Below are positions 1 to 37,823 of a DNA stretch of 37,823 nt, piece by piece (within the stretch, counting starts at the first letter, position 1; the number at the start of each line of letters is the position of its first letter). A program made the translations under genes and the position numbers. This DNA comes from Gloeocapsa sp. DLM2.Bin57 (GTDB lineage Bacteria; Cyanobacteriota; Cyanobacteriia; Cyanobacteriales; Gloeocapsaceae). The stretch is from NCBI GenBank assembly GCA_007693955.1, contig RECR01000096.1, positions 1 through 37,823 of the forward strand. The letters run 5' to 3'. The notes beneath the pieces were generated by a model that saw nothing but the letters and a program-made list of their open reading frames with translations, ran no database searches and was not told the origin of the DNA.

Positions 1-9
1 GTGTGGGGG

Positions 10-39
10 TTGACAAAGTACGCTTATTTGACCTACAAT
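10..39 (+). promoter_or_regulatory. Sigma70-type promoter facing the 3' end of map
   Basis: A perfect -35 box TTGACA lies at 10-15 and a near-consensus -10 box TACAAT at 34-39, with an 18-nt spacer. On the plus strand no gene follows before the 3' end of the oppositely oriented map gene at 143. It could therefore drive an antisense or small RNA, or be a chance match. No terminator was seen that would define a small RNA. Confidence 0.35.
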
Positions 40-116
40 TTTAGATAATGGGAATCTGTCTATTAATATCTATATTTGTAATTAATTATAGTTATCAAGG
101 TTGACTGACCTAACTT

Positions 117-144
117 CTTCCCTCTTGCCTCTTCCCTCTTGCCT
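117..144. repeat. Two tandem copies of a 14-bp repeat
   Basis: The unit CTTCCCTCTTGCCT occurs twice head to tail at 117-130 and 131-144. The second copy runs into the map stop codon (143-145). Short pyrimidine-rich tandem repeats of this kind are common between cyanobacterial genes. No function is implied. Confidence 0.8.
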
Positions 145-979
145 AATTCCTTTCAGTCAAAATCTCATAACCATCAGCGGTAACTAAAATAGTATGTTCA
201 AATTGAGCAGACAGAGAATTATCTACAGTTACTACAGTCCAACGATCGCTCAAAGTTTTGGTAAATTTTGAACCCTGGTTGACGATTGGCTCAATAGCTA
301 AAGTCATTCCTGGGCGTAATGTAGAATTTGGTAACTGATTATTGCGGAAATTAAATACAGCAGGTGCTTCATGTAGATTTCTGCCTATACCGTGTCCTGT
401 ATATTCTTCGACTACGCTATATCCTTGGGCTTTAACATAATCTTCGATCGCTCCTGCGATATCCAAAAGACAATTACCTGGTTTTACTTGTGCTATAGCG
501 AGAGCTAACGCTTCTTGGGCTACTCTTTGTAACTTTAAGGCTTCTTCCGAGGCTTGACCTACAGCTATAGTGATACATGAATCAGCGTGATAACCCCGTT
601 GATGTGCACCTGTATCAACCTTAAGTAAATCTCCTGCACGAATTATTTTATTACTTTTGGGGATACCGTGGACTACTTCGTGATTAATCGAAGCGCAAAT
701 CGAACCAGGGAAACCATGATAACCTTTAAAACTAGGGATTGCACCCATTTCCTCAATGCGTTTTTGAGCGTAGGTATCTAAATCGGCGGTAGTCATACCT
801 GGTTCAACCATAGCGGCTATCTCTGCTAAGACAGTAGCCACTATTTTACCGCTATGGCGCATAATATCTATTTCTGCTGCCGATTTTATTTCTATACCGC
901 GACGACTTTGACGCATTACTGGAGGTGAAGAAAGTTGTTTACGAATTTGGGTAAATAAGAGATTTTGAATTATTTTCAT
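143..979 (-). CDS. map: Methionine aminopeptidase, type I
   Basis: Removes the initiator methionine from nascent proteins in the cytoplasm, using a dinuclear metal centre. The protein is 278 aa. The pita-bread fold signatures are in order: a substrate-pocket stretch ending NHEVVHGIP, the first metal Asp in KVDTGAH, the second in GYHADSC, the His in [11 protein letters not shown], the Glu in AIEP and the last Glu in QFEHT. All five expected metal ligands are present. The start at 979 overlaps the upstream methyltransferase stop by four bases (ATGA), which suggests translational coupling. An internal Met about 20 codons in (MRQSRRG) is the alternative start and would give a length closer to the minimal family size. 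It is the last gene of a bcp-methyltransferase-map operon. Confidence 0.95.
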
Positions 980-1827
980 TCTTTAACAAAATCGAGAATC
1001 AAATAACCCATCCAACCGAAACGACTAATGATCGCTAAACCCTCGGTGGTATTAAAAATAGTTGAGTTGGGATTAGCTTCTCTCATGATGCGATTGACGA
1101 TGGGATAGGTTGGTAAAGTATTTTTAGTGATATCTACCACTGTAGCCAATTTAAATCCAGTTTTTTGAGCTAATTCCTGATACTGTGACAGAGAGATAAA
1201 GCTGAAGACGGGATTACTACTTTTAGCTGTTCCATAGGTGGTAGCAATACGGGGATTAAGCTTATTTTCCCAATATTGCCAAATTCCTGCAAACCAAGGT
1301 ACAGGGAGAAAGTCACAGATAGTTAACTTTCCTCCTGGTTTGAGTAACCGATAAGCTTCTTGGAAAAATTCTAACCGACTAGGAAAAGCAAAAATACACT
1401 CTACCGCTAGAAGGCGATCGCCTTCTAAACTATCTAAGGGTATGGCACAAGCGTTAGCGTTAATAAAGTCTATGCTATTATTACCTTTAGGCTTAACTAA
1501 CTCCCGTGCTCTTTTAATTTGTTCTCCATCAATATTGATTCCCGTTAACTTGAGATAATCAAAATGATCATTGAGATAACTAATTGTCCCCCCAAACCCA
1601 CAACCTACGTCTAATATCGTCTGATTGTCGCTAATTTGGGCTATTTCTACCATTTTCGCGCTTAGTGCTTCTGCAGCCCCGGCAAAGTCTTCTAATGTTC
1701 CTGTCGCTGATTGTGGATTCTCCCAATAACCCCAATGGATGTGTTTGCCAAAAGCCATCCCAGCGGTGCGATCGCCCTTGTTTATTCTAGTGGGTAAATT
1801 ATCAAAATATGGTGATGGTTGAGACAT
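976..1827 (-). CDS. Class I SAM-dependent methyltransferase
   Basis: The protein is 283 aa. A Rossmann-type methyltransferase core starts near residue 67 with motif [11 protein letters not shown]. An acidic stretch follows ([12 protein letters not shown]), then a post-motif [15 protein letters not shown] typical of small-molecule methyltransferases. The N-terminal [10 protein letters not shown] resembles the substrate lid of the tocopherol/sarcosine-type methyltransferase group. The substrate cannot be read from the sequence; quinones, lipids or secondary metabolites are possible. It starts 3 nt after the peroxiredoxin stop and overlaps map by 4 nt, so the three genes are probably one transcript. 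There is no transmembrane segment or signal peptide. Confidence 0.85.
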
Positions 1828-1830
1828 AGA

Positions 1831-2283
1831 CTACCCCAAGGTTTTGAGAATTTGTAACGACTCTTCTACATGAGCTTTGAAATCTAACATAGAATCAAAA
1901 ATATGTCTAACGATTCCCTCTTTATCGATAACGTAGGTCACACGTCCTGGTAAAATAAACATAGTTGCGGGTACACCAAATAGTTTGCGCACTTGGTTAT
2001 TTTGGTCACTCAACAAAGTAAAAGGAAGATTGTATTTACCAGCAAAACGTACATGAGAATCAACAGAATCCCCACTAATCCCGATTACTTCTGCTCCAAC
2101 CTCGCTAAAAACCTCATAACTATCTCTAAAAGCGCAAGATTCTGCTGTACAACCTGGTGTATCGTCTTTAGGATAAAAATACAAGACTACGTTCTTTTTT
2201 CCCAAGAAATCACTTAATTTGACTGTTTGACCTGATTGAGAGGTCAGAGCAAAATCTGGAGCGCGATCGCCTACTTTTACCAT
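1831..2283 (-). CDS. bcp: Peroxiredoxin, PrxQ/Bcp type
   Basis: A thiol peroxidase of 150 aa, the usual Bcp/PrxQ length. It reduces hydrogen peroxide and alkyl hydroperoxides, probably with thioredoxin as the electron donor. The active site [14 protein letters not shown] holds the peroxidatic Cys45 and, five residues on, the resolving Cys50, the spacing of the atypical two-cysteine PrxQ group. It is the first gene of the minus-strand operon. The divergent DUF364-type gene starts only 16 bp away, so both promoters must lie inside or overlap the opposite gene. Confidence 0.95.
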
Positions 2284-2299
2284 CTTAAGATAATCCTTT

Positions 2300-3055
2300 A
2301 TGCTTAATCCCCGAGAAATATATAATTTACTCCTCGACGCTAGTCAAGTTGATCATAGCGTCAAAGAGATTGTAATTGGCTTAACCTGGACTATGTGTCA
2401 AAGCGATGCTATTGGCTTAGCTATGAGTCCTGGTATCCCTAATCGTACTTTACCTTGGTCGGGCACTTTAGTCAATCAACCCCTAACTAATCTTACCCCT
2501 TGGTTACGTTCTTGGGATATTTATGAAGCTACAGTAGGTATGGCTGCGGTTAATGCTGCTATCAATAGTCAATCTACTTTAATCTGCCAAGCAACCCCTA
2601 TCACTACTAATAAATCTGCTAATTTAGCCGTTTTTGACCATTTTCTCCCCCAAATACGTGGTAAAAAGGTGGTGGTTATTGGTCGTTATCCTCGTTTAGC
2701 ACAATATGAAGCAGAGATGGAAATCACTGTAATTGAACGTCAACCAACGGGTAATGATTTACCAGATCCCGCTTGTGAATATTATCTACCTGATGCTGAT
2801 TGGGTGTTTCTGACGGCTACTTCTATCGTCAATAAAACTTTCCCTCGTCTGGTCGAATTAGCACAAGATGCTCAATTAGTGTTAATCGGTCCTACCTTAC
2901 CTTGGTTACCTGAATTAGCACAAATGGGGATTAATTATTTAGCAGGGGTTAGAGTTACCAATCCAGACGCTTTAAGACAAACTGTTGCTGAAGGTGGAGG
3001 AGTGAGAATTTTTGAGACGGGAGTCCAATACTGTGTACTTGAATTGATTTTATGA
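2300..3055 (+). CDS. DUF4213/DUF364 family protein
   Basis: The protein is 251 aa. It shows the pattern of the DUF4213 (N-terminal) plus DUF364 (C-terminal) family, once suggested to be heavy-metal chelating. Recognisable parts are [12 protein letters not shown] near residues 25-36, [13 protein letters not shown] near 75-88, [12 protein letters not shown] near 120, [16 protein letters not shown] near 165-180 and [14 protein letters not shown] near 193-206. The family role is unsettled and no enzyme activity is claimed. It is divergent from bcp with 16 bp between start codons and lies 39 bp upstream of rpsO. Confidence 0.8.
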
Positions 3056-3094
3056 TATTATAAGAGATTGCAGTGTTTTTTAAATAAATCAACA

Positions 3095-3364
3095 ATGGCT
3101 TTAACTCAAGAACAAAAACAAGAAATCATCGCTCAATATCAAATACACGAAACCGATACAGGGTCATCGGATTTACAAATTGCTTTTTTGACTAACCGTA
3201 TTAACCAACTCACCGAACACCTGAAAATTAACCCTAAAGATCATTCCTCTAGATTAGGATTGTTGAAAATGATTGGTCGTCGCAGACGTCTTTTGGCTTA
3301 TATTAATAAACAAGATAGCAATCGCTACCAACAACTGATCAAACGTCTTGGTCTTCGTCGTTAA
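3095..3364 (+). CDS. rpsO: Small ribosomal subunit protein uS15
   Basis: Binds the central domain of 16S rRNA early in 30S assembly. The ATG at 3095 gives exactly 89 aa, the normal S15 length. An upstream in-frame TTG at 3068 would add nine non-conserved residues and was not chosen. S15 signatures are visible: [27 protein letters not shown], the [22 protein letters not shown] segment contacting RNA, and a basic C-terminus. It is followed 16 nt later by the PAM68-like gene, probably in one transcript. Confidence 0.97.
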
Positions 3365-3380
3365 TATTACCTCAAAAACT

Positions 3381-3851
3381 ATGGCTTCTGAGTCTTCACG
3401 GGAAAAAATACCTTTTGAACCACGTCAAAAGAAGAAAAAATCTCCTCCACAAACAACTGAACCTACACCAATTAAATCACCATACCGCGAAAACTCTGCT
3501 TTTGATACCAATAAGGCTAATTTGTCCGCTATACCCGATATAGTCAGTAAGCGGATGATTACTCGTATGATGGCTTTTGCGGGTATTCCTACTTTCTTGG
3601 GAATATCATCTTTTTTTATGTTTTATTGGATTGTCAGTAACGAGTTATTTAAAGTACCAACTACCGCTGTAGTATTAGTGACTATGGGTCTTTTCGGTTC
3701 AGGAGTTATTGGTTTAAGTTATGGGATTCTCTCAGCTTCTTGGGATGAAGATACAGCAGGAAGTTTTTGGGGTTTTAGAGAATTCCGCGTCAATTTTAGT
3801 AGAATGACTTCAGCTTGGCAAAGCGCCAGAAAAGAAGCTAAAAACAGTTGA
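3381..3851 (+). CDS. PAM68-like photosystem II assembly protein
   Basis: The protein is 156 aa from the ATG at 3381. It has a charged, lysine- and proline-rich N-terminal third (about residues 1-60) followed by two hydrophobic membrane segments near residues 72-95 and 104-126. The segment VSKRMITRMMAFAGIPTFLGISSFF and the C-terminal SWDEDTAGSFWGFREFRVNFSRM are characteristic of the cyanobacterial/plastid PAM68 (DUF3464) family. In plants PAM68 promotes early photosystem II assembly at the thylakoid; the cyanobacterial role is inferred from that. A Rho-independent terminator follows at once. Confidence 0.85.
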   Translation: MASESSREKIPFEPRQKKKKSPPQTTEPTPIKSPYRENSAFDTNKANLSAIPDIVSKRMITRMMAFAGIPTFLGISSFFMFYWIVSNELFKVPTTAVVLVTMGLFGSGVIGLSYGILSASWDEDTAGSFWGFREFRVNFSRMTSAWQSARKEAKNS

Positions 3852-3856
3852 TATGC

Positions 3857-3885
3857 TCCCCATCCTTTTAGGTTGGGGATTTTTT
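3857..3885 (+). terminator. Rho-independent terminator after the PAM68-like gene
   Basis: The arms TCCCCATCC and GGTTGGGGA pair with one mismatch around a five-base loop, and six T residues follow directly. It ends the DUF364-rpsO-PAM68 unit. Confidence 0.85.
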
Positions 3886-3915
3886 AGTTAAAATTACCAT
3901 AATCTATAATCTATT

Positions 3916-3959
3916 CTTAAACTGTTGATAAAGTTTACTTAATACAAAGGTTTTATGAT
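3916..3959 (+). promoter_or_regulatory. Possible Pho box and promoter of the RTX phosphatase
   Basis: Three octamers, CTTAAACT (3916-3923), GATAAAGT (3927-3934) and CTTAATAC (3938-3945), are spaced by exactly three bases. This matches the architecture of the cyanobacterial PhoB/SphR Pho box (tandem CTTAACCT-like octamers at 11-bp period). The first is 7/8, the second 4/8 and the third 5/8 identical to CTTAACCT. A -10-like TATGAT lies at 3954-3959, eight bases downstream. The match is moderate, but its position before a phosphatase gene supports it. Confidence 0.45.
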
Positions 3960-3998
3960 AGTGACTGACTGAAAGTAAACTTAAATTTATTGAGAAAA

Positions 3999-6900
3999 AT
4001 GTCACTTATTACAGAGGTTGAGGTTTTAAATAACCCTGAATCTACTCCAGACTCAATTCGGTTTATGACTTTCAACAGTGCTCTAAGCGATCGCCGTACA
4101 GAAGAAGGTCAACTAATAGAAATTCTCCAAGAAACAGATTATGAACTAGCTCAAAATAATGCAGCAATTATTCAGTATCTTCGTCCTGAGATTCTACTCT
4201 TACAAGAATTTGACTATGATCCTAATGGTGAAGGAATTAGTCTATTTCAGCAAAATTATCTAGAAATTCCTCAACAGGTAGATGGCTTTAACCTAGATCC
4301 GATTGAGTATAACTATGTATATATTCCGCCTACTAACACTGGAGAGTTAGCCTCAGTAGATTTAAATAATGACGGTCAAATTGCTTTACCTAATGATGCC
4401 TATGGTTTTGGCAACTTCCCCGGTCAATATGGTATGGTTGTACTCTCTCAATACCCAATTGAGCAGGATAATGTGCGAACTTTTCAAGAGTTTCTCTGGA
4501 AAGATATGCCAGGAGGTTATCTAGAAACAAATATAGGTGCAGAAGGAACAACGCCCTTAACTGAATATTTCTCTGCCGAAGCGATCGATGTACTCAGGTT
4601 ATCATCTAAAAACCACATTGATGTACCAATTAATGTTAATGGCGAAACAATTCATGTTTTAGCTAGTCACCCCACCCCTCCAGTTTTCGATGGTGCAGAA
4701 AAACGTAATTTAAAACGCAATAACGACGAGATTCGTCTTTGGGCAGATTATATATCAGGAGGCGATCGCGCTGAATATATCTACGATGATCAAGGTAATG
4801 TCGGTGGTTTAGCAGCAGGGGCTAGATTTATCATTATGGGTGATCAAAATGCTGATCCTGTAGATGGTGATTCTGATAAAGGCGATCCTAGCTTAGGGCG
4901 TGGGGCGATCAATCAAATTTTAACCCATCCTAATGTTAATACCAGCGTTACTCCCTTTGCTGCAGGGGGTGTAGAAGCAGCCTATCTACAAAAAGATAGC
5001 AACCCAGAAGTTTACAATCAGCAAGGTAATCCAGGTCATGATACTTCAGGCTTTGACTTAAGAGTAGATTATGTTTTACCCTCGGATAATTTAGATATTA
5101 AGAGTTCAGGAATTTTTTATCCCGATACACAAGATCCCCTTAACCGAGATATATTTTTACCTGAAGGAACGTTTGAAACTGATCAAGCTAGAGATGGATA
5201 TGATAACAGAGTCTCTGATCACCATGCTGTTTTTGTAGATATCAGCCTAGGCAATAATAGCGACGACGTATTCAGAGTAAATCTCTTTCATCAGTCTGAT
5301 CAAGAAGGATTTGCCGCAGCTCCTCAAGATGCTAATCGTAATGCAGCGGTAATGAACCGTTTACGCAGTCTTAACGATGATCCTACTCTCTTTATTAACT
5401 CAGGTGATTTATGGATCGCAGGATTATATCTAGATGCTAGTGAGGCAATCTTTGGATTAAAAGGCTCAGGACAAGTAATGATCAATAATTACTTAAACTG
5501 GCAAACTGTTACTTGGGGTAATCATGAATTTGATATACCTACCGACGAAGTAGCTCAAGCTATCACTGCTAATCCTGATTTGTCTATCGGTTTAAATAAT
5601 GTTTTTGTTCCTGTAGAAGAAGATTATATAACCTCTGCTAATGGACGTACTGATAATTCCTTTACCGTTGCTGTAGAAGAAACTGAGAATGGAGAAGAAA
5701 CCGTTCGGACTTTACGAATTCATGGTAATGTCGCTGATTTAAGTAGCCCTCTTTACGAAGTAGCTGATTTAGGTTCAATTCATCTTCATAATGCTGCTGA
5801 TGGTGGCGCAGTGGTTGCACCTTTAGAAGTTAATGCTACTGAAGATCGATTATCAGCTTATTTCACAGGGGTAATTACTTTAACCGAAGAGTTGGAAGAA
5901 GCCTTAAATAACGGCGAACTCTATGTCAATGTTCATAGCGAAAACTATCAATCAGGAGAAGTTAAATCAGTATTAAATCTCGATCGCACCTATCCTGGTA
6001 CTTTCTTCCCCTATATGAGCAGTAATATGGACTTTGCTGCTGATCCTTATTTAGGTCCACTACAAGTAGAGGGAATGCGCTCCGCTCAAGGTTTGGGTAA
6101 TCAAACAACCATGGATCCACTTTATATCGATGTTGGTGGAGAAACTTTTGCTGTGGTAGCCGCTACTACCCCCACTATGCCTTCTTTGGCTTCTAATTCA
6201 GTGGCTAATGGTGGTATAGTCACTCCTGAAAATTGGGTAGCTGATGAACAAGGTTATGATGATCTAGCCGCCCTCATTCAAGAACAAATTGATCGGGCGA
6301 TCGCAGGTCCAGATAACATTTTGGGTACTGAAGATGATGTCAATAAAGTAATCGTTGCTACTCATATGCAAAGGATTAATATTGATATCGATGAGTTAGT
6401 TCCCCGTCTTAAAGATGTAGATGTTTACATTGCGGGTGGCTCTAACACTATCTTCCAAAATCGAGCTAATCCTCTCTATCCTGGTGACGAGTATCAGATT
6501 GAATCCTATCCCCTGCTTCTAGAAAATGCTGATGGATTACCCACCGCTGTAGTTAACACCGATATGAATCATGAATACCTCGGTTATCTACAGTTAGAAT
6601 TTAATTCAGATGGTGTAATCGTCAACGATTTTAATGGTGATGGTCAATATAACTTCGGTACAGACCTAGATTTTGATATCAGTGTTAGTCGTGCTTATCC
6701 TGGTGATATCAGTCAAGTTGAGGCTCTCAATGCTACCAATTTATACGATTCTCGTATCGATAATTTAGCCACTGCTTTGAGCAATCAAATGAACGATAAA
6801 GACTCTCGTTGGTATGGTATCACCGATGAATTCTTAAATGGACAAAGACTAGGTGGTGATTTTGACGGTGTCCGTAACCAAGAAACTAACTTAGCTAACC

Positions 6901-8219
6901 TGATTCACGATAGCTACATTTGGTATAGTCGATTCTGGGATGAAGATGTAGTTATTTCCATGAGTAATGGTAGTGGCATCCGCGCTTCAATTGGACAGAT
7001 TTTACCCGATAATAGTCGCACCCCCAATGATGCTAACGAAGCTGTAGGTAAACCTGCAGGAGGTATTAGTCAAGCAGACATAGAAAGTGCTTTAGCATTT
7101 AATAATAGTATCGCTTTAATTGATATTACAGGGGAAGAACTTAAAATAGCCCTAGAGTCAATTAACGGTTTAGGTAACGGTGATGGCGATAATGGTGCTT
7201 ACCAAGTTGGCGGTTTCGCTTATTCCTTTGATCCAGATCAACCCGAAGGAATGAGAGTACGTAATGCTCGTTTCCTCAACGAAGATGGTAGTTTAGGTGA
7301 CTTTATCATTCAAGATGGTGAAGTTATGACTGGAGCTCAGGTCTTTCGTATGGCTACTCTAGGTTTTAATGCTAGTCGGATCTTTAGCTTTATTGAGAAT
7401 CAAAATCGTGTCAATCTCGATCCTAATGATCCTCAAAATTCTACTGGAGGGGTTATCGCTGAAACACCTGCTGATCTTCCTAATAACGCTCCTGTATTTG
7501 GTAACGGTTCACAACAAGATTCTCTAGCAGAATATCTCTATCAATTCTCGCGCATGGGAACTGATGATCCCTCCGATGATGTACCTTTGGGTACTCCTGA
7601 TACTCTCAGAGAAGAAGATACTCGTATTCAAATTCTCTCTTATCGTGAAGACTCTCTAGCGTCAGATTCTCCTGTAGAACCTCCTATTTCTGAATTACCC
7701 CAAAACGTTTTTGGTACAGATGGAGACGATCGCTTTGATAGCGTTTTACCAGGAGAGAAAATGTTTGTAGGTGCAGGTCAAAATCTCTTTACTGGTGCTG
7801 GTAATGATGTAGTTGACATTACTTTAGCCAATGGTGGTAACCGCATTGATTTAGGATCAGGAGACGACCTGATCTTTGCAGGTAACGGAGATCGCCTTAT
7901 CGCTGGCTCTGGTAATGATATTCTGTTCCTCGGTAATGGTCAAGGTAACAATGTGGTTACTGGTGGACCAGGTGCGGATCAATTCTGGTTAGTCACTGAT
8001 TCTGAAGATATACCCCCAATGGCTCAAACTATCACTGATTTTACTCCAGGAGAAGATGTCATCGGCTTGGCTACTACTGATTTTAGTTTTGAAGATTTAA
8101 ATATTACTCAAAGCGGTAGCAATACTGTAGTTAGTCTGACACCTGCTAATCAAGATTTAGCCATTCTGCTGAATACTCAAGTTTCTGAGTTGACAGAATC
8201 TAGTTTTGTTTTTGCTTAA
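3999..8219 (+). CDS. Giant multi-domain secreted phosphatase/nuclease (EEP, 5'-nucleotidase, CHRD, RTX)
   Basis: The protein is 1406 aa from the ATG at 3999; a TTG three codons upstream is the alternative. Residues about 20-420 form an endonuclease/exonuclease/phosphatase domain with LLLQEFD, MGDQNADP and SDHHAVFVDI active-site motifs. Residues about 428-860 are a calcineurin-like 5'-nucleotidase metallophosphatase (FINSGDLW, TWGNHEFD, VIVATHMQR, NTDMNHEYLGYL), interrupted near 549-659 by a CHRD domain (YVNVHSENYQSGEVKS). Residues about 950-1160 resemble the 5'-nucleotidase C-terminal domain (NLANLIHDSYIW, SNGSGIRASI). The C-terminus (about 1236-1331) carries glycine/aspartate RTX-like calcium repeats (GSGDDLIFAGNG, GSGNDILFLGNG). 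There is no N-terminal signal peptide, so type I secretion is likely. The composition recalls the atypical large alkaline phosphatase of Synechococcus PCC 7942. Likely role: scavenging phosphate from nucleotides and phosphoesters outside the cell. Confidence 0.85.
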   Translation: MSLITEVEVLNNPESTPDSIRFMTFNSALSDRRTEEGQLIEILQETDYELAQNNAAIIQYLRPEILLLQEFDYDPNGEGISLFQQNYLEIPQQVDGFNLDPIEYNYVYIPPTNTGELASVDLNNDGQIALPNDAYGFGNFPGQYGMVVLSQYPIEQDNVRTFQEFLWKDMPGGYLETNIGAEGTTPLTEYFSAEAIDVLRLSSKNHIDVPINVNGETIHVLASHPTPPVFDGAEKRNLKRNNDEIRLWADYISGGDRAEYIYDDQGNVGGLAAGARFIIMGDQNADPVDGDSDKGDPSLGRGAINQILTHPNVNTSVTPFAAGGVEAAYLQKDSNPEVYNQQGNPGHDTSGFDLRVDYVLPSDNLDIKSSGIFYPDTQDPLNRDIFLPEGTFETDQARDGYDNRVSDHHAVFVDISLGNNSDDVFRVNLFHQSDQEGFAAAPQDANRNAAVMNRLRSLNDDPTLFINSGDLWIAGLYLDASEAIFGLKGSGQVMINNYLNWQTVTWGNHEFDIPTDEVAQAITANPDLSIGLNNVFVPVEEDYITSANGRTDNSFTVAVEETENGEETVRTLRIHGNVADLSSPLYEVADLGSIHLHNAADGGAVVAPLEVNATEDRLSAYFTGVITLTEELEEALNNGELYVNVHSENYQSGEVKSVLNLDRTYPGTFFPYMSSNMDFAADPYLGPLQVEGMRSAQGLGNQTTMDPLYIDVGGETFAVVAATTPTMPSLASNSVANGGIVTPENWVADEQGYDDLAALIQEQIDRAIAGPDNILGTEDDVNKVIVATHMQRINIDIDELVPRLKDVDVYIAGGSNTIFQNRANPLYPGDEYQIESYPLLLENADGLPTAVVNTDMNHEYLGYLQLEFNSDGVIVNDFNGDGQYNFGTDLDFDISVSRAYPGDISQVEALNATNLYDSRIDNLATALSNQMNDKDSRWYGITDEFLNGQRLGGDFDGVRNQETNLANLIHDSYIWYSRFWDEDVVISMSNGSGIRASIGQILPDNSRTPNDANEAVGKPAGGISQADIESALAFNNSIALIDITGEELKIALESINGLGNGDGDNGAYQVGGFAYSFDPDQPEGMRVRNARFLNEDGSLGDFIIQDGEVMTGAQVFRMATLGFNASRIFSFIENQNRVNLDPNDPQNSTGGVIAETPADLPNNAPVFGNGSQQDSLAEYLYQFSRMGTDDPSDDVPLGTPDTLREEDTRIQILSYREDSLASDSPVEPPISELPQNVFGTDGDDRFDSVLPGEKMFVGAGQNLFTGAGNDVVDITLANGGNRIDLGSGDDLIFAGNGDRLIAGSGNDILFLGNGQGNNVVTGGPGADQFWLVTDSEDIPPMAQTITDFTPGEDVIGLATTDFSFEDLNITQSGSNTVVSLTPANQDLAILLNTQVSELTESSFVFA

Positions 8220-8230
8220 TTACTTACCTA

Positions 8231-8254
8231 TAGGGGCGCAAGCTTTGCGCCCTA
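8231..8254. repeat. GC-rich palindromic hairpin between convergent genes
   Basis: The arms GGGCGCAA and TTGCGCCC pair perfectly around a short GCT loop, just after the phosphatase stop. There is no clear T run on either strand. This hairpin type is frequent in cyanobacterial intergenic DNA and may act as a bidirectional transcription or RNA-stability boundary. Confidence 0.6.
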
Positions 8255-8284
8255 GGGTGTAGTGAAAATAAACTAAGAACTAAA

Positions 8285-8503
8285 TTAGTCATTATTTAAT
8301 TCATTAATAATATCATCAATATTACCACGAAAAACTTGTCCTTGTTCATATTCTTGTCGTGCTTGATTAATGTTATTGGCAATTTCTTCCCTTCTTTTTT
8401 CCATTTGTCTATGTTGAACAATATTAATTAAATCCTGTTGTTCATCAAGAGAAAGACAATCAATCATTTCTAAAATTTGGTGAAATTGAACTGGTGATGA
8501 CAC
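8285..8503 (-). CDS. Small antitoxin-like protein, no toxin partner seen
   Basis: The protein is 72 aa, entirely helical in appearance and acidic at the C-terminus (INELNND). LEMIDCLSLDEQQDLINIVQHRQMEKRR is the pattern of small cyanobacterial antitoxin-like proteins usually followed by a RelE/ParE-type toxin. The DNA downstream on the same strand (8220-8284) holds only the hairpin and the end of the phosphatase gene, so no toxin is present. It could be an orphan antitoxin or an unrelated small regulator. The assignment is by resemblance only. Confidence 0.5.
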   Translation of the reverse strand: MSSPVQFHQILEMIDCLSLDEQQDLINIVQHRQMEKRREEIANNINQARQEYEQGQVFRGNIDDIINELNND

Positions 8504-8544
8504 TGTAGCTTTTTCCTTTAAATGCGTTTTAGCTTATCAACAAT

Positions 8545-8594
8545 CAAGAAAAGCCCTCCTGAAGCAGGGCGTTTTTAACCCATTTTTTTGATAA
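8545..8594. terminator. Bidirectional hairpin terminator within a repeated element
   Basis: The stem GCCCT (8553-8557) / AGGGC (8566-8570) is flanked by a T run on the plus strand (8572-8576) and by TTTTCTT on the minus strand. It can end transcription of the membrane-protein gene at 8612. The adjoining AACCCATTTTTTT recurs beside a second hairpin at 29036-29086, so this may be a repeat derived from a mobile-element end. Flanking TTATCAA (8534) and TTGATAA (8588) are inverted. Confidence 0.55.
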
Positions 8595-8611
8595 ATGTCT
8601 CAAATAGTGCC

Positions 8612-9430
8612 TTATTGACTGATCTGCTGACCTGGAGTATTTTTAGAATTGGCTGATCTTCCCCATTGGTCATTTTTGAGAATGACGCTTCCTTCTTCTG
8701 CTTGTTCTAAAACCAACAGAGGAGTCGGTCTAGCGCGCTGATCCCAACTTACTACTACTACTTTACCATTGATCGTGGGTGTCCAATTATCTTGACTATC
8801 ATCAGGACAAAGATAATATTCTATACAGACGATAATCTCATCTACAAGACTAGAACTAGTGCGAAGCGGTAATTTAGTCAGTTTGATTTGGACACGAAAT
8901 AAAACATTAGTTCGCCATTGTCCATTAGTTTCTATTTCATAAGTAACATCAAAGGTTTTATCGACTTTGCGTCCACTAGTGTTAGCTATTCCTACAGTGG
9001 TTTCTCTTTTGGTGTCTGGTCGTAATGCCTGAGTAATAAGTTGTTTAACTTTTATTTTAATTTGGTTAACGATAACGTAGTGAAAAACCTCCTCATCCAT
9101 GCGCATTCTCAAATAATCCAGGTTAAAATCACGAGAATGTACCAAATCAGGGTTAGTTTCCATTTTCTGAATAGTGCTTAAAGCTAATTTCAGCTTTTTT
9201 TTAAGATCTTTATACTTATATTCTTCTAGACTTAAAGCTTTAGTTTTTTTCTTGAGTTGCCATTGACTATAAAGGAAAAGAGCAAAAAATAAACCAGCTA
9301 ATGCTATAGGTATATAGGTTAACACTCGTCCCGCCATATTGTTTGCTTGGGCTGAGTCGGTGTTAGGTGCTTGGGCAATTACCTGTGTTTGAGCTATTGT
9401 GGCTTTTTCGGGAAACCATGAATAAGACAT
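8612..9430 (-). CDS. Conserved single-pass membrane protein of unknown function
   Basis: The protein is 272 aa from the ATG at 9430; an upstream TTG at 9475 would add 15 residues. After an N-terminal stretch of about 33 residues there is one membrane helix (VLTYIPIALAGLFFALFLYSQW). A lysine-rich, probably coiled segment follows (LKKKTKALSLEEYKYKDLKKKLKLAL), then a soluble domain of about 190 residues with alternating beta-type hydrophobics (TFDVTYEIETNGQWRTNVLFRVQI; KVVVVSWDQRARPTPLLVLEQAEEGSVILK). I recognise it as a conserved cyanobacterial type but know no function. It stands alone between terminator-like hairpins. Confidence 0.75.
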   Translation of the reverse strand: MSYSWFPEKATIAQTQVIAQAPNTDSAQANNMAGRVLTYIPIALAGLFFALFLYSQWQLKKKTKALSLEEYKYKDLKKKLKLALSTIQKMETNPDLVHSRDFNLDYLRMRMDEEVFHYVIVNQIKIKVKQLITQALRPDTKRETTVGIANTSGRKVDKTFDVTYEIETNGQWRTNVLFRVQIKLTKLPLRTSSSLVDEIIVCIEYYLCPDDSQDNWTPTINGKVVVVSWDQRARPTPLLVLEQAEEGSVILKNDQWGRSANSKNTPGQQISQ

Positions 9431-9564
9431 TGTTGTTAAAATACTTTTAATGGTTATTATAGGGTGCAAGGACAAAAAAGCTTAAGACACTGCTACAATA
9501 GCTAGCTCAAACTCAAAGGCAGCACCCGACAGTCTTAGCTATTGAGCGTCAGTATAGCACATTT

Positions 9565-9592
9565 TTGACTTGTGAGCTAATTTAAACATACT
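9565..9592 (+). promoter_or_regulatory. Candidate promoter of the glycosyltransferase gene
   Basis: TTGACT (9565-9570) and CATACT (9587-9592) are separated by 16 nt, about 65 bp upstream of the GTG start at 9657. The -35 matches consensus at five of six positions and the -10 at four of six. Confidence 0.35.
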
Positions 9593-9656
9593 CAGAAAAT
9601 CAACCCTTAGCATCAGTATTTTTTCTGATACCTATTCAATTCAAATAATAACCAAA

Positions 9657-10829
9657 GTGCGCATCTTACAGATTATACCTTCTCTTTCCTTGATTTATGG
9701 TGGTCCTAGTCAAATGGTTTTAGGATTGTCTCAAGCTTTAGCCTCAGAGGGGATAGATGTTACAATTATTACTACAAATGCTAATGGTGATCAAGGACAA
9801 CTACCCTTAACTGTACCACTAGGAACTCCTGTAAGACAAGATGGTTATCAGGTTATTTATTTTCGTTGTTCACCTTGGCGACGTTATAAGTTTTCCCTAG
9901 GGTTATTAACTTGGTTATACAGAAACGCTAATAACTATGATTTAGCTCATATACACGCTTTATTTTCACCTGTGAGTACAGCAGCAGCTAAAATCGCTCG
10001 TTATCGACAATTACCCTATATTTTACGTCCTTTGGGTACTTTAGATCCAGCTGATTTGTGCAAAAAAAAACAACTTAAGCAAATATATGCTTATTTATGG
10101 GAAAGAGATAATTTAGCTCACGCTCAAGGAATACATTTTACCAGTGAACAGGAATGTCAAATCTCAGAACGTTTTGGCTGTCAAACTAAAGATTTAATTA
10201 GACCATTAGGAGTAAATATACCCTCAGTTATGCCAAAATTAGGGCAAGGACGTCAGAAATTGGGGATAAATGAGCAATCACTACTGATTCTGTTTATGTC
10301 GCGTTTAGACCCCAAAAAAGGACTAGAATTATTGATGACAGCTTTAGAGAATATCTACTCTGACGGGGTGGATTTCCAATTAGTCTTAGCGGGAAGTAAT
10401 CCCCAAAATCAAGAATATGAACAACAAATTAAAACTCGCGTCTCTCAATCTGTTTTAAAGTCTCGAACTCATTTTACAGGTTTTGTAGAAGGTGAGTATA
10501 AATATGAATTACTACGAGATGCCGATTTATTCGTTTTACCCTCATACTATGAAAATTTTGGCATCGCAGTAGTAGAAGCAATGGCGATGGGAACACCTGT
10601 GGTTGTCTCAAAACAAGTATATATTTATGAGGATATAGCCCCAGGAGGTTGGGTATGTGATAATCAGGCTAAGGATTTGACTAAGGTTTTGTTAGAAGCT
10701 TGTCAAAATGAACAATTAAGACGAGAAAAAGGAGAAAAAGCCCAAAAAATCGCCCAAGAGAAGTATAGTTGGCAAGCGATCGCTCAACAAATGATTACAG
10801 CTTATCAAAATAAGGGGAAAACCGAATAG
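9657..10829 (+). CDS. Glycosyltransferase, GT4 family
   Basis: The protein is 390 aa, starting at GTG. It has a GT-B fold: the N-terminal domain begins MRILQIIPSLSLIYGGPSQMV with the glycine-rich loop of GT4 enzymes, followed by DLAHIHALFSPVSTAAA and ILRPLGTLDP. The C-terminal domain has LFMSRLDPKKGLELL, LVLAGSN, ADLFVLPSYYENFGIAVVEAMAMGTPVV with the EX7E donor-binding motif, and GGWVCDN. It probably transfers a sugar from a nucleotide sugar to an exopolysaccharide or lipid intermediate at the inner membrane. The acceptor is unknown and no other polysaccharide genes lie nearby. htpG follows on the same strand, 77 bp on. Confidence 0.9.
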   Translation: MRILQIIPSLSLIYGGPSQMVLGLSQALASEGIDVTIITTNANGDQGQLPLTVPLGTPVRQDGYQVIYFRCSPWRRYKFSLGLLTWLYRNANNYDLAHIHALFSPVSTAAAKIARYRQLPYILRPLGTLDPADLCKKKQLKQIYAYLWERDNLAHAQGIHFTSEQECQISERFGCQTKDLIRPLGVNIPSVMPKLGQGRQKLGINEQSLLILFMSRLDPKKGLELLMTALENIYSDGVDFQLVLAGSNPQNQEYEQQIKTRVSQSVLKSRTHFTGFVEGEYKYELLRDADLFVLPSYYENFGIAVVEAMAMGTPVVVSKQVYIYEDIAPGGWVCDNQAKDLTKVLLEACQNEQLRREKGEKAQKIAQEKYSWQAIAQQMITAYQNKGKTE

Positions 10830-10906
10830 ATCTAGTGGTGAAATTCCTAAACTAAGATAGTAACAGAATCAGAGACAATGAGAAAATAAAAGCAAGGAGA
10901 AGAGAT

Positions 10907-12799
10907 ATGACTGTATTAGAAAAAGGTAACATCACGATTCACACAGAGAATATCTTCCCGATTATCAAAAAATCACTCTACACAGATCACGAAATATTTT
11001 TACGGGAATTAATCTCTAATAGCGTCGATGCGATCGCTAAATTAAAGATGGTAGCTTACTCAGGAGAGATTAGCAGAGAATTAGCCGAACCCTTAATAGA
11101 AATTAATATTGACACAGAAAATAAAACCCTCTCAGTCAGTGATACCGGAATTGGTATGACAGCTGAAGAAATAAAAAGATATATCAATCAAGTAGCTTTT
11201 TCTAGCGCGGAAGAATTCATCAGTAAATATCAAAAAGACGCCAATGATTTAATAGGTCATTTTGGTTTAGGCTTCTATTCTAGCTTCATGGTAGCCAAAA
11301 AAGTAGAAATCGATACCTTATCCTCTAAAGATGGCGCAGAAGCTGTACACTGGTCTTGTGATGGTTCACCAGAATTTGAATTAACCCCTTCAGAACGTAC
11401 AACACCAGGAACAACCATTACACTGACTCTCCTAGATGATGAACTAGAATATCTCGAAAAAGCCCGCATTCAACAATTAATTAAAACCTATTGTGACTTT
11501 ATGTCAGTTCCCATCAAACTAGATGGAGAAGTAATTAATAAACAGCGATCGCCCTGGAAAGAATCAGCCCAAAACCTGACAGAAGAGGATTATCTAGAAT
11601 TTTATCGTTATTTGTACCCCTTTACCGAAGATCCGATTTTATGGGTACATCTCAACACAGATTATCCCTTTTTACTTAACGGTATTCTCTATTTTCCTAA
11701 ACTACGAGGAGATATAGACATTACCAAAGGACACATTAAACTGTTCTCTAATCAAGTCTTCGTCAGTGACCATTGTGAAGAGATTATACCAGAATTTTTA
11801 ATGCCCCTACGTGGTGTGATCGATAGTCCTGATATTCCTTTAAACGTTTCGAGAAGTTCTCTAACTAACCATCGTACCGTCAGACGTATCGCTGACTTTA
11901 TCGCCAAAAAAATAGGCGATCGCCTCAACAGTCTCTATAAAGAAAACTATCAGGTTTATACTCAAGGTTGGCAAGACTTAGGAACATTCGTCAAATACGG
12001 TTCACTCAAAGACGAAAAATTCAAAAAACAAGTAGAAGATATCATCATCTACCGTACCACCTATCAACCAGAAGATAGTCAAGATAGCGATAACTATACC
12101 ACACTGAAAGCTTATTTAGAGCGCAACCAAAGCAAACACGAAAACCGCGTTTTTTATTGTACAGATCCAGATACCCAGAGTACTTATGTAGAATTGTACA
12201 AAAAACAGGGAATAGAAGTATTATTCCTCGATACCTTTATCGATGCTAACTACTTTATCCCCTTCCTCGAACAAGAGTATCAAGACGTGAAATTCTCTCG
12301 GGTAGATTCTGAATTAGATAAAACCCTCTTACAAACAGATGAAGAGACAGAATTAGTTGATCCTACCAGTAATAAAACTCGTTCGGAAGTCATTAAAGAA
12401 CTCTTTGAGAAAGCACTCAATAAACCCCGAGTTAACGTCAAAACTCAATCACTCAAATCTGATGACCCAGATTCTACCCCACCTGCGATGATTTTGCTAC
12501 CTGAAGCGATGCGACGTCTGCAAGAAATGACTGCGTTAATGCAGCAAAAAAACATGACTTTTCCCGAAGATCATGTATTAGTGATTAACACTACTCACCC
12601 TTTGATCGATAACATTTATCAAATGAGTAAAGGAATGATTGTTCAGGAAACAGGTACATCAAATACACAAGAGTTAGTAGATTTAATGTGCCAACACGTG
12701 TACGATTTAGCTTTAATGGCGCAAAAAGCCTTTGACGCAGAAGCTATTAAAGGATTCCTCGAACGTTCTAATCAAGTGTTAACACGATTAAGCAAATAG
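10907..12799 (+). CDS. htpG: Molecular chaperone HtpG (Hsp90)
   Basis: The protein is 630 aa, a normal bacterial Hsp90 length. The N-terminal GHKL ATPase is clear: ELISNSVDAI (catalytic Glu and Mg-binding Asn), SDTGIGMT, GHFGLGFYSSFMV (lid) and TTITLTL. The middle domain has the client/ATP-sensing segment PLNVSRSSL with its Arg. The C-terminal dimerisation domain ends without MEEVD, as in bacteria. A strong Shine-Dalgarno AAGGAGA at 10894-10900 supports the ATG at 10907. In cyanobacteria HtpG is needed for heat and oxidative stress and for phycobilisome-related proteins. No CIRCE element is visible upstream. Confidence 0.97.
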   Translation: MTVLEKGNITIHTENIFPIIKKSLYTDHEIFLRELISNSVDAIAKLKMVAYSGEISRELAEPLIEINIDTENKTLSVSDTGIGMTAEEIKRYINQVAFSSAEEFISKYQKDANDLIGHFGLGFYSSFMVAKKVEIDTLSSKDGAEAVHWSCDGSPEFELTPSERTTPGTTITLTLLDDELEYLEKARIQQLIKTYCDFMSVPIKLDGEVINKQRSPWKESAQNLTEEDYLEFYRYLYPFTEDPILWVHLNTDYPFLLNGILYFPKLRGDIDITKGHIKLFSNQVFVSDHCEEIIPEFLMPLRGVIDSPDIPLNVSRSSLTNHRTVRRIADFIAKKIGDRLNSLYKENYQVYTQGWQDLGTFVKYGSLKDEKFKKQVEDIIIYRTTYQPEDSQDSDNYTTLKAYLERNQSKHENRVFYCTDPDTQSTYVELYKKQGIEVLFLDTFIDANYFIPFLEQEYQDVKFSRVDSELDKTLLQTDEETELVDPTSNKTRSEVIKELFEKALNKPRVNVKTQSLKSDDPDSTPPAMILLPEAMRRLQEMTALMQQKNMTFPEDHVLVINTTHPLIDNIYQMSKGMIVQETGTSNTQELVDLMCQHVYDLALMAQKAFDAEAIKGFLERSNQVLTRLSK

Positions 12800-12812
12800 T
12801 ATTAAAGTAGAT

Positions 12813-12843
12813 AAAGGGTTAGTTCGTCTAACCCCCTTTTTTT
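12813..12843 (+). terminator. Rho-independent terminator after htpG
   Basis: A seven-base stem GGGTTAG/CTAACCC with a TTCGT loop is followed by CC and seven T residues. Confidence 0.9.
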
Positions 12844-12902
12844 ATCTTAGTAGTTTAATCGTGATCAACTTTAACTCTTGTTTGAATTCAACAACTACTC
12901 TT

Positions 12903-13868
12903 ATGTACATCTATTATCCCCTTGGAGCGATCGCCTTATTAATAACCGTGGGTATGGTGATATATTTAATCACCCCTCGTCGTTATCAATCTTCAGCAAC
13001 AGTAGCCAACTCCTATGACGAATGGACAGAAGATGGTATTTTAGAATTTTATTGGGGAGAACATATCCATCTAGGTTATTACGGTTCACCTCCACAAGGC
13101 AAAAACTTTTTACAAGCTAAATCTGACTTTGTCCATGCCATGGTTAAATGGGGAGGATTAGATAAATTACCCCGAGGGACAACGGTTTTAGACGTAGGTT
13201 GTGGAATTGGCGGAAGTAGTCGTATCCTAGCTAAAGATTATGGTTTTGCAGTCACAGGTATAACTATAAGTCCTCAACAAGTCAAACGCGCACAAGAATT
13301 AACCCCTAGTGAAATTACGGCTCAATTTGCGGTAGATGACGCTTTAAACCTATCTTTTGGCGAGGGGAGTTTTGACGTAGTTTGGTCAATTGAAGCAGGA
13401 CCACATATGGAAGATAAAGCTAAATTTGCGCAAGAATTAATGAGGGTTTTAAAACCAGGAGGAATCTTAGTAGTAGCTGACTGGAATCAAAGATGTGAGT
13501 CGAAAAAACCTCTCAACTTTTGGGAAAAACTAGTTATGCGTCAATTGTTGGATCAGTGGTCTCATCCTGCTTTTGCTAGTATAGAAGGCTTTGCCGAACT
13601 TCTCAGCGCTACAGGATTAGTGGCAGGAGAAGTTATGACCACGGATTGGACAAAAGAAACCCTACCTTCTTGGTTAGATTCTATTTGGCAAGGTATAGTT
13701 AGACCTAAAGGTTTAATCCTTTTTGGTTTCTCAGGATTCCTCAAATCTCTTCGAGAAGTACCTACTATATTACTTATGTACTTAGCATTTAGTACAGGTC
13801 TTTGTCGTTTTGGTATGTTTAAGGCGGTTAGAACTACAGCAGATTGTCAAGAACTACAAGAAGTTTAA
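12903..13868 (+). CDS. 2-methyl-6-phytyl-1,4-benzoquinone (MPBQ/MSBQ) methyltransferase
   Basis: The protein is 321 aa from the ATG at 12903; a GTG at 12861 is an in-frame alternative. An N-terminal membrane anchor (YYPLGAIALLITVGMVIYLI) precedes a class I methyltransferase domain: motif I VLDVGCGIGGSSRILAKDYG, then ITISPQQVKRAQELTP, WSIEAGPHMEDK and LKPGGILVVADWNQR. The sequence closely follows, from memory, Synechocystis Sll0418 (318 aa), including QLLDQWSHPAFASIEGFAE and GLCRFGMFKAVR. Sll0418 methylates 2-methyl-6-phytyl- and solanyl-benzoquinol in tocopherol and plastoquinone synthesis at the membrane. It ends 2 nt before the MsrP-like gene, so the two are cotranscribed. Confidence 0.9.
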   Translation: MYIYYPLGAIALLITVGMVIYLITPRRYQSSATVANSYDEWTEDGILEFYWGEHIHLGYYGSPPQGKNFLQAKSDFVHAMVKWGGLDKLPRGTTVLDVGCGIGGSSRILAKDYGFAVTGITISPQQVKRAQELTPSEITAQFAVDDALNLSFGEGSFDVVWSIEAGPHMEDKAKFAQELMRVLKPGGILVVADWNQRCESKKPLNFWEKLVMRQLLDQWSHPAFASIEGFAELLSATGLVAGEVMTTDWTKETLPSWLDSIWQGIVRPKGLILFGFSGFLKSLREVPTILLMYLAFSTGLCRFGMFKAVRTTADCQELQEV

Positions 13869-13870
13869 TT

Positions 13871-14851
13871 ATGACTTTTATTCACATCCCCAAACCATGG
13901 CAAAGTAAAGAAAATCAGGCAACCTCTCAGGAGGTTTACTTTAATCGTCGTCGTTTCCTGAAAGCAGCTTTAGGAACAGGTATTATCGCTAGTATCGCCC
14001 CTTTAACAGGTTGCCAGAAATCCCTCTCGGAAACTACCTTAGAAAAAACCCTAGCATTACCTACTATACCAGGAGTAACCCCTAACCCTAACTGGCAAAA
14101 CGTAGATAGACCAATGACTAAAGAGATATTAGCTGGTCAATATAATAACTTCTACGAATTTGGTAGTAATAAAAAAATCTGGTTAAACGCCCAAAATTTA
14201 CCTACTGACAATTGGCGAGTAGAAGTAACAGGATTAGTTAAATATCCCCAAACCTATGATTTAGATGACCTGAAAACCAAATTTCCCCTAGAAGAGAGAA
14301 TCTATCGTTTTCGTTGTGTGGAAGCTTGGTCGATGGTTTTACCCTGGGTTGGCTTTCCTATGGCAGCCTTAATTAAAGCAGTTGAACCCGATTATAGGGC
14401 AAAATTTGTCAGGTTTACCTCTTTTTATGATCCTGAAATTACCACAGGTCCTGCTTTTCATCTGGGATCATTACCATGGCCCTATCAAGAGAGTTTACGT
14501 ATTGAGGAGATGGCTAATGAATTAGCTTTTTTCGCAGTAGGTATCTATGGTCATGATTTACCCAAACAACATGGGGCGCCCATACGTATGGTTATTCCCT
14601 GGAAATACGGTTTTAAAGGGGCTAAATCCATCGTTAAAATTGAATTTGTCGAGACTCAACCAGCTACTTATTGGCATACCTTAGTTCCTAATGAGTACGA
14701 TTTTGAGGCTAATGTTAATCCCACTAAACCTCATCCTCGTTGGTCTCAAGCTACGGAACGCTTTATCAGTAATGGTCCTGGTTTAACTTGGGAGGTTAAG
14801 GAAACTCTACCCTATAATGGTTATGGGGAGTATGTATCTTTATTGTATTAA
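13871..14851 (+). CDS. msrP: MsrP-like molybdopterin oxidoreductase (periplasmic methionine sulfoxide reductase subunit)
   Basis: The protein is 326 aa from the ATG at 13871, 2 nt after the upstream stop. Residues 25-31 (NRRRFLK) form a twin-arginine signal, and PLTGC at 44-48 resembles a lipobox, so it may be a Tat-exported lipoprotein. The sulfite-oxidase-fold Moco domain has YEFGSNKKIW, the molybdenum-ligand Cys149 in RFRCVEAWSM, GFPMAALIKA, and GAPIRMVIPWKYGFKGAKSIVKIEF. In E. coli the protein repairs oxidised periplasmic methionines with haem membrane partner MsrQ, which is not found in this window. Substrate and electron donor are therefore inferred. Confidence 0.88.
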   Translation: MTFIHIPKPWQSKENQATSQEVYFNRRRFLKAALGTGIIASIAPLTGCQKSLSETTLEKTLALPTIPGVTPNPNWQNVDRPMTKEILAGQYNNFYEFGSNKKIWLNAQNLPTDNWRVEVTGLVKYPQTYDLDDLKTKFPLEERIYRFRCVEAWSMVLPWVGFPMAALIKAVEPDYRAKFVRFTSFYDPEITTGPAFHLGSLPWPYQESLRIEEMANELAFFAVGIYGHDLPKQHGAPIRMVIPWKYGFKGAKSIVKIEFVETQPATYWHTLVPNEYDFEANVNPTKPHPRWSQATERFISNGPGLTWEVKETLPYNGYGEYVSLLY

Positions 14852-14908
14852 TATAAGTTAATAGCTTTAGATCATGTCCGTTTAATTAGTTATGGCGACT
14901 GCTATAAT

Positions 14909-15814
14909 TCATCCAACAAGTAATTGTAATAAAGATTTAGTAATAGGAAAATTAGTCTGACGTTCAAAATATAAGAACATCGGACTAAAATTAGCCTCTA
15001 AAAACACATATTCACCATCAGGAGTTAATCGCCAATCAATAGCAGTCCATTCTAACCACAAAGCGGGAGTAATCTTTAAACAATCATTGATGAGAGAATC
15101 TGGTAATTGTACGGGTAATAACTGTGTTTGCTTATCCCGGCGAAAATCTACAGAGTTACTACGAATTTCAGCGCTATAAACCGATTTACCAATAACATAA
15201 CTTCTGATATTTGTACCTGGTATATACTCTTGCAGAGTAATCGGAGAAACCTTTAAAACTCTGTTGAGACGTTGAGTATCTAAATAATCTTGAGATAAAA
15301 TACCCGTATGAGCACCCCCATAAACTGGTTTAAAGATAACCTGGGGATAACGTTGAGCAAATTCTAACACTGCTTGAGGTTCATTGGTGATTAAAGTATC
15401 AGGGATTCTAACTCCTAGTTGTTGTACTTTTTTTAGTTGTAAAGGTTTTTCCCGATGAAATTGATAAGCTTGCCAAGAATTAACCCAACGGATGGAACTT
15501 TCTTGTAAAAAAGTCCTTAGAGTACTCATACTATCATTATGGGCTATTTGATATTGTTGGCGATCTTCTAATTTAGGAATCTTGACAGGATACATAGTAC
15601 GCCAAAAAACACTACTAATCTCCTCAAAGGCAAGAATGTCACCATTAGGGAGTTTTAACCTTCCTTGATGATTTTGAGAATAGCAAGATAAACTAATTTG
15701 CCCAGGAAACAAGGATGTATCAAGATAATGTGCATCACATCCTTGTTTTTTTAACTCTGTTAGTATGTGTACTGCGTGAGGTTCAGTGTTATTCCCTAAT
15801 ACTAAAATAGACAT
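14909..15814 (-). CDS. ATP-grasp ligase, likely graspetide (omega-ester/amide) synthetase
   Basis: The protein is 301 aa. The N-terminal pre-ATP-grasp domain resembles MvdD/RimK-type peptide ligases (ILVLGNNTEPHAVHIL, LDTSLFPGQI, ISSVFWRTMYP near 66-76). The ATP-grasp region has the ATP-binding Lys162 in VIFKPVYGGAHTG, the hinge QEYIPG (195-200), Asp260 in WTAIDW, and the metal ligands Glu273 and Asn275 in FLEAN. After EAN the usual microviridin-ligase NPNGQW is replaced by FSPMFLYFERQT, so it is a distinct branch. The gene begins 5 nt after a protein with eight TTxxxxEE-like repeats, so the likely reaction is ATP-dependent ester or amide bond formation between Thr/Ser and Glu side chains of that tail. 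RimK-like glutamate ligation is the alternative. Confidence 0.8.
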   Translation of the reverse strand: MSILVLGNNTEPHAVHILTELKKQGCDAHYLDTSLFPGQISLSCYSQNHQGRLKLPNGDILAFEEISSVFWRTMYPVKIPKLEDRQQYQIAHNDSMSTLRTFLQESSIRWVNSWQAYQFHREKPLQLKKVQQLGVRIPDTLITNEPQAVLEFAQRYPQVIFKPVYGGAHTGILSQDYLDTQRLNRVLKVSPITLQEYIPGTNIRSYVIGKSVYSAEIRSNSVDFRRDKQTQLLPVQLPDSLINDCLKITPALWLEWTAIDWRLTPDGEYVFLEANFSPMFLYFERQTNFPITKSLLQLLVG

Positions 15815-15819
15815 TATAC

Positions 15820-17580
15820 TTAGAGAAATGATAAATCAGTATCACCGTTAGTTAGAAAATCACCAACTTCGTTAAAGAATCCCCCTTCTTCTCCCATAGC
15901 GCGAGTACTTATTTCAGTCTCGCCAACAGGTGGTAGAATACTAACTAATCCTCCCCCTTCTTCTCCTACAGCACGGTTAGTGGCTAGTTCTTCTGGTACG
16001 ATATCAAGATCACTATCATCAAATCCACCCTCTTCTCCTATCGCTAGAGTAGTCACTTCCCCTTGATCAAGTAAAATATCACCATCGTCGAAACCACCTT
16101 CTTCTCCTATCGCTTCAGTACTAAATTGGATATCATCAATAATACCATCATCAAAACCACCCTCTTCTCCCAACGCTAGAGTAGTTATTTCTACGTCGTC
16201 TGTTGGCGGTAAAATGGCAGTTTCATCATCAATAATACCATCATCAAAACCACCCTCTTCTCCCAACGCTAGAGTAGTTATTTCTACGTCGTCTGTTGGC
16301 GGTAAAATGGCAGTTTCATCATCAATAATACCATCATCAAAACCACCCTCTTCTCCCAACGCTAGAGTAGTTATTTCTACGTCGTCTGTTGGCGGTAAAA
16401 TGGCAGTTTCATCATCAATAATACCATCATCAAAACCACCCTCTTCTCCCAACGCTAGAGTAGTTATTTCTACGTCCGAATTATCGGGATTTTCTACTTC
16501 TCTCATTGCTATACCAATATCATCCATGATTCTTGCTCCTTTACTTTGATAAAGTTTAACTCCAGTAATATTACTATTTTCTGCTAATTCTTCCCAATTA
16601 TCCACTAAAGAAATATTAATATTTTTTGCTGTTTCCCCTGGTTGGAAAATGAGTAAATTATCTTCAGGAATGAAAGGATATTCTGCTCTATCTACATCAG
16701 CAAATGTAAAATATCTAACGTGAATCGGTATTTGACTCTGTCTATTTAGAGATACAGTAAACTCTATGGTATTATCTTGAACCAATCCATCACTAATACT
16801 GATATTTCTTCCAGATAATGTTGTGTTAACAATTGGTTGAAATATGCCATTTTGTCTGATTGGTTGATTGAGAATACCACCTACAGCTAGATAACTAACT
16901 TCTTGAGGAGAAAATTGCGCATTTTCTGGCTCTGATAGTTGAATCCCAAAAGTTTTAATCTCATTTTCTGTTTGATTGGCTAAGATTTCTACAGTAATGT
17001 TTTGAGTTAATTCTCCTGGTGCAAAAGTTAATGATCCCTCTTGATGAGTAAAGTCTTCATCTGCCGTTGCTGAGAGAGAAAATGTGTTATAGTTAACTGT
17101 AATCGGTTCTTGACTTGCTTCTGTTAAAGATACCGTAAATTCTAATTGGTTATTAGTAGCTGTTGGTAAAATTATTTGATTATTAGCGATAGAAATAATG
17201 GGTTGAGCTTCTCTTAAGTTTTGTTGTAGATCATCCTTAATAGTGACGATCGCTACATCATCAGCTATTGTGGCGTGGTTTGGGTTAAAAATCTTAACTC
17301 CAAATGTTTTATCACCTTCGGGAATATCATCGTTATTAATATCGATTATTATCTGTTTTTCTGTTTCACCACGTTCAAAAATTAATCTACCTTGTTGGGG
17401 GATAAAATCTCGCCAACCTACAGCTTGATTGTCGTAATCAAAGGTAAAATATCTCAGGCTAACTCTTCTGTTCGGGTGAGGATTGTCTAAAACTACATTG
17501 ACTGCTACTCTACCTTCTTCCTCAAAAGCTTCTGAGTTTTCTAGAGAAATATGCGGCAATTCAAAAGGATGGGCTACCAT
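15820..17580 (-). CDS. Calx-beta protein with eight C-terminal TTxxxxEE repeats: candidate large graspetide precursor
   Basis: The protein is 586 aa from the ATG at 17580; a TTG at 17622 would give 600 aa. About residues 6-362 form three Calx-beta-like sandwiches (for example LIFERGETEKQIIIDINNDD, LTFAPGELTQNITVEI, LIFQPGETAKNINISL). The last 220 residues hold eight units with consensus TTxAxGEEGG. Hydroxyl pairs and Glu pairs are 373/374 with 379/380, 404/405 with 410/411, 435/436 with 441/442, 466/467 with 472/473, 487/488 (Ser-Thr) with 493/494, 510/511 with 516/517, 534/535 (Thr-Asn) with 540/541 and 558/559 (Ser-Thr) with 564/565. TTxxxxEE is the core signature of plesiocin, a graspetide with Thr-Glu ester rings. 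The ATP-grasp ligase follows 5 nt downstream. There is no signal peptide and no PFFARFL-type leader motif. That the tail is crosslinked is inference; a non-modified surface protein is the alternative. Confidence 0.75.
   Translation of the reverse strand: MVAHPFELPHISLENSEAFEEEGRVAVNVVLDNPHPNRRVSLRYFTFDYDNQAVGWRDFIPQQGRLIFERGETEKQIIIDINNDDIPEGDKTFGVKIFNPNHATIADDVAIVTIKDDLQQNLREAQPIISIANNQIILPTATNNQLEFTVSLTEASQEPITVNYNTFSLSATADEDFTHQEGSLTFAPGELTQNITVEILANQTENEIKTFGIQLSEPENAQFSPQEVSYLAVGGILNQPIRQNGIFQPIVNTTLSGRNISISDGLVQDNTIEFTVSLNRQSQIPIHVRYFTFADVDRAEYPFIPEDNLLIFQPGETAKNINISLVDNWEELAENSNITGVKLYQSKGARIMDDIGIAMREVENPDNSDVEITTLALGEEGGFDDGIIDDETAILPPTDDVEITTLALGEEGGFDDGIIDDETAILPPTDDVEITTLALGEEGGFDDGIIDDETAILPPTDDVEITTLALGEEGGFDDGIIDDIQFSTEAIGEEGGFDDGDILLDQGEVTTLAIGEEGGFDDSDLDIVPEELATNRAVGEEGGGLVSILPPVGETEISTRAMGEEGGFFNEVGDFLTNGDTDLSFL
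16132..16476. repeat. Perfect 93-bp tandem repeats in the core region of the precursor gene
   Basis: A 93-bp unit repeats with exact period (landmark AATAATACC at 16138, 16231, 16324 and 16417) for about 3.7 copies. It encodes 31-residue units, each with one TTLALGEEGG core and an acidic-proline spacer (ETAILPPTDDV). Identity at the nucleotide level, including synonymous sites, points to recent duplication or gene conversion. The four further core units toward the C-terminus (15877-16131) are diverged. Confidence 0.95.
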
Positions 17581-17749
17581 GACTAAAAACCTACCATTCT
17601 CGCTTATATCTAGTATAGTCAAAAGATTTTGTTACAGTGTTAACATATTTAAACTTGTAAATCTGATATGATAGAATGTTTGTAGAAAATTAACAGTGTT
17701 TAGAGAACTCTTCTCTCTCTAGATATAGCAGCAAAGGAGTTAAGCACAA

Positions 17750-20716
17750 GTGGTTACAGAGATTAAATCCCCACAAAACTATGAAAATCAAACCCAGGAA
17801 ATAGCTAAACAACTACTAGAGATGAGTAGGGAGAAACGCTCATTCTTAGGAAGCATCAGTTTAGAAGATAAGCTTCTCGGTTGGGCGATGAGTAACCCTA
17901 ATCTACGGGTGCAACTATTTAGATTTATCGATGCTTTACCAGCTTTGCAGAGTAAGAGAGAAATAGCTCGTCATCTACAGCAGTATCTCGGTGATGAGTC
18001 GGTAGAGTTACCAGGAGCTTTAAAAGGTGTTCTTAATTTTACTGATGCTAACTCAGCTCCAGCACAAATAGCAGCAGCGACGATTACTAAATCGGTAGAA
18101 TCTCTCGCTTATAAGTATATCGCGGGAGAGAATATTAAAGAAGTAATTAAAACGGTAGAGCGTCTGCGCAGAGACAAAATGGCGTTTACTATCGATTTAC
18201 TCGGAGAAGCGGTAATTACTGATGTAGAAGCTCAATCATACCTGGATAGATATATAGAATTAATCGAAACTCTCAGCGAACAAAGTAAAAAATGGTCAAA
18301 GGTAAGTGAAATAGACGAAGCTGGGGGAGAATCTTTACCTAAAGTCCAAGTTTCCGTCAAATTAACCGCATTTTACTCTCAATTTGACCCAATCGATCCA
18401 GTGGGAAGCAGAGAGAAAGTGTGCGATCGCCTGCGGATTTTGTTAAGAAAAGCTAAAGCAGTAGGAGCAGCGATCCACTTTGATATGGAACAATATCAAT
18501 ATAAAGACCTAACCTTCTCTATTCTTAAAGATTTGCTCCTAGAAGCAGAATTCCGTAACCGTAGAGATATCGGAATAACTGTACAAGGATACCTCAGAGA
18601 TTCCTCTCAAGATTTAGAAGGTTTAATTCAATGGGCGAAAACTAGAGGCACACCAGTAACCGTAAGATTGGTTAAAGGTGCTTATTGGGATCAAGAAACG
18701 ATTAAAGCACAACAAAATCATTGGCAACAACCAGTATATAACGAAAAAGCAGCTACAGACCAAAACTTTGAACGCTTAATTCAATTATTGCTGGAAAATC
18801 ATCAATATCTCGATGCAGCGGTAGGCTCTCATAATGTACGATCTCAAGCTAAAGCGATAGCGATCGCCGAAAATTTAAATATACCTCGTCGCAGTTTTGA
18901 AATGCAGGTACTCTATGGGATGGGGGATTCTCTAGCTAAAGCCTTAGTAAAACGTGGACACCGTGTGAGAGTCTATACACCCTATGGTAACCTCTTACCT
19001 GGTATGGCTTATTTGATTCGTCGATTATTAGAAAATACCGCTAATAGCTCTTTCTTAAGACAGAGTCTCGAAGATAAACCCGTAGCAGAATTAATCGCAC
19101 CTCCAGTAGTAACTAAGGTAGAAACACATCAAGAAACCCCAGAAGGAGTTTATAGGGGAGCAGCTGATACAGATTATAGTGATCAACAATTACGATCACA
19201 AGCCGAACAAGCCTTAAATCAAGTAAAAGCTTCTCTAGGTAAAACCTATTTACCCTTGATTAATGGCGAATATATTAATACTGTTAACGTCATTGATTCA
19301 GTTAACCCGAGTAAACCAACAGAAATAGTGGGCAAAATCGCCCTAATCGATACAGAGCAAGCAGAAACAGCCCTGCAAGCAGCAGTAGCAGCTTTTCGGG
19401 CTTGGGCGAAAACTCCCGCTAGTAAAAGAGCCGAAATCCTGCGTAAAGCAGCCACAATCATGGAGAGACGACGCTATGAGTTAGCCGCTTGGATTTGTCT
19501 AGAAGTAGGTAAAGCACTCCGTCAAGCTGATGCAGAAGTATCCGAAGCGATCGATTTCTGTAACTATTATGCAGCAGAAATGGAACGTCTAGACTCAGGT
19601 TATAACTACGACGTCGCGGGAGAAAATAACCGCTATGTCTATCAACCTCGCGGTATCACCGTGGTGATTTCACCCTGGAATTTCCCGATGGCGATCGCTA
19701 TGGGCATGACTGTCGCAGCTTTAGTTACAGGTAACTGTACACTACTCAAACCCGCGGAAAACTCCTCGGTTATCGCTGCTAAAATTACTGAAGTGTTAGT
19801 AGAAGCGGGAATACCACCAGGAGTATTTCAATTTATCCCAGGAAAAGGCTCTCAGGTAGGAGCATATCTGGTTAAACACCCTCAAGTACACCTAATCGCT
19901 TTTACAGGCTCTCAAGAAGTAGGTTGTCGGATTTATAACGAAGCTTCAATATTACAACCAGGACAAAAACATCTTAAACGCGTTATCGCCGAAATGGGGG
20001 GTAAAAATGCGATTATTGTCGATGAAAGTGCGGATTTAGACCAAGCAGTAGTAGGAGTGGTACAGTCGGCTTTTGGTTATACTGGACAAAAATGCTCCGC
20101 TTGCTCCAGAGTAATTGTGCTAGAAACGATTTATCAAACCTTTTTAGATCGACTCACCGAAGCGACACGCTCTTTAAATATTGGACCGGCTGAACATCCT
20201 AGCACTGAAGTAGGTCCGGTTATAGACGCGACAGCGCGCGATCGCATCTTAGCATATATCGCTAAAGGCAAAAGTGAAGCAACCCTATTATTAGAGAGAG
20301 AAGTACCTACAGAGGGTTATTTTGTCAGCCCTACTATCTTCGCCGATGTTCCCCCTGATGCTACTATCGCTCAAGAGGAAATCTTTGGACCTGTGTTAGC
20401 TGTAATTAAGGTTAAAGACTTTAAGGAAGCTTTAGAGGTAGCTAATGGTACTAATTACGCTCTTACAGGTGGTTTATATTCTCGTACCCCAGAACATATA
20501 GATTTAGCTAGTCGCGATTTCGCTGTAGGTAACCTCTATATTAATCGTAACATTACAGGAGCGATCGTTGCTCGTCAGCCCTTTGGTGGGTTTAAACTCT
20601 CAGGAGTGGGATCTAAAGCAGGTGGCCCTGACTACCTATTGCAATTCCTTGAACCTCGCTTAATTACCGAAAATATTCAACGCCAAGGTTTTGCACCTAT
20701 TGAAGGAGCAGAATAA
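17750..20716 (+). CDS. putA: Bifunctional proline dehydrogenase / pyrroline-5-carboxylate dehydrogenase
   Basis: The protein is 988 aa, starting at GTG with Shine-Dalgarno AAAGGAG at 17733-17739. It oxidises proline to glutamate in two steps. Residues about 100-460 form the FAD-dependent PRODH barrel (KVQVSVKLTAFYSQFDP, IHFDMEQYQYKDLT, VTVRLVKGAYWDQE, FEMQVLYGMGDSLAKAL, RVRVYTPYGNLLPGMAYLIRRLLEN). Residues about 500-980 form the NAD-dependent aldehyde dehydrogenase (VISPWNFPMAIAMG, AFTGSQEVG, EMGGKNAIIVDESADLDQAV, catalytic Cys in YTGQKCSACSR, EEIFGPVLAVIKV). The N-terminal ribbon-helix-helix DNA-binding domain of enterobacterial PutA is absent, so it is not a self-repressor. Confidence 0.95.
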   Translation: MVTEIKSPQNYENQTQEIAKQLLEMSREKRSFLGSISLEDKLLGWAMSNPNLRVQLFRFIDALPALQSKREIARHLQQYLGDESVELPGALKGVLNFTDANSAPAQIAAATITKSVESLAYKYIAGENIKEVIKTVERLRRDKMAFTIDLLGEAVITDVEAQSYLDRYIELIETLSEQSKKWSKVSEIDEAGGESLPKVQVSVKLTAFYSQFDPIDPVGSREKVCDRLRILLRKAKAVGAAIHFDMEQYQYKDLTFSILKDLLLEAEFRNRRDIGITVQGYLRDSSQDLEGLIQWAKTRGTPVTVRLVKGAYWDQETIKAQQNHWQQPVYNEKAATDQNFERLIQLLLENHQYLDAAVGSHNVRSQAKAIAIAENLNIPRRSFEMQVLYGMGDSLAKALVKRGHRVRVYTPYGNLLPGMAYLIRRLLENTANSSFLRQSLEDKPVAELIAPPVVTKVETHQETPEGVYRGAADTDYSDQQLRSQAEQALNQVKASLGKTYLPLINGEYINTVNVIDSVNPSKPTEIVGKIALIDTEQAETALQAAVAAFRAWAKTPASKRAEILRKAATIMERRRYELAAWICLEVGKALRQADAEVSEAIDFCNYYAAEMERLDSGYNYDVAGENNRYVYQPRGITVVISPWNFPMAIAMGMTVAALVTGNCTLLKPAENSSVIAAKITEVLVEAGIPPGVFQFIPGKGSQVGAYLVKHPQVHLIAFTGSQEVGCRIYNEASILQPGQKHLKRVIAEMGGKNAIIVDESADLDQAVVGVVQSAFGYTGQKCSACSRVIVLETIYQTFLDRLTEATRSLNIGPAEHPSTEVGPVIDATARDRILAYIAKGKSEATLLLEREVPTEGYFVSPTIFADVPPDATIAQEEIFGPVLAVIKVKDFKEALEVANGTNYALTGGLYSRTPEHIDLASRDFAVGNLYINRNITGAIVARQPFGGFKLSGVGSKAGGPDYLLQFLEPRLITENIQRQGFAPIEGAE

Positions 20717-20724
20717 ATTAAGTT

Positions 20725-20747
20725 GGGGCGCTTTTTGAGAGTGCCCT
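20725..20747. terminator. Weak hairpin between convergent genes
   Basis: GGGCGCT and AGTGCCC pair over seven positions with one G-T pair, loop TTTTGAG, between putA and the convergent 86-aa gene. No strong T run follows on either strand, so termination is only possible. Confidence 0.35.
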
Positions 20748-20748
20748 A

Positions 20749-21009
20749 CTATTGATCTTGTGTTCGTTCAACACTACCAAAAAAGATTGGTTCTACTCTA
20801 ATAGCGATAATACTCGAAGGACGAATGACCATATATTCACCCTGAATGTTTTTAATGGGAACGTTGATAAAATCGTCTGAGTGAGCTTTTGGTGTAAGAT
20901 GGTTGGTGTACCATTGCTGGAAATCTTGAATGGTAGAAAAACGAATCTCTTCTCGATGACCACCAGTTAAAAATAAATGTACTCCGTATTCGTCTGCTTT
21001 TCTGGGCAT
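20749..21009 (-). CDS. Conserved small cyanobacterial protein
   Basis: The protein is 86 aa. It opens MPRKADEYGVHLFLTGGHREEIRF and has a central IQDFQQWYTNHL and a C-terminal FINVPIKNIQGEYMVIRPSSIIAIRVEP. The pattern (two beta hairpins, a helix and a final strand pair) suggests a compact alpha/beta domain. I recognise it as conserved in cyanobacteria but know no function. It begins 2 nt after the stop of the TIR-like gene, so the two are almost certainly cotranscribed and may act together. Confidence 0.7.
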   Translation of the reverse strand: MPRKADEYGVHLFLTGGHREEIRFSTIQDFQQWYTNHLTPKAHSDDFINVPIKNIQGEYMVIRPSSIIAIRVEPIFFGSVERTQDQ

Positions 21010-21011
21010 TA

Positions 21012-21785
21012 TTAATAACTAAACAAATTAAACTTCTGTAACATTGTTGTTAGCATTGGCAAGAGGGTTTTTGACAATTCCACAACATTACTAAAATTTA
21101 ACTGTTGATGGGTTACTATGTCAAAGGGAAAATCACCCTCTAAATCTTCTCTGTCTCTTTTCACTAATAATATCTGTTGAGGGTGTTTAGCTCTGAGTGC
21201 ATAGCCAATCTCTAGACAAACGTTAGGTGATGGTAATAACAGGGCATTTTCTCCCTGTTTAAACACTGTTAGGGGAGAGATATCGGCTATAAATAATAAA
21301 CTCTTGCGAATTTTACGTAGTTGTGAGTCACTCATCCTGGTTGACTCTTCTGTTGATCTGATCGCCATTTCTAAGGTAAGAGGAAAGCGTAACTTCTGAT
21401 TAAGTTCTGCGATACTCTTGTTTAAGACTTCTAACAAGCCCTCGTAGGCGATCGCATCTTCTCTTTGATAGCTAAAAAAGACGATCGGATTAAGAGAGGC
21501 TAATAATTCCTGTTTTGTGAAATAAACCTCTTGAGAGATTAAGTCTATGTTAGCGATGACATAACCACCGCTTCCCTCTATATAAAATTCTACTTTCTCT
21601 CCTTCGAGATAACGTCTAAACCATGTGGATGCTTGTACTTGTTGACTGTCGTCTAAAAAGTCTGCTCTCAAACCAGACTTCAACAAGCTATTTCTACTCA
21701 AGCGTAGATCATGGGGTCGTTTGACTATTTCTGTGAGGGGTTCGTACTGTTCAATATACCAAGCTTTTAGGGCAATTATCGCCAT
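21012..21785 (-). CDS. TIR-like nucleotide-binding fold protein
   Basis: The protein is 257 aa. Residues 1-95 form a unique N-terminal domain (WYIEQYEPLTEIVKRPHDLRLSRNSLLKSG; STWFRRYLEGEKVEFYIEGSGGY). Residues about 100-230 resemble a TIR or TIR-like nucleotide-binding domain: first strand and loop PIVFFSYQRED, a central strand LLFIADISPLT, then SPNVCLEIGYALRAK with Glu192 in the place of the catalytic or ligand Glu, and QQILLVKRDRED with FPFDI. TIR-like domains of this sort occur in NAD-degrading or second-messenger-sensing defence proteins, but other roles exist. It is paired with the 86-aa gene. An effector role is inference; the fold assignment is by motif order only. Confidence 0.6.
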   Translation of the reverse strand: MAIIALKAWYIEQYEPLTEIVKRPHDLRLSRNSLLKSGLRADFLDDSQQVQASTWFRRYLEGEKVEFYIEGSGGYVIANIDLISQEVYFTKQELLASLNPIVFFSYQREDAIAYEGLLEVLNKSIAELNQKLRFPLTLEMAIRSTEESTRMSDSQLRKIRKSLLFIADISPLTVFKQGENALLLPSPNVCLEIGYALRAKHPQQILLVKRDREDLEGDFPFDIVTHQQLNFSNVVELSKTLLPMLTTMLQKFNLFSY

Positions 21786-21830
21786 TTTACAACTATTTCA
21801 GACGATGGCAAATTCTTTTACTTGATTATT

Positions 21831-22175
21831 TTAGCAGTATTTGCTCACATCTTCACCACATTCTGCTAAATAAGAAAGAGCGCGAAAACGCAAACTCATT
21901 AACTCGTCATAAACAGGGTTAATTTTACACAAAGGTGGAATTGTCAGTAGAGTTTTTCCCCAAACTTTGATAGTTCTGGCAAAAGGACATTGAGAGGGGA
22001 TCAACTTACAAATACGATGAGCTAGTGAAGAATTGTTTATTTCAAAGTTATCTAGCCATTTTCTGAGAGGAAGTAATAAGTCTATTTTTACTTTTTTATT
22101 AGCTTTTTTTTCCTCTTCTGGATAATGCCAATGCCATAAAATTATCTGCTTAACTGTATAATCGGTTACGTCCAT
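21831..22175 (-). CDS. Mo-dependent nitrogenase C-terminal-like protein
   Basis: The protein is 114 aa. It matches the cyanobacterial family called Mo-dependent nitrogenase C-terminus: LLLPLRKWLDNFEINNSSLAHRICKLIPSQCPF, then LLTIPPLCKINPVYDELMSLRFRALSYLAECGEDV. Conserved cysteines are in IPSQCPF, PPLCKI and AECGED, with a final Cys. The family name is historical. It occurs in non-diazotrophs and no nif genes are present here, so nitrogen fixation should not be inferred. A metal or redox role is possible but unproven. Confidence 0.75.
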   Translation of the reverse strand: MDVTDYTVKQIILWHWHYPEEEKKANKKVKIDLLLPLRKWLDNFEINNSSLAHRICKLIPSQCPFARTIKVWGKTLLTIPPLCKINPVYDELMSLRFRALSYLAECGEDVSKYC

Positions 22176-22475
22176 GATTATTACTTCCTTAGTCTAGTTT
22201 AAACATTATTAATCTTTATTTAAGCTATTGTTAATAATTTCGCTTAATAGAGATAAATACTGTTATATGGGCTCTGACTTTTACAGGTTTCTATTCTATT
22301 AATAACACAAATTTTTCAAAAAGGACCGGAAATAATGAAAAATATTGATAATATCTATGTATAAATTGCTTAAGGATATTTAATAAGTAAAAAAACTTAA
22401 ACTTTCTAGTTGTTTAAGTCTAGTTTAAACTATTATAATAATTATTAATAGCACTATTACTTAAGTGTTTGCCCT
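22176..22475. other. AT-rich divergent intergenic region with a separated 14-bp direct repeat
   Basis: This 300-bp stretch lies between divergent genes. AGTCTAGTTTAAAC occurs twice, at 22191-22204 and 22417-22430. Each copy contains the palindrome GTTTAAAC, and the copies sit near the two gene starts, as paired operator sites might. A nine-codon ORF (22335-22364) behind an AAGGA-like site is too short to call. No RNA gene was seen. Confidence 0.4.
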
Positions 22476-23267
22476 ATGAATTTACACTCCTCATCTGTTT
22501 ATGGTCCGGTTACCTCGTGGCGTTATGGAAGCTCTTTAGGAATAGATCCCATTGGGAGTATTTCTACTTGTTCTTTTGATTGTGTTTATTGTCAACTTGG
22601 GGAAATTAAGCGTAAAACCAGAGACAGAGCGGTTTATGTGACTACAGAGCAGATTCTCACAGATTTACAACAGGTAGATTGGCAAAATAGTGATATTATT
22701 ACTCTTAGTGGTAATGGTGAGCCAACTTTAGCGCTGAATTTGGGAGAAATTATCACGACAATCTCTCAACTTACGAAAAAACCGACTCTGGTTTTAACCA
22801 ATGGAACTCTACTTAATTTACCCGAAGTAAGAGAAGCTTTAAATTTAGCCAGCAAAGTTTCTATAAAATTAGACGGGACAGATTTTGACCAGGTTAGACG
22901 CATTAATCGTAGTGTAGAAGATTTTAACTGGTCTGAACTTATCGAGGGTATGCAAACTTTTGCCGAACAATATCACGGAGAACTGAGTATTCAAACTATG
23001 ATATTATCTCCTTGGAATGCTCAAACACTCAATCGATATACCGAGATTGTCTCAACCCTAACACCCCAGGAAATTCAACTTAATTTACCCCTTCGTCCTA
23101 AACCCTTAGTCCATCAGCTTGACGGAAGAGGTAACCACTCAACTGATGGAAATCGCCCTTATCAAGTAAGAAAATTAAACTGTGTTAATGCTGAGGTAGT
23201 AGAAGGAATCGCCTTTACCATTAACCATATCACTAATATACCAGTGCGTTTACCGAAGCTACTGTAA
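22476..23267 (+). CDS. Radical SAM protein
   Basis: The protein is 263 aa. Cys32, Cys36 and Cys39 form the CX3CX2C motif (TCSFDCVYCQLG) for the [4Fe-4S] cluster that cleaves S-adenosylmethionine. The GGE-like element is ITLSGNGEPTLAL, followed by LVLTNGTLL and VSIKLDGTDFDQVRRINR. The fold and motifs match the compact radical SAM group related to the TYW1-like COG0731. No substrate can be assigned. It ends 9 bp inside the convergent TPR gene. Confidence 0.85.
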   Translation: MNLHSSSVYGPVTSWRYGSSLGIDPIGSISTCSFDCVYCQLGEIKRKTRDRAVYVTTEQILTDLQQVDWQNSDIITLSGNGEPTLALNLGEIITTISQLTKKPTLVLTNGTLLNLPEVREALNLASKVSIKLDGTDFDQVRRINRSVEDFNWSELIEGMQTFAEQYHGELSIQTMILSPWNAQTLNRYTEIVSTLTPQEIQLNLPLRPKPLVHQLDGRGNHSTDGNRPYQVRKLNCVNAEVVEGIAFTINHITNIPVRLPKLL

Positions 23268-24020
23268 CTTAATAAAATTCTCTAAAGCTAAAACCATGTC
23301 ATCGGGCCAACGACGAACATTTTTAACCCAATCTAAATCTAGATAACTTCTATCTAATCCTAAAGTAGATACCCAATTACTCTCGGCTTCTCCACGTAAT
23401 CCTTGATTCCAGAGTACAGCGGTTAAAGCTGCTCTAGCATCAGCAAACAGAGGATACCTCCGTACTAGATTACGTAATTCTTTTAACGCAGCTTCTTTTT
23501 CTCCTAATTGATATAAGACTAAAGCGCTATTTACTCTAGCTAGGGCAAATTGGGGCTGTAACTCTACCGCTTTCTGATAGTCTCTTAGTGCTTCAGAAAA
23601 ATGTTTTAACCCTGCTTGAGCATTACCCCGATTATTATAGCCCATAGCGTCTGTTGCATCGAGACTTAAAAGGCGATTGTAATCGGCGATCGCTTCTGTA
23701 AATTTACCTTGTGCTTCTAATACTGCTCCCCGATTCAGATAAGTATCTGGTAGCAAAGGAGCGATCCTAATAGCTTGATTATAATCTTCGAGAGCCTCTG
23801 CTAACTTATTTTGTCCTGCACGAGCGTTACCACGATTACTCCAGATAGCTGGATTGTCTGGGAATTCGTCGATTAATTGAGTCAAGTAAGCTTCTGCTTG
23901 AGCATAATTTCCCGCTGACATAGCGGCGATCGCCTCTTTATTGAGATTATCACCTTGTCCTATGGTTGTTGCTAAAAACAGGGATAACGATAGTATGACA
24001 GTAAAAATATTACTTAGCAT
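23259..24020 (-). CDS. TPR-repeat protein, exported or lumenal
   Basis: The protein is 253 aa. An N-terminal hydrophobic signal (MLSNIFTVILSLSLFLATTIG) precedes about five tetratricopeptide repeats between residues 30 and 205, with the usual pattern: NYAQAEAYLTQLIDEFPDNPAIWSN, KLAEALEDYNQAIRIAPLLPDTYLN, KFTEAIADYNRLLSLDATDAMGYNN, HFSEALRDYQKAVELQPQFALARVN. TPR proteins scaffold protein complexes; the partner is unknown. Membrane or lumen location is inferred from the signal. It converges on the radical SAM gene with a 9-bp overlap. Confidence 0.88.
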   Translation of the reverse strand: MLSNIFTVILSLSLFLATTIGQGDNLNKEAIAAMSAGNYAQAEAYLTQLIDEFPDNPAIWSNRGNARAGQNKLAEALEDYNQAIRIAPLLPDTYLNRGAVLEAQGKFTEAIADYNRLLSLDATDAMGYNNRGNAQAGLKHFSEALRDYQKAVELQPQFALARVNSALVLYQLGEKEAALKELRNLVRRYPLFADARAALTAVLWNQGLRGEAESNWVSTLGLDRSYLDLDWVKNVRRWPDDMVLALENFIKLQ

Positions 24021-24169
24021 TTTATCTGAGCCAAAAATAGTCTATCTTAAATGTTGTTCTCAGCGTAATTTGTTACCAGTTTTCCATAATCGTTATCTAA
24101 TCAATTTAATTGTTGAGTAAGGTTTGAGCATTGCTGCTCGCCCCTCCTCTGGAAAGCCCTATTTGTTCA

Positions 24170-24535
24170 TCAAGCTTCAACTTGTGCTAAAGCTGCTTCT
24201 AAAGAAGGGTGAAGGGGAAGAAAACTCTCTAGACGAGCAAGTTTTACTGTTTGAGTCACCCGAGCGTTAGTAACAATTTGTAAAGTTCCTCCTTCATTTT
24301 GAGTTGCTTTGACAATTTGTACCAATACTCCTAACCCGGAACTGTCAACAAAATCAATTTGAGATAGGACTAATACTAAATTTTTTGGTCCTGTCTCTAG
24401 ACAAGAGAGAATTACCTTGCGACAGGTTTGTTCCGAGTAAGCATCTAAAAGACCAGTTAAACGAATAATTTGATAATTTTCTCTGACTTCTCTTGTCCCC
24501 CTTAAACTGAGAGTCAGATTTAGTTGTTCTGCAAT
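24170..24535 (-). CDS. STAS-domain anti-sigma factor antagonist, apparent ATT start
   Basis: A 121-aa reading frame runs from ATT at 24535 to TGA at 24170. It encodes a STAS domain: LRGTREVRENYQIIRLTGLL, CLETGPKNLVLVLSQIDFVD, SSGLGVLVQIVKATQNEGG, NARVTQTVKLARLESFLPL. SSGLG after DFVD carries the Ser that partner-switching kinases phosphorylate. In frame back to the carA stop codon there is no ATG, GTG or TTG. A perfect Shine-Dalgarno AAGGAGG (24541-24547) lies 5 nt before ATT, so ATT is the best start. Standard gene callers would miss or truncate it. It follows carA by 57 bp on the same strand. A start-codon mutation or a sequence error are the alternatives. Confidence 0.8.
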   Translation of the reverse strand: MAEQLNLTLSLRGTREVRENYQIIRLTGLLDAYSEQTCRKVILSCLETGPKNLVLVLSQIDFVDSSGLGVLVQIVKATQNEGGTLQIVTNARVTQTVKLARLESFLPLHPSLEAALAQVEA

Positions 24536-24540
24536 AACTT

Positions 24541-24547
24541 CCTCCTT
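24541..24547 (-). promoter_or_regulatory. Perfect Shine-Dalgarno for the STAS gene
   Basis: Read on the minus strand the site is AAGGAGG, followed by AAGTT and then ATT. It is one of the strongest ribosome-binding sites in the window and fixes the start at a non-canonical codon. Confidence 0.8.
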
Positions 24548-24592
24548 AGATTCCTTAGTCCTAAATATTTGGTCTAAACATTCTAGCTCAAT

Positions 24593-25735
24593 TTACTTTT
24601 TTTGGCGCATTAAATCTACAAATTGTTTAAAGAGATAATCAGCATCGTGAGGACCGGGACTAGCTTCAGGGTGATATTGTACCGAGAAAAAGGGTAATTT
24701 TTTATGTTTTAATCCTGCTACAGTGCGATCATTTAGATTAAGATGAGTAATTTCTAATTCAGGACTTAAAGAATCTGCATCCACAGCAAAACCATGATTT
24801 TGACTAGTAATTTCTACTTGTTGTTGAGCTAAACCCGCGGGTTGATTTAATCCTCTATGTCCAAACTTTAATTTAAAAGTTGTCGCTCCTAGAGACAAAC
24901 CGAGAATTTGGTGTCCCATACAAATACCAAAAGTTGGTTTACCCTCTTTTAAAAGAGCTTTAGTCAATTCTACCCCTTCACTAACCGCTGCGGGATCTCC
25001 AGGACCATTAGAGAGAAAAATCCCATCAGGATTATACTTAAGGATTTCTTCAGGAGGAGTACTTGGGGGAACAACAATTATCTTGCATCCATAACTAGCT
25101 AGACGACGGAGAATATTTTTCTTAATCCCAAAATCAATAGCTACTACAGTTAAAGGTTGCTCACTATTGGCTGTTTTACTCTCGCTGAATTCCCAAACAG
25201 AGTTAGTGGTTTCGGACCACTCATAGATTTCTTTTGTACTTACTTCCTGTACTAAATTGAGTCCCGCCATTGAAGGAGCATCTTTTGCTACAGCTAATAA
25301 CTTTTGGTCATCTAAAATTTCGGTAGAAATTGCTCCATTCATTGCTCCTACAGACCTAATTTTACGGGTCAAAGAGCGAGTATCAAGACCATAGATACCA
25401 GGGATTTTATATCTATTGAGGTAATCAGATAAAGACTCAGTGGAACGCCAGTTACTAGGTCTTTTAGCAATATTACGACAAATAACCCCTTTGACGTGGG
25501 GTTGAGATGATTCTTCATCTTCGGAGTTAACTCCAGTGTTCCCTAATTCTGGATAAGTAAAAATAACTATTTGACCTTGGTAACTAGGATCTGTCAATAC
25601 TTCTTGGTATCCTGTGATTCCGGTATTAAAGACTACTTCTCCTACAGTAGTTCCTTGATAACCAAAGGAAAAGCCGTGATATGTTGTTCCGTCAGCTAAA
25701 ACTAATAAAGCTGGTCTAGCTTGTATAATGGGCAT
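24593..25735 (-). CDS. carA: Carbamoyl-phosphate synthase small subunit
   Basis: The protein is 380 aa from the ATG at 25735; a TTG two codons upstream is in frame. It hydrolyses glutamine and passes ammonia to CarB for carbamoyl phosphate, feeding arginine and pyrimidine synthesis. The N-terminal CPSase domain has [36 protein letters not shown] and [17 protein letters not shown]. The C-terminal class I amidotransferase has [21 protein letters not shown], nucleophile Cys272 in [15 protein letters not shown], and [14 protein letters not shown] with the catalytic His and Glu. The STAS gene follows on the same strand. carB is not in the window. Confidence 0.97.
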
Positions 25736-25884
25736 AAGCAATTGTTTTAATCAATTTTTTACTATAACTTACCAGAAAAAAGATATCATATAAACGTATA
25801 TAGTTTTAGTCAACAAGTAAGTATTTGTACTTGAATGTTAACAAAACCAGACTTAAATATTTAACTAACCTTTTAAAAACAATC

Positions 25885-26697
25885 ATGAGTCCGAAAAAAC
25901 TCTCTGATTCTGAGCAACAAGAAATTATTCAACTTTATCGTACTTCAGCAGCCACTACAGCTACTCTAGCTCAACGCTATGGAGTAAGTAGTTCAACTAT
26001 CAATAGGTTTTTAAAAAGTAATTTTTCTCCTACAGAATATGAAGAATTGGTTCACAAAAAACGTTTAATTGGTCGCAAGATCTATAATGAAGCTCAATTA
26101 GAGTTAAACCCCATCCCAGAATCTCCCTCTACAACTAAATCAGAGGAGTTAAAACCCATCACAGAATCTCCCTCTACAGCCAAATCAGAGGAGTTAGAAC
26201 TAATAGTTACAGAATCCTCCTCTCAACAGTCAAACGAAGAATTAGTGGATGTTGTCAGTCTCAACGAATTATTAGGAGAGGATTTAGAAGAGATCTCAGA
26301 TGAAGAGGAAGAGGATGATTACCCCGAAGAGGATGACTCGGAAGAATCAAAAGATGACTCAGCAACCGTGATTATCACTAACTTACCTCAGATTGAGATT
26401 TTACCCTTATCTGAAGCTTATTTCCCCAAAATTTGTTATGTAGTTATCGATCGCTTCGCTGAATTAATTACCAAACCCTTGAGAGAATTTGGAGATTTAG
26501 GTAAGATACCAACTACAGAGATAGAACAGAAAACCTTGCCTATTTTTGATAATCAAAAAGTAGCTCGACGCTTTTCTAATCGTTCTCAGCGAGTGATTAA
26601 GATACCCGATGGTCGTTTGTTGAAAAAAACAGCAACCTATCTTAAAGCTAAAGGTATCACTCGCTTACTGATTGATGGACAAGTTTACGCTTGTTGA
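25885..26697 (+). CDS. Helix-turn-helix protein with acidic linker
   Basis: The protein is 270 aa from the ATG at 25885. Residues about 1-45 form a transposase-type HTH (SDSEQQEIIQLYRTSAATTATLAQRYGVSSSTINRFLK). A linker contains a 15-residue direct repeat (PIPESPSTTKSEELK then PITESPSTAKSEELE) and a very acidic run (EEISDEEEEDDYPEEDDSEESKDDS near 135-160). The C-terminal region (about 165-270) ends with RVIKIPDGRLLKKTATYLKAKGITRLLIDGQVY. This looks like a conserved cyanobacterial DNA-binding protein rather than an active transposase, because no DDE domain is present. It overlaps the convergent amidohydrolase by 13 bp. Confidence 0.75.
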   Translation: MSPKKLSDSEQQEIIQLYRTSAATTATLAQRYGVSSSTINRFLKSNFSPTEYEELVHKKRLIGRKIYNEAQLELNPIPESPSTTKSEELKPITESPSTAKSEELELIVTESSSQQSNEELVDVVSLNELLGEDLEEISDEEEEDDYPEEDDSEESKDDSATVIITNLPQIEILPLSEAYFPKICYVVIDRFAELITKPLREFGDLGKIPTTEIEQKTLPIFDNQKVARRFSNRSQRVIKIPDGRLLKKTATYLKAKGITRLLIDGQVYAC

Positions 26698-27902
26698 GAG
26701 AATTTTTCTACACAGCGAACAAAAATTTCTACCCCCATAGCTAAAGCTGTTTCATCAAAGTCAAAACGGGGATGATGGTGAGGATAGGCTAAATCTTTAG
26801 CTTGATTTGCTGAACCTAGGAAGAAATAACAACCTGGTACTTCTTGTAGGAAGAAAGACATATCTTCTCCTCCCATGGTTTGACAATTCGGAACTACTCC
26901 CGCGGGAGTTTCTACTACTTGAGTGGCTACAGATTGCACTAAGGATGCTATAGCAGGGTCATTAATCACAGGAGGATAGAGATGCCAATAGTCTAACTCA
27001 TATTTAGCGTTATGAGCTTGACAGATACCCGCGATAATCTGCTCAATTCTCTGTTCTAGAAAACCACGGTATTGGGGGTCAAAATAACGTACTGTACCGC
27101 TAAAATGAGCTGTATCAGCGATAACATTGAGAGCTTTTCCTGCGTGGAGTTCTCCTACGGTTACTACAGCGCTATCTAAGGGGTTTACATTACGCGCGAC
27201 TACAGTTTGTAGAGCGGTAACGATGTGAGCGCTAACTAACACAGAATCAATGGTTTGTTCTGGCATTGCACCATGACCACCTTTACCCAAGATTGTACAA
27301 CGAAAACATTCTACCGCAGCCATCAGTGCTCCACTACGTACACCAACAGTACCTAAAGGGAGACGATTCCACAGGTGTAAACCGATAATCGCATCTACTT
27401 GAGGATTGGTGAGTACTCCCTCTTCAACCATGGGTTTAGCCCCACCTGGACCTTCTTCTGCGGGTTGAAAGATGATTTTGACTGTTCCTTTGAGGTTGTC
27501 TCGATAGTGAGATAGATAATAAGCAGTTCCTAGGGCGATCGCTGTATGTCCATCGTGTCCACAAGCGTGCATAAAACCATCATGTCGCGAGCGATATTCT
27601 ACCTGATTTTGTTCTTGAATCGGTAGTGCATCTAAATCCGCACGAATGGCGATTACAGGTCCTGGTTGTGTTCCTTCGATGGTAGCAACTATTCCTGTTT
27701 TAGCTATTCCTGTCTGATGTTTAATACCCCATTCTTGCAATTTGCGACTGACGAACTCGGTAGTTAGATGTTCTTGAAAACCGATTTCGGGGTGTTGGTG
27801 TAGATAGCGTCGCCATTGTACTAGTTGGGGTTGTAAGTTTCTAATTGTTAAGCGTACTTGTGATAAATCTGTACTAGGAGATTCAGTGAGAGAGAAGACC
27901 AT
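26685..27902 (-). CDS. M20-family amidohydrolase (N-acyl-amino-acid / IAA-amino-acid hydrolase type)
   Basis: The protein is 405 aa. It is a zinc metallohydrolase that releases amino acids from N-acyl or auxin-type conjugates. Metal-site motifs are IRADLDALPIQEQN, HACGHDGHTAIALG, FQPAEEGPGGAKPMVEEG with the catalytic Glu pair, GLHLWNRLPLG, and C-terminal GGEDMSFFLQEVPGCYFFLG plus YPHHHPRFDFDE. The dimerisation insert (CTILGKGGHGAMPEQTIDSV) is present. The true substrate is not determined by sequence. It stands alone, convergent with the HTH gene. Confidence 0.93.
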   Translation of the reverse strand: MVFSLTESPSTDLSQVRLTIRNLQPQLVQWRRYLHQHPEIGFQEHLTTEFVSRKLQEWGIKHQTGIAKTGIVATIEGTQPGPVIAIRADLDALPIQEQNQVEYRSRHDGFMHACGHDGHTAIALGTAYYLSHYRDNLKGTVKIIFQPAEEGPGGAKPMVEEGVLTNPQVDAIIGLHLWNRLPLGTVGVRSGALMAAVECFRCTILGKGGHGAMPEQTIDSVLVSAHIVTALQTVVARNVNPLDSAVVTVGELHAGKALNVIADTAHFSGTVRYFDPQYRGFLEQRIEQIIAGICQAHNAKYELDYWHLYPPVINDPAIASLVQSVATQVVETPAGVVPNCQTMGGEDMSFFLQEVPGCYFFLGSANQAKDLAYPHHHPRFDFDETALAMGVEIFVRCVEKFSQQA

Positions 27903-27961
27903 TTTTACTTATTACTACATTTTCTCTATTGTACAAAAATTTACGGGTTTTTGGCTAACCA

Positions 27962-28432
27962 TTATTCAGCTGCTATTTTCTTGAGAAAATTATCACAATC
28001 TTTGGCTAAATATTCTCTAAGTTTTAGAGCTTTATCTAGATTTATTTTTAATTGATCATATTCAATATTAGCGCCATAAGCATGACGAAAAAAATGACGA
28101 AAACCACGCAAACTATTCAAAATTAAAAAGGTTTCTTCTGTTAAAAATGCTGGTCTAATTCCAGGAATATTTTGACTTAATCTGGTCAATAAATTAGCGT
28201 GCCATTGGGCAGTATTAGTAATATTGTTTTCAAAATAAGTAGCTATAATCTTGAGTAAGTCTTCACTAGCGGTATAAAGATTATGAATTTGATAAGCTAT
28301 ACTTTCTAGACGAATTAAATCATCTGGAGTTAATCCCTCTGCTCTTTGTTCAAGTTTTTGAAAAATATTATTAATTAACTGTCTTTGTCCTTGTAGATCA
28401 GTTTTCAGTAAAATTAAGGTGTTTTTATCCAT
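27962..28432 (-). CDS. HepT-like HEPN toxin
   Basis: The protein is 156 aa, all-helical. The HEPN ribonuclease signature RX4HXY is seen as RHFFRHAY near residue 113. Family members cleave RNA and are neutralised when the partner MntA adds AMP to the Tyr of this motif. The start overlaps the MntA-like gene by 19 bp, the normal antitoxin-first order for this type VII toxin-antitoxin pair. Family assignment is firm; activity here is inferred. Confidence 0.8.
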   Translation of the reverse strand: MDKNTLILLKTDLQGQRQLINNIFQKLEQRAEGLTPDDLIRLESIAYQIHNLYTASEDLLKIIATYFENNITNTAQWHANLLTRLSQNIPGIRPAFLTEETFLILNSLRGFRHFFRHAYGANIEYDQLKINLDKALKLREYLAKDCDNFLKKIAAE

Positions 28433-28776
28433 AATAAACCTGTGTCGCGAATTTTTTGAGCAAAATAACAGTGATTAAGCATAATTACATCTACTTCTCT
28501 ACCTAAATAGTCTTGCAGGAGACTAATAACGGTAAAATAATCTTCAGGGTTAATTTGCACAACAGCGATGTCTATATCTGATTGTTCGTGAAAGTGACCA
28601 GAACGTAAAATAGAGCCAAAAATATAAGCTTGTTCAATACCATAACTAGCACTAAATTTATTCAACCATTCTTGGACTTTATTTAATAGTAATACTCTTT
28701 GTTGTTCTAGACAAGAAGAGCGATCGCGTAAAATTTCATCTAACTTAGTAGTAGAAAATGCTTTTTTTTGTTCCAT
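28414..28776 (-). CDS. MntA-like nucleotidyltransferase antitoxin
   Basis: The protein is 120 aa from the ATG at 28776; an upstream non-ATG start would add 13 hydrophobic, non-family residues. The minimal nucleotidyltransferase motif is AYIFGSILRSGHFHEQSDIDIAVV. The spacing between GS and the DXD pair is 11 residues rather than the 10 of the described GSX10DXD motif. In known systems MntA adds AMP to HepT to block it. C-terminal LQDYLGREVDVIMLNHCYFAQKIRDTGLLW fits the family. It is cotranscribed with the HepT-like gene, which it overlaps. Confidence 0.8.
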   Translation of the reverse strand: MEQKKAFSTTKLDEILRDRSSCLEQQRVLLLNKVQEWLNKFSASYGIEQAYIFGSILRSGHFHEQSDIDIAVVQINPEDYFTVISLLQDYLGREVDVIMLNHCYFAQKIRDTGLLWIKTP

Positions 28777-28801
28777 TTGTAATAATATTAAAGAAAAAAC
28801 T

Positions 28802-29173
28802 ATGGAAAGTATCAAATCATTAGCCAGGAATGTACTTAGTGAGCAACAACGTTCGATAATTTGGGAATGGCGTCAACAATATCGACGCTCTCTGAAAGAA
28901 TATCATAGACAGTGGCAAAGTTTCTGGCAAAGTATTAAATATCGAGGTAATAACTATACTTGTCCTTGTTGTGGTGGGAATTTTCGTGAATTTCTTCCCT
29001 ATATTAGCTTAATAGGTATAAAATTATTATAGCCTAGAAAAAATAAAAGTCGTCCTGAAGGACGAGGCTTTTACCCATTTTTTGGTAAAGAAGAAAGACA
29101 ACGTTATGGTCTTAGAGAAGATCATGATATTTATTATTGTACTAAAAATGTTGAAAACCTTCCTTTAAATTAA
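28802..29173 (+). pseudogene. Broken SAM-dependent methyltransferase: N-terminus, hairpin element, C-terminal scrap
   Basis: An ATG at 28802 opens a reading frame that encodes about 66 residues ending YTCPCCGGNFREFLPY, the zinc-finger-like start of a family of cyanobacterial methyltransferases that normally continue with a second CPRCGS motif and a Rossmann domain. After about 29000 the frame carries unrelated codons and stops at 29032. A hairpin element follows. From about 29084, in the same frame, GKEERQRYGLREDHDIYYCTK looks like a genuine protein C-terminus and runs to a stop at 29173 inside the 3' end of thiL. The most likely reading is one gene that lost its centre. That the two scraps belong together is inference. 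Confidence 0.6.
29036..29086. repeat. Hairpin element inside the broken methyltransferase; possible terminator of the thiL operon
   Basis: TCGTCC (29050-29055), loop TGAA, GGACGA (29060-29065) form a perfect stem. Read on the minus strand it is followed by CTTTTATTTTTT, so it can end the cyclophilin-thiL transcript. The adjoining plus-strand TTTTACCCATTTTTTGG matches the sequence next to the hairpin at 8553-8570. The shared layout (CCTGAAG, then a T-rich ACCCATTTTTT) suggests one repeat family, perhaps IS200/IS605-end derived. Confidence 0.55.
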
Positions 29174-30128
29174 GTATTCTGGTGTAATTATTATTGCCAC
29201 TATTGATTAATTTTACTTGATTTCCCTGAGTAATTCTGCCAATAATCTTGGAGGGTTTACCGAGGAATTGTTGTACTTTTTGAGCTGCTTTTTCAGGGAG
29301 ACACAAGACTAACTCAAAATCTTCCCCACCGTATAAAGTCCAATTGAGAGCTTGACTAGGGAAATATTGCTCTAATATCGGTAGGATTGGTAATAACTGT
29401 AGGTCGATTTCTGCACCTACCCCACTACAGCGACAAATCTGTAAAATAGCATCGGCTAAACCATCGCTACTATCCATCGCTGTTATAGTAGTTTCGGGAA
29501 GAATGTCTCTAAGTGGTGGGATAACCTCTAGACGGGGGAGGGGTTGTTGATGTGCTTTTAGTAAATATTTTTTTGCTTCCGGGGGTAAGATGGTAGCTAT
29601 TTCTGGATGTAAGAGACATTCTAAACCTGCCCGGGATGCTCCATGATAACCTGTGATGAGGATAACATCTCCTGGTTTGGCTTGAAAACGAGTAAAAGCG
29701 CGATCGCTTGCTACTTCTCCTAAAGCGGTGATAGCGACGGTATTAACCCGAGAAGCACAGATATCCCCACCAACTATCGGAGTATTGTACAAGCTTAAAC
29801 AATCACTCATCCCCTGATATAATGCTTCTACCCAACTTACAGGGGTTTCCCCCTCTAGAGACAACCCGACGGTAATCCCTAGAGGAGAAGCTCCCATAGC
29901 TGCTAAATCTGATAGATTAGCGGTAACACTGCGCCAGCCTACCTGTGGTGCTGAGGTAGTGCGATCGCTAAAATGCACCCCATCTACCAAGACATCGGTA
30001 GTGACTACTAGAGATTTTCCTGGAGTTATGGTTAAAACTGCTGCGTCATCTCCCACTACTCCTGGTGGACAAAAACGCTGCAATTTGCTTAATAATCCTT
30101 GTTCTCCAATATCTCTAACCTTAGTCAT
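29142..30128 (-). CDS. thiL: Thiamine-monophosphate kinase
   Basis: The protein is 328 aa. It phosphorylates thiamine phosphate to thiamine diphosphate in the last step of cofactor synthesis. The PurM-like fold is shown by GVVGDDAAVL, VVTTDVLVDGVHF, WRSVTANLSDLAAMGASPLG, PIVGGDICAS and GDVILITGYHGASRAGL, with TAMDSSDGLADAILQI and YGGEDFELVLC in the second half. The metal- and nucleotide-binding Asp residues are present. It overlaps the upstream cyclophilin gene by 8 bp and so is in the same operon. Its 3' end overlaps the degenerate methyltransferase scrap. Confidence 0.96.
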   Translation of the reverse strand: MTKVRDIGEQGLLSKLQRFCPPGVVGDDAAVLTITPGKSLVVTTDVLVDGVHFSDRTTSAPQVGWRSVTANLSDLAAMGASPLGITVGLSLEGETPVSWVEALYQGMSDCLSLYNTPIVGGDICASRVNTVAITALGEVASDRAFTRFQAKPGDVILITGYHGASRAGLECLLHPEIATILPPEAKKYLLKAHQQPLPRLEVIPPLRDILPETTITAMDSSDGLADAILQICRCSGVGAEIDLQLLPILPILEQYFPSQALNWTLYGGEDFELVLCLPEKAAQKVQQFLGKPSKIIGRITQGNQVKLINSGNNNYTRILNLKEGFQHF

Positions 30129-31194
30129 TGGGTCGTACTAAGTTTTCTTTGCCTTTGATCACTTTAGCACTAATTATCTTATCTGCGGGTGTCAAATTTT
30201 CCAAGACTTTTTTACCATCGACGAGATAACCAAACACCGAATAACGTCCATCCATAAGGTTAAATCCAGGAGGGGTTAACTCAGTATCAAACTTAAAGAA
30301 GAATACTTGAGAAGATCCTCCATTGGGTTCATTTTCAGGACGTGCTAAAGCTAGGGTACCATAAGCGCTAAAGGGTAAAGCTAAATCAGCTAGATAAATT
30401 CCTGACTCTTCTAGAGTTACACCATAGGTAGGTAATTCATCTTCTTTGATGAGATATTCTAGGGGGATAGCGCGATATTTTCCTGTTTCTGGATCGATAA
30501 ATCCTTCTTCTTTGCCTTCGGGTTTACCAAACTGTACCACGAAGTCACTAGGATTGCGCACAAAGTTTAAGCCATCGTAGAAACCTCTATCGACTAAATC
30601 AACGAAATTACCCGCGTTTACAGGAGCGCTATAACCATCTACTACCACGGTTAATAATCCTTGGGTGGTTTCTATCTCTATGGTAGCTCTTCCTTTGAGT
30701 TGTGGTAAATTGCTATATTCTGCAGGAACTTCAAAAGGGTAACCCTGTACCATCAATTCCTGTAAAGTCGTAATTTCATCGAGGATTACTCGTCTTTTTT
30801 CCCAAACTTGTTCTTTGTCTTTGGTTTTGGTTATGGTTTGTAACTCTGTGATTTGGTTGGTTATCTGGTCGATAAGTTCTTCTGCTTGGGGTTGTTTCCC
30901 TTCAGGTACACTAGCTAAGAGTAAGTCTTTACGTAAGCTAGTGACTAGATAAGCGTCTTTGAGGTTGCTTTGAATAGGTCCCCATCTCTTACTCCGCAAA
31001 TATTTAGCTATTTCCTCGATATCTTTTTGTAGTCTTCTAACTTGGTTGTTATCAATAGGAAGAGCATATCTTAGTAAAGAGGTAGGATCTGTAATTGCGT
31101 CTCCTTGGGCTAACATACTGATTTGAATTGGTGCTGCTTGAGCAGGCATCACTAACAAAGTAAGCAAGTATATTGTTAAGAAAAGTATTTTCAT
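30121..31194 (-). CDS. Lumenal cyclophilin-type peptidyl-prolyl isomerase (TLP40/CYP38-like)
   Basis: The protein is 357 aa. A cleavable signal (MKILFLTIYLLTLLVMPAQA) is followed by a helical N-terminal domain (about residues 35-150) rich in charged and leucine residues. A divergent cyclophilin domain follows (about 175-350): IEIETTQGLLTVVVDGYSAPVNAGNFVDLVDRGFYDGL, FVVQFGKPEGKEEGF, YGTLALARPENEPNGGSSQVFFF, NLMDGRYSVFGYLVDG. This arrangement is that of plant TLP40/CYP38 and Synechocystis Sll0408, which act in photosystem II assembly in the thylakoid lumen. A GGAGAA ribosome site precedes the ATG. It is cotranscribed with thiL. Confidence 0.9.
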   Translation of the reverse strand: MKILFLTIYLLTLLVMPAQAAPIQISMLAQGDAITDPTSLLRYALPIDNNQVRRLQKDIEEIAKYLRSKRWGPIQSNLKDAYLVTSLRKDLLLASVPEGKQPQAEELIDQITNQITELQTITKTKDKEQVWEKRRVILDEITTLQELMVQGYPFEVPAEYSNLPQLKGRATIEIETTQGLLTVVVDGYSAPVNAGNFVDLVDRGFYDGLNFVRNPSDFVVQFGKPEGKEEGFIDPETGKYRAIPLEYLIKEDELPTYGVTLEESGIYLADLALPFSAYGTLALARPENEPNGGSSQVFFFKFDTELTPPGFNLMDGRYSVFGYLVDGKKVLENLTPADKIISAKVIKGKENLVRPND

Positions 31195-31297
31195 TCAGGT
31201 TATTCTCCATCGTATTGACCCAATTTCTAGTATCCTTTAGAAAGGTTCAAAGTACAAAAAGACTTATAATAACTTTTAACCCACTCCCTCACACTTT

Positions 31298-33277
31298 ATG
31301 TTTATCCAGCAAATCTGCTCAAAATTGCAGTTTTTGTCTTGGGTAGTTACTCTTAGTATCTCTACTCTCGTTGTTTTACCGAGCCAATGTTACTCAGAAA
31401 CAACCGCTGAGATCAACACACAAACCGAGATTTTTTCTTACGATTTGTTAATAGCTGGTCAAGATATATCTACTAATATTTTGGTTCGGTCTTTATCCCA
31501 AGAAAAATCTAATCATAATCATTGGTTATTACCACTAGATAGGGTAGCCCAAGTCTTAAACCTGCAAGTTATTCCCGTTAATGAACAACAGCTAGAATTG
31601 CGATCGCCTGCTCAAGTTGTGCGTATTCCCACCCGAGAATTAGACTTAGATCCTCAATTAGGTTTGGTTGTTTCTCTCGCTAAACTTGAAGATTTATTAG
31701 CCATCAATAGTGAAGTTAATAACAATAGTCAAACTATTAATCTTACTCCCCAATGGTTAGCTTTGCGCACAGAAACTCTCGCTAGTCAAAGTGTTAATCT
31801 CCCTCCCTCCTCACCCCCAGAAATTGACGTTATTTCCCTTAATTCTCGGGATAATACTATCCTAGGTAAAGCTTTTGGCGGTGAGTGGTATGTTCGTACT
31901 TATCAACCCGATTTATTCAACCCTCGTTCTCTTTATATTCAGGATGCTAGATATACTTATCAGCATGATTCCGCTGATTATCTACTCGGGATACAACCTC
32001 AATCTTGGTTAGGACAATATCGCGGTAATTTTATCGGTTTTACCACTATCCAACGTTGGGGATTTAAACCTATTGCTAATGCTTCACCTTATTTAAATAT
32101 ACGTAATAGACTACAAGCTGACCAAGTAGGTAGAACTATTATGGGAACAACTACACCTGAAACAATAGTTAAACTGGTTAGAGTTAACTCTACTGAAGAA
32201 ATAGCCTCTACTGTAACTAATAATAGGGGTGTTTATCGCTTCGATAATATACCCACTCAACCAGGACAAATTACTCAATATCAATTATTATTCTACCACC
32301 AAGATAACCCTGAACCTATAGAAGTCAAAACTATTACCCTTAACACCATGTCCCATCAATTACCTAGGGGTGCATCAGCATTACTTATATCTGGTGGTAT
32401 AACTAAAGAAACTAATTTAGAACAAAGCTTGTTAGGTGGAATAGATGATTTACAAACAGAAATAGCTTATCGTTATGGTTTAACCGATGATTTAACTATT
32501 GCTGTTAATTTTGGTTATCACGAAACATGGCAAGGAGTAGGAGAATTACTCTATCAACCAACTAATTTTCCTCTACAAGTAACCTTATCTTTACTAAACT
32601 CTCCTAATATCGATGGGTTATATATGACTAGTCAAGTTAGGTTACAACCTGTTACTAATTTGATAGTAGATTTTAACAGCGATCGCCTGCGTCGGAATAT
32701 TGCTTTTAATTGGCAAGCCTTACCTAGCTTTAATATAACAGTTCGTGGTAATAATCATGAAAATAGTTGGCACAATAGTTTACGTTTAGCCTATCAAAAA
32801 GATTCTCTGGCTACTATCCTTACCTTAGACTTAAATCAACAACAAGAGATTAGCTGGAGTGTTACTTCTCGTTTAGGTCATTTGCAATTGAGTTACGCAG
32901 AATCACCTAATCGTCAACAAACAGAACTAAGTTATAATCTATTTCAATTAGCTAACGCAGGTCATGGTTATTGGTTATTTGTTCACTATGAAGCTTATCA
33001 ATTCCTAGACAATGATCACCATTTAACTACCATAGGTTGGCGTTATCGTTCCATCCCTGAAGCTGATACCCAAGGTTTTTGGGAGATTAGTTGTGGTTAT
33101 CGTGTAGGGAATCTCGGTAGTGGGGCAATTTTTACCCTCGCTAGAGAATTTGTCCCAGGATTACGGTTACAACTAGACTATAAAACGGTCTCAACTCTTA
33201 CTAATGAAGGAAGTTTTAGTATCAAAATAGTACCTAGTTTTAATATTTTTACCAATTCACGACAATGGGAATTTTAG
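31298..33277 (+). CDS. Usher-like outer-membrane beta-barrel protein
   Basis: The protein is 659 aa. After a signal region (LSWVVTLSISTLVVLPSQCYS) comes a beta-rich periplasmic part that defines or reads a short sequence context (YDLLIAGQDISTNILVRSLS; WLLPLDRVAQVLNLQVIP). A carboxypeptidase-regulatory/usher-like Ig segment follows near 285-345 (GTTTPETIVKLVRV; TNNRGVYRFDNIPTQPGQITQYQLLF), then repeated amphipathic strands to the end, with a terminal aromatic Phe (RQWEF) as in outer-membrane proteins. It resembles fimbrial usher (FimD/PapC)-like proteins of cyanobacteria. No chaperone or pilin genes are nearby, so its cargo, if any, is unknown. Confidence 0.65.
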   Translation: MFIQQICSKLQFLSWVVTLSISTLVVLPSQCYSETTAEINTQTEIFSYDLLIAGQDISTNILVRSLSQEKSNHNHWLLPLDRVAQVLNLQVIPVNEQQLELRSPAQVVRIPTRELDLDPQLGLVVSLAKLEDLLAINSEVNNNSQTINLTPQWLALRTETLASQSVNLPPSSPPEIDVISLNSRDNTILGKAFGGEWYVRTYQPDLFNPRSLYIQDARYTYQHDSADYLLGIQPQSWLGQYRGNFIGFTTIQRWGFKPIANASPYLNIRNRLQADQVGRTIMGTTTPETIVKLVRVNSTEEIASTVTNNRGVYRFDNIPTQPGQITQYQLLFYHQDNPEPIEVKTITLNTMSHQLPRGASALLISGGITKETNLEQSLLGGIDDLQTEIAYRYGLTDDLTIAVNFGYHETWQGVGELLYQPTNFPLQVTLSLLNSPNIDGLYMTSQVRLQPVTNLIVDFNSDRLRRNIAFNWQALPSFNITVRGNNHENSWHNSLRLAYQKDSLATILTLDLNQQQEISWSVTSRLGHLQLSYAESPNRQQTELSYNLFQLANAGHGYWLFVHYEAYQFLDNDHHLTTIGWRYRSIPEADTQGFWEISCGYRVGNLGSGAIFTLAREFVPGLRLQLDYKTVSTLTNEGSFSIKIVPSFNIFTNSRQWEF

Positions 33278-33371
33278 CAAAGTTAAAAAAGTATAAAATT
33301 AACCAGCCCATAGACCAAAATGTGAGAGATTAGCAGACAAGAATTTAAAATAACTCACAAGGATAAAAATT

Positions 33372-33710
33372 ATGGGTTGGTTAAGTAGAATATTTCCCGG
33401 AAGCAAAAAACCAGCAAAACCCCCCGCGGTTAAACAAGCTAAAACAGAAGTAGGTGAAGCAATCCCACCAGAAAGAGTTGGATTAGACGGTGAATACGAT
33501 CAAAGTGGATTAGCTAAAAGAGTTGTCCTAGCTTTTGATGATGATCCACAATTAGACGATTTAGAACGTCTCTGGGTAGCTCAAACAGGAACTACAGTAG
33601 TTCTTAAAGGGGAAGTACCCTCTCAAGACTATCTCAATAAAGCGATATCAATCGCTAAAGGTGTAGAAGGTGCAACAGCTGTAGATAGTTCCCAAGTAAA
33701 AGTAGGTTAA
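33372..33710 (+). CDS. BON-domain protein
   Basis: The protein is 112 aa. A short basic, proline-rich N-terminus (RIFPGSKKPAKPPAVKQAK) is followed by a BON domain (about 48-110): LAKRVVLAFDDDPQLDDLERLWVAQTGTTVVLKGEVPSQDYLNKAISIAKGVEGATAVDSSQVKV. BON domains bind phospholipid or protein surfaces and are often envelope-associated. There is no signal peptide, so a cytoplasmic or membrane-peripheral place is likely. An AAGGA ribosome site precedes the ATG. A 22-bp palindrome follows 7 nt after the stop. Confidence 0.85.
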   Translation: MGWLSRIFPGSKKPAKPPAVKQAKTEVGEAIPPERVGLDGEYDQSGLAKRVVLAFDDDPQLDDLERLWVAQTGTTVVLKGEVPSQDYLNKAISIAKGVEGATAVDSSQVKVG

Positions 33711-33717
33711 GAAAATG

Positions 33718-33739
33718 TCCACACTAATATTAGTGTGGA
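33718..33739. promoter_or_regulatory. Perfect 22-bp palindrome before secD
   Basis: The arms TCCACACTAAT and ATTAGTGTGGA are exact reverse complements with no spacer, between the BON gene and secD. No T run follows, so it may be an operator or an intrinsic hairpin rather than a standard terminator. Confidence 0.5.
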
Positions 33740-33787
33740 TCGAAAACGATAAAATAGAAAATATTTGTCGCAAAAACTGAACCAAGA

Positions 33788-35203
33788 ATGCAAAAACAGC
33801 GTCTGTTACTTTTTCTGATTCTGACTCTAGTCTTAGGGGCGATCGCCATCATCACCCAATTACCACCGCGGTTAGGATTAGACTTGAAAGGGGGGTCACA
33901 ATTAACCATCCAAGCTTTACCTAATGAAGAAAACGAGGTTATCGACGCTTTTTCCCTAAATTCCCTGAAAACAGTCTTAGAAAAACGAGTCAATAATCTC
34001 GGTGCTGCTGAACCAGTGATTCAAACTGTAGGAGAAGATAAAATTCTGGTACAATTACCAGGAGTAAACGATCCCACAGAAGCAGAAAGGGTTTTAGGAG
34101 GAACTGCTAAATTAGAGTTTCGAGAACAGAAAAGGGATACGGACGCTCAATTACAAGTAGAACTACAAATAAGAAGTCAAACGGAATTACAATTAGAACT
34201 ACTTAGACAAAGTCCCACCACAGCTGAACAACAAGCAGAAATCGCTAGATTAACCGAATCCCTACAAAACTCCAATCAAGCGTTATTAGAATTATTTGCA
34301 TCAGTAGATTTAACTGGAGCTAGTTTAATTGATGCGCGTCCTCAACCTCTACCCAATGGCAATAATTGGGAAGTAGCGATCGTCTTTGACTCAGAAGGTG
34401 GAGACAAATTCGCCCAATTAACCAAAGAAATAGCCGGAACAGGTCGCACCCTCGGTATTTTCCTAGATGATGTCTTATTAAGCGCACCAAGAGTAGGTCC
34501 TGAATACGCAGCTACAGGTATCTCAGGCGGAAGAGCAGTAATTAGTGGTAATTTTAACTTAGACTCGGCTAACGATCTAGCAGTACAAATTAAAGGAGGA
34601 GCACTACCTTTCCCTGTAGAAGTAGTAGAAAATCGTACCGTAGGTGCAACTTTAGGACAAGATAGCATTAGACGGAGTATCTACGCAGGATTAGCAGGGT
34701 TAATAGGAGTGCTAATTTTTATGGTAGCTTATTATAGGTTGCCTGGGTTAATCGCTGATGTCTCTTTAATAGTCTATACTCTCTTAACTCTGGCTAGTTT
34801 TTCTCTAGTAAATGTTACTCTGACTCTACCAGGGATAGCGGGGTTTATCTTAAGTATTGGTATGGCTGTAGATGCCAATGTGTTGATTTTTGAACGCACT
34901 AGAGAAGAGTTACGTAAGGGAAAAACTCTCTATAAGTCGGTAGAATCAGGTTTTTATCGCGCTTTTTCCAGTATCTTAGATAGTAATGTGACCACTCTGA
35001 TCGCTTGTTTTGCTCTATTCTGGTTAGGTTCAGGTTTAGTAAAAGGTTTTGCCCTCACTCTAGCGATTGGGGTATTAGTCAGTATGTTTACAGCTGTAAC
35101 TTGCAGTCGTACTTTGTTATTATTTGTGGTCTTGGGAATGCCTAAAGTCAGACAAAACCCTAAACTATTTTGCCCTAATCTTACCGTTTCCCCTAAATCT
35201 TAA
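33788..35203 (+). CDS. secD: Protein translocase subunit SecD
   Basis: The protein is 471 aa. It forms, with SecF, the proton-driven accessory complex that pulls proteins through SecYEG. One N-terminal membrane helix ([20 protein letters not shown]) and the D1 signature [13 protein letters not shown] are followed by a large periplasmic P1 domain. The C-terminal RND-type membrane block of about five helices follows, including [26 protein letters not shown] and the D4 motif [19 protein letters not shown]. Length is in the cyanobacterial range. It is followed 2 nt later by secF, so the two are translationally linked. Confidence 0.96.
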
Positions 35204-35205
35204 CC

Positions 35206-36135
35206 ATGAAAATAAGTGTAATTAAATATCAAAAGCTTTGGTGGGCAATTTCAGCAATGGCGATCGCCCTGAGTCTAGCTGCTATGTTTTTATCATGGCA
35301 ACAAATAAACGCACCCCTACGTCCTGGATTAGATTTTATTGGGGGAACTCGTTTACAATTAGAGTTAAACTGTGAACTAGAAAATAATTGTCCTCAACCT
35401 ATAGAATTAGCTACAGTCAGAGAAATTCTCACTAGTCAAGAATTAGCAGATAGCAGTGTTCAAAGAGTCGATAATTTTGGTATATCTATTCGCAGTAAAA
35501 ATATTAATGTAGAACAAAGAAGTAGGTTAATCTCAGCTTTAGAAGAAAGTATCGGGACTTTTGATCCTCAAAAAACTCAAATAGATACCGTAGGTCCAAC
35601 TATAGGGAAAGAGTTATTTAGATCGGGAACTTTAGCCTTAATAGTCTCTTTTTTGGGAATTATTGCTTATGTAAGCATTAGATTCCAGCTAGACTATGCT
35701 ATCTTCGCTATTATCGCCCTCTTCCACGACGTCTTTATTACCGCGGGAGTTTTCGCTATCCTAGGATTAGTGATTGGTTTAGAGGTAGATTCCCTATTTC
35801 TGGTAGCTTTACTCACGATTATCGGTTTTTCGGTCAATGATACGGTGGTTATTTACGATCGCATCAGAGAAATAGCTAAAGATCAACCAGAATTAGATAT
35901 CAGAGAAGTAGTTGATCTCGGGGTTAATCAAACTTTAGGGCGATCGATTAATACCACCATCACTACTCTTTTACCCTTAGTGACAATCTATATCTTTGGG
36001 GGAGAAACACTCAAATATTTTGCCTTAGCTTTGATTATCGGGTTTATTTGTGGTTCTTACTCCAGTATATTTATCGCCAGCACTTTGTTAGCATGGTGGA
36101 GGAATAGTCGCTCAAATCAATTAGCAGTAGAATAG
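35206..36135 (+). CDS. secF: Protein translocase subunit SecF
   Basis: The protein is 309 aa. First helix [17 protein letters not shown] is followed by [14 protein letters not shown], a small periplasmic domain (about 45-130), and five helices with [31 protein letters not shown] and the D4 motif [20 protein letters not shown]. This is the standard SecF layout. It is spaced 2 nt from secD upstream and 2 nt from the iron permease downstream, so all three are probably one transcript. Confidence 0.96.
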
Positions 36136-36137
36136 GA

Positions 36138-37757
36138 ATGTTTAATGTTTGGACAGCTTTCGTATTGGCGATCGCTGCTTTAATCGCTACCCCTGTTATC
36201 TTTGTCTTAAGCAGTATCTTTACAGACGCAGGGGAAATTTGGCAACATTTAGCTAGTACAGTACTTCCAGGTTATATCACTAACTCCCTATGGTTGATGT
36301 TGGGAGTAACTATAGGTGTTCTCGTGATCGGAGTAGGTACAGCTTGGTTAGTGACCATGTGTAACTTTTGGCTACGGGGTGTATTTGAGTGGGCTTTACT
36401 ATTACCCCTAGCAGCACCTGCTTACCTACTAGCTTATACTTACACTAATATGCTAGATTATTTCGGTCCAGTACAAACAACTTTACGCAATATCTTTGGT
36501 TGGACTAGTGTAAGGGATTACTGGTTTCCCAATATTCGTTCTCTGTGGGGGGCGATCGCCATGTTAATCCTCGTCTTATATCCCTACGTCTATTTATTAG
36601 CCAGAGTAGCTTTTCTAGAACAATCTGTTTGTACTACAGAAGCTAGTCGCTCTTTGGGTTGTACACCCTGGCGCAGTTTTTGGACGATCGCCCTCCCTTT
36701 AGCGCGTCCTTCGATTATGGCGGGTTTAGCTTTAGCTTTGATGGAAACCCTCAACGATTTTGGGACAGTATCTTATTTCGGGGTGAGTACTTTCACCACA
36801 GGAATTTATCGTACTTGGATTGGCATGGGAGAAAGGGTAGCAGCTGCACAACTAGCAGCTTTTTTAATGTTCTTTGTTTTATTCTTAATCATCCTGGAAA
36901 GATGGTCACGTAGTCAAGCCCGTTATTATCAATCAGGAAGTAATCAACAACAGATACAGCGATATCAACTTAATTATCTTCGTGGTAGTTTAGCTTGGTT
37001 GATCTGTTTTTTACCCCTAGCTTTGGGATTTTTACTACCTGGTGTATATTTACTGGATATGACTGTGAATAACTTAGATCAAGCTTTTGAAAACAATTTT
37101 TGGCAGTTAGCTAACAATAGTTTAATCTTAGCTAGTTTAAGCGCTGTTATCGCTGTGGTTATTTCCCTGATTATCGCCTATATTCAAAGACTACAAGGTC
37201 AATCATTGGTTAATATGGCGGTTAGAATCGCGAGTATGGGTTACGCTATTCCTGGTTCGGTGATTGCAGTGGGAGTATTAATACCCATGGGAAGATTGGA
37301 TAACTTGTTAATCCAAGGGTTATCTAATCTAAATGTAACGATCGGATTAATCTTTTCAGGAACGATTGTAGCCCTAATCTTTGCTTATCTAGTACGCTTT
37401 TTTGCTGTGTCTTTTGGGGCGATCGAATCAAGTTTACAGAAGATTAAACCCAGTTTAGACGAAGCAGCTAGGAGTTTAGGCTATAATCCTTTGAGAACTT
37501 TAATTGAAATCCATACACCCTTAATGTGGGGAGGAATTTTAACCGCGGGAATGTTAGTTTTTGTCGATGTGATGAAGGAATTACCCGCAACCTTAGTGAT
37601 GAGACCTTTTAATTTTGATACTTTAGCCATTAGGGTTTTTCAATACGCTTCCGATGAAAGATTACGTGAAGCGTCAGCACCAGCTTTAGCGATCGTTTTA
37701 GTAGGAATAATTCCCGTGATTTTTCTCTCGGTAAAAATTGCTAATCAAAAAAGTTAG
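36138..37757 (+). CDS. futB: Ferric iron ABC transporter permease (FutB/FbpB type)
   Basis: The protein is 539 aa, a fused two-domain permease with about 12 membrane helices. Each half carries the cytoplasmic EAA loop that docks the ATPase: TTEASRSLGCTPWRSFWTIALPLARPSIMAG and LDEAARSLGYNPLRTLIEIHTPLMWGGILTAG, followed by KELPATLVMRPFNFDTLAIRV typical of iron permeases. It moves Fe3+ delivered by a periplasmic binding protein into the cytoplasm. The binding protein and ATPase genes are not in the window. Placement 2 nt after secF suggests cotranscription, which is unusual for an iron transporter. Symbol by family resemblance to Synechocystis FutB. Confidence 0.85.
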   Translation: MFNVWTAFVLAIAALIATPVIFVLSSIFTDAGEIWQHLASTVLPGYITNSLWLMLGVTIGVLVIGVGTAWLVTMCNFWLRGVFEWALLLPLAAPAYLLAYTYTNMLDYFGPVQTTLRNIFGWTSVRDYWFPNIRSLWGAIAMLILVLYPYVYLLARVAFLEQSVCTTEASRSLGCTPWRSFWTIALPLARPSIMAGLALALMETLNDFGTVSYFGVSTFTTGIYRTWIGMGERVAAAQLAAFLMFFVLFLIILERWSRSQARYYQSGSNQQQIQRYQLNYLRGSLAWLICFLPLALGFLLPGVYLLDMTVNNLDQAFENNFWQLANNSLILASLSAVIAVVISLIIAYIQRLQGQSLVNMAVRIASMGYAIPGSVIAVGVLIPMGRLDNLLIQGLSNLNVTIGLIFSGTIVALIFAYLVRFFAVSFGAIESSLQKIKPSLDEAARSLGYNPLRTLIEIHTPLMWGGILTAGMLVFVDVMKELPATLVMRPFNFDTLAIRVFQYASDERLREASAPALAIVLVGIIPVIFLSVKIANQKS

Positions 37758-37762
37758 CTTAA

Positions 37763-37817
37763 CCGCGAGAAGCCTCAAGCTTTATTTTCTCAAATAAGCG
37801 TGAGATGAATCGCGTCC
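37763..37817 (+). mobile_element. Candidate IS200/IS605 right end (TnpB omegaRNA-like scaffold), no transposase
   Basis: The order is GCGAGAAGCC, an imperfect 12-13 bp hairpin (37774-37787 with 37792-37804, loop TCTC), then ATGAATCGCGTCC. This layout is that of the structured 3' ends of cyanobacterial IS200/IS605 (TnpB) elements. The upstream gene is an ABC permease, not tnpB, so this would be a remnant or an isolated end. The resemblance is from memory, not a search. Confidence 0.4.
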
Positions 37818-37823
37818 TTATTT

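Follow-up and report, generated by a model that had tools for sequence, protein, structure and literature searches.

A candidate precursor and ligase gene pair

The window, by which we mean the whole 37,823-nucleotide stretch of contig RECR01000096.1 from Gloeocapsa sp. DLM2.Bin57, carries on its minus strand a gene for a protein with Calx-beta domains and a repetitive tail, followed after a gap of 5 nt by a gene for an ATP-grasp ligase (Table 1). A preliminary description made from the DNA letters had given this two-gene arrangement, the same gap and a precursor of about 586 residues, and the open reading frames agree on all three: the precursor gene extends from an ATG at 17580 to its stop at 15820, ahead of the ligase gene, and the ligase gene from an ATG at 15814 to 14909. 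The program-made frame of the precursor opens earlier, at a TTG at 17622; we placed the start at the ATG because the same-genus orthologue described below has the conserved start MV[AE]HPFEL.

Table 1. Features of the locus in window coordinates
Feature	Position	Strand	Basis
Putative Calx-beta graspetide precursor gene, 586 aa	15820..17580	-	Open reading frame, Pfam, syntenic orthologue in G002
Putative ATP-grasp graspetide ligase gene, 301 aa	14909..15814	-	Profile, sequence and fold comparison
N-terminal leader motif MVAHPFEL	17557..17580	-	Common to core-bearing frames
Calx-beta domain 1	17230..17550	-	PF03160, 60.4 bits
Calx-beta domain 2	16918..17157	-	PF03160, 52.5 bits
Third Calx-beta-like region, weak	16486..16863	-	PF03160, 19.6 bits, E 0.00094
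Tail with eight core units	15880..16464	-	Unit inspection; five exact pattern matches
93-bp tandem repeat, 3.7 copies, 100% identical, over units 1-4	16132..16476	-	Repeat search

Opposite the tail repeat lies a plus-strand frame of 111 codons (window 16214-16549), which appears to be an effect of the repeat and not a likely gene. Elsewhere in the window we noted a 45-bp tandem repeat of 2.2 copies (26101-26200), a gene for a Mo-dependent nitrogenase C-terminus domain protein (PF06967, 21831-22175) and an accompanying radical SAM gene (22476-23267), the last two not linked to the graspetide finding.

The whole precursor matched the Pfam Calx-beta family PF03160 with an E-value of 2.7e-34 over three stretches. 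Scored singly against the Pfam cut-off of 27 bits, the first two domains passed and the third region failed, and the three Calx-beta-like domains originally described are therefore two clear ones and a third below the cut-off. Modelling the structure of the Calx-beta protein on two sequences gave a pLDDT of 43, too poor for use. The remaining three Calx-beta genes in this genome had neither leader nor cores, which rules out core tails as a general trait of this genome's Calx-beta proteins. One of the Calx-beta proteins encoded in this genome is a subtilase (L234, contig G000:C41).

A second genome of the genus (G002) contains a syntenic orthologue, 83% identical in DNA over 4.36 kb including the divergent PutA gene, with the start MVEHPFELFTEQISNIKLNN, Calx-beta domains and a first core TTLALGEEGGFE before it is cut by the contig end within the second core unit; the leader of the window precursor is 13 residues shorter. 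The two proteins are 69% identical (dN 0.19, dS 0.78), and per-domain dN values of 0.13-0.26 against dS values of 0.65-0.96 show constraint on the Calx-beta part. The search for core-bearing Calx-beta proteins beside a ligase gene that had been proposed at the outset thus yielded this orthologue but not its ligase, which was not found in a genome 77% complete on a contig ending in the tail. The third genome of the genus (G001) gave no ligase, no motif and only a distant Calx-beta match, and has another gene beside the PutA start.

Core units and leader of the precursor

Inspection of the tail revealed eight core units starting at precursor residues 373, 404, 435, 466, 487, 510, 534 and 558. 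Units 1-4 read TTLALGEE, unit 5 STEAIGEE, unit 6 TTLAIGEE, unit 7 TNRAVGEE and unit 8 STRAMGEE, each followed by GG, for a consensus of [TS][TN]xAxGEEGG with five TTxAxGEEGG, two STxAxGEEGG and one TNxAxGEEGG. The eight TTxxxxEE-like units reported earlier are all present, although three are not exact. All eight place hydroxyl donors before conserved acidic residues, as in graspetides, and the five exact and three near units form the repeated TTxxxxEE core of graspetide group 2. That this is the plesiocin core, as had been stated, is confirmed by the printed letters of the PsnA2 peptide in PDB entry 7drm, which end GKVTGGKGGPYTTLAIGEE, that is TTLAIGEE, as in window unit 6; a short precursor relative also matched the PsnA2 14-38 peptide of that entry, at an E-value (0.29) that is no proof of descent.

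Among 149 family units, compiled without the L106 protein and with positions 1, 2, 6, 7 and 8 fixed by the search pattern, the near-constant positions were A4 (138), G9 (147) and G10 (146). Position 3 varied widely (L 74, Q 21, E 20, R 10, M 9, K 8, Y 3, A 2, N 1, D 1), and from the first to the last unit of the window it is L, L, L, L, E, L, R, R. A variable position 3 in a nearly constant frame is as expected of a specificity residue.

The precursor begins with a conserved motif, HPFEL, contrary to the initial view that a classical short graspetide leader is absent; it thus belongs to a known type of precursor, the Calx-beta domains being inserted between leader and cores, with the first core following the leader by more than 360 residues. 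The motif fits only partly the pattern Phhx(1,2)h given in the accessible part of PMC8939145. An initial M, up to seven residues and HPF were found in 72 of 79 core-bearing frames versus 11 of 4816 other frames, counts that do not represent a random sample because the loci were fetched for the motif or the ligase, and six of these 11 other frames are family precursors with altered cores. A precursor without a leader is ruled out by MVAHPFEL together with this family-wide count. In 11 of 81 core frames HPF was absent from the first 12 residues: three were open at the 5′ end, one had masked letters, one belonged to another ligase branch, one had SPF, one had HPF further in, and four had no in-frame leader. 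In five loci (L041, L044, L046, L164 and L039) the same leader precedes cores of altered form (TTNYVTA...EEGG), and the ligase family may therefore tolerate other spacings.

Relationships of the ligase

Pfam assigned the ligase an MvdD pre-ATP-grasp domain and the RimK-like ATP-grasp domain PF08443, in keeping with the MvdD/RimK-like layout first proposed, while all NCBIfam cut-offs were missed: 160 bits for TIGR04187 (E 7.7e-47; curated cut-off 350), 133.2 bits for MvdD TIGR04184 (E 1.1e-38; cut-off 475) and 110.2 bits for MvdC TIGR04185 (cut-off 425). The protein is a relative, not a member, of these three models. Its nearest solved relative by sequence is PsnB, the plesiocin macrocyclase (E 2.2e-28, approximately 26-27% identity), followed by MdnC and MdnB. 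A fold search with a model (pLDDT 91.2) derived from an alignment of 20 relatives ranked MdnC 5ig9 first (E 1.1e-26), with PsnB 7drp at 2.4e-26 and RimK near 1e-15. Residues K162, R204, D260, E273 and N275, which we take to have catalytic roles, are invariant in 20 of 20 aligned ligases and align with identical residues in PsnB; Lys162 had already been singled out. An ATP-grasp ligase of the MvdD/PsnB kind is thus encoded with the precursor. Searches of plasmids found no relative at 60% identity or above.

The RimK-like domain and the richness of the tail in Asp and Glu would also suit a ligase that does not crosslink the tail, adding residues in the manner of RimK or acting elsewhere, with the acidic tail a plain linker. 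We consider this very improbable, since the fold match to MdnC and PsnB (E about 1e-26) is far better than that to RimK, the core is identical with that of plesiocin, and motif and ligase co-occur across genomes as described next.

Distribution of motif and ligase across cyanobacteria

A DNA pattern for TTxAxGEEGG was searched in 388 genomes of the order, with the reversed pattern as control. It occurred in 43 genomes from 25 genera, and the control in none (0/388). In a class-wide sample the pattern was found in 26 of 388 genomes and the control in 5; four of those 26 were already known, and of the rest all but G563 and G597 were fetched, 20 in number. At a threshold of E <= 1e-40, the ligase was detected in 54 of the 388 genomes of the order, which divide into 40 with motif and ligase, three with the motif only (G002, G359 and G370), 14 with the ligase only and 331 with neither. 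The co-occurrence in 40 of 43 motif genomes gives a Fisher p of 6.5e-39, a value that is too small because the genomes are related. Both lay on one contig in at least 29 of the 40, in these 75-2359 nt apart. Chance or plain low complexity as the source of the tail is ruled out by the reversed-pattern control and this co-occurrence, and the graspetide reading is supported by the plesiocin core, PsnB as nearest solved relative and the co-occurrence alike.

Precursors consistently lacking a nearby ATP-grasp gene, named in the preliminary description as evidence against the reading, were not seen. There are exceptions: G370 encodes precursors but its genome gave no close ligase, and at a second locus in G090 the 14 kb examined around short precursors contained no ligase. 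Further cases are G359, with the motif lacking a near ligase on a contig that starts inside the gene, and motif frames whose fetched surroundings include no ligase, some of them lying at a contig end (among them L117, L124, L134, L135, L137 and L142). A ligase is therefore not always near the motif. Among the 14 ligase-only genomes, seven had a partial ligase or an internal stop, and some had altered cores.

Close ligases are present in many cyanobacteria (48-61% identity at full length, fragments up to 65%), and in named genome contigs 29 of 29 ligase relatives had cyanobacterial names. They mostly adjoin short precursors of 64-134 residues with the leader HPF[DE]L, one to seven TTLALGEEGG cores and commonly a Gly-Gly site. 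This short cyanobacterial precursor family may already have been catalogued.

Large precursors and the Gly-Gly site

In ten other large precursors (405-488 aa) the leader and 7-12 cores are accompanied by a C-terminal region, about 200 residues long, common to them all; in two more, of 320 and 374 aa, some 95 residues that look helical by eye separate leader and cores. Pfam gave nothing above cut-off for the other large precursors, and one weak RTX match (E 0.025). The ligases of eight of the ten and that of G374, whose precursor is cut at a contig edge and looks alike by eye in its visible part, form one clade (100/99), here called RTX-like. Because the large parts differ and lie on different sides of the cores, their sequences suggest that fusion to graspetide cores probably arose more than once. 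The ligase tree does not settle the number of fusions; in it the window ligase forms a long branch, placed with little certainty next to that of G144 (83/60). At ligase residue 276, the window and the RTX-like clade read LEAN-F-S and most short-precursor ligases LEAN-P-S, the exceptions being L094, which has F and a short precursor, and L043, which has P and a large one; the F common to the window and RTX-like-clade ligases may reflect shared descent.

Using a regular expression over residues 16-60 before the first core, we looked for Gly-Gly sites close to the leader. Of the large precursors, the window and G002 proteins included, 0 of 14 had one, versus 50 of 56 short ones, in loci that were fetched for motif or ligase and are no random sample. 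The window precursor, with 586 residues and no such site, thus departs from the short precursor with Gly-Gly cleavage, a form that is usual and not strictly defining, large graspetide precursors being known (PMC13097080, accessible part). The lack of the site in all 14 means that the cores may stay attached.

These findings bear on a more conventional explanation, an ordinary graspetide with an oversized leader, in which the ligase modifies the tail, a protease frees the units and the Calx-beta part is a mere carrier. Most relatives are indeed short precursors, most with a Gly-Gly site, and the genome of the window has three C39 peptidase matches. We nevertheless regard this explanation as unlikely, given the missing Gly-Gly site in the large precursors, the constraint on the Calx-beta part and two unrelated large architectures that also keep a folded-looking part.

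Separately, locus L133 (G304:C101) encodes a 285-residue protein without an HPF leader (6689-7543), in which a domain of about 110 residues precedes 14 plesiocin-like units (TTLAVGEEEP-like), and an overlapping 306-codon frame (5796-6713) sharing 32% identity with the ligase across its C-terminal half, with no Pfam match. To judge from these frames, the pair is perhaps a second, unrelated protein-tail system.

Comparison with known graspetides

Among the closest known systems is plesiocin (PsnA2/PsnB), prototype of group 2, which shares with the window the TTLAIGEE core in tandem, a single ligase and PsnB as nearest solved relative; unlike the window precursor, PsnA2 is a short peptide of four units without a folded domain, its printed leader part has no HPF, and the ligases are only about 26-27% identical. 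Plesiocin has two esters per repeat (PMC12291112, available part) and is a potent serine-protease inhibitor, stronger with more cyclized motifs, in the available text of PMC13097080. Microviridins (MdnA with MdnB/MdnC) resemble the window in ligase fold and cyanobacterial origin and include multi-core precursors such as AMdnA (PMC5934393, in part), but combine a TxKxPSD core and interlocked rings with the leader PFFARFL, in contrast to TTxAxGEE and HPFEL. As far as the accessible texts go, PFFARFL is the microviridin leader element (PMC8939145), RPFG the recognition part of the ThfA leader (PMC13003496), and PsnB and AMdnC work distributively, a precedent for many-core processing (PMC5934393).

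Among larger precursors, corallotide (group 15, CorA/CorB) is described in the same available part of PMC13097080 as having a precursor of about 22 kDa with five repeated crosslinked motifs; it resembles the window protein in its size and repeats, but with an N-terminal alpha-helical domain (residues 1-86) in place of Calx-beta domains, Lys-Asp amides in KxxxD plus hydroxylation, and occurrence in Corallococcus only. By their description there, the precursors of groups 34, 35 and 41 are long or large, and those of 34 and 35 contain repeated motifs. Fuscimiditide ThfB acts on engineered protein substrates, and at a distance, RPFG being sufficient (PMC12291112 and PMC13003496, parts available), and these are laboratory constructs, unlike the natural protein substrate proposed here. 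Large graspetide precursors and laboratory protein cyclization by ThfB are thus already known. The open-licence literature held nothing relevant on Calx-beta with graspetides or ATP-grasp enzymes or on these core letters, the available portion of the main text of Makarova 2022 makes no mention of Calx, and neither Calx-beta nor RTX-like natural fusions to plesiocin cores were found; within that literature, the Calx-beta fusion with plesiocin cores appears new.

Proposed working and significance

Judged from sequence comparison, the locus is likely a plesiocin-type graspetide system with a protein precursor, with rings carried on a Calx-beta scaffold that may act as a protease inhibitor. By analogy with RPFG of ThfA and PFFARFL of microviridins, the HPFEL leader would dock on the ligase, which would activate both Glu residues in every TTxAxGEE unit and join them as esters to the two preceding hydroxyls. 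Each unit would become a small bicyclic hairpin, with at most 15 esters (-270 Da), since unit 7 (TNRAVGEE) is one hydroxyl short. With the Calx-beta array separating leader from cores, and no Gly-Gly site after the leader, the rings would probably remain on the protein. The product would be a Calx-beta scaffold with rigid loops, most plausibly a multi-headed serine-protease inhibitor, the weakest step of this scheme. Points that tell against the scheme are the shorter leader compared with G002, the long distance from leader to first core, the loci lacking a near ligase and, for lasting attachment, the C39 peptidase matches in the genome.

In another genome (G144, contig C83), whose ligase is the closest to that of the window (61% identity), a subtilase gene with S8, SdrD_B and RTX stretches (L061:6423-11864) ends 78 nt before a 134-residue precursor lacking a Gly-Gly site and its ligase gene, all on the same strand. 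This is a possible protease-inhibitor operon and, like the Calx-beta subtilase of the window's genome, a hint only for the inhibitor role; beyond the window's own genome, L061 and L136 were the only scanned neighbor loci with subtilase signatures.

The crosslinked tail could instead have a structural role, giving a surface protein a rigid spacer or anchor that resists proteases. Calx-beta and RTX-like partners hint at an extracellular, adhesin-like setting. Corallotide, also large and repeated, showed no bioactivity in the tests reported in the accessible part of PMC13097080. A structural role is conceivable, though we would not favor it, as a known protease inhibitor has the same core, in which position 3 varies (L, Q, E, R, M, K, Y) while the surrounding frame stays constant.

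Returning to the scaffold-borne inhibitor, we suggest tentatively, and with some doubt, that the Calx-beta, RTX-like and third large kinds carry permanent rows of ester hairpins as multi-target inhibitors displayed outside the cell, every hairpin being a loop that binds a protease through a specificity residue of its own, and that graspetide chemistry in cyanobacteria modifies whole multidomain proteins and not only peptides. If so, an enzyme class of small peptides would extend to natural protein substrates of several architectures, and the cyanobacterial ligases might find use in placing rigid loops on scaffolds.
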